The translations under genes were made by a program, and so were the position numbers. Below the pieces are notes generated by a model. The model saw only the letters and a list, made by a program, of their open reading frames with translations. It was not told the DNA's origin and did not search any database. From the NCBI GenBank assembly GCA_015231795.1, contig JADGAX010000001.1, positions 558,001-622,000 of the forward strand: 64,000 nt of DNA, in the 5' to 3' direction. Positions 1-64,000 of this stretch are shown here, piece after piece (position 1 is the first letter of the stretch; every line of letters starts with the position of its first letter). Source of the DNA: Alphaproteobacteria bacterium. Its GTDB lineage: Bacteria; Pseudomonadota; Alphaproteobacteria; Rhodospirillales; WMHbin7.

Positions 1-661
1 ACATCTCGACCGGCCTGCTTTGGCGTTCATGGGCGACCATGGTCCATTGGTCCTTGGCGGCTGGCTTCTGTCCCTCGACCAGACGGCCCTTCGGCCCGCC
101 CATCCCTTCGATCTTCTTGACCGAAACGGCTGTCTCGGCCGCCGCCAACACCGCCCCCACATCGACCCGCCCATCGGCATTCACCATGTCGGCCAAGGCG
201 ATATTGGCCAAGCGCACGTCGGGCACCACGCCATCCACTTTGCCGGTGCTGAACTTTTCGCCCACCAACTTCTGCCCCAACTGCACCGCCGCGTCATAAC
301 CGCGCTTGGCACTTTCCTTTTCGTCGGCCCCCGGCATCAACATCAGAAACACGTCTTCGCCCTGGCTAAGACAAGACTCGCCCTGGCCCAGATGGCGGCG
401 AAGGGTGCTTTCGGACAGCATGCGGATGGTGTTGGCCCTGGTCGCCCAGGCTTCGCCGATGGCAATCCGGTAATCTTTCAGCGAAATCACCTGCAGCCTG
501 GCCCTGGGGTGCTTTTTCAGCAGATCGTCCAGCGCCAGGGCCACCCAGGTCTCCTCCTCTCTGCTTTTCGAGGCAGCCGCCATTTCGGACACGGCCTCTT
601 CCGGCTTTTCCTTGAACAAGGCCTTGCGAATTTTGCCAAAAAGGGACTTTCCCTCGGCCAT
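1..661 (-). CDS. Conserved hypothetical protein with degenerate GGDEF-like region (3' end cut off)
   Basis: The gene reads leftward from an ATG at 661 and runs off the window edge; about 220 residues are visible. I do not recognise a named family. Residues ~80-150 have the feel of a decayed GGDEF fold: a hydrophobic strand, then SQGEDVFLMLMPGAD in the place where active cyclases have GGDEF, then a helix rich in Glu/Lys. The key GG(D/E)EF residues are missing, so enzymatic diguanylate synthesis is unlikely. There is no signal peptide, so the protein is probably cytoplasmic. It is divergent from the OmpA-domain gene that starts at 846, with about 180 bases between them. Family assignment is inference; that it is coding is well supported by the long open frame and codon use. 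Confidence 0.6.
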   Translation of the reverse strand, partial: MAEGKSLFGKIRKALFKEKPEEAVSEMAAASKSREEETWVALALDDLLKKHPRARLQVISLKDYRIAIGEAWATRANTIRMLSESTLRRHLGQGESCLSQGEDVFLMLMPGADEKESAKRGYDAAVQLGQKLVGEKFSTGKVDGVVPDVRLANIALADMVNADGRVDVGAVLAAAETAVSVKKIEGMGGPKGRLVEGQKPAAKDQWTMVAHERQSRPVEM

Positions 662-845
662 ATTCAACCCCCAGCAGGAAGCAGCGAACGGTGCGATAAA
701 TTAGCGCCTGAATTTAGTGGCGGCCAACTACCTAGGCAAGCCCGGCAAAGAGGTTGTCGCCTGAAAGCGATTAAGCTAAGGTATCGCGCCTGAAATTATC
801 ATGATTCCAGGCCGATGATTTTCTGCTCTGGGAGACTTTGCATTC

Positions 846-1805
846 ATGGCCAGAATTCGCCCGCTTCTCGATGCCAAGCCCCCAGCGCTGGGAGTGGCCC
901 TGACCGCCCTGTTGCTGTCGGCCACCCCCGTCATGGCCCAGCAGGTCATCACCGACAACAGTTCGATTTATTCCAACAACCCAAACGTTTACATTGATCT
1001 TGGGGTTTTGGACCAACTGGGCCAGCCGGCCAGTCTGCAATCATTGCTGTCGGGCCGTCAGGCGACCGAAGCCGGCTATCCCCAACTGGCTGTGCCCTCA
1101 CAGCAAAAACTGAAGCTGAAGGCCCCGGCCAAGCCGGTCGTTGCCTCCAAGCCCAAGCCCAAGCCGGTCGAGACCGTGCTGGCCGAACCCGCCGCCACGC
1201 TTAAAGTCCCCAGCTACGAACCCGTGTCGGCCACGCCAGCCCCCAAAACGGCTGTCGAGACGGCGCCCGCCGCCCCCATGCCCCCGGCGCCGCCCAAGAT
1301 CGCCGAGGCGCCCAGCGCCCCAACCCCAATCGCCAAAGCGCCCGAAGCGCCCAAGCCGCCCTCCGTGCCCGCGCCGCCCTCGATCGAGGCCAAGCAGGTG
1401 ACGCCGGTGCCGCCCAGCGTCCCCGAAATCAGCCGCCCCACTGAAACCGCCTCCCTGCCCGACGCAGCGGCTCCGTCCGTGATGGAAAGCGGCGAAACCC
1501 TGATGCAGGTCGTTTTCGCCGATGGCGCCACCCGCATTCCCGACAACAAACTGACCGACCTGAAAGCCCTGGCCGGTCGCATGAGCAAGGACGAGGATAT
1601 CCGCCTTCAACTGCTGGCTTATGCCGAGGGCACCGACGCCAACGCCAGCAAGGCGCGTCGCCTGTCCTTGTCCAGGGCCTTGGCCGTTCGCTCTTACCTG
1701 ATCGATCAAGGCGTGCGCTCGACCCGCATCGATGTGCGAGCGCTGGGCAACAAGGCGGGTAGCGGCCCGGCCGAGCGCGTCGATGTCGTGATGATGAAGA
1801 AGTAG
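846..1805 (+). CDS. Periplasmic proline-rich protein with C-terminal OmpA-like domain
   Basis: 319 residues. The N-terminus has a signal peptide ending near VMAQQ (residues ~15-35). Residues ~75-210 are a long Ala/Pro/Lys-rich linker of the kind used to span the periplasm. Residues ~215-319 form an OmpA/MotB-type domain, recognisable from the spaced TLMQVVFADGATRIPD start, an internal RRLSLSRALAVRSYLIDQGV helix (the usual peptidoglycan-binding helix) and a terminal VDVVMMKK strand. OmpA domains of this kind bind peptidoglycan non-covalently. No beta-barrel is present, so this is a soluble or loosely envelope-tethered protein. It stands alone and ends just before a bidirectional terminator shared with cyaY. 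The partner or specific role cannot be read from context. Confidence 0.75.
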   Translation: MARIRPLLDAKPPALGVALTALLLSATPVMAQQVITDNSSIYSNNPNVYIDLGVLDQLGQPASLQSLLSGRQATEAGYPQLAVPSQQKLKLKAPAKPVVASKPKPKPVETVLAEPAATLKVPSYEPVSATPAPKTAVETAPAAPMPPAPPKIAEAPSAPTPIAKAPEAPKPPSVPAPPSIEAKQVTPVPPSVPEISRPTETASLPDAAAPSVMESGETLMQVVFADGATRIPDNKLTDLKALAGRMSKDEDIRLQLLAYAEGTDANASKARRLSLSRALAVRSYLIDQGVRSTRIDVRALGNKAGSGPAERVDVVMMKK

Positions 1806-1825
1806 CCCTTTAAAGCAACTTGCGA

Positions 1826-2146
1826 TCAAAAGGCCACGGCGTCGCCCGTGGCCTTTTTGATGTCGGCGGCCAGCGTTTCCAGAAGTTCGCCGCCGCCACG
1901 AGTCGAATGCCAGGAATCGCCGCCGTCTTGCGATGCATAATGCGAAGCCCCGCTGATCGGCGAAGCCAGCCAGATTTGCTTCATCGGCGCATTGCCGTTC
2001 AGAACGAATTGTCGACCGTCGTCCAACTCGATGGTCAGGACGTTGCCCTGCTGTTCGGCATCCAGCCCCGCCGCCTCGACCGCTTGCGCGATGCGGTCCA
2101 GCAATTGGGCGGCAAGGGTCGCAAATCGGGAATCGTCGATAACCAT
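1826..2146 (-). CDS. cyaY: Iron donor protein CyaY (bacterial frataxin)
   Basis: 106 residues, the usual frataxin size. The N-terminal acidic helix (FATLAAQLLDRIAQAVEAAG...DAE) is followed by strands with the conserved LTIELDDGRQFVLN and the signature PMKQIWLASPISGASHY, ending in the LETLAADIKKA helix. Frataxin binds Fe2+ at the acidic ridge and modulates IscS-driven iron-sulfur cluster assembly in the cytosol. The start at 2146 has a GAGGA ribosome site upstream. It lies 11 bases behind the glycosyltransferase and probably shares its transcript, although the functions look unrelated. The stop codon lies in the terminator stem region. Confidence 0.92.
   Translation of the reverse strand: MVIDDSRFATLAAQLLDRIAQAVEAAGLDAEQQGNVLTIELDDGRQFVLNGNAPMKQIWLASPISGASHYASQDGGDSWHSTRGGGELLETLAADIKKATGDAVAF
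1828..1858. terminator. Bidirectional intrinsic terminator between ompA-like gene and cyaY
   Basis: An 8-bp stem, GGCCACGG (1832-1839) with CCGTGGCC (1846-1853), is followed by TTTTT on the + strand and preceded by AAAA, giving a T-run on the other strand. It serves both convergent genes. Its left flank lies inside the last codons of cyaY. Confidence 0.75.
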
Positions 2147-2157
2147 GGGCTTTTTCC

Positions 2158-3291
2158 TCAGAGGCCTCTTAAAGAAAGATAAGGTCTTCGCCTGCCTCTT
2201 TCCAGCGCCTTTCCATAGATGGACAGCGTGGCCTCCATCTGCCTGTCCATGCGCAACTCGGCAATGGCAAAAGCCTTGGCATTTCCTGCCAGACGGTTCG
2301 CTAGGTCGGTATCCGTCGCCAGTTTCTCGATAGCCCTGGCCAGCGACAAGGGATCACCGGGCGGCACCAGCAATCCCGTCTTGCCGTCCTGAACCAGTTC
2401 GGGCAATCCGCCCACCTTCGTCGCCACCACCGGCTTACCGGCAGCAAAGGCCTGGGGCACCACGCGCGACTGGGCCTCCAGACGCGAAGGGACGGCAACC
2501 AATTCCGATGCGCCAAGAAGGTTTGGAATATCGTTTCGGTAACCCGTCCAGCGAATGCGGTCTGTGACTCCTTGCTCCCGCGCCAGCGTCAATAGCGCTT
2601 GGCCATAATCGTCGCCTTCTCCAGTCGCTGCGCCGATCATCATGACAATGTAGCTGTCGGGCAGATGCGCCAGGGCATTGATCAGAATGTCCTGCCCCTT
2701 ATCGGGACGAAACATGCCAACGCAAACGATGACGGTCTGATTCGTCTGGATTCCAAATTCATTGCGCAATCCTTGGCGCACTAGTTCCGATGGCTGCGTA
2801 AAGAAGAAATCATCCGCCCACTCGCCCACCACCCAAGTACGCTCGGGGTCCACCAATCCATCGGCGATCATCGACTTGGCAATGCAGTCGGCAACGGCAA
2901 TGACCGCATCCGCTCCCCAACGCCATTGAAGCGAACGCATTGCGCCCGGCTTTAAACGCTGCGTGATATGGCGCGAGCGGACAACGGCAACCAGATCGCG
3001 GCAAAGCATCAGAACCTTGGCGTCACGGGTGACATGCGCATCGACGACCTCGATCTCCAGATCACGGATCAGGGCGCGCATTTGTCGGATGGTGTTCAAA
3101 TGCCACGGGCGATCGAAATCGACGTCGATAAGGGGAAGTCCCTGCGCCGAAGCGCGCTTAAAGCTCTCACCGCCCTTGGGCGTCGCCAGCCACGCCTGAT
3201 GGCCGTGTGCATTCAGCCAAGCGATCTGTTCCAGGACGCGAAATTCCATCCCTCCCCAATTCAAGCCCGGAATGGTGTGCAGGATTCGCAT
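2158..3291 (-). CDS. Glycosyltransferase family 4 (GT-B fold)
   Basis: 377 residues. The N-terminus MRILHTIPGLNWGGMEFRVL is the typical nucleotide-sugar glycosyltransferase start with the GGxE loop. The C-terminal half carries PSRLEAQSRVVPQAFAAGKP followed by VGGLPELV and the GLLVPPGDP motif, the donor-binding E-x7-E region of the GT4/RfaB-like family. Sugar and acceptor are unknown; cell-surface polysaccharide or glycolipid is most likely. The ATG at 3291 overlaps the stop of the deacetylase gene (TGATG), so the two are translationally coupled and likely act on the same glycan. A TTG three bases upstream is an alternative start. Confidence 0.85.
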   Translation of the reverse strand: MRILHTIPGLNWGGMEFRVLEQIAWLNAHGHQAWLATPKGGESFKRASAQGLPLIDVDFDRPWHLNTIRQMRALIRDLEIEVVDAHVTRDAKVLMLCRDLVAVVRSRHITQRLKPGAMRSLQWRWGADAVIAVADCIAKSMIADGLVDPERTWVVGEWADDFFFTQPSELVRQGLRNEFGIQTNQTVIVCVGMFRPDKGQDILINALAHLPDSYIVMMIGAATGEGDDYGQALLTLAREQGVTDRIRWTGYRNDIPNLLGASELVAVPSRLEAQSRVVPQAFAAGKPVVATKVGGLPELVQDGKTGLLVPPGDPLSLARAIEKLATDTDLANRLAGNAKAFAIAELRMDRQMEATLSIYGKALERGRRRPYLSLRGL

Positions 3292-4031
3292 CAAACAAGC
3301 AGGAACCGCGAGAGAATGGACGGCGTCGCTTCCGGTTTCAAGGCGATCGACGTCAGGTTTCTCGCTGCCAGCCCCTCCGCCAATGAGCGCATGACCTCAA
3401 GTGTGGCGAATGATTTAAGCCCTCCGTCAGGAAGATCGCCAACCGGCTGGTCGTGCATCAGAATAATCGCTCTAGGTAAGTTCGGGCGGTCGAGAAGTTG
3501 GCCCACATGGATGCGGGCCGCCTCGGCGACGGCCCTCTCATCCACGCAATTTGATGCGATCATATGGTCTTTGGTCGACAGCCCCCAATGGGCAATCTGA
3601 CAACCCGGCATCCAGGAAGCGAGAGCTTGATGGACCTTGGCATTCCTGTAACCGCCATTATAAGGCAGGCGAACCAGATAGGGGGTGGGTGTTGGGCGGA
3701 AACCTGCCAGCAACCTTTCTGCCCGCGTCATATCGTCGATCAGGCGTGCGGAGGGTTGACGATCCAGCCGGATATGCTCCCAGCCATGCGCATATACAGC
3801 ATGGCCTTCTTGAATGATGGATTGGACAAGCCCTGGCGCTCTTTCCGCTCGAAAGCCCGAGACGAAAAAAGTGGCCAGCATCTTGTGACGTGAAAGGAGA
3901 GACAATAACCCTGGCGTCGCCTCTGGCGTGGGCGCGTCATCAATGGTGATCGCCACTTCGTTCGAACGGGCAGACCCCACCTTGCGAAGCACCGGAACCC
4001 AGCGGCCAAAAGACAATGAAATTTTTGCCAT
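3291..4031 (-). CDS. Polysaccharide deacetylase (NodB-like) family protein
   Basis: 246 residues. The NodB homology domain starts with AITIDDAP (motif 1, normally TFDDGP, with the catalytic base and metal Asp) and has HGWEH (motif 2, metal His residues). AIILMHDQPVG near residue 195 matches the late LLHD motif. Such enzymes remove N- or O-acetyl groups from sugars using a divalent metal. There is no signal peptide, so action on a cytoplasmic precursor is possible; alternatively the true start is elsewhere, because no convincing ribosome site precedes 4031. It is the first gene of a three-gene leftward operon with a glycosyltransferase and cyaY. The upstream 4032-4220 stretch is AT-rich and holds TTGATA repeats. 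Confidence 0.8.
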   Translation of the reverse strand: MAKISLSFGRWVPVLRKVGSARSNEVAITIDDAPTPEATPGLLSLLSRHKMLATFFVSGFRAERAPGLVQSIIQEGHAVYAHGWEHIRLDRQPSARLIDDMTRAERLLAGFRPTPTPYLVRLPYNGGYRNAKVHQALASWMPGCQIAHWGLSTKDHMIASNCVDERAVAEAARIHVGQLLDRPNLPRAIILMHDQPVGDLPDGGLKSFATLEVMRSLAEGLAARNLTSIALKPEATPSILSRFLLV

Positions 4032-4165
4032 CGAGAATTAGTCTACTGTCTCTTATTTCCGCTCCCAGCCTCGGGAGTCGAAACAAGTATAACAACCTAG
4101 CCGTCACCCATTCTACTGCGCACAATCACTCAGAAAAGCAATGAGGTGATTTGTTGCGGCATGAA

Positions 4166-4184
4166 TTGATATATTATTTATCAA
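4166..4184. promoter_or_regulatory. Inverted repeat TTGATA-N7-TATCAA upstream of deacetylase operon
   Basis: TTGATA (4166-4171) and TATCAA (4179-4184) form a dyad in an AT-rich patch; a third TTGATA lies at 4210-4215. The position, about 140 bases before the deacetylase start, suits an operator. It is not an FNR box, because the spacing is 7 rather than 4. Confidence 0.3.
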
Positions 4185-4220
4185 CACACACTGCTATCTA
4201 GGCTATTAGTTGATAATACA

Positions 4221-5527
4221 TTACGCATCAGGTGCTAATAGAGCCATAGACCGTTCAGGCGTCTTCCATGACATCGTATCGAAGGCATGGCAGGAGGGGC
4301 ATGACGAGGACCAGGATTCGTCGACATGGCCGCAGGCGGAACAGCTCCAGACGGGATCGGGAGCGGCATCGTTCAACCGGCGCAGCCAAGCGACGGAATC
4401 GGCCAACCGCCCCTCGGCTTCATCGATGGCCGCCATCAGGCTGATCACGCGAGCCTGAGGATGCGCCGCTTCGGCCAGCGGCAGAAGCGCCGTCCTGGCC
4501 TTGCCCCACAGGCGGGCCTTCAAGGCGGCGGTGGCGATGGCGATATGGCTCTCAGGATCGCCTTGCTTTCCACTCACCATTTTCTCGACGGCGATCACCT
4601 GTTTCAAAGGATCTTCGTTGGCGACCAGATCGAGAAACGTCTGGGCAATGCTTGGGTGCGGGCATGACGACCACGCCTTCTCAAGCAAGCGGACGGCCTT
4701 GGATTCCTTGCCGCATTCCTTCAGTCGCTGGGCGGCCAACATGACGGCGGCAGGCAGGTCGGGCGCCAACTCGAAAGCGTTCTGAGCCAACTTGGCGCCA
4801 TGCGCCGGGTCCGCCGCCTCGCCAGCCGCTTCCAGCAACAAGAGCGCCCGCCTGCGTTTGGCGACGGTTGCTCCGACCAAATGGCGCTTGGCGGCCTTTT
4901 CCGTCAGCACCAGCGCTTCGTCCCAGGCATGTTCCTCGATCAGCAAGGAGGAAAGCGCCGAATAAACCCATTCAGCTTCGGGTTTCAGGGCGTGCGCTCG
5001 TCTTGCATGGCGCAAAGCGGCGGCGTGATCGCCTTTCTTCAAGGCCTGGGTCATCAGGCCGCGCAGGGCCAGAAATTCCGTTTCCGGCCGTTGACGCATG
5101 GCTTCGAAATGCCGGGCGGCTGCGTCGTCGTCTCCCGCCAATTGCGCGGCCTGGGCGGCCAGCAGCAAAGTCAGCGGCGGCGCCTTCAGAAATGAATCTG
5201 CCTGTCTGGCTTGGCGCAGAGCCTCTTTCGGATCGCCCGCCGCCACCGCCACCAATCCCTTGGTCAGCGCCTCGTAGCCTTTGCGTTGTTTGCGCTCGTC
5301 CAACATGCGGCCAAAGATGCTGGGCATGCCGACCAGAAAGCCGAAGACGCGCGCCAGCCAGAACAGAGCAAAGGCCGTCAGCAGCAATAGAACAAGCAGC
5401 AAGGGCACGCTGGTCTCGATGCGCCAACCCAACCAGTCAAGCGCCACCGATCCAGGACGGTCGGCCAGCCACACCGAAAGCGCTACCAGTACGCCAACAC
5501 CAAAGAGATAGCGAAGCAGGCGCAGCA

Positions 5528-5528
<1 letters not shown>
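4221..5528 (-). CDS. hemY: HemY-like haem-biosynthesis-associated TPR membrane protein
   Basis: 435 residues. Two N-terminal membrane helices (residues ~5-25 and ~40-68) precede a HemY_N domain with KGYEALTKGLVAVAAGDPKEAL, then TPR-like helical repeats to residue ~370. The C-terminus carries a small zinc-ribbon-like pair, CSACG and CPSCH, typical of the alphaproteobacterial version. The Escherichia coli homologue lies in hemCDXY; its function is unclear, and it is distinct from the protoporphyrinogen oxidase also called HemY. The start at 5528 overlaps the preceding stop by one base. It is the last gene of the leftward hemC-hemD/mitofilin-hemY operon. Confidence 0.88.
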
Positions 5529-9175
<3,647 letters not shown>

Positions 9176-9183
9176 GGAAGACG

Positions 9184-10464
9184 TTAAACCACCAGCACCG
9201 GGGCGAAGCCGCCGCCCTGGGTTCTGAAATTCGTGGTTTGCCCCTGATAAAGCCTAGCCGCCATCAACAGGCCGTTGCCGTCATAGCTGTAGAGGCGAAT
9301 ATCCGATTTCATGCGCGCGGCGATGCCTTCAACCATCACGCCGCGTTCGGCGGGAGGAGCCACTTCCTGGGCCACATAGGACTCGGCTTTCAGAATGTCT
9401 TGCCAAACGCCACGCGTCATTTTGTCGCCGCGATAGGCCGCCTTGCCCGCATGTCCCGAGGCGGGCTTGAAGAACCAGCGCTTGCGCCCGGCCCACAGTT
9501 CGTCGGCATTCTCGGGCGTCACCAAAATCGTGCGCGGCACATGCGCCGAAATCATGGCCGCATCGTCGGCGCTTGCTCCCAACGCCAGCAAGGCGTCGGC
9601 GTCCGACAACAAAGTCAGATGGCGCTTATTTGCCAGCAGGGCATGGGCGCGCGGGCTTGGCGTGACGACCACAGCCCCATCCAGACAGGCCATGCGCAAT
9701 TGCGCATGGCGCTCCTCGTCCAGTCCGAAATCGACCAAGCGGTTGTAAACCAGATCGACGGTTCTGCCTTGATGCGAAAGCACGCCGTCCCGGTAGTCGA
9801 GCGATCCGGGATCGGCGATCACGCTCGCGATGCCCGCCCTTAGAAAAGACGCCTGAACCAATTCGAATTCGGGCAACAAATATTGGTTTTCTGGATCGTC
9901 ATCGACGATGGCTGCGAAGGCGAGCGCTTGGCCTAGCTTCTGGGCTTGCATCTCGGCACGGAAAATCTCGACGAAAGTTTCATCAAGGCGCTTCACGTCC
10001 GGATGATGATCGGCCATCGCCCGCCCTGCATCCTCGCAACAAGCGTCCAGCACGTCCAGAATCGCCAGATTGAGATAGGCCCCGCCAGCATTGGTGTTCA
10101 CCTCGATCAGCAGCGGGCCTTGCGGGCCGATGTGAAAATCATAGCCCATGAACACGCTTTTCGTCTTGAAGTCGCGCTTGGCCGTTTCGGGGGCGTCTTC
10201 AAGCGCCGCCTGAATCCAGGCGGGCATCCTGGAGACTCTTTCGATGGCCTTGACCATGTCGGCCATCATGGCGGCGTCGTCCCTGGTGACGAAGACGGGG
10301 GTGCGCGAAAAGAGATGGGGGCGGCTTTCCAGAACATTTGCTCCGAATCCCGCCTTGCCCGCCCGCCTGTCTAGCGATTGCGCCAACTTGTCATCCGACA
10401 CAGCCTTGCACAGGCATTCCAGATTCAAACGTTCGGCATTCCGGCGCAAAATCAAACTCTCCAT
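9184..10464 (-). CDS. Uncharacterised ATP-grasp-type ligase, apparently circularly permuted
   Basis: 426 residues, no signal peptide. Residues ~120-150 read FMGYDFHIGPQGPLLIEVNT plus NAGG; the IEVNTNAGG string is the Mg-binding end of the ATP-grasp fold, normally near the C-terminus. Residues ~330-400 read KRWFFKPASGHAGKAAYRG, YVAQEVAPP, which is the ATP-binding first half. The order is therefore reversed relative to standard ATP-grasp enzymes, as in the circularly permuted/glutathionylspermidine-synthase-like groups. Such enzymes join a carboxylate to an amine or thiol. Substrate is unknown. It follows a Rossmann-like gene with a 13-base overlap, so the two proteins likely act together. I know of no characterised homologue. 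Confidence 0.6.
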   Translation of the reverse strand: MESLILRRNAERLNLECLCKAVSDDKLAQSLDRRAGKAGFGANVLESRPHLFSRTPVFVTRDDAAMMADMVKAIERVSRMPAWIQAALEDAPETAKRDFKTKSVFMGYDFHIGPQGPLLIEVNTNAGGAYLNLAILDVLDACCEDAGRAMADHHPDVKRLDETFVEIFRAEMQAQKLGQALAFAAIVDDDPENQYLLPEFELVQASFLRAGIASVIADPGSLDYRDGVLSHQGRTVDLVYNRLVDFGLDEERHAQLRMACLDGAVVVTPSPRAHALLANKRHLTLLSDADALLALGASADDAAMISAHVPRTILVTPENADELWAGRKRWFFKPASGHAGKAAYRGDKMTRGVWQDILKAESYVAQEVAPPAERGVMVEGIAARMKSDIRLYSYDGNGLLMAARLYQGQTTNFRTQGGGFAPVLVV

Positions 10465-11135
10465 TTCCAGGCCCCAATTTCCAGGGCCAGCCCCCTATAT
10501 GGGGCAAGTTCCCCCGGCGGCGCCAGATACCATTTCCATAATTTTTCCGGCAAATCGAAATCAGGCCCCAGGGCCAGCGCCGACTCGCGGGCGATCTCCC
10601 TGCCCTCGACATCCAATTCGACGCGGGCGAATTCCGAGATCATCATGCTGCCCCCCAGCCAGGATTTCAGCATCAGGGCGTGGTTTCTGGCCGTCTGTTC
10701 GCCCCCCTCTGCCAAGGCGAGCTGTGCCGCCAGGTTAAGGCTGACCACGAAATCCGCTTCCTGGGCTAAATGATCCCAAAATCCCGGTTTGGTCACATCG
10801 TCATGGCGCAGCACAAGATTGGCATGACGCTTCCTGGCAAGCCTAGCAGGCCTGGGATGATGCAGATCGATCAGCAATACGCGATCGAAGCGCTGGCACA
10901 GTTCCTGAAGCGGCACGTCAAGCAACAGGCCGGACCCCAGAATGGCCGCGCAACGCCCCCGCTTGCAGCCCAGTGCCGCTTCGCGGACCAGTTCGCGGCA
11001 AATCGCCAGATGCGTTCCCCATTCTTCGGGATGACGGCGAAACCTGGCGTGAATGGCCGCCTGTTCGGCCGCAACCCGCCAGCCATGGCGCATATGCGGC
11101 GCTTCTCGCAGGCAGAACAAAACTTCCTTCAGCAT
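10452..11135 (-). CDS. Hypothetical protein with Rossmann/methyltransferase-like core, partner of ATP-grasp gene
   Basis: 227 residues, cytoplasmic. Residues ~60-100 show CAAILGSGLLLDVPLQEL followed by RVLLIDLHHP, the glycine-rich loop plus acidic strand end seen in SAM-dependent methyltransferases (GxGxG-like then an acidic residue). DFVVSLNLAAQLAL resembles motif IV/V spacing. The family is not one I can name. The start at 11135 is the first ATG of the frame; the gene diverges from the EndoU gene across 78 bases. Its last 13 bases overlap the start of the ATP-grasp gene, which argues for a two-gene functional unit, perhaps making or modifying a small peptide-like metabolite (inference). Confidence 0.5.
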   Translation of the reverse strand: MLKEVLFCLREAPHMRHGWRVAAEQAAIHARFRRHPEEWGTHLAICRELVREAALGCKRGRCAAILGSGLLLDVPLQELCQRFDRVLLIDLHHPRPARLARKRHANLVLRHDDVTKPGFWDHLAQEADFVVSLNLAAQLALAEGGEQTARNHALMLKSWLGGSMMISEFARVELDVEGREIARESALALGPDFDLPEKLWKWYLAPPGELAPYRGLALEIGAWKWRV

Positions 11136-11213
11136 TTTCCTATCGGCGGCTCTGGTCTCTAGCCTTTGATAATGACATAATCCCGCCGCATTTTCCTTTC
11201 ATCTAATTGCCCC

Positions 11214-11765
11214 ATGAAACGCTTAGCTCTTCTGCTCCTCCTTTTGTTGCCCCCGCTTCTTCCGGCGCCGCTTCTGGCCGAGGGGCCGGCGCTTGGCCTG
11301 ACTGCCGCCGCCAAGGTGGAAGCCGGTGCCGAAGCCGCCCAGGCCATCCCCTTAAAACGGATCGACTGGCGCCATATCCTGTCGGGGCAAATCAACGCCT
11401 TCGGGCAAGCCACGGGCTTTCATTACGCCGGGGTCGATTTCGTGCCGCGCTCGGCGCGCGTGGTCAAAGCGGGCAAGCCCGATTCGCGAGGCGTGGTCAG
11501 GGCCAAGGTAGAGATTTTCAACCCCAAGAACGGGGAGTGGATCGCCAAAAAAAGCGATTCGACCCTTTTTCCTTCCGCCTGGACGCGCGGCCAGTTGGAA
11601 AAAGAGGTCGAAGCCGCCTATCAAACGGCAAAGCTCACCCGCATGCTGGATGGCGGAAGCTGGGGCTGGCGCGGCTTGGCCCCTTCGGGCATCCAGATTC
11701 AAGGGGTCGTCGATATGGATGGAACGGTGCGCACGGCCTATCCGATTCGTGAAGCAGCGAAGTGA
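11214..11765 (+). CDS. Secreted EndoU-family RNase-like protein
   Basis: 183 residues. A strongly hydrophobic signal peptide (residues 1-~22, ending LLAEG) is followed by a bacterial EndoU domain: WRHILSGQ (His54), GFHYAG (His70), a VRAKVEIFNP strand, STLFPSAWTRGQLEKEVEAA, and the closing SGIQIQGVVDMDGTVRTAYP (Tyr176). The two His residues and the late Thr/Tyr correspond to the EndoU catalytic set that cleaves RNA at U sites. EndoU domains usually sit at the C-terminus of contact-dependent toxins; here the domain stands alone with a signal peptide and no immunity-like gene next to it. A role in the periplasm or as an exported toxin is possible. Family call is from motif recall. Confidence 0.7.
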   Translation: MKRLALLLLLLLPPLLPAPLLAEGPALGLTAAAKVEAGAEAAQAIPLKRIDWRHILSGQINAFGQATGFHYAGVDFVPRSARVVKAGKPDSRGVVRAKVEIFNPKNGEWIAKKSDSTLFPSAWTRGQLEKEVEAAYQTAKLTRMLDGGSWGWRGLAPSGIQIQGVVDMDGTVRTAYPIREAAK

Positions 11766-11870
11766 CATGCCCACTGTCCATGGGCTTTGCTTTCCTCTAA
11801 AATGATGTCCTTATAACTTATTCACACGTCCGGCGGAGGCTGGACGAGCGGGTGTGTCAGGGGAATTGGC

Positions 11871-14800
11871 ATGTCGATCAAGGCCCGTCTGTATGCCGCC
11901 TTTGCGGTACTGGCGCTGGTCATCTTTGTCCAGGCGTTCAACAGCACCTGGATCTTGCGGGCGACGCAGGACATTTTCGTTGAATTGAACGAAGACGTCT
12001 TGGGACCGCTGGTCGATCTGCGCGCTCTTTCGGAACAATACGGCGTCGAAGTTCCCGCCATCGCCATCAAGGTGCGCAACGGCGCCTTGAACTGGGGAAA
12101 CGCCAAGCAGCAACTGGCCGAAACCCGCAGCCAGATGGCCGAATCCTGGGCCAGCCTAAAGCCGCGCTTGATTGACGAGGACGAACGGGCCTTGGCGGTC
12201 CTGGCCGAAAACCGCATGGCGGAAGCCGAAGCCTCGCTCAACGAATTGGCCGACATCCTGGAGGCCGAGGCGGTGCAGGATCTGACCACCTATCTATCCC
12301 GACAGATGTTCCCCGCGATCGAGCCGGTCACCAGCGCCCTAGCCCAATTGACGGTGGTCGAGCGCCGCCATGCCAAACACATCCTGGACAAGGCCCAGAA
12401 TAGATACGACCTGTTCTCGTCTTTGCTGGTGGCCCTGGGCGGCATGGCTCTGATCCTGATCGCCTGGAGCGCCTATTCCATGCGCAAACGGGTGATCGGC
12501 ACGCTGGAGGCGATCACGCATTCGATGACCAGGGCGGCCCAGGGCCAACTGGACGGCCCCATTCCGTCGGCGGAGGGCAATGACGAATTCTCGCGCTTAG
12601 CCCAAGCGCTGGTGATCTTCAGAAACAACACGTTCCAACTGGGACGCCAATTGGAATTCGAACGCACCTTGCTGGACACGATCCCCAACCCGGTGGCGAT
12701 CAAGGACACCGATGGCCGCTTCGTCAGCTGCAACCAGGCCTATGAGATCGCCTTTGGCGTTCGGCGCGAGATGATCATGGGGCGCACCGCGCCCGAGCTG
12801 TTCGGCGACGACAGAGCTAGGCGCAACCATGCCGAAGACATGATCCTGCTGGCCAAGGGCGGCGAATCGCAAGGAGAAAGCAGCGCGCATCTGGCCGATG
12901 GACGCGTCCATCAGATGTTGTATTGGAAGCGCACTTTCGGGCTTGAGGAAAGCGGGGGCGCGGCCAACGGCAAGGGCGGCTTGGTCTCGGTTCTCATCGA
13001 CATCGCCGATTTCAAGGCGACCGAGAACGAACTGGCATCGCGCACGGCGCAGATGCGCCTGATCTTGGACGCCATGCCGGGCGCGGTCTTCATGGTCGAT
13101 CAGCGCCACCGTCTTGTTTTCCATAATGCGCGCTTTGCCGAACTGTTCGAATTTCCGCCGGACCTATTACGCTCGGGCGAGCCGATCATCCATCATCTGC
13201 GCTATCTGGCGGCGCGCGGCGATTACGGCCAGGGCGATCCGGTCGAACTGGCGCAGGCGAATTTCAAGGGCTTCTATTCGCCGCAAGGAAATCTTCCGGC
13301 CACCTCGACCTTGCTGGTGGGCGGCAAACGCTTCTTGAAGATCACCCGCTCGCAGACCAACGAGCAAGGGACGGTTTACGTCGCCCTCGACGTAACGCCC
13401 CAGGTCGAGGCAGAAGCCCGCTTGGCCGACAAGACCGTACAAACCCAGTTGGTGATGGAGGCCGTGCCGGGCGCCATCTATCAGGTCGATTCCGATCTGA
13501 ACCTGACCTTCTACAACGAAAGTTTCGTCGAACTGTTCGATTTGCCGCCCCGGATGATCAGCGAGGGCATGCCCTTGGCGACGATCTTGAAATTTCTGGC
13601 CGAGCGCGGCGATTACGGGCCGGGCGATCCTGCGCAACTGGCCGAGGCGCGCCTGAATTCCTTCTTCCATGATGGACCCAACGAAACGCGATCATGGTAC
13701 GTAACGCCGGGCGGCAAGCGGACCTTGCGCATCAACCGTTCCGCCATTACCCCGCAAGGACTTGTTCTGGTCGCCATCGACGTGTCCGACCAGATCGCGG
13801 CAAGAAAGGCTTTGGAAGAGAATGAGGGCAAGTTGCGCCAGGCCCGCGAACAGGCCGAAGAGGCCAACCGCCTGAAAAGCGACTTCCTGGCCAATATGAG
13901 CCATGAAATCCGCACGCCGATGAATGCGGTTCTGGGCATGACCCACCTACTTTTGAAAACCAGCCTAAGCTCGCGCCAGCATGATTACGCGATCAAGATC
14001 GAGAATTCCGCCAGAACCCTGCTGGGCATTCTGAACGACATTCTGGATTTCTCGAAGATCGAAGCGGGCAAAATGGATGTCGAATCTGTGCCTTTCGATC
14101 TCGACCACGTTTTGGACACCGTCTGCACCATGGTTGGGCACCGCGCCCACGAAAAGGGACTGACCCTGTCCCTGGACGTCGATCCCGGCGTGCCGCGTCA
14201 GTTGATCGGCGATTCCCTGCGCCTTAGCCAAGTCCTGATCAATCTGGTCAACAACGCCGTCAAGTTCACCGAGAAGGGCGACATCGAACTGGCGCTTGGC
14301 GCTGGAAAACTCTCCAACGACAATATCGACCTGCACATTCATGTGCGCGATACCGGCATCGGAATGACGCAAGAACAGCAGGCCAAGCTGTTTCAGGCTT
14401 TCGTCCAGGCCGATGGCTCGACGACCCGCAAATATGGCGGCACCGGCCTGGGGCTGGCCATCAGCCGCCGTTTGGTCGAACTGATGGACGGCGAGATCAA
14501 AGTGGCCAGCCAGCCAGACAAGGGATCCGATTTTCACGTCAGGGTCCGCCTGGGCGTTCTGACCGACGAGCCGCCCCTGGGCCTGCCCCAAATGGGACCT
14601 GTCCTGATCGTCGCCGAACATCCCATCGAGCGGCGCGCCCTGACGCAACTTGCGGCTGGGCTTGAAATCGACATCGAGATCGCCGACAGCCCCGGCATGG
14701 CGCAAGACATGCTGGAAGCGGCAAAGAAGAAAGGCGCCGGCTTCGATGTCGTTCTGCTTGATGCGAACTTGGCCGACCGGTTCGGAACCTATTTCTCGAA

Positions 14801-16064
14801 GCCCCTTGGGGAGCGTCCGGGGATCGGGCTTTTGTCCGCGTTCGGCGCCGACCTTCCGGCCAATTCCATAGCCGACGCCTTCGCCACGAAACCGCTGACC
14901 GCCACCCGCCTGATCCATCTTCTGGCCGAGATCAAGGGCCAGAGCGGTCAGGTGCGCCAATCTCGCGAACAAGACTCCCTTCAAGACGTCATGGGCGCCC
15001 ATCTGCTCATCGTGGAAGACAATCCAATCAACCAGCAGGTGGCGCAAGGCCTGTTGGATAGCTTCGGTATCTCGTCGGAAGTGGCGGCAACCGGCGCCCA
15101 AGCGCTGGGCCGTTTGTCGCAAAAGGAGATGCGCCGCTTCGACGGCGTGCTGATGGATTTGCAGATGCCCGGCATGGACGGCATCGAAACCACCAAGCGC
15201 CTGCGCGCGGATTCGCGATTGGACGGCATGCCCGTCATCGCCATGACGGCGCACGCCACCTTGGAAGAAAGACGCAAAGTGTTGGAGGCAGGAATGAACG
15301 ATCACGTCGCCAAACCGGTCGAGCCGGAACGCCTGCTGGCGGCGATCAGAACCTGGATCGCCCCCAGGCTTGACCCGGCCCGGCCAATGGTTGCGCCTGA
15401 ACCAGTCGCCAGCGCCACGCCAGCATCCCAGCCCCAGGACGGCGCCCTGCCCGGCATCGACATGGCGGGCGCGCTTCGCCGCCTGAACGGCAACAACGAC
15501 CTGCTAAAGCGCCTGCTGGGCGATTTCGTGGCCGATTACCGCAGCGCGGGACCGCTTCTGCTACGTCTGATTGGCGAAGGCGATCACAAGGAGGCGGAAC
15601 GGCAAGCCCATACGCTGAAAGGCGTTGCCGCCAATCTGGGAGCGGTGCGCATTCAAGAATTGGCGATGGGTTTGGAAAAATCGCTGCAGAGCCGGAATTT
15701 TGAAACCGCCAGGATCGAGTTCGCCCTTCTCGACGAAGCGATGCAGGCGATCGCGGCATCGCTGGGGCTTGAGGCCAGTCAGGACGACGACGTCCTTCTT
15801 CCTTCCGAACCCGGCCCCAGGGATGCGACAAGGTTGAGAACGCTTCGCCCCAAGATCGATCTTCTGGCCCGCCAACTGGCCGCCTGCGATGGCGAGGCCT
15901 TCGAACTTTTCAAGGAGATCGAGCCTGATCTGGCCCTGGAAGGCGGCATGGCCCCATCGACCCGCCTGGGCCGCCTGATCGAACGTTTCGCCTTCGACGA
16001 GGCGGCGGAACAACTGGCCGTCCTTTCGACGGCGCTGGATACGTCTTCGGGATGCCAAGCATGA
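11871..16064 (+). CDS. Hybrid sensor histidine kinase with three PAS, two receiver and one HPt domains
   Basis: 1397 residues. TM1 ~7-27, a helical sensor region ~28-180, TM2 ~183-205, HAMP ~206-258, PAS ~262-390, two further PAS_7-like units ~392-515 and ~525-640 (each with the repeated [15 protein letters not shown] or [16 protein letters not shown] core, so they are duplicates), HisKA with His678 in SHEIRTPMN, HATPase ~780-895 ([15 protein letters not shown]), a degraded receiver ~909-1020, an intact receiver ~1043-1160 with Asp1096, and an HPt domain with His1247 in [14 protein letters not shown] full phosphorelay is encoded. A ribosome site AGGGG precedes the ATG. It overlaps the HD-GYP gene by 13 bases, so output is likely to that protein. 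Confidence 0.93.
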
Positions 16065-17164
16065 ATGGAATTTCAGAACTTCCCCTGATCCTGATCGTCG
16101 ACGATTCGCCCGCCAACATCTCGATCATCAACGAAGTGGCAAAGCCATTCTGGCGCACGCGCATCGCCACCACCGGCAAGAAGGCGCTGGAACTGGCCCT
16201 GCTGGAGCCAAAACCCAATCTGGTGCTGCTGGACATCATCCTGCCCGACATGGACGGCTACGACATCTGCCAGTCGCTGAAGGCCAATCCTGACACGCGC
16301 GACATCCCCATCGTGTTCCTGACCGCCAAAACGGAAGAACAAGACGAGGCGCTGGGCTTTGCCCTAGGCGCGGTGGACTACATCACCAAACCCTTCAGCC
16401 CGCCCATCGTGGAATCCAGAATTCGCAATCATCTGATGCTGCAGGAAGCCAAGGCGCTTTTGAAGAATCAGAACGCCTTGTTGGAACGCAAGGTGGCCGA
16501 GCGCACGCATGAACTGGCGCAAGTGCGCGACGCCACCATCCTGGCCATGGCCAGCCTTGCCGAGACCAGGGACAACGAAACCGGCAACCATATCCGGCGC
16601 ACTCAGAACTTCATCAAAGTCCTGGCCATGAAACTGGGTTCGAACCCCAACTACGCCACGCAACTGGATGCCGACGCCATCGACCTTCTGTACAAGTCGG
16701 CGCCCCTGCACGATATCGGCAAGGTTGGCATTCCGGATTCCATCTTGTTGAAGCCGGGACCGCTCGACAAAGACGAGTTCGAGTTGATGAAGCGTCACAC
16801 CTTGATCGGACGCGACGCCATTCTGGCGGCGGAAAGCAAATTGGACAAAGCCAATTCATTTCTGGCCCTGGCGCGCGATATCGCCTTGTCGCACCACGAG
16901 AAGTGGGATGGCACCGGCTATCCGATGGGACTGGCGGGCGAAAGCATCCCACTCTCGGCCCGCCTGATGGCGGTGGCCGACGTCTATGACGCCCTGATCT
17001 CAAAGCGCGCCTATAAACCGGCCTTCAGCCACGAAAAATCGGTCGCCATCATTCAAGAAGGGAAAGGGCGTCATTTCGACCCCGACGCCGCCGACGCCTT
17101 CTTGGCCATCGCCGACGACGTAAAGGCCATCGCCCAAACCTTTAGCGACGAGGATCATCAATGA
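16052..17164 (+). CDS. Response regulator with HD-GYP phosphodiesterase output
   Basis: 370 residues. Receiver ~10-130 with phosphoacceptor Asp61 ([15 protein letters not shown]) and the [11 protein letters not shown] end, a short coiled linker, and an HD-GYP domain ~160-365 with [18 protein letters not shown] (HD) and [14 protein letters not shown] (GYP). Such domains hydrolyse cyclic di-GMP to GMP through a bimetal centre, so phosphorylation probably lowers c-di-GMP. Starts at 16052 or 16061 both lie inside the kinase gene's last codons, giving translational coupling. The next gene, a solute-binding protein, overlaps by 4 bases (ATGA). Kinase, regulator and binding protein thus form one unit. 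Confidence 0.95.
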
Positions 17165-18189
17165 CCCGCAACAGATTGCGCTTCGCCATTCTTGCCGCCT
17201 GCGCCCTTCTGCTGGCGCTGCCCAGCGTTTCCAAGGCCAGCGTGATGGATGAGGTGATCGGGCGCGGCCATGTGCGCTGCGGCGTTCACACCGGAATTCA
17301 GGGCTTTGCCGTCAAGGACGCCAACGGAAAATGGAACGGATTGAACGCCGATTTCTGCCGCGCAGTGGCCGCCGCCGTTCTATCAGACGCGTCAAAGGTC
17401 GAATTCTTTCCGGTTTCGGTCAAGGACGGGTTAGACATGCTGCGCGAGGGCAAGGTGGATCTTCTGGCCCGCAACCTGACCCAAACCCTGACCCGCGACA
17501 CCGACGCCGGTTTTTCCTTCGTAGGCATCAATTATTATGACGGCCAGGGCATCCTGGCGCGCCGCCAACTGGGCGCTTCCAACATCCGCAGCCTGAACAA
17601 TGTGGCGGTCTGCGTTCAGCCCGCCAGCACGTCGGAACGCAATCTGGAAGATTTCATGCAAAGCCTGCGCGTGCCCTATCGCAAAGTGACGGTCGCCAAC
17701 GCCCAGGAGATGCTGAAGGCCTATCAAGAAAGACGGTGCGACGCCATGACCACCGACTACACGCAATTGGCCATCCTGCGCCAGACGCAGTTGCCCGACC
17801 CCGACGAGCATGTGCTGTTTCGCGAACGGCTTTCCAAGGAACCCTTGGGGCCGCTGGTGCGCAAAGGCGATGAAGGCTGGTACAAGATCGTCAAATGGAC
17901 CTTGCTGGCGCAGATCGCCGCCGAGGAACTGGGAATCACCAAGGCCAACATCCAAGACATGAAGAAATCGCCGCAAAGCGCCGTGCGTCGTTTTCTGGGC
18001 GTCGATCCCGGCCTTGGAAAAGCGCTGGGACTGGGCGAGAGCTGGGCCTATGAGATCATCCGCCAGACCGGCAATTACGGCGAAAGTTTCGAGCGTCACC
18101 TGGGAAGCGCCAGCCCCATCGGACTTGAGCGCGGCTTGAACGATTTATGGACCAAAGGCGGGCTGATGTACGCCCCGCCTTTCCAGTGA
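17161..18189 (+). CDS. Periplasmic amino-acid-type solute-binding protein without transporter genes
   Basis: 342 residues with a signal peptide (residues 1-~26, ending SKAS). The mature part begins VMDEVIGRGHVRCGVHTGIQ GF, typical of the GltI/AapJ general L-amino-acid binding group (SBP family 3), with NGLNADFCRAVAAAVL and AMTTDYTQLAIL. AapJ normally precedes aapQMP permease and ATPase genes; here none follows, and the next gene is a convergent hemerythrin. Because it is the third gene of a kinase/HD-GYP operon with an ATGA overlap, a sensory role, presenting an amino acid to the kinase's periplasmic region, is a reasonable inference. Confidence 0.88.
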   Translation: MTRNRLRFAILAACALLLALPSVSKASVMDEVIGRGHVRCGVHTGIQGFAVKDANGKWNGLNADFCRAVAAAVLSDASKVEFFPVSVKDGLDMLREGKVDLLARNLTQTLTRDTDAGFSFVGINYYDGQGILARRQLGASNIRSLNNVAVCVQPASTSERNLEDFMQSLRVPYRKVTVANAQEMLKAYQERRCDAMTTDYTQLAILRQTQLPDPDEHVLFRERLSKEPLGPLVRKGDEGWYKIVKWTLLAQIAAEELGITKANIQDMKKSPQSAVRRFLGVDPGLGKALGLGESWAYEIIRQTGNYGESFERHLGSASPIGLERGLNDLWTKGGLMYAPPFQ

Positions 18190-18197
18190 TTGCCCAG

Positions 18198-18734
18198 CTA
18201 GAAAGCAGATACCGCCGAAGAAGAAAGAAAGCCGGGCAGGTCGGCGCGCGGCACGGCATCGACGATCCGCTTCGCTTCGTCCAGGCGATGGCGAATGAAA
18301 TCGGCATAGCCCTTGTCTTCCCGGATGGAATGATCTTCCCACCAGTCGTAAAGATAGGCCAGGGCGTCGTCGTCATAATGCGCGTTGCGCCTTTCCCCGA
18401 TTTCCGGCAGCGACGCATCCATCCAGGCGCGCATGATGTCATGGCTTTGCTTGTGGGCAGCCAGTCCGTCAAAGCCGATTTCCGCCATCAGCCGTTCTTC
18501 GCGTCCGAAATGCTCGTCGGTGAAATGAATCAGAAAGCCAACCGTCCGGCCCAGCGTCTCGCCCCGGGCGGCATAGGAAATCTCGTTCTCGAGTATGCCC
18601 AGCGCCACATGCAAGATTCTGTGGTCGAGGTCAAGCGCCGACAGCCCGACGCTTGACCCGGCAAAGCGGGGGGCGACACGGGCGATCCCGCCACTTCTGG
18701 CGGGGGCAAGCAATCCTTGATGCGGCAAGGCCAT
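18198..18734 (-). CDS. Bacteriohemerythrin-domain protein (copy 1)
   Basis: 178 residues, no signal peptide. After a ~25-residue leader the hemerythrin four-helix bundle shows its ligand set: DLDHRILH, HFTDEHFGREE, HKQSHD and HSIREDKGY (H...HxxxE...HxxxH...HxxxxD). These bind a non-haem di-iron centre that reversibly binds O2. A strong GGAGGGG ribosome site precedes the ATG. It ends 8 bases from the convergent solute-binding gene. A second hemerythrin lies ~100 bases upstream on the same strand and shares the LDxDH...LGxLENE pattern, so the two are tandem paralogues. Likely roles: O2 sensing, buffering or delivery in a microaerobic cell. Confidence 0.88.
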   Translation of the reverse strand: MALPHQGLLAPARSGGIARVAPRFAGSSVGLSALDLDHRILHVALGILENEISYAARGETLGRTVGFLIHFTDEHFGREERLMAEIGFDGLAAHKQSHDIMRAWMDASLPEIGERRNAHYDDDALAYLYDWWEDHSIREDKGYADFIRHRLDEAKRIVDAVPRADLPGFLSSSAVSAF

Positions 18735-18836
18735 CTTCCCCTCCTTTGCCTAGTATGACTCTAGAAGGAAAAAAGACCGCGCCGCAACGATCCAGATCAA
18801 TTCAAGCAACCAAGAGACGCCTATCTTTAGTTACTT

Positions 18837-19343
18837 TCAGGCGGCGGATGGGCATTCCAACTGCCTAAGGATACTTCCGGTTTCATGGGGCCGCTCTAAT
18901 GCGTACTGGTCGTAATGCTTGTCATGGCGTTCGTTGTGCAGGCTCCACCAATCGGCCAGATAGGCCACCACGGCATCGTCGTAGCTGGGGCGGCGCATTT
19001 CGCCCAAGCTGGGCAGGACGGCTTCCATCCAGGCCGTCAGCAGGCCATGCTGCTCGCAATGCTCCCTGACCTTGGGATAGCAAAGCCGCTCCATCAGATG
19101 CTCTTCCCTGGCGAAATGCCGTTCGGTCAGATGGCTGAGAAACTTGACCGTCTTGTGCAGCGTGGGGCCGCGGCGCAGAAACTTCAATTCGTTCTCCAGC
19201 GTGCCCAGCGCGATGAAGATCAGATTATGGTCATGATCCAAGGGATCGAGGCCAACGCTATGCTCCGACGGACTCCAGTCGGCAACGCGGCGTCCTGCTT
19301 GGCTGTAGCTGCTGTTGCAGCCGTGTCTGGAAAGATGCGTCAT
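18837..19343 (-). CDS. Bacteriohemerythrin-domain protein (copy 2)
   Basis: 168 residues from the ATG at 19343, chosen because AAGGAGG lies 5 bases upstream; a longer in-frame start 42 bases earlier lacks a site. Ligands: DHDHNLIFIALGTLENE, HLTERHFAREE, EHCEQHG and HNERHDKHY, the di-iron O2-binding hemerythrin set. It differs from copy 1 in the N-terminal leader, which has Cys8 and a Ser/Tyr-rich stretch. It lies just downstream of the sulfur operon, after a pair of hairpins, so it is probably separately transcribed. Confidence 0.88.
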   Translation of the reverse strand: MTHLSRHGCNSSYSQAGRRVADWSPSEHSVGLDPLDHDHNLIFIALGTLENELKFLRRGPTLHKTVKFLSHLTERHFAREEHLMERLCYPKVREHCEQHGLLTAWMEAVLPSLGEMRRPSYDDAVVAYLADWWSLHNERHDKHYDQYALERPHETGSILRQLECPSAA

Positions 19344-19419
19344 GGCAACCTCCTTCAGGTCTGAAACCCGAAGCGAGGCTGTCAAAGACAGGCGTTAATT
19401 TAAAGTTATCATATCGTTT

Positions 19420-19467
19420 CATCCGCTCGACTGTTGCGGGCGGATGACGGGGGTGTGACACCCCCGT
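19420..19467 (-). terminator. Double hairpin at the 3' end of the sat-qmo-hdr operon
   Basis: ACGGGGGTG (19447-19455) pairs with CACCCCCGT (19459-19467) across a 3-base loop, followed on the leftward strand by CATCCGC/GCGGATG (19420-19426 with 19440-19446). There is no good T-run, so it may act as an mRNA 3' stabiliser or a weak terminator. Confidence 0.45.
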
Positions 19468-19472
19468 GACCG

Positions 19473-20366
19473 TTACTTGCTAAGCAGCTTATCCGACTTG
19501 ATAATATTCTGATCGAGTCCCGCATCCTTCACGGGATCGAGGCCGAAGGCCACCGCCATCAACTGGCTGTAGAAGACGACCGGGATGTTGAAATTGGTGC
19601 CGAATCGCTTGTTGATTTCGGGCTGGTACATTTCAACATTGGTCTGGCAGAGCGGACATGGCGTCGAAATAACATCGGCGCCCAGCTTCTGCACTTCGTC
19701 AAGCAGTTCCTTGATCAGATGCAGGCCCTTGTCGGGACTCATCACCGAGACCGAACCGCCGCAGCAATGGGTGCGCATCTTGAAGTCCAGCGCCTCGGCC
19801 CCGCAGGCCTTGGTGAAGTCGTCCAGGAAGGTGGGATCGTCGTAGCTGTCGAATTTGTTGGCGCGTTCGGTGTTGGCGAAGGGGCGCACCGTCTGGCAAC
19901 CGACATAGCCCGCCACCTTCAATCCGGTCAGCGGCTTCTTGACCTGGGCCTTCACGGCATCCATGCCGATGTCGGTGACCAGCATTTCGCAGACATGGCG
20001 CACATGCAGCGAACCGTCATAGCTTTTGCCGACAACACCCAACGCTTCGTTCAAATCATTCTTGAGCGATTCGGAACCGCGGATCGATTCATTGACGTAA
20101 TGGGTGTTGAGGTAGCAGGCAGCGCAGGGCGTCATCACATCCTCGGGTCCAGCCGATTTGGCGTTGGCGAGATTGCGGGCCGACAGCGCCGAATTGGCCA
20201 GATGGCCACCCTCGATATGGCCGACCGAAGCGCCGCAGCAGTTCCAGTCGTCGATATCACGAAGGGCGACGCCCAGCGGCCCCATGATGGCGCGAAGCGA
20301 TTTGTCCAGATGCACAGCCGAGGCCTGCGAGCTGCAACCGGGATAATAAGTCAGCGTGCGGGTCAT
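19473..20366 (-). CDS. hdrB: HdrB-like subunit of Qmo/heterodisulfide-reductase-type complex
   Basis: 297 residues. Two CCG domains are visible: Cys11 (YYPGCSSQAS) with NCCGASVGH and PCAACYLNTHY, then GYVGCQTVRPF with HCCGGSVS and CPLCQTNVEM. These cysteines bind the non-cubane [4Fe-4S] clusters of HdrB. In Gram-positive sulfate reducers HdrC and HdrB replace the membrane subunit QmoC, and this operon has the same qmoAB-hdrCB order. No membrane segment is present, so the complex encoded here is soluble or peripheral. The gene starts 3 bases after hdrC. It is the last gene of the operon. Confidence 0.88.
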   Translation of the reverse strand: MTRTLTYYPGCSSQASAVHLDKSLRAIMGPLGVALRDIDDWNCCGASVGHIEGGHLANSALSARNLANAKSAGPEDVMTPCAACYLNTHYVNESIRGSESLKNDLNEALGVVGKSYDGSLHVRHVCEMLVTDIGMDAVKAQVKKPLTGLKVAGYVGCQTVRPFANTERANKFDSYDDPTFLDDFTKACGAEALDFKMRTHCCGGSVSVMSPDKGLHLIKELLDEVQKLGADVISTPCPLCQTNVEMYQPEINKRFGTNFNIPVVFYSQLMAVAFGLDPVKDAGLDQNIIKSDKLLSK

Positions 20367-20369
20367 CTC

Positions 20370-20984
20370 TTAGGCCCCTTTCCCATGGCGTGCTTGAATC
20401 TCCGTGGCCTTGGCCAGGATCTTCTGAAGTTCGTCCTTCGCCTTGATGGCGTGCGGCATGCCCAGATGCATGCGCTTGGTCTTGATCATGTTCATGGCGA
20501 TCTTCTGGTTGGCCATGCCGCGCTTCATGCCTTCGCCGATGCCAAACGAGAAGTAATAGATGCCGGTGACCAAGCGTTCGTCGGTGCGCCCATACTTGGC
20601 CGCCGACCACCAGAAGGCCTTGGCGAAACGGGCGTTGTCGGCCTTCTTGGCGGGTTCATAACCTTCTTGCACGGCCAGATAGGCCAGATCGTGCAGGATG
20701 TAGGTGATGGGCACCTTGCGGGGGCAACGGACCACACAGTTGTAGCAAGACACGCAGTTCCAGATGGTGTTCGAAGTCAGCACCGCTTCCTTCATGCCCG
20801 CCCGGATCATCATGAACAATTTGCGCGGTCCATGATCCATCTGCTGGCCGATCGGGCAGGAACCCGAACAGGCGCCGCACTGCATGCACATGCGCAAACG
20901 CTCGCCGCCGTCGATGTTCTCATAGACGTAACGGGCGAAGTTGAGATCGTAGGCGCGCTTTGGCGTGGGAGAAATCGCGTTCAT
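20370..20984 (-). CDS. hdrC: HdrC-like iron-sulfur subunit
   Basis: 204 residues from the ATG at 20984, which follows the qmoB stop by one base (TAAGATG) with AAGGGG as ribosome site inside qmoB. Two ferredoxin motifs, CMQCGACSGSCP (~35-50) and CVSCYNCVVRCP (~85-100), bind two [4Fe-4S] clusters that pass electrons between the flavin subunits and HdrB. HdrC proteins are normally ~180-200 residues. Unlike QmoC there is no C-terminal haem-b membrane domain, so the quinone link must come from another partner or be absent. Confidence 0.88.
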   Translation of the reverse strand: MNAISPTPKRAYDLNFARYVYENIDGGERLRMCMQCGACSGSCPIGQQMDHGPRKLFMMIRAGMKEAVLTSNTIWNCVSCYNCVVRCPRKVPITYILHDLAYLAVQEGYEPAKKADNARFAKAFWWSAAKYGRTDERLVTGIYYFSFGIGEGMKRGMANQKIAMNMIKTKRMHLGMPHAIKAKDELQKILAKATEIQARHGKGA

Positions 20985-20985
20985 C

Positions 20986-23211
20986 TTAGAACCCCTTGAA
21001 CGGGTTGGGACCGACGGCGTCGATCTTGGCCACAAGTTCGTCGATCACCTTGGGCAGGCGGGCGCCATCGGCGATGCTGGCGTCCACCATCGTCACGCGC
21101 TCGACTTCCAGCTGCATGCTTTTCAGCGTATCGGCGATCTTGCTCAAGCGTTCCTTCGCCATGGCGCTGCCCTTGACGAAGTGACACTGGTAATCGTCGC
21201 CCGGCTTGCAGCCCATCAAGATGACGCCGTCATAACCCGACGACAAAGCGTCCGAGATCAGCAGCAGGCTCATCGACCCCAGGCAGCGCACCGGCAGCAC
21301 GCGGATGAAGGGCGAATACTGGTGCTTGGCGATGCCGGCCATGTCCAGCGCCGGATAGGCGTCGTTCTCGCAGGCGATGACCAGGATGCGCGGCTTTTCT
21401 TCGTCCTCGTCGGGAATGTTGACCGCCTTGACCATGGAAGACAGCATCTCGACCGTGTAGTTGTCGAACGAGATGGTGCGCACCGGACAAGCGCCCATGC
21501 AGGTGCCGCAGCGGCGGCAGCGCGTGGGATTGACCACCGGATAGTCTTTTTCGTTTTCGTCGATGGCGCCGAAGGGGCATTCCACCGTGCAACGGCGGCA
21601 CTTGGTGCAGGCGTTGAGATTGATCTTCGGATATGAAAGATCGCCCACGCGCGGATGCACCGCATGGCCCTGGGCCGCGTTGCGGATGACCTGAATGGCC
21701 TTCAACACTGCACCCATGGCGTCTTCATGAACTTCGCCCATGTCCATCGGACGGCGAACCGGGCCGCAGGTGTAAATGCCGGTGCGGCGCGTCTCGTAGG
21801 GGAAGCAGATGTAATGCGAATCCGAGAAACCGTCGGCCAGCATCGGCAGATGCGGACCCTGGCGGTATTGTAGATTGAGCAAGGGGCCACCCGGCGGCAC
21901 GGCAGGCGTCGGATTGTAGCTGTCGCCCGCCGGATAGGGATTGATGTCGGCGTTCAACAACTCGGCGCCGTATTCCTGGGCGGGCTGGTCGGGATCGGTC
22001 GAATTAGGCACCATGCCGGTCGCCAACACCACCATGTCCAAGGGTCCCAGCGGCACATCTTGCTGCAGCAGTTCGTCGGCCACGGTCACCGTGATGCCCG
22101 AACCATTCTCGACCTTGGTGGCTTTGCCCTTCATGAAGATGACGCCCGCTTCCTGGGCGGCGCGGTAGAATTCCTCCGTCGTGCCCGGCGTGCGCATCTC
22201 TTCATAGATGACATAGACCATGGTCTCGGGATCGGCCTTGGTCAACTGAATGGCTTGCTTCAGCGACACCGAACAGCAGACCGACGAACAGTAAGGCAGA
22301 TGGTTGGGGTCACGCGATCCGGCGCATTGGATGAAGGCGACGGCCTTGGGCGAGGAACCCGCCTTGGTAACGACCTTGCCTGCCTTCAGCTTGGCTTCCA
22401 TCTCGACATTGGTGACGATGTCGGCGGAAAGGCCATAGCCCAAATGCGTGAGCTTGTTGGCGTCATAGGGGCGGAAACCAGTGGCCAGAACGATGGCGCC
22501 CACGATGTGGGAGGAACCGTCCGAAAGCTCCACCTGGAACTTGCCCGGCATGCCCGAGGTCTTGACGACCGTGGCCCCGGTGATGACGCGAATGGCCGAT
22601 ATGGCCTTCACTTCCTCGATCAAGGCGGGCAGCGGGTTGGCTTGCGGATCATGATAGGGCGGCTTCGAAGGAACGATGCTGGCCCAATTGGCGGCATTGC
22701 CGCCCAGTTCGGCCTTCTTCTCGACCAGGATCACGCCATGACCGGCCTTCACGGCCTGCTTGGCCGCCGTCAGACCGGCGTAACCGCCGCCCAACACCAG
22801 AATGGTGGTCGAGAAATCGCCCTCGGTGAAGGGCACGGGATCGTTGACCTTGGTGGCCTGCGTCATGAACATGCGCATGACGTCTTCGCCCAGCATCTGG
22901 GTGTCTTCGTCGCCCGCCGGGTGGCTCCAAATCACCTGTTCGCGCAGATTGGCGCGAATGGGCGTCATGCCCGGCAGCATGAAGCGGTCGGTCATGACGC
23001 GGGGGGAACAAGCGCCGATCACCGGCAACGTCACCTCGCCCGCGTCCATGTCGGCCTTGATCATGGCCACGCCCGCATCGCCGCACAGGCATTCGTGCGT
23101 TTTGACGGGCTTCTTGAATTCCTTGGTCACGACGCCTTCCAGCGCCTTGACGTTGAGCGCCTCGCCGATGCCGCAGCCCGAGCAGAGATAAGCGCCGATT
23201 TTCTTTTCCAT
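20986..23211 (-). CDS. qmoB: QmoB/HdrA-like flavoprotein with ferredoxin and MvhD-type domains
   Basis: 741 residues. N-terminal HdrA-type region with CSGCGIGEALN and HECLCGDAG, a FAD/NAD(P)-binding domain beginning near residue 130 (ILVLGGGYAGLTAAKQA), a CSSVCC cluster motif, two [4Fe-4S] ferredoxin motifs near residues 533-580 (CTKCRRCTVECP, CRRCGTCMGACP), and a C-terminal MvhD/FrhD-like domain (GYDGVILMGCKPGDDYQCHF). This order is diagnostic for QmoB, the electron-transfer partner of APS reductase, and the MvhD part suggests flavin-based electron bifurcation or confurcation. It follows qmoA by 12 bases. Confidence 0.9.
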   Translation of the reverse strand: MEKKIGAYLCSGCGIGEALNVKALEGVVTKEFKKPVKTHECLCGDAGVAMIKADMDAGEVTLPVIGACSPRVMTDRFMLPGMTPIRANLREQVIWSHPAGDEDTQMLGEDVMRMFMTQATKVNDPVPFTEGDFSTTILVLGGGYAGLTAAKQAVKAGHGVILVEKKAELGGNAANWASIVPSKPPYHDPQANPLPALIEEVKAISAIRVITGATVVKTSGMPGKFQVELSDGSSHIVGAIVLATGFRPYDANKLTHLGYGLSADIVTNVEMEAKLKAGKVVTKAGSSPKAVAFIQCAGSRDPNHLPYCSSVCCSVSLKQAIQLTKADPETMVYVIYEEMRTPGTTEEFYRAAQEAGVIFMKGKATKVENGSGITVTVADELLQQDVPLGPLDMVVLATGMVPNSTDPDQPAQEYGAELLNADINPYPAGDSYNPTPAVPPGGPLLNLQYRQGPHLPMLADGFSDSHYICFPYETRRTGIYTCGPVRRPMDMGEVHEDAMGAVLKAIQVIRNAAQGHAVHPRVGDLSYPKINLNACTKCRRCTVECPFGAIDENEKDYPVVNPTRCRRCGTCMGACPVRTISFDNYTVEMLSSMVKAVNIPDEDEEKPRILVIACENDAYPALDMAGIAKHQYSPFIRVLPVRCLGSMSLLLISDALSSGYDGVILMGCKPGDDYQCHFVKGSAMAKERLSKIADTLKSMQLEVERVTMVDASIADGARLPKVIDELVAKIDAVGPNPFKGF

Positions 23212-23223
23212 GGGGCGATCTCC

Positions 23224-24465
23224 TTACGAACGCACGGCTTGCACGGCGCGAAGCGCCGCGGCGGTAGCTGACTGAACCGACATCGAGACGTCCAACGGCC
23301 CGGTGGCGACACCGGCGCCGAAGACGCCCTCTTCCGAAACCACGAAGCCGTATTCGTCCAACTCGGCGCCCGCAGGCGGCTGGGCCGAAGCCTGCATGCC
23401 GGTGGCCAGAACCACCAAGTCATAGGCATTGGCGTAGACTTCGCGCGACAAGGTGTTTTCGCCGCAGACCACGGGTTCGCCTGACGGCCCCTTCTCGATG
23501 CGCGACGGCTTCGACTTGATCCAGCGGATGCCCTGATCGGCCTTGGCCTTGCGGTAGAAGGCCTCCAGCTTGTCGTGGGCGCGGATGTCGATGTAATAGA
23601 TATCGACCTCGGCCTCGGGATATTGTTCGCGCACATAGGCGGCATGCTTCATCGACGCCAAGCAGCAGATGCGCGAGCAATAGGCCAGATGGTTGAGATC
23701 GCGCGACCCCGCGCACTGGATCAAAGCCACCTTTTTGGGCGCTTCGCCATTCGAGGGCCGCAGAACCTTGCCATGTGTGGGGCCGTCATGCGAGGCCAGA
23801 CGCTCCATCTCGACATTGGTGATGACGTCGGCGATCTCGCCATGGCGATACATGGTCAGCTTGCTGGGGTCATAGGGACGCCAGCCGGTGGCCCAGATCA
23901 CGGCGCCGACATGCAAGGTAAAGGTATCGGGCTTTTCTTCCAGATTGACCGCATCCACCTTGCAGGCGGCCTTGATGGCCTGGCCTTCCGGCGTGCCGAC
24001 GACCGAGGCGTCGACGATATAGCGCATCGGGAAGGCCATGGTGTGCGGAAGGTATGCCGCCTTGACCTTGGATAGATTGTAGTTGAACGGATCGGCCACC
24101 TCGCTGGTGGCGGCATTGGCGCAATCGCCGCAGGCGGTGCAGGCCGGGGTGACGTAGCGCGGCGTGGTGGTCACGTTCACAGTATAGTCGCCAGCGCTGC
24201 CCGCAATCCCCGACACTTCGGCCATGGTGAAGACCTTGATGCGGGGATTCTTCTTGATGCGCTGATAGTTGATTTCCAACCCGCAGGTCGGATGGCACAT
24301 CTTGGGGAAGTAGCGGTTCAAGGCCGCCACCCGCCCGCCCAGCGTGGGCGCCTTTTCGATCAGAACCACTTCCGAGCCGCATTCCGCGGCTTCGAGAGCG
24401 GCGCTGATGCCGCCAATGCCGCCGCCCACCACAAGGACGGTCTGGCTTTTGGGTTTGTCACTCAT
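23224..24465 (-). CDS. qmoA: QmoA/HdrA-like flavoprotein
   Basis: 413 residues. The FAD-binding start VLVVGGGIGGISAALEAAE is followed by the redox motif MCHPTCGLE, a CTACGDCANAA cluster-like string, and CAGSRD...CSRICC, which are HdrA-family cofactor motifs. QmoA works with QmoB in moving electrons between APS reductase and the quinone or thiol pool. The ATG at 24465 has GAGG upstream; an in-frame GTG two codons earlier is possible. It is 40 bases downstream of sat and begins the four-gene electron-transfer part of the operon. Confidence 0.9.
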   Translation of the reverse strand: MSDKPKSQTVLVVGGGIGGISAALEAAECGSEVVLIEKAPTLGGRVAALNRYFPKMCHPTCGLEINYQRIKKNPRIKVFTMAEVSGIAGSAGDYTVNVTTTPRYVTPACTACGDCANAATSEVADPFNYNLSKVKAAYLPHTMAFPMRYIVDASVVGTPEGQAIKAACKVDAVNLEEKPDTFTLHVGAVIWATGWRPYDPSKLTMYRHGEIADVITNVEMERLASHDGPTHGKVLRPSNGEAPKKVALIQCAGSRDLNHLAYCSRICCLASMKHAAYVREQYPEAEVDIYYIDIRAHDKLEAFYRKAKADQGIRWIKSKPSRIEKGPSGEPVVCGENTLSREVYANAYDLVVLATGMQASAQPPAGAELDEYGFVVSEEGVFGAGVATGPLDVSMSVQSATAAALRAVQAVRS

Positions 24466-24505
24466 AGGCACCTCACACTTTGCGGGCTGATGAACCGGCC
24501 TGAAC

Positions 24506-25681
24506 TTACTTGCTCAGGGTAGCGTAGTATTTGCGTAGAATTTCGACCACTTCGGGGCGCGAGAATTCGGGCGGGATCGGCTCGCCCTTGCTTAGCATTT
24601 CGCGCTGCTTGGTGCCCGAGATATTGATCTGGCTTTCCTTGCCGTGCGGGCAGGTCTTGGCGGTGGCCATGCCGTAGCACTTGGTGCAGAAGAAGGTGAT
24701 GTCGATCTTCAAAGCCTGGGTGACCATGGCGCCCGGCCACAGCTCGTCGAAGATATGCTGGGCGTCGAAGGGGCCGTAGTAATCGCCGACGCCTGCATGG
24801 TCGCGCCCGACGATCAGGTGCGAGCAGCCGAAATTCTGGCGGATCACGGCGTGGATCAAGGCCTCGCGGGGACCGGCATAGCGCATCTCGATCGGATAAC
24901 CGGCCTGGATGACCGTACCCGGCACGAAGTAATTGTCGATCATGGCGCCGATGGCTTCGGTGCGCACTTCGGCGGGAATGTCGCCTTCCTTCAGCTTGCC
25001 CAGCACCTGATGGATGAAGACGCCGTCCGTCACTTCAACGGCAATCTTGGCCAGATGCTCGTGCGAGCGGTGCATCGGGTTGCGGGTCTGGAAGGCGGCC
25101 ACCTTCGACCAGCCCTTTTCGGCGAAGACGGCGCGCGATTCGGCGGGACGCAGATAGAGGTCCTTGTACTTCTCGGGATAGACGCCTTCCGACAGGGCGC
25201 GCACGCGGCCAGCGATATTCACCGCCGCCTGCTCGTTCACCTTGGCGACGCCGGGATGTTTGGGGTCGGTGGTGCGGTAAACGTGGCTGTTTTCGAAATC
25301 GCGGTCGATGGTGTATTTCTCGGACACGTCGATGATGGCCATGATCTCGCCGGTCTCGCCGTCCACCAGGGCGGCTTCCTCGCCGACGCCGATCGAATCG
25401 GCCAGCGCCTGATCGGCCGACAGGGTGATGGGAATCGGCCAGAAGAGGCCATTGGCCATCTTCATGTCGGCGCACACGCCTTTCCAGTCAGCGCTTCCCA
25501 TGAAACCGTCCAACGGCGTATAGGCGCCCATGGCCAGCATGATGACGTCCGACGTCTCGCGCGAGGTCATCGGGATCTTCTTCAAAGAAGCCGCGCGCTT
25601 CAGCTCAGGGCCACGCTCCACTTCGGGCAGCAGCAAAGGCTTCAATGAATCGCCGCCATGCGGAGGCACAAGTTTGGACAT
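24506..25681 (-). CDS. sat: ATP sulfurylase, dissimilatory type
   Basis: 391 residues. It interconverts ATP plus sulfate and adenylyl sulfate (APS) plus PPi. [11 protein letters not shown] (the QxRNPxHxxHE phosphate-binding motif) and [13 protein letters not shown] (GRDHAG) are intact, and CTKC plus a later Cys/His pair near residue 335 matches the zinc site of the homo-oligomeric prokaryotic Sat. This is the one-gene type used in dissimilatory sulfate reduction or sulfur oxidation, not assimilatory CysDN. It leads the operon with qmoAB-hdrCB. In comparable operons aprBA lies between sat and qmo; here the gap to qmoA is 40 bases and aprBA is missing. In an alphaproteobacterium the likely direction is APS to sulfate plus ATP. 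Confidence 0.95.
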
Positions 25682-25745
25682 AGTCTCTCCTTCCCCATTT
25701 GGTTTTTATGGCCGCAGGCGTCTGGACGCAACCACCTGCTATTAG

Positions 25746-25766
25746 GGCCGCCTCATATGGGCGGCC
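25746..25766 (-). promoter_or_regulatory. 5' leader hairpin of the sat operon
   Basis: GGCCGCC (25746-25752) and GGCGGCC (25760-25766) form a 7-bp GC-only stem with a 7-base loop containing CATATG, about 65 bases before the sat start and within its probable leader. No T-run follows, so it is not a plain terminator; an mRNA stability or regulator site is possible. Confidence 0.35.
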
Positions 25767-25781
25767 ACGAATATGCGCCCT

Positions 25782-25809
25782 TTATGATATAAAATTACGT
25801 TTTCTGCAA
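25782..25809 (-). promoter_or_regulatory. Candidate sigma-70 promoter for the sat-qmo-hdr operon
   Basis: On the leftward strand TTGCAG (25804-25809) and TCATAA (25782-25787) are separated by 16 bases in an AT-rich patch. It would give a leader of about 95 bases carrying the 25746-25766 hairpin. Sequence match only. Confidence 0.3.
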
Positions 25810-25880
25810 AGGGGAAAAAATATTGGAACCCAAGATTTTGCCAACCCTTTGAATTGCCAAGAGTGGGATTTCCCCTTTGC

Positions 25881-25957
25881 CTAGTGGTCCGATTCCGACA
25901 TTTGCGACCCGTCGCGCCACGCTCGAAAGCAAATGTCGGAATCAACAGGACCACTAG
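25881..25957. repeat. Palindromic repeat element, copy 1 of a facing pair
   Basis: A 77-base hairpin. The left arm is CTAGTGGTCC plus GATTCCGACATTTGC (25 bases unbroken); the right arm is GCAAATGTCGGAATC, a 4-base bulge AACA (25944-25947), then GGACCACTAG. All 25 pairs are perfect; the loop is 23 bases. It shares its architecture with the next element but with a different stem sequence, so the pairing is conserved rather than the bases. Function unknown; REP/BIME-like. Confidence 0.85.
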
Positions 25958-25970
25958 CAACTATGTGTTT

Positions 25971-26048
25971 CTAGTGGAGCTTTTGAATTTGACATTCGAA
26001 ATCAAGCGCGCTGACCGTGGGACTCGAATGTCAAATTCGCTCCACTAG
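25971..26048. repeat. Palindromic repeat element, copy 2, inverted relative to copy 1
   Basis: A 78-base hairpin, 13 bases after copy 1. Left arm CTAGTGGAGC, bulge TTTT (25981-25984), GAATTTGACATTCGA; right arm TCGAATGTCAAATTC plus GCTCCACTAG. All 25 pairs are perfect. The bulge lies on the opposite side from copy 1, so on the reverse strand this copy has the same plan: 10-bp outer stem starting CTAGTGG, 15-bp inner stem, 4-base A-rich bulge on the second arm. Confidence 0.85.
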
Positions 26049-26092
26049 CGTTTGAACAATTTGCGCTAAAAACTTCACTGAGTAATTCTAAT

Positions 26093-27388
26093 TCACAATG
26101 CCTTGGCGACCGGCAGTTCGTCCCACCTCGTCGTCCAGGACCGAGAGCGATTGGCCGACTTGCCCTGCCAGGGCTTGTTCAGTCCGGCGGCCAGGGGCTT
26201 TAAGGTGTCGCGCCCCATGCGGGCATTGATGGCGTCCATGGCGGCCATCAGGCGGCCAGCCTTGTCGCGCTCAAGGCTGCTGCGCCCGAACAAGGAAGGC
26301 GTGGCGCGCCCCTCCTCCACCAGCCCGGCCAGCATCACGCCCGCCTTGGCGAAACGGATGCCGGGCCGCCAGATTTGCGCCGCCAGCCGCTTGGCCTCGC
26401 CGACCAGCAGACAGCCATCCGACGACGGCTCGACCAGATGGACGCCCAAACAGCCCGAATAACGCAGGGACGGTTCGGCAAACCGATTGGCATGGGCATA
26501 AGCCTGGATATAAGCGGCGGCCAGCCCCTCGGCCCTGATCTTCTCGGCGGCCCGGTGCGCAAAGGCGGCCACGGCTTCTTGCAATTCATGGCAACCGGAA
26601 ACCGGCCTGCCGAAGGATCGGCTGACCACGGCGCTTTGGCGGGCGGGCGGCACATCGTCCAGCCCCAGGCAGGGCAAGCCGTTCAACTCGCGGACCAGAC
26701 GTTCGCCGACCACGGTGAAGGCGCGCCTAGCCTTCTTCGGATCAAGTGCGGCCAGATCGCCCGCCGTGCGCACCCCCATGGCGATCAGGCGCGGCGCCAA
26801 CTGGCGGCCAACGCCCCAGACTTCGTCGATGGGAATTTGGGGGAGCACGGCGGCGCGCACGCCTGGCGCCATCAGACTGGCCACCCCTTCGAAGGCCGCC
26901 ACCTTCTTGGCCAGATAATTGGCCAGCTTGGCCAGCGTTTTGGTGGGGCCGAAGCCCACGCCCACGGAAATGCCGGTCCAGCGCGCCACGCGGTCCCTGA
27001 TTTCGCCGCCCAAAGCCAGTAGTTTGCCTTCGTCGCCTCCAAAACCCGGAAAGGCCAGAAAACTTTCATCGACCGAATAGACTTCAAGTTCAGGCGTGAA
27101 GCCGCGCAGCACCTCGGTCACCCGGCGGCTCATATCGCCATACAGTTCGAAATTACCGGAAAAGACGCGCACGCCGTGCGCCGCCACGATCTCTCTGATC
27201 TTGAACAAAGGCGCGCCCATGGGAATGCCCAGCGCCTTGGCCTCGGGGCTTCTGGCCACCGCGCAACCGTCATTGTTGGACAGTACGACGACGGGCACGC
27301 CCTTAAGCGACGGATCGAACGCCTTTTCGCAGGAGGCAAAGAAATTATTGCCATCGACCAGGGCGATGGGAGGCGTGGGAAAGGCCAT
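26093..27388 (-). CDS. umuC: UmuC-type Y-family DNA polymerase
   Basis: 431 residues. [19 protein letters not shown] (first catalytic Asp), [20 protein letters not shown] (UmuC signature) and [10 protein letters not shown] (the SxDE catalytic motif) are intact, followed by a helix-hairpin-helix region ([17 protein letters not shown]) and the little-finger domain. With UmuD' it performs error-prone translesion synthesis as Pol V. The start is supported by a purine-rich GAAAGG upstream. It is the last gene of an SOS-controlled leftward operon umuD-small ORF-umuC. Next to its 3' end lie the two palindromic repeats. Confidence 0.94.
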
Positions 27389-27419
27389 GGCGCAGCGCCT
27401 TTCTTTTCACGCCCGACAA

Positions 27420-27599
27420 TCAGCCGAAATAGATCAGCCACCAGAAGGAAAAGACGCCAATGGGAAACAACGAGTCGCGCAGCCACGCCCGCTCGTCGTC
27501 GGCCTTTGCACCGTTGCCGCCAGGCGCCGTTGCGCCGTTGCCGCCGGGCGCCAGACCAGCAAAAAGCCCTCTGAAATCCATATTGTATAAATGTCGCAT
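27420..27599 (-). CDS. Small hypothetical protein (59 aa) between umuD and umuC
   Basis: The ATG at 27599 follows AGGAGA by 7 bases, a convincing ribosome site, so this is probably a real gene. The protein has a short polar N-terminus, a repeat PGGNGATAPGGNGA (two 18-base DNA repeats with a 24-base period at 27511-27528 and 27535-27552), a charged patch KADDERAWLRD, and a very hydrophobic C-terminus LFPIGVFSFWWLIYFG, which could be a membrane anchor. It lies 31 bases before umuC and 41 after umuD, inside the SOS operon. No known family. Later internal ATGs (for example 27581) are possible. Confidence 0.5.
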   Translation of the reverse strand: MRHLYNMDFRGLFAGLAPGGNGATAPGGNGAKADDERAWLRDSLFPIGVFSFWWLIYFG

Positions 27600-27640
27600 C
27601 TTCGTCTCCTGTCCATATCCGGTCATGTGTGCAATCGCTC

Positions 27641-28168
27641 TCACCCGCAACCCCGTTCCTCGCCCAGATGTCGGCGGATGGTAGCCACCACCACCCCCCA
27701 TATTTCAAAGCCGCTTTCCGTCGGCACGATGCAGGCGTTGAATTTGGGATTCTCGGCGTCCAGAAACAGACGCCCGCCCCGCAGGCGCAGGCGTTTCAGC
27801 ACGAACTCGCCCTCCAGCACCGCCACCACGACATGGCCGGGCTTGGCATTGATCGAACGGTCGACGATGGCCAGATCGCCATCCAGAATGCCCGCCCCCG
27901 TCATGCTGTCGCCCGAAATGCGCAGCATGAAGGTGGCCGCCGGATGGCGGATGAGAAGCGAGGTCAAATCAAGCCCTATCGCCTGATGATCGGCCGCCGG
28001 CGAGGGAAAGCCCGCCTGCAGGGCTTGATCGAAAAAGGGAACGGTAGCGCGCCCCCCCTCAGGCCCGCCCCCGGCAACGGGGCTGCCTCCCGCCTTCGCC
28101 CCCGCCAAGGGGGCGGCGGTTCCGGGTAGGGGTGACGTCAACTCAGCGAAGGGCGCACTTGGTTCCAT
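27641..28168 (-). CDS. umuD: UmuD-type S24 autoprotease subunit of Pol V
   Basis: 175 residues. The cleavage site is A52-G53 in LQAGFPSPAADH, the nucleophile Ser88 in SGDSM, and the general base Lys125 in EGEFVLKR. The distances (36 and 37 residues) equal those of Escherichia coli UmuD (C24-G25, S60, K97), so the chemistry is intact, while the N-terminus is 28 residues longer. The extra part is Gly/Pro/Ala-rich and is encoded by a GC-rich tract (28060-28140) with two strong hairpins. RecA-stimulated self-cleavage gives UmuD'. The promoter and SOS box lie immediately upstream, with almost no leader. Confidence 0.92.
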   Translation of the reverse strand: MEPSAPFAELTSPLPGTAAPLAGAKAGGSPVAGGGPEGGRATVPFFDQALQAGFPSPAADHQAIGLDLTSLLIRHPAATFMLRISGDSMTGAGILDGDLAIVDRSINAKPGHVVVAVLEGEFVLKRLRLRGGRLFLDAENPKFNACIVPTESGFEIWGVVVATIRRHLGEERGCG

Positions 28169-28174
28169 ACGAAG

Positions 28175-28207
28175 ATCATACGGAACAAAACGGAACTTGT
28201 AAAGAAC
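28175..28207 (-). promoter_or_regulatory. SOS box and sigma-70 promoter of umuD
   Basis: GAAC-N7-GAAC (28193-28207) matches the alphaproteobacterial LexA site; a third GAAC at 28183-28186 adds a half-site. On the leftward strand a promoter TTTACA (28198-28203), 17-base spacer, TATGAT (28175-28180) overlaps the LexA site, so LexA would block RNA polymerase. The predicted +1 falls at or next to the umuD ATG at 28168. Confidence 0.82.
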
Positions 28208-28272
28208 GTTTTACAAACTCAGCCGAGACGAAGCGGAATGTCCTCGCCGGTCCGGGGCAGGGTTATTGCGGC

Positions 28273-28569
28273 CTAATTCGCCGTCTGATCGAACTTGACC
28301 ACTTCCATCAATCGTTTCACTTGGCCCTTAACGCCTTGCAAGCTCAGGGTGGCCCCTTTGCTTTTGGCCTTGTCGCGCACCAGCATGATCATGCCAAGCG
28401 CCGACGAATCGATGAACTCCACCTGGGAAAGATCGAAAACGACGCGCTTCACGCCCGCCTCGTCGAACATGGACAGCAATTCCTTGAAGGCATTGTAATC
28501 GCGCGACGTAATGCGCCCGCTGAGGGCGACAAGCCTGTCCCCTGCGTTGGTTTGAATATTATGTTGCAT
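28273..28569 (-). CDS. STAS-domain protein, anti-sigma-factor antagonist type (copy 1)
   Basis: 98 residues from the ATG at 28569, which has GGAGGG 4 bases upstream. The single STAS domain has the conserved VVFDLSQVEFIDSSALGMIM, with Ser55/Ser56 at the position phosphorylated in SpoIIAA-like proteins. Such proteins switch partner proteins according to phosphorylation by an HPK-type anti-sigma kinase. No RsbW-like kinase or sigma gene is adjacent. A closely similar gene lies 440 bases upstream on the same strand (same FIDSSALGM core, same KGQVKR helix), so these are duplicates separated by a terminator and repeats. Confidence 0.88.
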   Translation of the reverse strand: MQHNIQTNAGDRLVALSGRITSRDYNAFKELLSMFDEAGVKRVVFDLSQVEFIDSSALGMIMLVRDKAKSKGATLSLQGVKGQVKRLMEVVKFDQTAN

Positions 28570-28817
28570 AAATCCCTCCACGCCATGACGTCACGCAACA
28601 AGGCGTGACGAATAACCTTAAAAGGAGTACGGGCTATCGTCAATGCCACGCAAAATAATAAAATGACTATCATCAGTATCGTAAGATAAAACATCAAGTA
28701 ATTACAGATGAGTACCAAGACATCATGAACATGGCAAGGACACATATCCCCTTGTCTTATAATGACAATCTACTTTGCGCATCATAAATTACAGAATTCA
28801 TTCAAGTTTCTGGCAAG

Positions 28818-28845
28818 AAAAAAAGGGGGCAAATGCCCCCTTTTT
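28818..28845. terminator. Intrinsic terminator after STAS copy 2 (works in both directions)
   Basis: GGGGGC (28825-28830), loop AAAT, GCCCCC (28835-28840), with AAAAAAA before and TTTTT after. On the leftward strand it ends the upstream STAS gene's transcript. Confidence 0.8.
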
Positions 28846-28873
28846 GTCCTGTGCGCAAAGAACAAGCAGCGCT

Positions 28874-28936
28874 AGCGCAGGATCGTTTAACTCCAAGTCA
28901 CTCCACTGACATGGAGTTAAACGTGAATCCTTCGCT
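28874..28936. repeat. Palindromic element, copy 1 of second repeat block
   Basis: AGCGCAGGAT plus CGTTTAACTCCA (28874-28895) pairs with TGGAGTTAAACG (28912-28923), a 3-base bulge TGA, and ATCCTTCGCT (28927-28936); one mismatch in 22 pairs. The plan (outer 10 bp, inner arm, short bulge on the second arm) resembles the 25881-26048 elements although the sequence does not. It lies downstream of STAS copy 2. Confidence 0.7.
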
Positions 28937-28948
28937 GAAACAGATTGG

Positions 28949-29012
28949 TAGAGCGGATTCACGCGCGAAATCTGAGCCGTTTAATGGCTCAGATTCCTTC
29001 CGATCCGCTCTA
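28949..29012. repeat. Palindromic element, copy 2 of second repeat block
   Basis: TAGAGCGGAT (28949-28958) pairs with ATCCGCTCTA (29003-29012), and AATCTGAGCC (28969-28978) with GGCTCAGATT (28986-28995), leaving unpaired internal strands of 10 and 7 bases. Its GGATTCACG (28955-28963) is also complementary to CGTGAATCC (28922-28930) of the previous element. The right end includes the stop codon of the STAS gene. Confidence 0.7.
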
Positions 29013-29303
29013 AGCCGCCATCTGGAAACTTGCCAGATTCATGATGCGCTTGACTTGGCCCTTGGCGCTTTTGAAGGTCAGGCCGATATTCTTGCTGCGC
29101 GCCGCGTCGCGGACCAGCATGAACATGCCAAGCGCTGACGAATCGATGAATTCGACCGCCGACAGATCAAGCTCGACGCGGTGCCCGTTGCATTCCTGCA
29201 CAAGAGCGATGACCGATTTGATGGCGTCGAAATCGGCGAAAGTGATGCGTCCGGACAGGACGATCTGCTTGCCGGTGGCGGTTTCTTGAGCGGAAAACTT
29301 CAT
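29010..29303 (-). CDS. STAS-domain protein, anti-sigma-factor antagonist type (copy 2)
   Basis: 97 residues. Conserved VELDLSAVEFIDSSALGMFM with the Ser-Ser pair, then the KGQVKRIMNLASF C-terminal helix. Same family and size as the gene at 28273-28569; likely a recent or functional duplicate with different partners. AGAGG precedes the ATG. The stop codon (29010-29012) is inside a palindromic repeat. Neither copy has a neighbouring kinase or phosphatase. Bases 29304-29648 upstream hold no gene I can support; they are AT-rich and should contain its promoter and the terminator of the gene at 29649. Confidence 0.88.
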   Translation of the reverse strand: MKFSAQETATGKQIVLSGRITFADFDAIKSVIALVQECNGHRVELDLSAVEFIDSSALGMFMLVRDAARSKNIGLTFKSAKGQVKRIMNLASFQMAA

Positions 29304-29575
29304 GGACGACCTCTCACTTCCTATACGGCTCGCGTTCGAACGTTCGCCAGATTTCGTAGATGACCTGTTGCACGCATTAGAAGGCGTCGAAATTGTTCCG
29401 TCAAAGAAATATTGGCCTTACAAAGACAGGGGGCAAGAGTTATATAACAAATGGAAAGCAAACACTGTGAAAGCAAAGTAATTATTGAATCAAAATTGAT
29501 TGGCATTTGTTTGCAATTTTATGCAATTCAGCTTTCTAGTTTTCCGGGCAACGCCTTGGAATCGCTGACATCGCG

Positions 29576-29607
29576 TAAAAATAAGGGCGGGAAATCCCCG
29601 CCCTTAT
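29576..29607 (-). terminator. Intrinsic terminator downstream of the 90-aa hypothetical gene
   Basis: ATAAGGGCGGG (29581-29591) pairs with CCCGCCCTTAT (29597-29607), 11 bp with a 5-base loop; the leftward strand continues with TTTTTA. It follows the 29649-29921 gene in that direction. Confidence 0.8.
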
Positions 29608-29648
29608 GGCCGTGTGAGGCGAATGTGCCGGGTAGACCGGCGGCTTTT

Positions 29649-29921
29649 TCAGCCCGTGCGGGCCTCGTCAGCGCTTGGCATGCGGCTGGGACGCTTGGCG
29701 TCGCTGAAAAATTCCATCTCGCCAGTATCGACCGAATAGGGTTCCACCCCCTGATGATGCCACGAATCGATGCAGGCGATGTGATCGTTGCTGGTCAGGC
29801 GGATATGGTTGAAGACGTCTTCCTCGGATTTTCCGTCCATATGGCGGCGTTCGAAACTGTGGGTGAAGCCGTCGCCGCTATTGGCAAGGCGGCTGTGGCG
29901 GATCTGGACATCGTATGTCAT
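29649..29921 (-). CDS. Small hypothetical protein
   Basis: 90 residues from the ATG at 29921, which has AAGGGA 7 bases upstream. No signal peptide or membrane helix. The sequence is rich in His, Asp and Ser, with THSFERRHMDGKSEEDVFNH, NDHIACIDSWHHQGVEPYSV; a small soluble protein. I do not recognise the family. It is a single-gene unit with its own terminator at 29576-29607. Confidence 0.55.
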   Translation of the reverse strand: MTYDVQIRHSRLANSGDGFTHSFERRHMDGKSEEDVFNHIRLTSNDHIACIDSWHHQGVEPYSVDTGEMEFFSDAKRPSRMPSADEARTG

Positions 29922-29998
29922 GGCGCGATCCCTTGGTTTGTTGCGACTTATTCTCATATGGACGGGCGCGCGCGGGGTACAAGGGGGCGAATTAGCCG

Positions 29999-30808
29999 CT
30001 ACCTGATCTTTTCGTAGGTCCAGCCGCCCTGGTATTTCGAATCAATATATTTGACCTGAAGCGTGCGGGCGTCCAACAGGCTAACCTGCATCGCGCCTTC
30101 GTCGCTCCAACGGGCATTACCCTGCCTGTTGCCGCCCCAGATGTGACGGCCCTTGTAGCCATCGCCGATTTCGTTGACCCTGAATTCGCCGATCACATCG
30201 CCCTGAAAACTGTATTTGTCGTCAAGCAGTGCCTCGCGCATCTTGAATCCCCCTTCGCTCGAAGGTTCGATGCTCATCACGAAACCGTTTCTTCGATCAA
30301 GCCAAAGACCGGCCAACGGACTTGAGGCGGAAACGGCAGATTGCGCGTCAACTTTCTTCGTTTCCAGCGGCGCTTCGGCCACCGCCTCGACGGGAGCCGC
30401 CGCCACCGTGGCGTTATCGATCTTCGTACCAGCAGCAGAAACAGCCGATGGCTTAAAGGCAAGTGCTCGTTTTTGCGCATCGGCCACCTGCTCGGCGCTC
30501 ATCTGCCTAGCCAAAGCGTCGCGTTCCTTCGCCGCAGCCTTGTCGCCCTGTGCGGCAGCCAGATTCAGCCACATATGCGCGGCCACGTAATCCTGAAGCA
30601 CGCCCTGCCCGCGTTCAAACATCAGGCCTAAGGCCCTTTGCGAGCGCGGCTCGCCCAGCTTGGCTGAGACGTCCCATTGCCGAAAGGCTTCGGCGGAATT
30701 GCCGCCTTTGGCCGCTATTTCGCCCGCCTCATACTCGGCAAAGGCGGGGGCCGCAAAGGACAAAACGGCCAAGGACATCAGGGCTGGTTTGACAAGATTG
30801 CAGATCAT
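29999..30808 (-). CDS. Secreted Sel1-repeat-type protein
   Basis: 269 residues from the ATG at 30808 (GGGGG upstream; another ATG four codons earlier is possible). Signal peptide 1-~25 ending PAFAEYE. Residues ~30-105 carry Sel1-like helical repeats: SAEAFRQWDVSAKLGEPRSQ RALGLMFERGQGV and YVAAHMWLNLAAAQGD, the usual 36-residue pattern. After an Ala/Val linker, residues ~160-269 form a DUF2147-like beta-rich domain (SPLAGLWLDRRNG, GRHIWGGNRQGNARWSDEGA, LQVKYID). Sel1 repeats mediate protein contacts in the periplasm. It is an isolated gene downstream of suhB. Confidence 0.7.
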   Translation of the reverse strand: MICNLVKPALMSLAVLSFAAPAFAEYEAGEIAAKGGNSAEAFRQWDVSAKLGEPRSQRALGLMFERGQGVLQDYVAAHMWLNLAAAQGDKAAAKERDALARQMSAEQVADAQKRALAFKPSAVSAAGTKIDNATVAAAPVEAVAEAPLETKKVDAQSAVSASSPLAGLWLDRRNGFVMSIEPSSEGGFKMREALLDDKYSFQGDVIGEFRVNEIGDGYKGRHIWGGNRQGNARWSDEGAMQVSLLDARTLQVKYIDSKYQGGWTYEKIR

Positions 30809-30910
30809 GACGGCCCCCATTCAAAATAACGACAGAATGAAGGCTAAACGCCGTTCCGGGCGGCTTTATGGCAGGGATTGGGGCAGGCGTGACACAATCG
30901 GTAAGGCGGA

Positions 30911-31693
30911 TTACCCCACCAATTTCCGCATGTCGTTGTGAAGCTGACCGTTGCTGGCGATCACATCGCCGCGTTGCATCATGGCGTGGTCGCCCTTCAT
31001 GTCGGTGACGGTGCCGCCCGCTTCGCGCACCAGGATGATGCCGGCGGCCATGTCCCAGGGCTTGATGTTCTCTTCCCAATAGCCGTCGAAACGCCCGGCC
31101 GCCACATAGGCCAGATCGAGCGAGGCCGACCCCATGCGCCGCACACCCGCCGAAACGGCCAGCACGCGGCCAACCTGGGCCAACGTGACATCATGGTCTG
31201 GCTTGCCCTTGAAAGGCAGGCCGGTGGCGAACAGCGATTCTTCCAGCTTCTTGCGCACGGAAACGCGCAGGCGCCGCTCGTTCAGCCAAGCGCCCTGCCC
31301 CTTCTCGGCCCAGAACATTTCGTCGCTGATCGGGTTGTAGACGATGCCCGCCTGAATCTCGTCGTCCTTGACCGCCGCCACCGAGATGGCGAATTGCGGC
31401 AGACCATGCAGGAAATTGGTGGTGCCGTCCAAAGGATCGATGACGAACACATGCTGTCCGTCACCCTTCTTCTCGCCGCCCTCTTCCAACAGGAAGCCCC
31501 AGCGGGGACGCGCCTTGGACAATTCCTCGACCAGCGTTCTTTCGGCGTTCAGATCAGCGGTCGAGACGAAATCGGCCGCCCCCTTGACCGAGACCTGCAA
31601 ATGCTCGACCTCGCCGAAATCGCGCACCAAACGTCTAGCCGCCTTGCGAACGGCGGCTTCCATCACATGCATCAAGGGTGAACGTGCGGCCAA
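30911..31693 (-). CDS. suhB: Inositol-1-monophosphatase family protein SuhB
   Basis: 260 residues. Motifs EEGGEKKGDGQHVFVIDPLD plus GTTNF (the DPLDGTxNF metal site) and WDMAAGIILVREAGG (second metal Asp) are intact. It dephosphorylates inositol phosphates; SuhB also acts in rRNA antitermination in enterobacteria. A TTG at 31693, 4 bases after the efp stop and behind AAGGG, gives the family N-terminus ARSPLMHVM; the frame stays open into efp, but a start there would be an unlikely overlap. It is the last gene of epmB-efp-suhB. Confidence 0.9.
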   Translation of the reverse strand: MAARSPLMHVMEAAVRKAARRLVRDFGEVEHLQVSVKGAADFVSTADLNAERTLVEELSKARPRWGFLLEEGGEKKGDGQHVFVIDPLDGTTNFLHGLPQFAISVAAVKDDEIQAGIVYNPISDEMFWAEKGQGAWLNERRLRVSVRKKLEESLFATGLPFKGKPDHDVTLAQVGRVLAVSAGVRRMGSASLDLAYVAAGRFDGYWEENIKPWDMAAGIILVREAGGTVTDMKGDHAMMQRGDVIASNGQLHNDMRKLVG

Positions 31694-31697
31694 CGGA

Positions 31698-32264
31698 TTA
31701 GCCCTTATAACGTTCGACGTAGGCCATTTCCGTGGTGTTGACGACAACCTTCTCGCCCGACTCCACGAAGGGCGGCACCATGATGCGAATGCCGTTGCTC
31801 ATCTTGGCGGGCTTGTAGGAAGCCGCCGCCGTCTGACCCTTGACCACCGGATCGGCTTCCACCACTTCCAAGATCACGGTGCTGGGCAGCGTAACGGAAA
31901 CCGGCGAGCCTTCGACGAAATCCACCGTCACCAGCATGCCGTCTTGCAAGAAGGGCAGTTGGTCGCCCAGCATGTCGTGCGGCATGTTGAACTGTTCGTA
32001 GGTTTCGCCGTCCATGAAGGTCAGCGTGTCGGAATCGCCGAACAGATAGGTGCATTCCTTTTCTTCAACCGAGCATTTTTCCACCGTGTCGGCGGTGCGC
32101 CAGCGCTCGTTGGTCTTGGTGCCGGTGCGGATGTCGCGCATTTCGACCTGGATGAAGGCGCCGCCCTTGCCGGGCTGGATCAGCTGAATCTTCAGCACGC
32201 CCCATTGGCGGTTGTTGTGCTCGATGATGTTGCCGGGACGAATGGTATTGGCGGCGATTTTCAT
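31698..32264 (-). CDS. efp: Translation elongation factor P
   Basis: 188 residues, full length. KOW-like domain with the tip loop LIQPGKGGAFIQV, where Lys33 corresponds to the residue beta-lysylated in Escherichia coli, followed by two OB domains ending VNTTEMAYVERYKG. EF-P rescues ribosomes stalled on polyproline. The gene behind it in the transcript (suhB) starts 4 bases on; the gene before it is the modification enzyme epmB, so the Lys33 modification route is likely the (R)-beta-lysine one, though no epmA is in this window. Confidence 0.97.
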   Translation of the reverse strand: MKIAANTIRPGNIIEHNNRQWGVLKIQLIQPGKGGAFIQVEMRDIRTGTKTNERWRTADTVEKCSVEEKECTYLFGDSDTLTFMDGETYEQFNMPHDMLGDQLPFLQDGMLVTVDFVEGSPVSVTLPSTVILEVVEADPVVKGQTAAASYKPAKMSNGIRIMVPPFVESGEKVVVNTTEMAYVERYKG

Positions 32265-32354
32265 GGGTAGGTCCGATGATTTGGGGGGTGAAATAGGGGC
32301 GGAACCTAACAGGTTCGGAGATTTTGGGCAAGTTTTGAGGAACCGGCTGGATTT

Positions 32355-33245
32355 TCAGGCGATTTCGGCGGGAATTTTGCCCAATCCCCCTGGCCGGTCC
32401 AGAATGTAAACCGGCATCGCCAGGCCGGACAATCTGGGGCGAAGCGCCGCCATCAAGGCGCGGCCCTCGGCTAGACCAAAGCGGAAATGCGCCGTGCCGG
32501 GCACCAGGTCGGGATGATGCAGGTAATAGGGCTTCACCCCCGCCGCCAGAAGGGTTTGGAACAAATCTTCCAGCACATCGACCCTATCATTGACGCCCTT
32601 CAGCAGCACCGTTTGCGACAACAAGGGCACGCCCGCTTGGCGCAGGCGGCTGAATCCCGCTTGGGCTTCGGGCGTGATTTCACTTGCATGATTGACATGC
32701 GCCACCAGATAGACCGGCTTATCAAGCCTTCCCAGCAGGCGGGCCAAACCTTGCGTGATGCGCTGGGGTGCGGCTACCGGCACGCGCGAATGGATGCGCA
32801 GGCTTTGCACATGGGAAATAGCGGCCAGTTCCTGCAGCAAAGCCTGAAGACGCTTTTGCGGCAGCATCAAGGGATCGCCGCCGGTCAGAATCACTTCGCG
32901 GATTTCTTCATGAGCGCGGATGTAATCCAGCGCCTGGGCCAGCAACTCGGGCGATGGCCCCTTGCCGCCCACTCGGTCGCGGCGGAAACAGAAACGGCAA
33001 TGAACCGGACAGGCCCAGGTCGGCGCCAGCAGCACACGGTCAGGATGACGATGAATCAGACATTCCGACACCGAATGCGCCAGATCGCCGATGGGATCGA
33101 CGAGATCGTCTGGCGCCGCATCGGCTTCCCTTGGCGAAGGCTCGAACTGGCGGGCGATGGGGTCGCAAGGATCGCGCCTATCGATCAAGGCCAGGAAGGT
33201 AGTCGAGATTTTGCCTTGGAATTTCAAAACGGCTTCCTTGCGCAA
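32355..33245 (-). CDS. epmB: Radical SAM lysine 2,3-aminomutase-like EF-P modification protein
   Basis: 296 residues. The radical-SAM CPVHCRFCFRR motif (CxxxCxxC) binds the [4Fe-4S] cluster; ILTGGDPLML and the PYYLHHPDLVPGTAHFR region (PLP and Lys-binding) identify the KamA/EpmB group. EpmB converts L-lysine to (R)-beta-lysine, which EpmA ligates to EF-P. The size fits EpmB rather than the longer catabolic KamA. Its place directly before efp supports the EF-P role. The start is uncertain: the TTG at 33245 is used, and it lies 52 bases from the divergent uppP. Confidence 0.88.
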   Translation of the reverse strand: MRKEAVLKFQGKISTTFLALIDRRDPCDPIARQFEPSPREADAAPDDLVDPIGDLAHSVSECLIHRHPDRVLLAPTWACPVHCRFCFRRDRVGGKGPSPELLAQALDYIRAHEEIREVILTGGDPLMLPQKRLQALLQELAAISHVQSLRIHSRVPVAAPQRITQGLARLLGRLDKPVYLVAHVNHASEITPEAQAGFSRLRQAGVPLLSQTVLLKGVNDRVDVLEDLFQTLLAAGVKPYYLHHPDLVPGTAHFRFGLAEGRALMAALRPRLSGLAMPVYILDRPGGLGKIPAEIA

Positions 33246-33297
33246 GCGACGGGAAAGCCTTTATATCAGGCCCCAGACAAAGGATGGCAAGCACAAG

Positions 33298-34101
33298 ATG
33301 AACGACGCATGGCTGGCCCTGCTCTTGGGCATCATCGAAGGACTGACCGAATTCCTGCCCGTTTCCTCGACCGGCCACTTAATTCTGGTGGGCGACATTC
33401 TGGGCTTTCACTTTCCCGGTAAGACGTTCGAGATCGTCATCCAACTGGGCGCCGTTCTGGCGGTGTGCGTGGCCTATTGGAAAAGGCTGTGGGGCGCGCT
33501 GACCGGTTGCATGGCGGGCGACGCCCCTTCGCGCCATTTCGTTACCTATATTCTGGCAGCCTTCCTGCCCGCCATGGTCATCGGCGCGATGGCCTATAAA
33601 TACATCCGCCAACTGCTGGACAGCCCGGTCACGGTGGCGGTGGCGCTGATCCTGGGCGGCATCGCCATTTTGCTGATCGAGAAGCGCGTCAAACACGCCA
33701 GGGTCCATGCCATCGAGGATTTCGGCCTGCCGATGGCCTTGAAGATCGGCCTGTTCCAATGCGTGTCGATGATCCCCGGCGTTTCGCGCTCGGGTGCGAC
33801 CATCATGGGGGCGTTGCTGATGGGAGTAGAGCGCAAGACGGCTGCCGAATTCTCGTTCTTCCTGGCCGTGCCCACCATGACGGCGGCCACCGCCTATAAG
33901 ATCTACAAGGATTGGCCGCTGCTGTCGTTCGAGAATGCCGGCCTGATCGCCATCGGATTCGTATCCGCCTTCGTGGTGGCGTTGCTGGTGGTGAAAGCCG
34001 CCGTCAATTTCGTGGGCAGACACGGCTTCGCGCCGTTTGCTTGGTATCGCATCGGTTTCGGGCTGTTGATGCTGGTGTTGTTAGAGGCGAATGCCGGTTA
34101 G
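33298..34101 (+). CDS. uppP: Undecaprenyl-diphosphatase UppP (BacA)
   Basis: 267 residues, all membrane helices. The two catalytic regions are visible: GIIEGLTEFLPVSSTGHLIL near the N-terminus and QCVSMIPGVSRSGATIM near residue 155 (PGxSRSxxT). It dephosphorylates undecaprenyl diphosphate to recycle the peptidoglycan and polysaccharide carrier lipid, and confers bacitracin tolerance. The ATG at 33298 gives the family's N-terminus. The last 21 bases overlap the convergent vapC gene. Confidence 0.97.
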   Translation: MNDAWLALLLGIIEGLTEFLPVSSTGHLILVGDILGFHFPGKTFEIVIQLGAVLAVCVAYWKRLWGALTGCMAGDAPSRHFVTYILAAFLPAMVIGAMAYKYIRQLLDSPVTVAVALILGGIAILLIEKRVKHARVHAIEDFGLPMALKIGLFQCVSMIPGVSRSGATIMGALLMGVERKTAAEFSFFLAVPTMTAATAYKIYKDWPLLSFENAGLIAIGFVSAFVVALLVVKAAVNFVGRHGFAPFAWYRIGFGLLMLVLLEANAG

Positions 34102-34514
34102 GGCGGGCAGGCCAAGTTTCTTGCCTGCTTTGACGAAGGTTTTGTCCAGGCTGTAAATGGCCTTCACCTTATGCCGGGCGGCTACCGCCAGATGCAAAGC
34201 ATCGCCGCCCCTTAAGCCTGTCTCGAAACGCGCCACATAATCCTTGGCGCGAGTGAAATCGGAGGCATCGGGTGCGAATATTTCGAATGACGCATCAAGA
34301 ATCACTTCGAAATCCTGCAATGACTTCTGCGCCAACTTAGGGCTTGTCGCTTTCATACGAACTTCGCGCGCCAAGGCAGAAGCCAATTCGACCAATGTCC
34401 AATGACTGGTGCATAGCCGGTTGCCTGCCAGTTCAGCCATAAGATTCATAACCTTGCCGCTGGAGGCTTCCGTTTTTACCAGCGGGGTCAGAATGCTGGT
34501 ATCAAAATAGAGCA

Positions 34515-34515
<1 letters not shown>
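34081..34515 (-). CDS. vapC: VapC-type PIN-domain toxin
   Basis: 144 residues. PIN fold with the acidic quartet of type II RNase toxins: MLYFDTSIL (Asp5), TLVELASALAREV (Glu), GGDALHLAVA (Asp) and YSLDKTF (Asp). It should cleave RNA in the cell until bound by its antitoxin. It directly follows the antitoxin gene with a one-base overlap. Its 3' end overlaps uppP by 21 bases on the other strand. Confidence 0.88.
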
Positions 34516-34793
<278 letters not shown>

Positions 34794-34832
34794 GATTATA
34801 ACATCGGTCCAATTTAACGGCAAGAACCACCC

Positions 34833-35117
34833 CTACGCCGTCGGCTGCTGCTGGAATCCGTCGAAGTCCTTAGGGGCGGAAGGTTCGACGGTGATGCCGC
34901 CGACGCGAGCGGCGGGCGGGCCTTCGCGGCACAGTTTCAGCATGGTCTCGACGCCAGCGTCATGGCCCTGGAACACCGCTTCCACCGTGCCGTCGGCGCG
35001 ATTGCGCACCCAGCCCTTCAAGCCCAGACGATTGGCCTGCTCGACCGTCCAACCGCGATACCAGACGCCCTGCACGCGTCCTGAAATCCGCACATGCACG
35101 GATTTCAGACCCGACAT
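34833..35117 (-). CDS. acyP: Acylphosphatase
   Basis: 94 residues. The motif VHVRISGRVQGVWYRGWTVE contains the phosphate-binding GRVQGVxYR with the catalytic Arg, and GLKGWVRNRADGTVEAVFQG contains the catalytic Asn. It hydrolyses carboxyl-phosphate bonds of acyl phosphates. Its ATG overlaps the pccA stop by one base (TGATG), so it is the last gene of a pccB-pccA-acyP operon. Confidence 0.93.
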   Translation of the reverse strand: MSGLKSVHVRISGRVQGVWYRGWTVEQANRLGLKGWVRNRADGTVEAVFQGHDAGVETMLKLCREGPPAARVGGITVEPSAPKDFDGFQQQPTA

Positions 35118-37192
35118 CAGGCAAACTCGACGATGATCTGATCGACGGCCAGACTGGACCCCGCCTGGCTGTGGATTTTCTTGACCACGCCGTCACGCTC
35201 GGCCTTCAACACATTCATCATCTTCATGGCCTCGACGACGGCCAGTTCCTCGCCCGCCTTCACTTCCTGTCCGCCAGCCACGGCCAGCGACACCAGAAGC
35301 CCCGGCATCGGCGAGAGCAGATATTTCGACATGTCGGGCGGCGCCTTCTTGGGCATCAGGGCCGCCAGTTCGGCCTGCCAAGCCGTATAAACCATCACAT
35401 CGACCTGAGCGCCCGCATGGAACATGCGCCAGCCAATGCTTTTGCGATCAATCTGCACCGACACGGGCTTGCCGTTCACCGATCCTTCGAACAAAGGATT
35501 GCCGATCTGCCAGGAATCGGAACGAACGATCTGCTTCTTGCCCTTCAGGATCACGGTCCAACCCGCATCGGCGGATGAAACCACAACCGGATAAGTCAGG
35601 TCGTCCAGCTTAACCACCCAATCATTGCCCACCTTCATCTCATGGCCGGGCATCTGGCCGGAAATGCGGGCGTTGCGTTCGGCATTGGCGAAATGCACCG
35701 CCGCCGCCACGCAAGCCAGAATCGCCGGATCTTCGGGCGGCAGGTCGGCTGCGTTGAATCCGTTCTTGTACTCCTCGGCGATGAAGTTGGTGGTCAAGCG
35801 GCCTTCCACGAAACGCTGCTGGCTCATCAGCGAGGCCAGAAAGGGAATGTTGTGCGAAACGCCGCGGATAAAGAAGCGATCCAGGGCTTCTCGCATGAAG
35901 GCGATGGCCTCGGTCCTGTTTTTGCCATAGGTGATCAGCTTGGCGATCATCGGATCGTAGAACATGCTGATCTCGCCGCCCTCGTACACGCCGGTATCGA
36001 CGCGCACCGATTCCGATTCCTCGGGCGGGTTGTAGCGGATCAAGCGCCCCGTCGAGGGCAGGAAATTGCGAAACGGGTCTTCGGCATAGACGCGCGATTC
36101 GATAGCCCAGCCGTTGATCTTGATGTCGGCCTGCTTCATGGGCAGTTTCTCGCCCGCCGCCACGCGGATCATCCACTCCACCAGATCGATGCCGGTGATC
36201 TTCTCGGTCACCGGATGCTCGACCTGCAGGCGGGTGTTCATTTCCAGGAAATAGAAATTGCGCTTGGCGTCGACGATGAACTCCACCGTACCGGCCGAGA
36301 CGTAATCGACCGCCTTGGCCAAAGCCACCGCCTGCTCGCCCATCGATTTGCGGGTCTTGGCGTCCAGGAAGGGCGACGGCGCTTCCTCGATCACCTTCTG
36401 ATGACGGCGCTGGATCGAACATTCGCGCTCGGCCAGATACAGCGTGTTGCCATGGCTGTCGGCCAGAATCTGGATTTCGATATGGCGCGGCTCCTCGATG
36501 AATTTCTCGATGAAAACGCGGTCGTCGGCGAAGCTGGATTTGGCTTCCGCCGTGGCCGAACGGAATCCTTCGCGGCACTCGGCGTCGTTCCAGGCGACGC
36601 GCATGCCCTTGCCGCCGCCGCCCGCCGAAGCCTTCACCATCACCGGATAGCCGATGCCTTTGGCGATCTTCACAGCCTCGTCGGCGTCCTTGATCACGCC
36701 CAGATAGCCGGGCACGGTGTTGACGCCAGCGGCTTTGGCCAGCTTCTTCGATTCGATCTTGTCGCCCATGGCGTAGATGGCTTTCGCCCCCGGGCCGATG
36801 AAGGCGATGCCCGCCTTGGCGAGCGCCGCCTGAAATTCCTGCTTCTCCGACAAGAATCCGTAGCCCGGATGCACGGCCTTAGCGCCCGTTTTCTTGCAAG
36901 CATCGACGATTTTGTCGATCAACAGATAGCTTTGCGCCGATTGGGGCGGGCCGATATGCACTGCCTCGTCGGCCATCGCCACATGCAGCGCGTCCTTGTC
37001 GGCGTCGGAATAGACGGCGACGCTTTTGATGCCCAGCTTCTTGCAGCTTTTGATGACGCGGCAAGCGATCTCGCCTCTGTTGGCGATCAGGATCTTGTCG
37101 AACAGCGGCCCGGCTTTGGCCTTGGCGGCTGGCGTCGGCGACGGCTTCGCCTTGGCTTTGGGGGCGGGCTTGGCGGTTTTCTTGGCGGTCAT
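35117..37192 (-). CDS. pccA: Acyl-CoA (propionyl-CoA) carboxylase alpha: biotin carboxylase plus biotin carrier
   Basis: 691 residues from the ATG at 37192 (GGGAGAG upstream). Residues 1-~28 form a Lys/Ala/Pro-rich tail unusual for the family. The biotin carboxylase part follows (ILIANRGEIACRVI, PGYGFLSEKQEFQ, KASAGGGGKGMRV), then a BT linker domain, and a C-terminal biotin carrier with Lys657 in VVEAMKMMN. It carboxylates biotin with ATP and bicarbonate for the PccB subunit, making methylmalonyl-CoA from propionyl-CoA. It lies 17 bases behind pccB. A substrate other than propionyl-CoA cannot be excluded from sequence alone. Confidence 0.92.
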   Translation of the reverse strand: MTAKKTAKPAPKAKAKPSPTPAAKAKAGPLFDKILIANRGEIACRVIKSCKKLGIKSVAVYSDADKDALHVAMADEAVHIGPPQSAQSYLLIDKIVDACKKTGAKAVHPGYGFLSEKQEFQAALAKAGIAFIGPGAKAIYAMGDKIESKKLAKAAGVNTVPGYLGVIKDADEAVKIAKGIGYPVMVKASAGGGGKGMRVAWNDAECREGFRSATAEAKSSFADDRVFIEKFIEEPRHIEIQILADSHGNTLYLAERECSIQRRHQKVIEEAPSPFLDAKTRKSMGEQAVALAKAVDYVSAGTVEFIVDAKRNFYFLEMNTRLQVEHPVTEKITGIDLVEWMIRVAAGEKLPMKQADIKINGWAIESRVYAEDPFRNFLPSTGRLIRYNPPEESESVRVDTGVYEGGEISMFYDPMIAKLITYGKNRTEAIAFMREALDRFFIRGVSHNIPFLASLMSQQRFVEGRLTTNFIAEEYKNGFNAADLPPEDPAILACVAAAVHFANAERNARISGQMPGHEMKVGNDWVVKLDDLTYPVVVSSADAGWTVILKGKKQIVRSDSWQIGNPLFEGSVNGKPVSVQIDRKSIGWRMFHAGAQVDVMVYTAWQAELAALMPKKAPPDMSKYLLSPMPGLLVSLAVAGGQEVKAGEELAVVEAMKMMNVLKAERDGVVKKIHSQAGSSLAVDQIIVEFA

Positions 37193-37209
37193 GGTCTCTC
37201 CCTCTCCCC

Positions 37210-38742
<1,533 letters not shown>

Positions 38743-38794
38743 GCCTTGGACGTCCCCGCTTTTTGCTTGGCAGATATACGTAGCTATCGGATAC

Positions 38795-38817
38795 CTTGCA
38801 TCAAAGCGCCATGCAAG
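38795..38817. promoter_or_regulatory. Inverted repeat upstream of the pcc operon
   Basis: CTTGCAT (38795-38801) and ATGCAAG (38811-38817) form a 7-bp dyad with 9 bases between, 53 bases before the pccB start. Possible operator for a propionate regulator. The spacing does not match the TTTGCAAA pairs known for PccR, so the regulator is unknown. Confidence 0.35.
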
Positions 38818-38881
38818 AGAATTGGGCAGGGAAATAACCCCCCATCAAGGTAGGCAATACCTATTCATAATTTATAGGTCG

Positions 38882-39307
38882 TTAACCTGGAGGGAGAACG
38901 GCGACCGGCCGCACCTTCTCTTCGTCGATTTCATCGCCGGGACGCGGCTCGACCACGGTCTTTAGCAACCGGCGCAGATATAACACGGCCCCATCGCGGT
39001 ATTCCGGGCGAATGAAGGACCAGGTGCACCACAGGCCGCCCCTGGGTTCGTAGCTGAAAATCTCTTCGTCATCCAGGGCGCGCATCAAGGCCTGGCCCAG
39101 ATCATCGTCAGAGGCCACATAGACCCATTCAGGCCTGACTCCCTTGTGCCAAACCACATAGACGCCGCCCTGACCCGGCAGGCCAACCTGATCCGGCTCC
39201 AGGCTGATCAGACGGTGGAAATGGCCCTTGGGGGATTTGGCCCAAGCAGGATCGACCGCAGCCGCGTTGGATACGCCGCCCGAATCGTCAGAGGAAAAAA
39301 GCCCCAT
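38882..39307 (-). CDS. Conserved hypothetical protein with GIY-YIG-like opening
   Basis: 141 residues from the ATG at 39307 (AAGGA upstream). After a flexible Ser/Asp-rich start, FHRLISLEPDQVGLPGQGGV and YVVWHKGVRPEWVYVASDDD look like the first strands of a GIY-YIG fold (GVYVVxxKG...WVYVAxSDDL), but the catalytic Arg and Glu are not clear. The rest is EPRGGLWCTWSFI, LRRLLKTVVEP. A nuclease role is not established. It is a single gene, transcribed toward pccB; the intergenic 38743-38881 and 39308-39491 stretches hold no other gene. Confidence 0.6.
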   Translation of the reverse strand: MGLFSSDDSGGVSNAAAVDPAWAKSPKGHFHRLISLEPDQVGLPGQGGVYVVWHKGVRPEWVYVASDDDLGQALMRALDDEEIFSYEPRGGLWCTWSFIRPEYRDGAVLYLRRLLKTVVEPRPGDEIDEEKVRPVAVLPPG

Positions 39308-39491
39308 GCGCATTCATCCTTGCAAATCATCCAATGTCCCATCCCCCGCCTATATATAGTGATGATCCCCCATCCGCGTTAAGTCTTTCTTAGCGCCCTT
39401 TGTTTGGGAAAAGGCCGTGATAGGACATGACAGACGCAAGAAGTCGGGCTATCCTTCTGGCGATTTCAGGACCTTATAGAGGAAGAATTCC

Positions 39492-39791
39492 ATGTCGCAG
39501 ATCCTGCTCAACCATATCCAGGGCTTGCTGAACAATCTTGGCCGCGACATCCAGTCGATGACGGAAAGCCAGAGCGATTCCCAGCAGCGCCTGTTCGAGG
39601 CCCTAGACGACATCTCGGCCCATTTGCTGGCCAGCCAAGCCATTCTGGTCGCCCTGATGGCTAAAACCCCGGTCGATCACGCCGAGGTTAAGGATTGGAT
39701 CGTTGAACGGACCAAGCAGTACAACGAGGGCGGCAGCGAAAAGGCCTTGGCCCTGGCCGACTTCCTGCTGACCGGCAAGATTCCCGAGTGA
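39492..39791 (+). CDS. Small helical hypothetical protein
   Basis: 99 residues, ribosome site AGAGGAAG 7 bases before the ATG. All predicted helix, with no membrane segment: LLNHIQGLLNNLGRDIQSMT, RLFEALDDISAHLLASQAIL, and a C-terminal EKALALADFLLTG. Family not recognised. It overlaps the next gene by 4 bases (GTGA), suggesting joint expression with the cupin protein and the wHTH regulator. Confidence 0.6.
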   Translation: MSQILLNHIQGLLNNLGRDIQSMTESQSDSQQRLFEALDDISAHLLASQAILVALMAKTPVDHAEVKDWIVERTKQYNEGGSEKALALADFLLTGKIPE

Positions 39792-40309
39792 TCGACGCCC
39801 AGGAGGTTGTCCGCCTTCTGGGGCTGAAGCCGCACCCGGCGGAAGGGGGATGGTTCGTTGAAACTTGGCGGGGGGCCGATCAGCTTCCCGCATCCGCCCT
39901 TCCCGCCCGTTACGGCAATGCCCGCTCCGTCGGCACCGCCATCTACTATCTGCTGACCGCCCAGTCGATCTCGGCCCTCCATCGCCTGAAGAGCGACGAG
40001 ATCTTCCATTTTTATCTTGGCGATCCAGTTGAAATGCTTCAACTATTCCCAGGTGGCGGCTCTCGCATCCTTCATCTGGGCCAAGACATCGCAGCCGGGC
40101 AACAGCCGCAAGCGCTTGTTCCCGCCGGGGCTTGGCAAGGGTCGCGACTACTTCCAAACGGCTCTTTCGCCCTTCTGGGCTGCACGGTCGCCCCTGGCTT
40201 CGATTTCCAAGATTACGAGCATGCTCTGGACAAGGCGGCCTTGCTGAAGGAATGGCCGGACCAAGCCGAGCGGATCGAAGCCCTGATCCGCCCCCCCGCC
40301 AGCGCTTAG
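39788..40309 (+). CDS. Cupin domain protein (DUF985/Cupin_5 family)
   Basis: 173 residues, GTG start overlapping the previous stop (GTGA). VRLLGLKPHPAEGGWFVETW is the DUF985 start, TAIYYLLTAQSISALHRLKS DEIFHFYLGDPVEML the cupin core with His and Glu metal-site candidates, and VPAGAWQGSRLLPNGSFALL the closing strands. The biochemical role is unknown; related proteins are small metal-binding cupins. It is the middle gene of a three-gene + strand group. Confidence 0.85.
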   Translation: MIDAQEVVRLLGLKPHPAEGGWFVETWRGADQLPASALPARYGNARSVGTAIYYLLTAQSISALHRLKSDEIFHFYLGDPVEMLQLFPGGGSRILHLGQDIAAGQQPQALVPAGAWQGSRLLPNGSFALLGCTVAPGFDFQDYEHALDKAALLKEWPDQAERIEALIRPPASA

Positions 40310-40318
40310 GCCCATCGC

Positions 40319-40717
40319 ATGACCGGCCTTCTGAAAATCCGCATCAAGCTCTGTTCCTTTGCCGCCCTGGGGCCAGGCAAGGTGGACCTACTGGCCGCCA
40401 TCGGGCGTTTGGGATCGATTACGGCGGCTGCCAAGGACCAGGGCATGTCCTATCGCCGGGCATGGCTGCTGGTTGATGAAATGAACCGGGCTTTCAAGGA
40501 CCCCGTGGTGACGGCCAGTTTTGGCGGCGCCAAAGGGGGCGGAGCCAGCCTGACCCAGACCGGGCTGACCGTGATCGACATTTACCGCCGGGTCGAAACC
40601 AAAGCTGAAGCCGCCATTGAGGCAGAACTGGAAACCCTTGAACGTTTGGTGTCCGAGACTCCGCGCCCCCTCAAGCCAGAGGGTTGCACAATGGGACGGA
40701 ATAGGAAGTCGAGCTGA
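40319..40717 (+). CDS. ModE-type winged helix regulator (N-terminal domain only)
   Basis: 132 residues. VDLLAAIGRLGSITAAAKDQ GMSYRRAWLLVDEMNRAF is the LysR/ModE-type helix-turn-helix, followed by GGAKGGGASLTQTGLTVI, the wing and dimer helix of ModE. No molybdate-binding (Mop) domain follows, as in short ModE-like proteins. It may sense through a partner. It starts 9 bases after the cupin gene. The following 40718-41005 stretch has no gene; it is AT-rich and has an FNR-like box. Confidence 0.85.
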   Translation: MTGLLKIRIKLCSFAALGPGKVDLLAAIGRLGSITAAAKDQGMSYRRAWLLVDEMNRAFKDPVVTASFGGAKGGGASLTQTGLTVIDIYRRVETKAEAAIEAELETLERLVSETPRPLKPEGCTMGRNRKSS

Positions 40718-40761
40718 ACTCAGACTTCAGCCATCGATAACAAGTCTCCTTTTCCAAATTT

Positions 40762-40775
40762 TTGACTCAAATCAA
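40762..40775. promoter_or_regulatory. FNR/Anr-type box upstream of the chemoreceptor gene
   Basis: TTGAC-TCAA-ATCAA is one base off the TTGAT-N4-ATCAA consensus, in an AT-rich region 230 bases before the receptor start. It would link expression to low oxygen. Confidence 0.45.
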
Positions 40776-41005
40776 AATGTGATATTGCTGCGTTGCAAAC
40801 ACCTAGCGGATAGGCATCGGCAATTTGAACTTAATAAAAATCTAATAAAATTGTTTGTGATTGAAGGCATCAACTTTTGAAGCGAGCTGATGATTTTTTG
40901 ATTACCTGAAATCCGAAAATGACATCTCGTAATAGATTTCCTGATCGGTTAGATTTCCAAGATGAGAGTCAACCGGGGTCAACCGGTTACCGCCCGGAGG
41001 GATGT

Positions 41006-42724
41006 ATGACTGTTAAGCTGAAGGTGCTGCTGATCATGGCGGCTATCCTCTTGGCGTCGATCGCGTCGTCTAGTTTTGTCGTTTCCCGTCTCATTGCGCA
41101 GAAGCCTGTTCTGCTGGCTATGGAGCAGGACGTTGCGAAAGTGTCGAATTTCGGCGTGCCCTTGCTTGATTCCATCCGCGAAGCCAAGTCGGACGTCCAG
41201 TCGATGCGCAACGGATTCCTGAACGCCGCGCTGACCGGCGAGGCGGAGAGCTATGAGCGCGCGCAAGAGTTCGGCGCCAAGTTCGAGCAGACCGCCGAAG
41301 CGGCCCTCAACTTTTCCAACGAGCTTGGATTGACGGAAATTTCCAAAGGCCTCGAGGAATTGATGGGCGAATTGCCGCATATGATTCCGCTGGGCCAGGA
41401 AATGGCCGAAACCTTCCGCGGCAACAAGGTCCGTGGCGGCGAACTGCTTGAACAGTTCAGTCAGGGCAGCGAGGGCATCATCCTCAAGCTGGATGAATTG
41501 GCATCTCAAATCCAAGTCGAAACATTCGACCGCATGTCGGATTTGGCCAACAGTTCGGACGACATGAAAAAGATGGGCGATCAGCTTATCTTGACCATGC
41601 TGCTGGCAGGCGGCATCGCCCTTCTGATCGCCGGTTCCGGCGGCGCCTACCTTTACTTGATGATCGGTCGCCTATTGCATTACGTCGAAAAGGACATCGA
41701 CGGGGTGATGGCCAAGGCGCCCGCCGAATCTCTGCACCTGAAGCCGGAACGCAAAGACGAATTCGGAAAGATCGCGCATGCCTTGCGCATCTTCCTGGAC
41801 AAGTTGAGCGAGATGGACCGCCTGCAGGTCGAGCAGCGCGAAGTGGAACGCCGGGCGGAAGAAAAGCGCGTGAAGGACATGCTGACCATGGCCGACAAGC
41901 TGGAACGCGACGTCGGCAAAGTCATCGGCAGCGTCGCTTCGGCGGCTAGCGAAATGCAAAGCACGGCGGAAAACATGTCGTCGGTGGCCAAGGACACCAC
42001 GCATCGCGCCAACGACGTCGCCCAATCGTCGGAGCGCGCCTCGGCCAATGTGCAGGCGGTGGCCAGCGCCGCCGAGGAATTGTCGGCGTCGATCAACGCC
42101 ATCGGCCATCAGGTCGAGCAATCTTCGCATATCAGCCAGAACGCGGTGCAAGAGGCCGAACGCGCCGACACCCTGATTCAGGGGCTGGCGGAAGCCGCCA
42201 ACCGCATTGGCGAGGTGGTCAGCCTGATCAACGACATCGCCTCGCAAACCAATCTGCTGGCCCTGAACGCCACCATCGAAGCCGCGCGCGCAGGCGAGGC
42301 CGGCAAGGGATTCGCCGTCGTCGCCAACGAAGTGAAAAATCTGGCCAACCAAACCGCCAAGGCGACCGAGGACATCACCCAACAAATTTCGTCGGTGCAA
42401 TCGGCCACCAACGACACGGTAGACGCCATCCGCAGCATTGCCAAAACCATCACCCAGATCAACGACATCGCGGCCAGCATCACCAATTCCGTGGAGCAGC
42501 AGGGTGCCGCGACCGGCGAAATCGCCCACAATGCCCAACTGGCGGCCATGGGGGCCAGGGACGTTTCGGAACATATCGTCGAAGTTAGCCAGGGCGCCGA
42601 AAGCACCGGCACGTCGTCGGAAAGCGTTTTGTCGGCTTCGTCCGAATTGGCCAAGAACGCCGAACGCCTGCGCGGTCAGGTCGATGACTTCCTGCTTCAC
42701 ATCCGCAAGGGATCGGCGGCGTAG
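41006..42724 (+). CDS. Methyl-accepting chemotaxis protein
   Basis: 572 residues from the ATG at 41006 (GGAGG 6 bases upstream). TM1 ~5-27; a four-helix periplasmic domain ~28-195; TM2 ~200-225; HAMP ~228-280; a long signalling coiled coil with the tip [36 protein letters not shown], which contacts CheA/CheW. The C-terminus lacks a CheR-binding pentapeptide. The periplasmic part resembles 4HB_MCP sensors whose ligands are unknown. A strong shared terminator follows. The FNR-type box upstream suggests oxygen-linked expression. Confidence 0.94.
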
Positions 42725-42754
42725 AGGCCGCGGTCAGCAGCAGAAAAAGAAAAA

Positions 42755-42783
42755 GGGCTGGAGAAATATCTCCAGCCCTTTTC
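42755..42783. terminator. Bidirectional terminator between chemoreceptor gene and ilvC
   Basis: GGGCTGGAGA (42755-42764), loop AATA, TCTCCAGCCC (42769-42778), then TTTT; on the other strand the A-rich left flank becomes a T-run. It serves the two convergent genes. Confidence 0.9.
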
Positions 42784-42803
42784 TTATGCTGAAAGCCGAT
42801 AGC

Positions 42804-43847
<1,044 letters not shown>

Positions 43848-43853
43848 TTAAAG

Positions 43854-44378
43854 TTAAAGCGGTTGCGTTCCACGGGCGATGGCGACGACGCCGGTACGCG
43901 ACACGTCGACCAAGCCCAAAGGCTCCATGAGATTGATGAAGGCGTCGATCTTGTCGGATCGGCCCACGATTTCGAAGACAAAGGATTCGTTGGTGGCGTC
44001 CACCGTGCGGGCGCGGAAAATATCGGCGATGCGCAAGGATTCGACCCGCTTCTCGCCAATGCCCACCACTTTCACCAAGGCCAGTTCGCGTTCGACCGCC
44101 GGTCCGTCCTTGGTCAGATCGACCACCTTGTGAACCGGCACCAGACGCGACAACTGCGCCTTGATCTGCTCGACGATCTGCGCCGTGCCGGATGTGACGA
44201 TGGTGATGCGCGACAGATTCTCGCGCGCCGCCACTTCGGCCACCGTCAAACTTTCGATATTGTAGCCGCGCCCCGAAAACAGGCCGATCACGCGGGCCAG
44301 AACGCCCGGCTCGTTGTCGACCAGAACGGCGATGGTATGGCGATGCTTGTGCGGATGATGCTTGCCAGTCATGTCCAT
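43854..44378 (-). CDS. ilvN: Acetolactate synthase small (regulatory) subunit
   Basis: 174 residues (IlvH-type length). N-terminal ACT domain with TIAVLVDNEPGVLARVIGLF and GYNIESLTVAEVA, where valine binds for feedback control, plus the C-terminal ALS_ss_C domain. It follows the large subunit by 4 bases and precedes ilvC by 30. Confidence 0.96.
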   Translation of the reverse strand: MDMTGKHHPHKHRHTIAVLVDNEPGVLARVIGLFSGRGYNIESLTVAEVAARENLSRITIVTSGTAQIVEQIKAQLSRLVPVHKVVDLTKDGPAVERELALVKVVGIGEKRVESLRIADIFRARTVDATNESFVFEIVGRSDKIDAFINLMEPLGLVDVSRTGVVAIARGTQPL

Positions 44379-44382
44379 CCCC

Positions 44383-46146
44383 TTACACCAGAACCATGCC
44401 GTCTTCGCTTGATGGATTTTCCGCCTCGTCTTCAGGCCCCATCAGCATTTCGTTGTGCGCAGCCCCCGCCGGAATCATCGGGAAGACGTTTTCCGAGGCG
44501 TCGGTGCGCACATCCAGAATGAAGGCGCCCGGCGTTTCGATCATTTCCATGATCGCGGCGTCGAGTTCGGCGGGTTTGTCGACGCGCCTGCCCTTGGCGC
44601 CGTAGGCATCAGCCAGCTTCACGAAGTCGGGATGCACATCCATGTGGCTTTCGGCATAGCGACCGCCATGTAGCAATTCCTGCCACTGGCGCACCATGCC
44701 CAGATACTGGTTGTTCAAGATGAATATCTTCACCGCCAGACGTTCCTGGGCCAGCGTCGCCATCTCCTGGATGTTCATCTGGATCGAGGATTCGCCTGCG
44801 ATGTTCACCACCAGCTTGTCGGGGAAGGCCACCTGCGCGCCCATGGCGGCGGGCAGGCCGAAGCCCATGGTGCCCAAGCCGCCCGAAGTCAGCCAATGTC
44901 TGGCCACGTCGAACTTGGCGAACTGGGCGGCCCACATCTGATGCTGCCCGACTTCGGTGGCGATGATGGGATCGCGATCCTTGGTCAATTCGTACAAACG
45001 TTCGATGGCGTATTGCGGCTTGATCAGCTTCTTGCTGTTGACGTAGCGCAGGCAATCCTTCGAGCGCCAGCCGTCGATGGTGCGCCACCAGTTCTTCAGC
45101 GCCTTTTCATCGACATGCAGCTGCTTGGCCTTCCACACGCGGATCATGTCTTCCAGCACATGGCCGACATCGCCCACGATGGGCACATCGACCATGATGT
45201 TCTTGTTGATCGACGACGGATCGATGTCGATGTGGATCTTTTTGGAATGGGGCGAGAAGGCCGAGGTCTTGCCGGTGACGCGGTCGTCGAAACGGGCGCC
45301 GATGCACACCATGACGTCGCAGCCATGCATGGCCAGATTCGCCTCATAGGTGCCGTGCATCCCGACCATGCCCAGGAATTGCGGGTTCGAGGCGGGTACC
45401 GATCCCAGCCCCATCAGGGTCTGCGTGAAAGGGAATCCGGTCAGCTTGACCAGCTTGGCGGCCAAATCGATGGCCGCATTGCCCGAATTGATGACGCCGC
45501 CGCCGAAATACAAAATCGGCTTCTTGGCGCTGGCCATCAATTCGACCGCTTCCTCGATGCGCTCGAGATCGCCCTTCACTTTGGGGATATACGATTTATG
45601 GCGCACCTTGCCGATGCCGACATATTTGCCCTTGGCGGTCATCACATCCTTGGGCAGATCGATCACTACCGGACCGGGACGCCCGGTCTTCGCGACATAG
45701 AAGGCTTCGTGAACCACGCGGGCCAGATCATTCACGTCCTTGACCAGATAATTGTGCTTGGTGCAAGGCCGCGTGATGCCGGTGGTGTCGGCTTCCTGGA
45801 AGGCGTCGTTGCCGATCAGGCTGGTCGGCACTTGGCCGGTGAGGCAGACCATCGGCGTGGAATCCAGCATGGCGTCCAAAAGACCGGTGACGGCGTTGGT
45901 CGAGCCGGGGCCGGAGGTAACCAGCACGCAGCCGACCTTGCCGGTCGAACGGGCATAGCCTTCCGCCGCATGGACGGCGGCCTGCTCGTGGCGCACCAGG
46001 ATATGGCGCAGCCGGTTCTGCTTGAAAATCTCGTCATAGATCGGCAGAACGGCGCCGCCCGGATAGCCGAAGACGACCTCGACGCCCTGTTCGGTCAGGG
46101 CTTTCAATAGGATTTCCGCGCCGTTGAGATCGTGGTCGTGACTCAT
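44383..46146 (-). CDS. ilvB: Acetolactate synthase large subunit
   Basis: 587 residues. TPP enzyme with the catalytic Glu in LVRHEQAAVHAAEGYAR, FAD site FLGMVGMHGTYEANLAM, and TPP-binding AGESSIQMNIQEMATL-type region near residue 440. It condenses pyruvate to acetolactate (or with 2-oxobutyrate). Starting the ilvBNC set, it is 53 bases behind miaA on the same strand with no clear promoter or attenuator; an 8-bp hairpin lies at 46184-46205. Confidence 0.96.
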   Translation of the reverse strand: MSHDHDLNGAEILLKALTEQGVEVVFGYPGGAVLPIYDEIFKQNRLRHILVRHEQAAVHAAEGYARSTGKVGCVLVTSGPGSTNAVTGLLDAMLDSTPMVCLTGQVPTSLIGNDAFQEADTTGITRPCTKHNYLVKDVNDLARVVHEAFYVAKTGRPGPVVIDLPKDVMTAKGKYVGIGKVRHKSYIPKVKGDLERIEEAVELMASAKKPILYFGGGVINSGNAAIDLAAKLVKLTGFPFTQTLMGLGSVPASNPQFLGMVGMHGTYEANLAMHGCDVMVCIGARFDDRVTGKTSAFSPHSKKIHIDIDPSSINKNIMVDVPIVGDVGHVLEDMIRVWKAKQLHVDEKALKNWWRTIDGWRSKDCLRYVNSKKLIKPQYAIERLYELTKDRDPIIATEVGQHQMWAAQFAKFDVARHWLTSGGLGTMGFGLPAAMGAQVAFPDKLVVNIAGESSIQMNIQEMATLAQERLAVKIFILNNQYLGMVRQWQELLHGGRYAESHMDVHPDFVKLADAYGAKGRRVDKPAELDAAIMEMIETPGAFILDVRTDASENVFPMIPAGAAHNEMLMGPEDEAENPSSEDGMVLV

Positions 46147-46183
46147 CTCTTTATAGAATCCATCATGCCGAAGAAGGGCGAGA

Positions 46184-46205
46184 GACTAGACTTAAGCGTC
46201 TAGTC
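46184..46205. other. Short hairpin at the miaA-ilvB junction
   Basis: GACTAGAC (46184-46191), TTAAGC, GTCTAGTC (46198-46205) is a perfect 8-bp stem overlapping the miaA stop codon. There is no T-run, so it is more likely an mRNA processing or stability element than a terminator. Confidence 0.35.
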
Positions 46206-47138
46206 GGTCAACAGAAAGTCGCGAATAATTGGAAAGATTTTTGGCCACAGACTTTCCGAAAATTGCGCGGGCAGGACATGGCTGGGTTGCATTTGGTGCC
46301 TGAACCAAGTCACTTGGCGCTTGGCGTAATGGCGGGTGGCGGCCTGGGCCAAGGCAACGGCTTGGTCCTGCGACATCTCGCCTTTCAGATGGCGAATCAG
46401 TTCTTTAAGGCCCAGGGCGCGCAACAAGGGCAGGTCAATCGGTGCATCTTGATAGAAGGCGGCCTCGTTCATGGCGCCCATTTCCAGCATTTTCAAGAAT
46501 CTAGCGTCGCAGGAACGGTACAACTCCTCGCGTTCAGGCATCACGAACAGGCTGACGAAACGGGCAGGAAAGGGCTTGCCCTTCATCAGTTGCCAGTCGG
46601 CCAGCGAACGGCCAGTCGCCTCCAACACCTCCCAGGCCCTGGTCAAACGCTGGGTATCGGTGGGGCGCAAGCGGGCCGCCATCACGGGGTCGCGTTCCTT
46701 CAGACGGGCATGCAAAGCCGCCGCCCCGATTTCCGACGCCAGCACGCGGGCCGAGTTCCGGTAGGGATCGGGCACGTCCGGCATGGGGGCCAGACCTTCG
46801 ACCAAAGCCTTCAGGTACAAGCCCGTGCCGCCGGTCAGGATGGGTAGACGTCCTGCCTCATGCGCCTTGCCGATTTCTCCGGCCGCCATCTTGGCCCATC
46901 TGGCCGCCGAACAGGTTTCTTCCGCTTCCAGCACGCCATACAGCCGATGCGGCACGGCTTCCTCGTCGGCCAAGGATGGCCTTGCGGTCAGGATGCGCAA
47001 GCCGCGATACATTTGCAGCGCGTCGGCGTTGATGATCGCGCCGCCGAAGGCCAAGGCGGCCTGCATCGCCAGCCCCGACTTGCCCGAAGCCGTCGGACCT
47101 GCGATGACCAGAACCGGCTTTAAGGACGGATCAGTCAA
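46200..47138 (-). CDS. miaA: tRNA dimethylallyltransferase
   Basis: 312 residues. P-loop GPTASGKSGLAMQAA, INADALQMYRGLRI (substrate site), GGTGLYLKALVEG and the RVxLxxxR-like RRLDLPxxRALG region. It adds a dimethylallyl group to A37 of UNN-decoding tRNAs. It overlaps the DUF1015 gene by 8 bases and precedes ilvB. The end LLTD is followed by a stop in the hairpin. Confidence 0.95.
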   Translation of the reverse strand: MTDPSLKPVLVIAGPTASGKSGLAMQAALAFGGAIINADALQMYRGLRILTARPSLADEEAVPHRLYGVLEAEETCSAARWAKMAAGEIGKAHEAGRLPILTGGTGLYLKALVEGLAPMPDVPDPYRNSARVLASEIGAAALHARLKERDPVMAARLRPTDTQRLTRAWEVLEATGRSLADWQLMKGKPFPARFVSLFVMPEREELYRSCDARFLKMLEMGAMNEAAFYQDAPIDLPLLRALGLKELIRHLKGEMSQDQAVALAQAATRHYAKRQVTWFRHQMQPSHVLPAQFSESLWPKIFPIIRDFLLTD

Positions 47139-48372
47139 GCGGGTTGGAGACCATGCCGTCGGCCAGCTTGGGTTCGAACCAAGTGGATTTGGGCGGCATC
47201 ACCCGATTGGCGTCCGCCACCGAAACCAAATCGTCCATGCTGGTGGGATAAAGCGCGAAAGCCGCCGCCATTTCGCCGGAATCGACGCGCTTTTCCAACT
47301 CGCCAAGGCCGCGCTTGCCGCCCACGAAATCGATGCGCTTGTCCTTGCGCAGATCCTCGATGCCGAACAAAGGTGCCAGCACCAGATCGGTGAGCAAGCT
47401 GACATCCAGCGACTGCACGGGATCAAGCCCCTGGGGTTCGGCCTTCAGCGTCATCAGGAACCAGCGCCCCTTCAGATACAGGCCGATCTGGCGCTTGGTC
47501 TGCGGCTTGGCCTGGGCCTTCGTCTCCTCGACCTTAAACGTCTTGGCGAGTTTCTCCAGCAGTTCGGCCTCGCTCATGCCGTTCAAATCCTTGACCACGC
47601 GGTTGTAGTCAAGGATGCGCATTTCATCGATGGGATAGGACACAACCAGGAACGAGTTGTGGGCGGCTTCTTCGCCGCCTTTGCCCGAGCGCGCCTTGGC
47701 GATGCGCGAAGCTGCGGCCGAACGGTGATGGCCGTCGGCGATGTAGACGGCATTTTGCGCCTCGAAAGCGTCGGTCACGGTTTTGATGTCGGCGTCCTGA
47801 TCGATCACCCACAGCGCATGGCCAATGCCGTCATGGGCCGCGAAATCATAGGCGGCGGGCAAGGCCGTGACGCGGGCGACGATGTCGCTGACCGCCTTGA
47901 TCGGGCGATGGGCCAGCAGCACCGGGCCGGTCTGGGCGTTCACGCTGTCGATCTGGCGCACGCGGTCGTCTTCCTTGTCGGGGCGGGTGAATTCGTGCTT
48001 GCGGATGCGGTTGACGTCATAGGCCGCCACCGAAGCCGCCGCCACGATGCCGGTTTGCACATGGTCGCCCATCCGAAGGCGATAGACGTAATAGCAGGGC
48101 TTGGGGTCGCGCTTGATCACGCCCGCCTCGATCATCTTCTTCAGATTCTCGGCCCCCTTGGCGTAAACCTCGGGCGCATAGGGGTCCGTCCCCACGGGCA
48201 AATCGATCTCGGGCTTCGAGATGTGCAAGAAACTGTGCGGCTTGCCCTTGGCCAGGTCCCTCGCCTCCTCGCTGTTCAGCACGTCATAGGGGGGGGCCGC
48301 CACCTGGGAAGCCAGTTCTGGGGCGGGGCGCAGGCCGGGAAAGGGACGGAAAAGGGGTAAGGACACGGGCAA
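47131..48372 (-). CDS. DUF1015 family protein
   Basis: 413 residues. LFRPFPGLRPAPELASQVAA PPYDVLNSEEA is the diagnostic start of DUF1015; HHRSAAASRIAKA and the DQIDADIK region are further conserved patches. Function in the family is not established (some members sit near serine-biosynthesis or stress genes). It overlaps miaA by 8 bases and is the first gene of a run ending in ilvC. Confidence 0.9.
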   Translation of the reverse strand: MPVSLPLFRPFPGLRPAPELASQVAAPPYDVLNSEEARDLAKGKPHSFLHISKPEIDLPVGTDPYAPEVYAKGAENLKKMIEAGVIKRDPKPCYYVYRLRMGDHVQTGIVAAASVAAYDVNRIRKHEFTRPDKEDDRVRQIDSVNAQTGPVLLAHRPIKAVSDIVARVTALPAAYDFAAHDGIGHALWVIDQDADIKTVTDAFEAQNAVYIADGHHRSAAASRIAKARSGKGGEEAAHNSFLVVSYPIDEMRILDYNRVVKDLNGMSEAELLEKLAKTFKVEETKAQAKPQTKRQIGLYLKGRWFLMTLKAEPQGLDPVQSLDVSLLTDLVLAPLFGIEDLRKDKRIDFVGGKRGLGELEKRVDSGEMAAAFALYPTSMDDLVSVADANRVMPPKSTWFEPKLADGMVSNPLD

Positions 48373-48460
48373 ACCTCCTGTCTGGAAGGCTCGTGTCTAG
48401 CCCGTCCGGCCCCCTCATGCAAGGGTTTGAAAGCCCAACCGTATCGGCTAGACTAAGACC

Positions 48461-49549
48461 ATGCGCTTCTTCGTTTTTCTCGCCCTGCTGCTCGCCCTGG
48501 CCCCCGCGGTCCAGGCCCAGGCGCCTGCCCAAGGGCAAGTCCGCGCCCAAGGCAAGGAATTGAAGGACGCCCAGCCCGCGCCTGAGGCGATGGCTCCGGT
48601 CAATCCCGACAAGCCCTATGATTTCAGGGCCGAGTTGCGCGTCATTTTGATGGAACTGTCGCTTTACGCCCACAAACGCGACAAGAATTTCCAGGTTCTG
48701 CTGCGCGACGGTGCGGCCATTCTCGAAAAGGATTACTGGGAATACATCCTGGAAGAGATCGTGAATCCCAAGATCGACGACGACAAGCGAGTTCCCATGC
48801 ATGGGCTGATGCGCCCCTTGGCCAGGGCCATCGACGGGGTGGTGGAAGACAATCTGTCTTGCGCCGACGCGCCGCCCAAGGAGCAGACGATCCGCCTGAA
48901 AACGCTTTCCGAGTTCAGGAAACTGGGCAAGCGCCTGCTGACCATCGATTTCTGCATGGGCCAAGCGGCGGATCTTGCTTTGACCAACGCCAGGAAATTG
49001 GGGGCCATCCCCTATGTCGCCGTGGACATGACCGAACTGAACATGATTCCCTCGGGCAGGCCGCCCGGCGAAAACCCCAGGCCGATCCTAAGCCTGGACG
49101 ACGCCAGGAATTTCCTGGCCGTTCTCGACACCAAGCGCTTCGGACCCAAGTCCAAGGCGGTTCTCGCCCTGGTCGAAACCAACCAGGACCTGCTGATTCT
49201 CGACGTCGCCCAGGGCGTTGCGCAAGAACCCCTGACCAAGCAGGAAATCTATCAGCTGAAGTTCAAGAAGATCGGCAGCCCCAGAAAGGTGATCGCCCGC
49301 CTGCCGCTGACCTACGCCAATGCCGGCGCGCCCTACTGGCAGCCGACCTGGAAGGAAGGCAGCCCGGCATGGCTGGTCGCCGCCGACCCATCCAATCCCG
49401 ACCGTTTCACCGTCGATTACCGGCACAAGGAATGGAAAGACATCCTGGGCCGCTATCTCAAATGGATCATGGATCTGGGCTTCGACGGCGTGATGTTCGA
49501 CGAGACCGGCGGCTGGCGCTATTTCGAAACTATCTATCCCTTGAATTGA
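48461..49549 (+). CDS. Secreted TM1410/GH114-like TIM-barrel protein
   Basis: 362 residues. Signal peptide 1-~20 (ALAPAVQAQA) then a Gln/Ala/Pro-rich stretch. Core patches RLLTIDFCMGQAADLALTNA, YVAVDMTELNMIPSG, PSNPDRFTVDYRHKEWKDIL, GFDGVMFDETGGWRYFE are those of the GH114/TM1410 family (alpha-1,4-polygalactosaminidase-related); the DGVMFDE Asp and Glu are the likely acid/base pair. Target is presumably an exported galactosamine-containing glycan. It is the first of a rightward four-gene run: exporter, acyl-CoA synthetase and isomerase follow with overlaps or a short gap. Confidence 0.75.
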   Translation: MRFFVFLALLLALAPAVQAQAPAQGQVRAQGKELKDAQPAPEAMAPVNPDKPYDFRAELRVILMELSLYAHKRDKNFQVLLRDGAAILEKDYWEYILEEIVNPKIDDDKRVPMHGLMRPLARAIDGVVEDNLSCADAPPKEQTIRLKTLSEFRKLGKRLLTIDFCMGQAADLALTNARKLGAIPYVAVDMTELNMIPSGRPPGENPRPILSLDDARNFLAVLDTKRFGPKSKAVLALVETNQDLLILDVAQGVAQEPLTKQEIYQLKFKKIGSPRKVIARLPLTYANAGAPYWQPTWKEGSPAWLVAADPSNPDRFTVDYRHKEWKDILGRYLKWIMDLGFDGVMFDETGGWRYFETIYPLN

Positions 49550-50451
49550 TGCCCCACAGGCGAACCCATCTGAATATGTCGGCGATGGCGCTTCTGGCCC
49601 TGTTGTGCCTGCTGTGGGGATTGCAGCAAGTATCGATCAAACTAGCCAACGAAGGCGTCTCGCCGGTCATGCAGGCGGGTATCCGCTCGACAGGCGCCGC
49701 AGCCTTGCTGTGGATATGGATGACGATCAGAGGCCAGAAACTGCTGGCGCGCGACCAAAGCCTATGGCCCGGCCTGATCGCGGGAACGCTGTTCGCCGTG
49801 GAGTTCCTGTGCATCTATTGGGGCCTGTCCTTCACCACGGCATCGCGCAGCATCATCTTCATCTATACCGCCCCCTTCGTGGTGGCGTTGGGCGCGCAGC
49901 TTTTCCTGCCCCACGAAAAGCTGCGGTTACTGCAAGCCATGGGCCTTGGTTGCGCCTTTCTGGGCATCGTGATCGCCTTCGCCGACGGGTTGGTATTGGC
50001 ATCGCCAACCATGCTGTATGGCGATCTGCTGGCCCTGGCCGGGGCCATCTTGTGGGGGGCGACCACGGTGCTGGTCAAGGCCACGGTGCTGGCCCGCATT
50101 TCGCCCGCCAAGACCCTGTTCTATCAATTGGCCGTCTCGGCCTTGGCGCTGGTTCCCGCCTCGATTCTGATGGGCGAACCAGGCATAACCATGCTGTCGC
50201 CGCTTGTCGTCGGCTGCCTGCTTTTTCAGACCGTGATCGTCGCCTTCGCCAGCTATCTGGCCTGGTTCTGGCTTGTGGCGCATTATCCGGCGGCGCGGCT
50301 GGCATCGTTCACCTTCCTCACACCCCTCTTCGGTTTGGCCGCCGGAGGGATTATCCTTAGCGAGCCGATCACGCCGCTGCTGCTGGCGGCCCTTGCCCTG
50401 GTGGCGGCGGGAATCTGGCTGGTCAACCGTCCGGACGCTGCGAAATGCTGA
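49549..50451 (+). CDS. EamA/DMT-family permease
   Basis: 300 residues with ten hydrophobic helices in two five-helix EamA repeats; WGLQQVSIKLANEGVSPVMQ AGIRSTGAAALLW and WGATTVLVKATVLARISPAK mark the repeat starts. Members export amino acids, purines or other metabolites; the substrate is unknown. The ATG overlaps the preceding stop (TGATG). A second ATG at 49576 is possible. It overlaps the acyl-CoA synthetase by 7 bases. Confidence 0.9.
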   Translation: MPHRRTHLNMSAMALLALLCLLWGLQQVSIKLANEGVSPVMQAGIRSTGAAALLWIWMTIRGQKLLARDQSLWPGLIAGTLFAVEFLCIYWGLSFTTASRSIIFIYTAPFVVALGAQLFLPHEKLRLLQAMGLGCAFLGIVIAFADGLVLASPTMLYGDLLALAGAILWGATTVLVKATVLARISPAKTLFYQLAVSALALVPASILMGEPGITMLSPLVVGCLLFQTVIVAFASYLAWFWLVAHYPAARLASFTFLTPLFGLAAGGIILSEPITPLLLAALALVAAGIWLVNRPDAAKC

Positions 50452-52097
50452 AGCTCAGCCATTCCTACGAAGAGACATGCCGGACATTCCGCTGGCACAT
50501 TCCCGAACATTACAATATCGGGGTGGACGCCATCGACAAGCATGCCGGCCTGGGGGCCGACGGCAACCGCACGGCGCTGATCACCGAACTGGAAAATGGC
50601 GAGGTGGGGCGTTACAGCTTCGCCGACATCAAGCGCCTGTCCAACTGCCTTGCCAACGCGTTGCACGGATTGGGCGTGCGAAAAGGCGACCGGGTCGCCA
50701 TTCTTCTGTCGCAATCGCTGGAAACGGCGCTGGCCCATATCGCCACCTACAAGCTGGGCGCCATCGCGGTTCCCTTGTTCACCTTGTTTGGCGAAGACGC
50801 GCTTCTCTACCGCCTGTCCGATTCGTCGGCCAGGCTTTTGATCACCGACATGGAGAATCTCGACAAGGTGATGGCGCTGAAAAGCGAACTGCCGCGCCTG
50901 GACAATCTGCTGGTGGTGGGGGCCAAGGGCAAGGGCGGCGTCACCGATTTCTGGGCCGCCATGATGAGTGCTTCGGACCAATTCACACCCGAAGACACAT
51001 TGGCCGACGATCCGGCGCTGATCATTTACACCTCGGGCACCACCGGCAGTCCCAAGGGCGCCTTGCACGCCCATCGCACGCTTCTGGGCCATCTGCCGGG
51101 CGTGGAGTTTCCGCAAGACTTCTTCCCCAAATACGGCGACCTGTTTTGGACGCCCGCCGACTGGGCCTGGATCGGCGGCTTGCTCGACGTGCTGCTGCCC
51201 GCTTGGCATCATGGCGTTCCCGTGCTGGCGCACCGGGCGCGCAAATTCGATCCCGATTTCGCCATGCATCTGATGGCGCGCCACGGCGTGCGCAACGTCT
51301 TCTTGCCGCCCACGGCGCTTAAGCTGATGCGCCAAGCGGGTTCCTTCACGGCCAAGCCTCGTTTGCGCAGCATCGGATCGGGTGGCGAAACGCTGGGCGA
51401 GGAATTGCTAGACTGGGGAAAATCTACTTTCGGCGTCACGATCAACGAATTCTACGGCCAGACGGAATGCAATCTGGTGGTCGGCAATTGCGCTTCGGTG
51501 ATGGAGGTGCGCAAGGGGTCGATGGGACGCGCCATTCCCGGCCACGACGTCGAGATCGTCGATGACGACGGCATTCCCCAACAGCCTGGAACGCCCGGCC
51601 ATATCGCCATCCGCCAAGGCGATCCGGTGATGTTTCTCGAATATTGGCACAACCCCGACGCCACCAGGGACAAGTTCGCCAATGGATGGCTGCTGACCGG
51701 CGACATGGGCGTGCGCGACATCGACGGCTATTTCTGGTTCCAGGGCCGCTCTGACGATGTGATCACCTCGGGCGCTTACCGCATCGGCCCCGGCGAGATC
51801 GAGGATTGCCTGATCCGCCACCCGGCCGTCGCCATGGCCGCCGTGATCGGCGTGCCCGACCCGGTGCGCACCGAAAGCATCAAGGCCTTCATCGTGACCA
51901 AACCGGGCCACCAGCCGAAGGATCACGAGGCCGACCGGGCATTGGCCGATGCGATCCGCAGCCATGTGAAGACGCGCATGGCGCAATACGCCTATCCGCG
52001 CGAGATCGAATTCGTGACCGAACTGCCCATGACCGCCACCGGCAAGATCAAGCGCAAGGACCTGCGCGAGATGGAAAAGGCCAAGCGATCAGAATGA
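50445..52097 (+). CDS. AMP-forming acyl-CoA synthetase
   Basis: 550 residues, of the ANL family. LIIYTSGTTGSPKGALHAHR is the AMP-binding P-loop, NEFYGQTECNLVVGN the A5 motif, GWLLTGDMGVRDIDGYFWFQ GRSDD the A7-A8 region with the hinge, and PMTATGKIKRKDLR the A10 catalytic Lys. It activates a carboxylic acid to acyl-AMP then acyl-CoA; similarity is to medium-chain and acetoacetyl/benzoyl-type synthetases (AcsM-like). The overlap with the DMT gene suggests a shared transcript. Confidence 0.92.
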   Translation: MLKLSHSYEETCRTFRWHIPEHYNIGVDAIDKHAGLGADGNRTALITELENGEVGRYSFADIKRLSNCLANALHGLGVRKGDRVAILLSQSLETALAHIATYKLGAIAVPLFTLFGEDALLYRLSDSSARLLITDMENLDKVMALKSELPRLDNLLVVGAKGKGGVTDFWAAMMSASDQFTPEDTLADDPALIIYTSGTTGSPKGALHAHRTLLGHLPGVEFPQDFFPKYGDLFWTPADWAWIGGLLDVLLPAWHHGVPVLAHRARKFDPDFAMHLMARHGVRNVFLPPTALKLMRQAGSFTAKPRLRSIGSGGETLGEELLDWGKSTFGVTINEFYGQTECNLVVGNCASVMEVRKGSMGRAIPGHDVEIVDDDGIPQQPGTPGHIAIRQGDPVMFLEYWHNPDATRDKFANGWLLTGDMGVRDIDGYFWFQGRSDDVITSGAYRIGPGEIEDCLIRHPAVAMAAVIGVPDPVRTESIKAFIVTKPGHQPKDHEADRALADAIRSHVKTRMAQYAYPREIEFVTELPMTATGKIKRKDLREMEKAKRSE

Positions 52098-52135
52098 CTA
52101 TACTGCCGTAGAAACCGCCAAAACAGGAGGCTGGC

Positions 52136-52735
52136 ATGACCAAACAGATCGACTATTGCTATGCGTTGGTGTCGCCCTGGAGTTTCATCGGTCATGCCCG
52201 CTTGCAAGACATCGCCAAGCGCCATGACGCCGTCATCAACTTCAAGCCGGTCAATCTGGGCAAGCTGTTTCCCGCCACCGGCGGCACCATGTTCAAGGAC
52301 CGCCATCCGGCCCGCTTGGCCTATCGTTTGGTCGAGATCGAGCGCTGGAACAAGCATCTCAATTTCGGTTTGAATACGCAGCCGAAATATTTTCCCGTCC
52401 CCGACCAGATGGCGGCCTGCCTGACCATCGAGGCGGGCAGGCAGGGCCGTGACATGGGCGCGCTTTCGCTGGCCTATATGCGGGCCGTGTGGAAGGAAGA
52501 ACGCAATCTGGCCGACGCGGCAACGGTGGCAGCCATTGCCGATGAACAGGGCTTGGACGGCAAAGGCTTGCTGGCCCAATCGGGAGAAGGTTCGCAAGCC
52601 CATCTGCAATGGGAAGCCAACACCGCCGAGGCCATCGCCAAGGGCGTTCATGGCGTGCCTTGGTACGTCTATAACGGCGAACCATTCTGGGGTCAGGATC
52701 GGCTGGATTTTCTGGATAAGGCGCTGGAGAAGTAG
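52136..52735 (+). CDS. DsbA-family 2-hydroxychromene-2-carboxylate isomerase-like protein
   Basis: 199 residues. CYALVSPWSFIGHARLQDIA is the GST-kappa/HCCA isomerase start (Ser as the usual glutathione-activating residue), and GVHGVPWYVYNGEPFWGQDR the cis-Pro region. Such enzymes isomerise aromatic degradation intermediates using glutathione, but many relatives have unknown roles. It is 38 bases after the acyl-CoA synthetase, behind AGGAGG, and probably the last gene of that transcript. Confidence 0.85.
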   Translation: MTKQIDYCYALVSPWSFIGHARLQDIAKRHDAVINFKPVNLGKLFPATGGTMFKDRHPARLAYRLVEIERWNKHLNFGLNTQPKYFPVPDQMAACLTIEAGRQGRDMGALSLAYMRAVWKEERNLADAATVAAIADEQGLDGKGLLAQSGEGSQAHLQWEANTAEAIAKGVHGVPWYVYNGEPFWGQDRLDFLDKALEK

Positions 52736-52746
52736 AACGACCCGTT

Positions 52747-54537
52747 CTATGCCTTGGGAAAGACCAGAATAAACCGGCTGCCTTCGCCCGGCGTCGATTC
52801 AGCGTCGATCAAGCCGCCGTGGTGCTCGGCGATCTTGCGGCACAGCGCCAAACCGATTCCCGTTCCCTCGCAGTGATCGGCGGGAACCAGACGCTGGAAA
52901 ATGGCGAACATGCGATCCTTGTGCTTGGGATCGAAACCGGTTCCGTTGTCGGCCACGACGATCCGCCAGGCATCGCCCATATCCTCCCATTCAACAGCGA
53001 TCGCTGGCGAGCGCTCGGGGGAATGGTATTTCAGGGCGTTGCCGATCAAATTTTGAAACAGGCGCGTCAGCTCCATCCGGTCACCCATGATGGAAGGCAA
53101 TCCGGGTTTCAGTGTGACCGAAGCGGCGGTTTCGTCAATGGCGACCTTGAGATTCTGAATCGCATCGGCAACCACAGTCGATAGGCTGACCGGCTGGAAC
53201 GGCTCGAGATTGCGACCGGTTCTGGAATATTCCAGCAAGCCTGTGATCAGCGCATCCATGCGCTTGGCGCCGTCGGTGGCAAAGCCGATGAAATCCGCCA
53301 TGTCGGGATCAATCCGCTCACCCAGCCTTTTCTTGATCAGATTGAGATAGCTGGTCACCATGCGAAGCGGCTGGCGCATATCGTGCGAGGCGACGTAGGC
53401 GAACTGTTCCAATTCCTGATTGGCCCGTTTCAAATCCTGGGCTTGGCGATTGAGAAGCTCGTAGGCCCGCTTTCTCCTTGCCTCGCTTTCCAGAACCCGC
53501 CCCTGCTCCACCTTCAAGCGCCGATAGCCCAGCGCCAGAAAGACCATCAGAACGGCAATTACCGAAAGGGCGCCAAGCCCTACAAGAATGGCCGGGAAAT
53601 AGCGTTCCCAAACATCATGGGCTGTGAATTCCGGCGCTTCTTCGAAGGGCGGCAGGCGCAGGACGCGGGCCAGATTTTCGACCGGCAGATAATCGGCAGG
53701 GACCGTGAAACCATGAATTCCGGCAGCCTTCGCGGCCTTGCTGTCCGGCTCGACATCGAAGAGCGCGCGGGCGATCTGGCGAACCAGCCGCTCATTGACA
53801 TGAGGCAAAGCGGCAAAGGCCCATTCCGGATAAAGGCGCGTCGATACCAGAAATGGGAATGACGGTGGTTTTTGCGGATTGACCAGTTTCAAGCGGCCTT
53901 CGGGCAGGCTTCCTTCGCGGATCATGGCCTCGAAAATGCCGGTTCGGACGAAACCGGCATCCGCGCCGCCCGCCAACAAGGTTTTTACGACGCTGTCGTG
54001 CCCGCCCACATTCACAAGGTTGGCGTCATCAGGCAAATGAATGCCCGCCATCAGCAATTCATAGGCCTGGGTCTGATAGCCGCCCAGATATTTGGTTCCT
54101 GGATAGGCGATCTTGCGCCCTTTCAAATCCTTCAGCGTCTGAATGTCCGAACGGTCAGCAGGCGCCAGAATGGCCCCGCCCAGGCTGCTGACCGCGATGC
54201 CCTTGTCCAGCGATACCAGCGTGGCCAGTGCGCCAGTCAAACGATTGCGATGGCGAAGCAGCATGAAATGGCTGGGATTGGTAAAGACCATATCCAGCTT
54301 GCCCGCTTCCAGCGCCGCTTCGATCTCGGAAATATCCAGCGCCAGCATTCTGATCTTGATGCCGGGAATCGAGCGATTGAGATGATCCACCAGCGGCTGA
54401 TACTGCTCAACCATAACCGGCTTGGGCCTGTAGGCGAAGATGCCCAGGTTCAGTTCTTCCTGAGCGCGGACGGCACTCGCCTGAAACAGCAGTGCTACCG
54501 CCAGCCCAACTCCCGCCAGCATGCCCGATAGACGCAA
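52747..54537 (-). CDS. Membrane histidine kinase with periplasmic PhnD-type binding domain
   Basis: 596 residues. Signal peptide 1-~25 (AVRAQEE). Residues ~28-300 form a PhnD/phosphonate-type solute-binding domain (LNLGIFAYRPKPVMVEQYQP, DMVFTNPSHFMLLRH, DLKGRKIAYPGTKYLGG), followed by TM ~315-340, a coiled linker, HisKA with His385 (FAYVASHDMRQPLRM, phytochrome-type) and HATPase (LFQNLIGNALKYH, DNGTGFD, GTGIGLALC). The fusion of binding domain and kinase recalls TtrS, the tetrathionate sensor, but the ligand here is unknown. No response regulator gene is next to it; DivK at 55096 is the nearest. Confidence 0.9.
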   Translation of the reverse strand: MRLSGMLAGVGLAVALLFQASAVRAQEELNLGIFAYRPKPVMVEQYQPLVDHLNRSIPGIKIRMLALDISEIEAALEAGKLDMVFTNPSHFMLLRHRNRLTGALATLVSLDKGIAVSSLGGAILAPADRSDIQTLKDLKGRKIAYPGTKYLGGYQTQAYELLMAGIHLPDDANLVNVGGHDSVVKTLLAGGADAGFVRTGIFEAMIREGSLPEGRLKLVNPQKPPSFPFLVSTRLYPEWAFAALPHVNERLVRQIARALFDVEPDSKAAKAAGIHGFTVPADYLPVENLARVLRLPPFEEAPEFTAHDVWERYFPAILVGLGALSVIAVLMVFLALGYRRLKVEQGRVLESEARRKRAYELLNRQAQDLKRANQELEQFAYVASHDMRQPLRMVTSYLNLIKKRLGERIDPDMADFIGFATDGAKRMDALITGLLEYSRTGRNLEPFQPVSLSTVVADAIQNLKVAIDETAASVTLKPGLPSIMGDRMELTRLFQNLIGNALKYHSPERSPAIAVEWEDMGDAWRIVVADNGTGFDPKHKDRMFAIFQRLVPADHCEGTGIGLALCRKIAEHHGGLIDAESTPGEGSRFILVFPKA

Positions 54538-54729
54538 CGTGCCCCCGCATTTTATTTAACGAGCGGATTTGCCCCGCTCTCTTATGACTGTCACATTATC
54601 TCAACCTGACCGCTTCGGAAAGCGCCAGGACGCAACCATGCGGCAAATTCGGCAAGCCGCAACGTTGCAGGGCGCGGTTCTTTACGCCGCGGAATGCCAG
54701 CCGACCGCAAAATCGAAAATAATTTTCCT

Positions 54730-54745
54730 TGTGACGTCCATCACA
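54730..54745. promoter_or_regulatory. CRP-type palindrome TGTGA-N6-TCACA
   Basis: A perfect match to the Escherichia coli CRP consensus, also the site reported for the alphaproteobacterial CRP homologue CgrA. It lies about 35 bases before the predicted 5' end of the RNA candidate at 54780. Confidence 0.65.
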
Positions 54746-54779
54746 GCCCCCTGGCGGTGCTTAGAGCAGTATGGCGACT

Positions 54780-54928
54780 GGATACAGGTTGTCGGGCCGG
54801 AGGATTTTCCGGCGGCTGCCCGCCCCCGCGGGCGACGAAACCGCCGTTTGGATGTTCACCGTGTCGCTGGCCGGTATCCTTTTCCCTCAAGAGCAAACTT
54901 GGGCCGGGCTTGTCCCGGCCCACTTTTT
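54780..54928 (+). ncRNA. Candidate small structured RNA ending in an intrinsic terminator
   Basis: This stretch has no supported protein gene but several signs of an RNA gene. A CRP-type site ends 35 bases upstream and TATGGC (54770-54775) could be the -10. GGATAC (54780-54785) is complementary to GTATCC (54874-54879); GCCGGA/TCCGGC (54796-54813) and GCCCGC/GCGGGC (54818-54833) form inner hairpins; a strong terminator follows at 54900-54928. It does not match 6S, 4.5S or RNase P RNA signatures I know. Bases 54538-54779 and 54929-55095 hold no supported gene. Confidence 0.4.
54900..54928 (+). terminator. Intrinsic terminator, palindromic-repeat type core
   Basis: TGGGCCGGG (54900-54908), CTTGT, CCCGGCCCA (54914-54922), then CTTTTTT. 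It ends a transcript coming from the left with no protein gene. The CCGGGCTTG-CCCGG core is shared with the repeat elements at 60215-60308. Confidence 0.75.
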
Positions 54929-55095
54929 TGTGCGCCGCGCTCATATTTTGACAAGTCCTTGTGGTTAAATTGACGATGGGCAACAAAGGCTCGAAATTTT
55001 TGTGGTTATATACAATCTTGGAAGCTGTTGGTTTTTTCACAAATTACGATTATCAAGAAGGCGGGGGACATGACCTAAGCCAGTTAGAGATGATT

Positions 55096-55458
55096 ATGCC
55101 CAAAACGATCCTCATTGTTGAGGACAACGAACTGAACATGAAACTGTTCTGCGACCTTCTGGCCGCACATGGTTACGCCACCCTTCAGACGAGCGAGGGG
55201 GCGAACGTGCTGGGCATCATGCGCGAACAAAGACCCGACTTGGTCCTGATGGACATCCAACTGCCTGAAATATCAGGCATTGACGTCACGCGTATGATTA
55301 AGGCCGATGACGACCTTAAGGATATCCCGGTCATTGCCGTGACAGCCTTCGCCATGAAGGGCGACGAGGAAAAAATCCTGGAAGGCGGCTGCGACGCTTA
55401 CATCACCAAGCCGATCTCGGTCGCCACCTTCATCGCGACCATCCAGAAATACCTTTAG
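55096..55458 (+). CDS. divK: DivK-type single-domain response regulator
   Basis: 120 residues from the ATG at 55096, which places the phosphoacceptor at Asp53 exactly as in Caulobacter DivK; an ATG two codons earlier is possible. The sequence [40 protein letters not shown] and [30 protein letters not shown] is close to DivK throughout. DivK is a cell-cycle polarity regulator of the DivJ/PleC system. The usual neighbour pleD is absent; a convergent moaA follows 3 bases later. Confidence 0.9.
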
Positions 55459-55461
55459 ATA

Positions 55462-56442
55462 TCATCCGCCCGTGGCGCTCATGGCCCGCACGGCGCCCGG
55501 CCCCTGCGACAAAGTGCCGCCCGCCACGAAATCGTGTCCCCTGGGCTTGACGGCCAGAGCGTTCAGAATGGCGTCTTCGATCGCCTGATCGCTTTCGTTG
55601 GCCCGCAGCAGGGAACGAAGATCGACCCCGTCCTCGCGCCCCAGGCACAAATGCAGCTTTCCCGCCGCCGTCAGACGGACGCGGTTGCACGAATCGCAGA
55701 AATGATGGCTTAAGGGGGCGATCAGCCCCAGCCTGCCGCCGGTCTCCTGAACCTTAAGATAGCGCGCCGGGCCGTTGGTGCGTTCATCGGTCTCTTCCAA
55801 CCGGTAGATTTGCGACAGACGTTCCAAAACCGCATCCAGGGGCAGATAAAGATCGGAACGCGCCTCGCCCATCGGCATGGTCTCGATCAGCACCAGATCG
55901 CAGCCGCGCTCGTGGCTCCAAGCCAGCAGATTGGCGATCTCGTGTTCGTTAACGCCCTTCATCAACACGCAATTGAGCTTGACGCGCAAGCCCGCCGCCC
56001 TGGCGGCTTTGATGCCAGCCAGCACCCTGGCCAGATCGCCCTGGCGGGTGATGGACTTGAAGATGGCGGGGTCCAGCGTGTCGAGCGAGACATTGACCCG
56101 CTTAACCCCCGCCAGAGCCAGGCCGCTCGCATAGTCCGCAAGTCTGGTGGCGTTGGTGGTCAGGCTGAGTTCGGACAGGCCCCGCCCCAGCCATTGGCCA
56201 AGATTCTCGAAAAGGCTAAGGACATTGCGCCGGATCAGGGGTTCGCCGCCAGTGATGCGCAATTTTTGAACCCCCATGCGCATGAACAGGGCGCACAGAC
56301 GCTCGATCTCTTCCAGTGTCAGGATTTCCGGGCGCGAGACGAAACGCGTTTCGTCATTCATGCAATAGGAGCAGCGCAGATCGCAGCGGTCGGTCGCCGA
56401 AACCCGTAAATAGTCGATCCTTCGTCCGAACGCATCCTGCAT
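55462..56442 (-). CDS. moaA: GTP 3',8-cyclase MoaA
   Basis: 326 residues. Radical-SAM CDLRCSYC near residue 20 and the C-terminal cluster motif CDSCNRVRLT...LHLC bind two [4Fe-4S] clusters; RITGGEPLIRR is the SAM-binding GGE. The terminal Gly-Gly tail (MSATGG) needed for activity is intact. It makes the first molybdenum-cofactor intermediate with MoaC. It is a single-gene unit, running toward divK. Confidence 0.96.
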   Translation of the reverse strand: MQDAFGRRIDYLRVSATDRCDLRCSYCMNDETRFVSRPEILTLEEIERLCALFMRMGVQKLRITGGEPLIRRNVLSLFENLGQWLGRGLSELSLTTNATRLADYASGLALAGVKRVNVSLDTLDPAIFKSITRQGDLARVLAGIKAARAAGLRVKLNCVLMKGVNEHEIANLLAWSHERGCDLVLIETMPMGEARSDLYLPLDAVLERLSQIYRLEETDERTNGPARYLKVQETGGRLGLIAPLSHHFCDSCNRVRLTAAGKLHLCLGREDGVDLRSLLRANESDQAIEDAILNALAVKPRGHDFVAGGTLSQGPGAVRAMSATGG

Positions 56443-56541
56443 GGGCTTTGTCCCGTCCCGTTCCCCACAATATGGGCAATCGGTCTAGGCTTACCAGCTT
56501 TTCCCAGGCGAAAACTTGACGAATGCCAAGAATGGCGCGTT

Positions 56542-58062
56542 TTATCCCGCCACCACCTTGATCGTCTGGCCGGGTTTTAATGGCTGGCCGGGATCGATGT
56601 CGTTCAACAGCATGAACCAATCGGCGTTGTATTCGTTGAAAGGCATCGTGGCGCTCAGCCGCTCGGGCGTATCGCCCGCATGGGCCTTGACGACGATCAG
56701 ACGCAAGGGTTTGACCCGGGCGGCCTCCTCGGCGGTCAGACGCCTGAAGCTGTAGGTGGTGCGCTTGAAATCCTCCTCGAAACCGCTGGCCTGGCTTCTG
56801 GGGGTGACGAACATGAAGCGGTAGATCTGGTTGGCGTCATAGCGGATGGCCAGCAGCCGCACGTAAACCGGCTGTCCGTTGGCCTGGCCTTGGGTGACCC
56901 CGGTGGCCGCCTCCATGCCGTTCACGGTAATGGCCTCCAACTGCGTCACGTTCGAGCGCGGCATCCATTCGCGGCCGATATAGCTGGACATGTTGCCATT
57001 GCCGCGCGGCTTGGCGCCGTCAAAAATGATGATCGCCCCCTTTGAATGGCTGGCCACCACCTTGGAAGGGCTGTTGGACAGGCGGAACCCTTTGGGAATG
57101 TCGAAACCGAAGCGCAAAGCGGGATGCAGGAAACTTTGCCCCTTCATCATGCCCTGCTCGGGATCGTCGCCGAACAGCATGCCATTGATCATGTCCAGAT
57201 AGCGGTTCCGTTCAAGCCGGGCGTTGGCCACCGACAGGTTGCGCAGCCGGTTTGCCGCCGCATCCACGCGTTCCTTGGTTTGCGGATGGGTGGCCATCAT
57301 GTCGAACTGATCGACCGCATCCGGGCTTTTGCCCGCCATGCGCGCCTGCAACTGGGAATGTTTGCGCAAACTCGCCAGGAAATTGACCATGGCGTCGGGT
57401 TCGTAGCCGGAACGGGTCATGTAGCGGTGGCCCAACAGATCGGCCTCCATTTCATGCTCGCGCGAATAGGATTGCAAGAAAGCCTGGGCGCCGTACTGGG
57501 CGACATTCATCAGCCCCTGCCCGGCCTGTCCCGCCCCCATCACCGAAAGCCCGATGGCCGCCGCCATCAGTCCGATATTGGTCGCCATGCCGGAACTGTA
57601 GCGCTGAGCCGAATGCCTAGCCACCACATGGCCGATCTCGTGTCCGACCACGCCCGCCAATTCCGCCTCGTCCTGGCATAGCGCCATCAGGCCGCGGCTG
57701 ATGCAAACGAAGCCGCCAGGCAAGGCGAAGGCGTTGATAATGTCCGAATTGAGAACAGTGAAGGTGAATTTGGCGTCGGGGGTTTCCGACTGGCGGAGCA
57801 ATTCGTTTCCCAAGGAAGTCAGGTAGCTGCTGACGCGCGCATCCTTGTATTCGCCGCCAAACTCACTTACTAATGAGGGAAATTGTTCGCTGCCGATCTT
57901 CTTTTCTTCATCGGTCGATAAAAGGCCGGTGAAGCTGGATTGTCCTGTGGCCGGGTTGACGCTGCAACCGCTTAGACACCAAGGTGCCAGCCCCGCCAAA
58001 GCGGAACCGGACAAAAACCCCTTCAGCAGGCGGCGGCGCCCAATCTCGTTGCAATCGCACAT
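56542..58062 (-). CDS. M48-family metalloprotease lipoprotein (BepA/YfgC-like) with C-terminal LysM-like module
   Basis: 506 residues. The N-terminus combines a Tat-like RRRLLKGF (residues 9-16) with a lipobox CLSGC (Cys33). The protease domain has HEIGH at 141-145 and a downstream Glu in the EHEMEADLLGHRYM motif, the zinc site of M48 enzymes. After ~residue 300 comes a domain of unknown function, and the last 50 residues (PERLSATMPFNEYNADWFML, PGQPLKPGQTIKVV) look like a LysM-type module. BepA relatives degrade or assist outer-membrane proteins. It diverges from the response regulator at 58206. Confidence 0.9.
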   Translation of the reverse strand: MCDCNEIGRRRLLKGFLSGSALAGLAPWCLSGCSVNPATGQSSFTGLLSTDEEKKIGSEQFPSLVSEFGGEYKDARVSSYLTSLGNELLRQSETPDAKFTFTVLNSDIINAFALPGGFVCISRGLMALCQDEAELAGVVGHEIGHVVARHSAQRYSSGMATNIGLMAAAIGLSVMGAGQAGQGLMNVAQYGAQAFLQSYSREHEMEADLLGHRYMTRSGYEPDAMVNFLASLRKHSQLQARMAGKSPDAVDQFDMMATHPQTKERVDAAANRLRNLSVANARLERNRYLDMINGMLFGDDPEQGMMKGQSFLHPALRFGFDIPKGFRLSNSPSKVVASHSKGAIIIFDGAKPRGNGNMSSYIGREWMPRSNVTQLEAITVNGMEAATGVTQGQANGQPVYVRLLAIRYDANQIYRFMFVTPRSQASGFEEDFKRTTYSFRRLTAEEAARVKPLRLIVVKAHAGDTPERLSATMPFNEYNADWFMLLNDIDPGQPLKPGQTIKVVAG

Positions 58063-58205
58063 CAGAGTCTCACCCTTTCCTCTTTTGCATGCATCTCATG
58101 TTAATACGCCGGGACGGGGATGCAAACTTTCCCTCGACTTCACAGGTCAACATCCCTATTTTCCAATCAAGATTATGGCCTTTTTCCGGCGGAGTTTCAG
58201 TTCCA

Positions 58206-58637
58206 GTGCGACCGATCGAGATATTGCTTGTCGAAGACAACATGGCGGACGCCCGTTTGGTGGTTGAAGCCTTCAAGGACTCGCATGTCCTGAACAGCAT
58301 CAATCATGTCCTGGACGGCGCCGACGCCATGGATTATCTGCGCCGTCAGGGATCGCACGCCCAGGCGGGCCTGCCCGATCTGGTTTTGCTGGACCTCAAC
58401 CTGCCCAAGAAGGACGGGCGCGAGGTGCTGGAAGAGATTCGCAAGGACCCCAAGCTGCATCGCCTGCCGGTGATCGCGCTGACCACATCGGAATCGGAAG
58501 CCGACATCCTGCGCTGCTACGAGTTGGGAGCCAACGCCTACATCGTCAAGCCCGTCGACTTCGACAAGTTCATCGCCGTCGTGCAGTCGATTGGCGTGTT
58601 CTGGCTTCAAATCGTCACCCTGCCCAGCCACATCTGA
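58206..58637 (+). CDS. Single-domain response regulator, Rcp1-like
   Basis: 143 residues from a GTG at 58206, which gives the family N-terminus RPIEILLVEDNMADARLVVE; GGCGGAG lies 11 bases upstream. An in-frame ATG at 58089 would add a 39-residue tail unlike relatives. Phosphoacceptor Asp63 in LVLLDLNLPKKDG and the KPVDFDKF end are present. Such regulators pair with phytochrome-type kinases. It is 13 bases before accA, an odd pairing. Confidence 0.85.
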   Translation: MRPIEILLVEDNMADARLVVEAFKDSHVLNSINHVLDGADAMDYLRRQGSHAQAGLPDLVLLDLNLPKKDGREVLEEIRKDPKLHRLPVIALTTSESEADILRCYELGANAYIVKPVDFDKFIAVVQSIGVFWLQIVTLPSHI

Positions 58638-58650
58638 CCGGTCAGAGTCC

Positions 58651-59607
58651 ATGCAGTTTCTCGACTTCGAAAAGCCGATTGCTGAACTTGAAGGCAAGAT
58701 CGAGGAGCTTCGGCATCTGACCGACGCTGGCGACATCAATATCGCCGAGGAAGTGTCCAAGCTGAACGCCAAGGTCGAGAAGCTGCTGCGCTCGACCTAC
58801 GCCAAGCTGACCCCCTGGCAGAAAACGCAGGTGGCCCGCCATCCCGAACGTCCGCATGCCTGCGATTACATCCAAGCCCTGATCGAGGATTACGTGCCGC
58901 TTTCGGGCGACCGCGCCTTTGCCGAAGACAAGGCCATCGTAGGCGGATTGGGCCGCTTCAATGGCCGTTCGGTGGTGGTGATCGGCCTGGAGAAGGGGCG
59001 CGACACCGACAGCCGCATCAAGCACAATTTCGGCATGGCCAAGCCCGAAGGCTATCGCAAGGCCAAGCGGCTGATGCAGATGGCCAATCAGTTCAGGCTG
59101 CCGCTCCTGTCCTTCGTCGATACATCCGGCGCCTATCCCGGCGTCGATGCCGAAGCCAGGGGTCAAGCCGAGGCGATTGCGCGCTGCATCGAAACCGGCC
59201 TTGATTTGCGCGTGCCCTATATCTCGACGGTGATCGGCGAGGGCGGATCGGGCGGCGCCATCGCCATCGCCACCGGCAACGTGGTCTTGATGCTGGAACA
59301 CGCCATCTATTCGGTGATCTCGCCGGAAGGCTGCGCTTCGATTCTGTGGCGCTCGGGCGATCAGGCCAAGGACGCCGCCGAGGCTTTGAAGCTGACCGCC
59401 CAGGACCTGCTGAAGCTGGGCGTTATCGATCAGGTGGTGCCGGAACCTTTGGGCGGCGCGCACCGCGCCCCGGACGTCGCCATGAAGACATTGGGCGACG
59501 CCATCGAAAGCGCGCTTAGGGATCTTTCCGGCCTGGAAGGCGGTGTGCTTCGTTCGCGCAGGCGCGAGAAGTTCATCGACATGGGCCGCGCGGCGCCCGG
59601 GCATTGA
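58651..59607 (+). CDS. accA: Acetyl-CoA carboxylase carboxyltransferase alpha
   Basis: 318 residues, full length. MQFLDFEKPIAELEGKIEEL is the AccA start, chosen over an upstream in-frame ATG. PEGYRKAKRLMQMANQFRLP, DTSGAYPGVDAEARGQAEAI and IGEGGSGGAIAIATGNVVLM form the biotin/malonyl-CoA site. With AccD it carboxylates acetyl-CoA for fatty-acid synthesis. It is followed by an overlapping TTG-started hypothetical gene. Confidence 0.97.
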   Translation: MQFLDFEKPIAELEGKIEELRHLTDAGDINIAEEVSKLNAKVEKLLRSTYAKLTPWQKTQVARHPERPHACDYIQALIEDYVPLSGDRAFAEDKAIVGGLGRFNGRSVVVIGLEKGRDTDSRIKHNFGMAKPEGYRKAKRLMQMANQFRLPLLSFVDTSGAYPGVDAEARGQAEAIARCIETGLDLRVPYISTVIGEGGSGGAIAIATGNVVLMLEHAIYSVISPEGCASILWRSGDQAKDAAEALKLTAQDLLKLGVIDQVVPEPLGGAHRAPDVAMKTLGDAIESALRDLSGLEGGVLRSRRREKFIDMGRAAPGH

Positions 59608-60155
59608 TAGCACCCCGCCGCAAAGCCTTTTCCCTATCGGCGCTTGTCGCCGTCGCAGTTACCGTCCTTGCACAAGCAAATGACGCAAGCGCCGCAAGCG
59701 CTAATTTCCATCCAGCCACGACGGAAGCGGAAATGGCGCTTGACGCCATCATCCGCATGTCCGAGCGCGACGAAGGCTATGTCGACTTTGCCGTCAAGGC
59801 CCCCTGGCGCAATAAAAGCAAGGATCGCCAATACGGGCAGACTGTCAGCAAGGGTCTGCAATCGGCCTGGGCCAAGGCGGAAACGCTGAGCGTGCAGAAA
59901 AACTGCAAAGGCAAATATCTGGAAGGCGAGCTTTGCGGGCTTGGCTTCAACCCATTGTCCTGCGCCCAGGATTTGAGCGACGAGGCCTATCTCTATCAAA
60001 CCCAAAAAGCCAGCGGCTCGTTGGCCGTCATTTCATATCGATGGCCGCGCGGCGGCGACATCGTCGCCACCTACAAAATGATCCGCCAAGGCGACGGCTG
60101 GATTCTGGACGGCGTTTCTTGCCATCCGTCCCCCAGCTTCAATATGAAGGAATGA
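59604..60155 (+). CDS. Secreted hypothetical protein
   Basis: 183 residues. The start appears to be TTG at 59604, overlapping the accA stop (TTGA). Signal peptide 1-~31 (SLSALVAVAVTVLAQANDAS AASA). The mature part has two Cys pairs (QKNCKGKYLEGELCGLG and SCAQDL...SCHPS) that may form disulfides, and ends with DIVATYKMIRQGDGWILDGV SC, an NTF2/DUF3828-like strand. Function unknown. Expression is probably coupled to accA. Confidence 0.6.
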   Translation: MIAPRRKAFSLSALVAVAVTVLAQANDASAASANFHPATTEAEMALDAIIRMSERDEGYVDFAVKAPWRNKSKDRQYGQTVSKGLQSAWAKAETLSVQKNCKGKYLEGELCGLGFNPLSCAQDLSDEAYLYQTQKASGSLAVISYRWPRGGDIVATYKMIRQGDGWILDGVSCHPSPSFNMKE

Positions 60156-60214
60156 GTTTTCAATAACTCTTTGACCTTCGACGTTGGAAGTGGAATTTGA
60201 TCCATGTTTCAATC

Positions 60215-60246
60215 CGTCATGGCCGGGCTTGACCCGGCCATCCACG
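60215..60246. repeat. Palindromic repeat CGTCATGG-CCGG family, copy A
   Basis: 32 bases. Perfect 9-bp arms ATGGCCGGG / CCCGGCCAT with loop CTTGA, flanked by CGTC and CCACG. This belongs to a widespread type of GC-rich palindrome in alphaproteobacterial intergenic DNA. It lies 59 bases after the hypothetical gene that follows accA. Confidence 0.8.
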
Positions 60247-60276
60247 TTGTTGCTTCGAAAATATCTGAAGGCAAGG

Positions 60277-60308
60277 CGTGGATGCCCGGCACAAGGCCGG
60301 GCATGACG
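60277..60308. repeat. Palindromic repeat, copy B, inverted to copy A
   Basis: 32 bases, the reverse orientation of copy A with compensatory G-C to C-G changes at two stem positions on each arm: ATGCCCGGC / GCCGGGCAT with loop ACAAG. The 30-base spacer is unrelated. Bases 60156-60512 otherwise hold only the CRP-like site and a doubtful small ORF. Confidence 0.8.
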
Positions 60309-60365
60309 ATGAGTTGAAAGATTGGCAAGTCCACATGATACGTCGAAGAGACAAAATCCTCCCCT

Positions 60366-60381
60366 TGTGACCTTCGTCACT
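60366..60381. promoter_or_regulatory. CRP-like palindrome TGTGA-N6-TCACT
   Basis: One base off the CRP consensus; the core GTGAC-CTTC-GTCAC is perfectly symmetrical. It lies in a convergent intergenic stretch with no known gene to control, except a 27-codon ORF at 60470. Confidence 0.45.
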
Positions 60382-60469
60382 TTCTTGCCGCAATTCCTTA
60401 CGTAATCTCGCCATCATTGGGCCGTTAGAATGACGGCTATCAGGGACATCGGACGGATGGGGGATTTAG

Positions 60470-60553
60470 ATGACGAATTTCGAGAGATGCTTGATAGCAC
60501 TTTGGCGGTTGATCAGCGGCAGTCCGCCGCCGCCGCGTCACTATCAAGCGTGA
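60470..60553 (+). CDS. Possible 27-residue peptide (doubtful)
   Basis: ATG at 60470 with GGGGG about 7 bases upstream; encodes a peptide with one hydrophobic patch (CLIALWRLISG) and a Pro run, ending at 60553. It overlaps the end of the ABC ATPase gene antisense. Included only because a CRP-like site and open space precede it. Confidence 0.15.
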   Translation: MTNFERCLIALWRLISGSPPPPRHYQA

Positions 60554-62138
60554 AAGCCGCCGCGATCAACGCCTTGGTGTAGGGGGCTTGCGGGTTGTCG
60601 AAAATGGCGCCCGCCTCGCCCTCTTCCACCTTCTTGCCGTCCTTCATCACCAAGATGCGGTGCGACAGCGCCTTGACGACGCGCAGGTCGTGGCTGATGA
60701 ACAGATAGCCCAAGCGATAGCGTGCCTGCAGCTTCAAAAGAAGATCGACGATCTGCGCCTGCACGGTCAGGTCAAGCGCGCTGGTCGGCTCGTCCAGCAC
60801 CAGGAATTTCGGCTTCAGCGCCAAGGCCCTGGCGATCGCGATGCGCTGGCGCTGGCCGCCCGAGAATTCATGCGGATAGCGTTCCATCATCGACGGATCA
60901 AGCCCCACTTCGCTCAAGGCCTCGGCGATCAAACCGCGACGTTCGGGAATGGTGCGCCCGATCTTGTGCAGTTCAAGCCCCTCGCCCACGATGTCGGCGA
61001 TGTTCATGCGCGGGCTTAACGCGCCGTACGGATCTTGGAAAACGATCTGCATCTCGCGGCGCAAGGGGCGCAAGGCTTGGCTTGAAAGACCATCCAACGC
61101 CTTGCCTTGCAAACGGATGGCGCCGCTTGAACGTTCCAGTCTCAGAAGCGCGAGACCCAGGGTGGTTTTGCCGGAACCAGACTCGCCCACCACGCCCAAG
61201 GTTTCGCCTTCGCGAACGGCGACATCCAGGCCGTCCACCGCCTTGATGTGGCCGACCGTGCGCTTGAAGACGCCCTTTTTGATCGGAAACCAAACCTTGA
61301 TCTCTTGGCCTTCCATCACCTTGGGAGCGTTGGCAGCCACCATCCCCGGCGTTCCCTTGGGTTCCGATGCGATCAGGCTCTGCGTGTAGGGATGCTGGGG
61401 ATTGGAAAAAACCTCGGCCATCGGTCCGGTTTCCACGATCTCTCCCTTGGTCATCACGGCCACCCGGTCGGCCATGCGCCTGACCAGCGTCAGATCGTGG
61501 GTGATCATCAACAGCGCCATGCCGAAACGGGCCTGAAGCTCTTTCAGCAGCTTTAAGATTTGCGCTTGGATGGTGACGTCAAGCGCCGTCGTCGGCTCGT
61601 CGGCGATCAGCAGATCGGGTTCGCCCGCCAGCGCCATGGCGATCATCACGCGCTGGCGCTGTCCGCCCGACAATTCATGCGGAAGAGCGTTCAGACGTTT
61701 GGCGGCCTCGCTCAAGCCCACCAGATTGAGCAGTTCGATCACACGCCCTTCGGCTTCGGCGCCCTTAAGGCCCTTATGCAATTCGAGCACCTCGCCCACT
61801 TGGCGACCGATGGCGTGCAACGGGTTCAGCGAGGTCATCGGTTCTTGGAAGATCATCGCCACCTTGGCGCCGCGGAAATGGCGAAGCGCATCTTCGGAAG
61901 CGTTCAGAATGTCCTGGCCCTCGAAGCGGATGGCGCCGGTGGGATGCCAAGCCTTCGGATAAGGCAGCAAGCCGGGAATCGACAGAGCGGAAACGGATTT
62001 GCCGGAACCGGATTCGCCCACCAGGGCCAACGTCTCGCCCTTGGCCAAGGAGAATGAAATGCCGCGCACGGCCTTCACCTCGGACTCGCCTCGCCCGAAA
62101 GAGACCGACAAATTCTCAACCTCGATCAAAGTCGTCAT
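60513..62138 (-). CDS. yejF: Peptide ABC transporter ATPase with two fused ABC domains (YejF-like)
   Basis: 541 residues from the ATG at 62138. Two full nucleotide-binding domains: Walker A GESGSGKSVSA (~40) and GESGSGKTTLG (~325), signature LSGGQRQR and FSGGQRQR, Walker B LLIADEPTT and LVLDEPTSA. The oligopeptide-type C-terminal tails (NPQHPYTQSL, NPQAPYTKAL) are present in both. In YejABEF it powers uptake of peptides such as microcin C. The ATG overlaps yejE by 4 bases (ATGA). yejA and yejB are not next to it. Confidence 0.92.
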   Translation of the reverse strand: MTTLIEVENLSVSFGRGESEVKAVRGISFSLAKGETLALVGESGSGKSVSALSIPGLLPYPKAWHPTGAIRFEGQDILNASEDALRHFRGAKVAMIFQEPMTSLNPLHAIGRQVGEVLELHKGLKGAEAEGRVIELLNLVGLSEAAKRLNALPHELSGGQRQRVMIAMALAGEPDLLIADEPTTALDVTIQAQILKLLKELQARFGMALLMITHDLTLVRRMADRVAVMTKGEIVETGPMAEVFSNPQHPYTQSLIASEPKGTPGMVAANAPKVMEGQEIKVWFPIKKGVFKRTVGHIKAVDGLDVAVREGETLGVVGESGSGKTTLGLALLRLERSSGAIRLQGKALDGLSSQALRPLRREMQIVFQDPYGALSPRMNIADIVGEGLELHKIGRTIPERRGLIAEALSEVGLDPSMMERYPHEFSGGQRQRIAIARALALKPKFLVLDEPTSALDLTVQAQIVDLLLKLQARYRLGYLFISHDLRVVKALSHRILVMKDGKKVEEGEAGAIFDNPQAPYTKALIAAAFTLDSDAAAADCR

Positions 62139-63166
62139 GTCTTCGATTTCCTGGGATCGAAGGCGTCGCGCGCCGCCTCGCCAACGAAGACCAGCAGGGT
62201 CAAAAGCAGGGCCAGCAAAACGAACCCGGTAATGCCCAGCCAGGGAGCTTGCAGATTTTCCTTGCCCTGGCGCAGCAGATCGCCCAGCGAAGCCGAGCCG
62301 GGCGGCAGGCCCAGCCCCAGAAAATCCAGCGCCGTCAGGGCCACGATGGAACTGGACAGGATGAAGGGCGTGAAGGTGAAGGTGGCGACCATGGCGTTGG
62401 GCAGGACATGGCGGAACATGATGGCGAAATCGCCCACCCCCAGCGCCCTGGCCGCCCGCACGTAATCGAAATTGCGCCCGCGCAGAAACTCGGCCCGCAC
62501 CACGCCGACCAGCGCCGTCCACGAGAACAGCAGCAGCACGGCCAGCAAGGTCCAGAATCCCGGCACCAGCACCGAGGTGACGATGATCAGGATGAACAGT
62601 TGCGGCAAACTTCCCCAGATTTCCAGGAAACGCTGGAAGAACAGATCGACAAGGCCGCCAAAATAGCCCTGCACAGCCCCTGCCGCCACGCCGACCGCCG
62701 AGGAAAGCGCCGTCAGCAGCAAGCCGAACAGAATGGAGACGCGCAGACCGTAGATCAGCCGCGCCAACACGTCGCGGCCCTGATCGTCGGTGCCCAGCCA
62801 GTTCACGGACGAGGGCGGCGCTGGTGCCGGCACCGGCAGATCGCGGTTGATGGTGGCGTTGCCGAAACGGATCGGCGGCCAGACCGCCCAGCCGTTCGAC
62901 GAAATGCGCTCGATGATGAAGGGATCGCGGTAATCGGCGCTGGTGGGAAAATCGCCCCCGAAGGCCGTTTCCGGATAGTCGAAGAGAACGGGAGCGTAAA
63001 ACGCCCCTTCATAGCGCACGACAAGCGGGCGGTCGTTGGCGATCAGTTCGGCGAATAGGGTGGACAGGAACAAGACCAGAAACAGCCAAAGCGACCAGTA
63101 GCCGCGCCGGTTGGCGGCAAACTGGCCCAGGCGCCGTTTCGTGATGGGGCTTAGCCTGATGCGCAT
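62135..63166 (-). CDS. yejE: Peptide ABC transporter permease (YejE-like)
   Basis: 343 residues from the ATG at 63166 (an earlier in-frame ATG lacks support). N-terminal TM ~22-40, a periplasmic loop with NWLGTDDQGRDVLARLIYGL (the OppC/DppC signature), then five TM helices with the EAA-loop region YVRAARALGVGDFAIMFRHV LPNA. It forms the membrane channel with YejB. The usual yejB would precede it; instead the upstream gene is hpf. Confidence 0.92.
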   Translation of the reverse strand: MRIRLSPITKRRLGQFAANRRGYWSLWLFLVLFLSTLFAELIANDRPLVVRYEGAFYAPVLFDYPETAFGGDFPTSADYRDPFIIERISSNGWAVWPPIRFGNATINRDLPVPAPAPPSSVNWLGTDDQGRDVLARLIYGLRVSILFGLLLTALSSAVGVAAGAVQGYFGGLVDLFFQRFLEIWGSLPQLFILIIVTSVLVPGFWTLLAVLLLFSWTALVGVVRAEFLRGRNFDYVRAARALGVGDFAIMFRHVLPNAMVATFTFTPFILSSSIVALTALDFLGLGLPPGSASLGDLLRQGKENLQAPWLGITGFVLLALLLTLLVFVGEAARDAFDPRKSKT

Positions 63167-63284
63167 GAGACAGATGTACCCGAAGCCGACGCTTTGTGAA
63201 AGAGCGCAACGGCGGGGTCCGCGCAAAATGAAAGGGAGGCAAGGCTGCCGCGCCCCCTATGGGGAGGCGCGGCCTGCTTGGAAC

Positions 63285-63626
63285 TTACTCGCCCCGCTGC
63301 TTGCGGGTGTAGTCCTTCAACTGGCGCTCGGCGATCGAAAAGGCGTCGCGCAGGGCCACGCCGATGTCTTCATGGACATGCGGGTCCTTGGGGGCGCGCT
63401 TGACGACGATTTTGTCGCCCGGCACCGTGATGTCGATGTTGATGTGGTACGGTTCACCCTTGTGATGCAGGTTGGAGGTGTTGCGATGATGCATCTCGAC
63501 GGTGACCCGGCAGCCGGTGATCCGATCGCAAAACTGCTCCAGCTTGGCGACCTTCTCGCGAATGCGGGTTTCAACCGCGTCGGAATGATCAATGCCGTGA
63601 AATGAGATTTGCACGGAATTTGGCAT
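63285..63626 (-). CDS. hpf: Ribosome hibernation factor, short HPF/RaiA type
   Basis: 113 residues from the ATG at 63626 with AAGGAGA upstream. MPNSVQISFHGIDHSDAVET, VTVEMHHRNTSNLHHKGEPY and VKRAPKDPHVHEDIGVALRD show the RaiA/HPF fold; no long C-terminal dimerisation domain. It binds the 30S subunit's tRNA channel in starvation. It is a single gene; 63627-63810 carries two hairpins (AAGGCA/TGCCTT around 63703-63733; GCCCC/GGGGC near 63743-63756) but no gene. Confidence 0.92.
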   Translation of the reverse strand: MPNSVQISFHGIDHSDAVETRIREKVAKLEQFCDRITGCRVTVEMHHRNTSNLHHKGEPYHINIDITVPGDKIVVKRAPKDPHVHEDIGVALRDAFSIAERQLKDYTRKQRGE

Positions 63627-63810
63627 CAACGTCTCCTTGGAATCTAAACCTGTCTTCCCGTTGGTCGGAAAGGGCGGAACTGAATACCCCATGCGCCAGA
63701 GGAAGGCAACGCCTCTCGAACGGAGGCTGCCTTTAATTATGTGCCCCTTGCGGGGCGAAGTCATGATTAAATCGGGCTTGACGCCGAAAATCGTCGCCAA
63801 CCAACTGTTT

Positions 63811-64000
63811 TTATTCTGATTTCATCCTGGCGATGGTCGCCGTCGTGCTGTGCCCCTGGGCCAGATCGGCCAGCAGGACGCGCCCTCCCCAGCTCTGCAC
63901 CAGATCGGCGCCCACCACCTTGTCGACCGTATAATCCGATCCTTTGACCAGAAGCTCGGGTTTCAGGGACTCGATCAGCGCCAGCGGCGTGTCTTCTCCG
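63811..64000 (-). CDS. hldE: HldE/RfaE, C-terminal ADP-heptose nucleotidyltransferase part (5' end outside window)
   Basis: 63 residues are visible, ending SKPE... no further genes: [40 protein letters not shown] then [11 protein letters not shown], which is the diagnostic end of the cytidylyltransferase-like domain of HldE that adds AMP to heptose-1-phosphate for LPS core. The stop TAA is at 63811-63813. Whether the kinase domain is fused cannot be seen here. Confidence 0.88.

Follow-up and report, generated by a model that had tools for sequence, protein, structure and literature searches.

The window, by which we mean the whole 64-kb stretch of DNA analysed, carries a 168-bp element at 25881-26048 that consists of two facing hairpins, 77 and 78 nt long, with 13 bp between them. 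The element lies between umuC and sat, 200 bp upstream of sat. Both flanking genes are on the minus strand; an earlier note on this DNA had placed the structure 3' of umuC and upstream of sat. The features are as follows.

24506-25681, minus strand: sat, ATP sulfurylase
25881-26048, plus strand: whole element, very probably a two-hairpin IS630-type MITE; found entire at unrelated sites elsewhere; G003, a genome of the same genus, lacks it at this site
25881-25884: CTAG left corner, C/TA/G insertion site with TA presumed duplicated (G003, which lacks the C4 copy, has only one CTAG there; IS630 ends are CTAG)
25881-25905, plus strand: left terminal inverted repeat (TIR) CTAGTGGTCCGATTCCGACATTTGC, outer 10 plus inner 15 nt, without insertion (20/25 to an IS630 end of Martelella sp. 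NC20)
25891-25895: GATTC, a CcrM-type GANTC, at left TIR position 11 (the same place as in one end of the IS630 partners)
25906-25928, plus strand: left loop, variable (from loop versus stem-arm rates in recent copies of genome G799)
25929-25957, plus strand: left hairpin inner arm, with 15-nt inner stem, AACA bulge (25944-25947) and 10-nt outer stem
25958-25970, plus strand: linker CAACTATGTGTTT, 13 bp, IHF-like
25971-25999, plus strand: right hairpin inner arm, with 10-nt outer stem, TTTT bulge (25981-25984) and 15-nt inner stem
26000-26023, plus strand: right loop, variable (same basis as left loop)
26024-26048, minus strand: right TIR CTAGTGGAGCGAATTTGACATTCGA, read on the minus strand
26045-26048: CTAG right corner, second target copy (same basis as left corner)
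26093-27388, minus strand: umuC, with domains IMS, IMS_C and DUF4113

The left hairpin (25881-25957) pairs 25881-25890 with 25948-25957 in a 10-bp outer stem and 25891-25905 with 25929-25943 in a perfect 15-bp inner stem, with the AACA bulge on its 3' arm. The right hairpin (25971-26048) has its outer stem at 25971-25980/26039-26048 and a perfect 15-bp inner stem at 25985-25999/26024-26038; its TTTT bulge is on the 5' arm and reads AAAA on the other strand. Both 4-nt bulges sit on the arm facing the partner hairpin, that is, on the inner arms. The region has a fold energy of -95 kcal/mol, compared to a shuffled mean of -54.9 (sd 4.07; z -9.85), and none of 200 shuffles folds as well. Stem lengths, one-sided bulges and spacing are all as the earlier note had described them. 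CTAGTGG occurs four times in the window, at the four hairpin corners. Further GANTC sites in this copy are found at 25939-25943 and 26021-26025.

A perfect 12-bp inverted repeat, GCAAAGGGGAAA / TTTCCCCTTTGC at 25806-25817 and 25869-25880, with its arms 51 nt apart, adjoins the element upstream of sat. G003 retains the two arms, so the repeat predates insertion of the element; it may be a regulatory site or a sat operon leader.

Recurrence of the unit and its insertion sites

The earlier note took the hairpins for two separate elements. Instead, the 168-bp unit recurs whole, together with its linker. A BLAST search of plasmids with the region found the entire unit (25881 to about 26049), at 74-79% identity and with unrelated flanks, in Martelella, Rhizobium, Ochrobactrum and Agrobacterium. 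A second copy in the source genome, at 94% (C4:255958-256127), shares one CTAG with a partial copy that comes after it; the same genome has a fragment of another subfamily (C3:417200-417270). One genome of the same genus has a copy at 88%. These further copies, within the source genome and in its congener, bear out the note's suggestion of a mobile family, here an interspersed one. The element has no coding gene, is shorter than about 200 bp and is interspersed at unrelated sites, as expected of a MITE. The source genome also has a left hairpin on its own, from a different TIR subfamily (CAGTGTCCCGATCC...), at locus L262 (G000:C3:416700-417800, about 501-580 of that interval); it is split at its CTAG by an apparent IS5-type insertion sequence with a transposase-like ORF.

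A covariance model of the element (R1) found it in 20/384 other genomes of the class. A draw across the phylum, for which the class of non-matching genomes is not fully listed, gave matches only in members of Alphaproteobacteria. In one Phenylobacterium-containing family, 14/60 genomes carry the element. Some genomes have 14 to at least 150 model matches each, with at least 150 candidates in both Bradyrhizobium sp. LHD-71 and Hyphomicrobium sp. CS1BSMeth3; these numbers exceed those of the elements present, since a single copy is often matched on both strands.

A pattern built from the linker and CTAG corners was scanned over 84,980 genomes and returned at least 120 stretches. Parsing of these together with loci found before left 113 units that had two hairpins by a first test and 102 by a stricter one. 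The records listed for hairpin-bearing units are alphaproteobacterial or are unclassified Proteobacteria MAGs; one Metabacillus match and most viral matches of the scan lack the hairpins. A phage origin was considered and set aside, as the scan of viral contigs gave only seven contigs, two of them with real units. Unit length in the family is 163-170 bp, with forms of 119-133 bp in some genomes. The short forms, about 119-133 bp (L242, L244, L245, L259, L260, L265, L266), have almost no loops and a similar inner-arm bulge and linker.

Empty sites are found in G003 for both copies of the source genome. At the site of the C4 copy, G003 lacks the element and has a single CTAG, while the C4 copy is bounded by CTAG on either side, as expected if insertion at TA duplicates this dinucleotide. 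G003 also lacks the element at the window site, but has CGAG in place of the expected CTAG, and the flank alignment is imperfect. The TA duplication is therefore clean at one site only, the window site being compatible but imperfect. Abutting copies (L031:5962-6165, and tandem pairs in G799 and G806, with a 4-bp overlap) share a single CTAG, which suggests that the CTAG ends of the element themselves serve as insertion targets. Roseibium sediminicola has 19 copies comprising 11 distinct sequences that differ on average at one position; this is a recent amplification.

Conservation of the paired arms

Because the two hairpins are halves of one element, comparison of left with right is not family covariation, and the pair on which the earlier note had based its claim of covariation falls away. 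Compensated changes do occur in other copies, which keep both the stems and the one-sided bulge. Among 21 diverse copies, 97.5% of stem cells are paired, and 35/50 stem pairs have changed on both sides while still pairing. Double-changed cells number 188, as against 52 after shuffling, and the signal is lost when the partner is slid by one column.

Compensated pairing of this strength could mark a structured RNA, one of the readings named in the earlier note. It might be an sRNA, a riboregulator or an mRNA-stabilising hairpin pair, selected for its fold as RNA. Transcription of the element is conceivable, given that it follows umuC and precedes sat on the transcribed strand of both genes. However, the 188 double changes stand beside only 13 one-sided, G-U-type cells and 26 unpaired cells among 1049, as a DNA palindrome would give, and G-U pairs make up about 1.3% of paired cells. 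Such scarcity of RNA-style intermediates is unusual and fits a DNA palindrome. The rarity of G-U pairs counts against an RNA, as do insertion at unrelated, non-syntenic sites and the failure of any Rfam family to reach threshold or come near its gathering score. We consider selection for an RNA fold very unlikely; a secondary effect of the element on neighbouring mRNA is possible.

The bulge is better placed on the inner arm in 101/102 copies for the left hairpin and in 102/102 for the right, and is A-rich on the left and T-rich on the right. Recent copies in G799 show about 0.05 changes per site in loops compared to 0-0.017 in stem arms, some 3-15 times more in loops, although the extraction pattern fixes some corner bases and biases the outer-arm rates low. 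The two loops (25906-25928 and 26000-26023) are weakly complementary across the family, with a mean score of 6.1 against 5.34 (sd 0.14) when permuted. Loop-loop (kissing) pairing was rejected as an account of this: only 50/93 exceed their subfamily mates, and the short forms are almost loopless. We judge the complementarity to be a relic of the inverted arrangement.

A mobile element is also compatible with pairing that owes nothing to selection for hairpins. Arm-to-arm correction templated by the hairpin (quasipalindrome correction) might keep the arms matched, or the arms may simply be copies of the same TIR. Nearly all changes between subfamilies are perfect double changes, and the recent copies of one genome contain two double-kept changes where about 0.04 would be expected by chance. 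Yet the same recent copies contain 13 single-sided changes, the 4-base bulge is kept on the inner arms only rather than corrected away, and the inner arms are about 3-15 times more conserved than the loops, even if the search pattern fixes some corner positions. This origin of the pairing is a credible possibility that falls somewhat short of likely.

Terminal repeats, linker and candidate mover

The outer arms resemble the ends of IS630-family insertion sequences. The left arm of the Roseibium element matches a Rhizobium IS630 end at 24/25 positions, and 29/30 bases agree with the end of genes annotated as IS630-family on plasmids of Rhizobium and Agrobacterium. A query of the CTAGTGTCCC type matches a Roseomonas IS630 end at 24/25, and its class also matches a Komagataeibacter IS630 end. 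The CTAGTGG class, to which the window copy belongs, matches ISAr1-like IS630s; a plasmid of Martelella sp. NC20 carries both a MITE of this class and a matching IS630, and the arm of the Martelella NC18 MITE agrees at 23/25 with an IS630 end on the NC20 plasmid. For the window copy, agreement with the nearest IS630 end found is 20/25 for the left arm and only 17/25 for the right. Overall, 92/102 left arms score at least 19/25 against an end from a set of ten IS630 elements, whereas no shuffled arm reaches 19/25. The matched IS630s are 1150-1185 bp long and end at C/TA/G, and a partner transposase, P0001, has DDE_3 and HTH domains. A first search for TIRs around IS630 genes of class genomes gave mostly chance pairs; plasmid IS630 loci were more productive.

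We therefore regard the element as very probably a non-autonomous IS630-type MITE, composed of two hairpins and a 13-bp linker and moved in trans by an IS630-family transposase. The outer hairpin arms would be TIRs like those recognised by IS630-family (Tc1/mariner-like) transposases, and such an enzyme would cut the element out and paste it into C/TA/G sites, duplicating TA. The inner arms would be TIR copies disrupted by four extra bases and presumably unusable as ends, which would restrict movement to the complete 168-bp unit as opposed to one hairpin.

Another reading named in the earlier note is a REP/BIME-like family with a REP-associated transposase (RAYT). Such a Y1 (HUH) enzyme would recognise the hairpins as single-stranded DNA, with the facing pairs as BIME-like units. 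Facing hairpins, one-sided mismatch, an invariant foot tetranucleotide and structure conserved with compensation do recall BIMEs. But no Y1 transposase (PF01797) was found in 7/12 carrier genomes, namely its own and six others, and the ends match TIRs of the DDE-type IS630 family. REP units are short hairpins of 20-40 nt, while the hairpins here, at 77-78 nt, lie inside one fixed 168-bp pair with CTAG at both ends of insertions, and solitary hairpins are rare among the listed matches. A REP/BIME origin is accordingly hard to credit.

Of the 12 carrier genomes checked for a DDE_3 transposase, six have one and six, including the source genome, do not. Copies in the source genome look stranded, since no DDE_3 transposase was found there. 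With half of the carriers checked in the same position, mobilisation of the MITE by such an enzyme is an inference. In three high-copy genomes (G799, G801 and G802) and a recently amplified one (G805), DDE_3 goes undetected beside 74 to at least 150 model matches, with near-identical copies in one of them. It is puzzling that copies can be numerous, and even very recent, in genomes where no transposase is detected. Transient supply from plasmids, or the loss of collapsed IS contigs from draft assemblies, might explain a missing transposase; supply in trans by an IS630 transposase is possible, the matching IS and the MITE being on the same plasmid in Martelella sp. NC20.

The linker is 13 bp in 111/113 copies, a length that the sampling pattern favours. 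The IHF consensus is YAANNNNTTGATW, and 8/21 model-found copies match it at 8/9 linker positions, compared to 0.6% of shuffled linkers; the window linker fits it less well than the family consensus does. By this resemblance, IHF might bend the linker and bring the two hairpins together. GANTC is present in 101/102 copies, usually at TIR position 11; the IS630s examined have it at TIR positions 11-15 of one end. Through such a site, CcrM methylation, and hence replication, could be linked with transposase binding; Dam control of IS10 offers an analogy for methylation that could tie transposition to replication.

The near-constant GANTC and IHF-like linker might also be expected of a domesticated site, useful to the host, for instance in controlling adjacent genes through CcrM or IHF, and copied by transposition, and the window copy does lie upstream of sat. 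Against this, copy number varies between genomes from none to more than 100 matches, only 20/384 other class genomes have the element, and the window position is empty in G003. Domestication thus seems very improbable.

Comparison with known repeats

Alphaproteobacterial IS630 elements (ISAr1-like and relatives, about 1.15-1.19 kb) share with the MITE its CTAG ends, the TIR classes CTAGTCACCC, CTAGTGTCCC and CTAGTGG, and GANTC in one end. They differ in encoding a DDE transposase and in having single TIRs and no terminal hairpins. RIME and Bru-RS, other intergenic palindromes of rhizobia and Brucella, are possible leads. Correia/NEMIS repeats of Neisseria (PMC2229807) are likewise MITEs with TIRs and TA termini, and the long form has an IHF site, but they form one stem-loop from their two ends, and sequence and host are unrelated. 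The closest functional precedent is RUP of Streptococcus pneumoniae, a MITE derived from IS630-Spn1 (PMC2229807). RUP is also gene-less, about 100-170 bp long and targeted to TA, with IS630-family-like ends; it has simple terminal repeats, whereas the present element has two full hairpins, both built from paired TIR copies, plus bulge and linker.

The CcrM-associated intergenic repeats (CIR) of Caulobacter and Brucella, reported by Chen and Shapiro in 2003, are alphaproteobacterial, intergenic sequences of about 110 bp with two arms and a linker, TA ends and GANTC sites at or partly in the terminal loop, as described in PMC2229807. By that description, CIR have been known since 2003 with their mobility and their link to CcrM sites unexplained and no IS relative known. 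The element resembles them, again by published description, in its intergenic location, its two long inverted-repeat arms joined by a linker, its TA termini and its GANTC. It differs in length (168 bp versus about 110) and in the main position of GANTC, which is the inner-stem base rather than at or partly in a terminal loop; in this same comparison by description, the 119-133-bp forms narrow the gap in length.

A tentative and rather doubtful proposal is that the element and CIR form one superfamily extending across the alphaproteobacteria, with ends that follow those of IS630 transposases. IS-derived CcrM sites would then tie transposition to replication and methylation, the IHF linker would pair the ends, and extruded hairpins would act in transposition. 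For double-arm repeats of unexplained mobility, the element supplies a likely mover, the IS630 family, and a target, C/TA/G; GANTC within the transposon ends themselves is a proposed reason for the CcrM sites, and an IHF-like linker is added to the picture.
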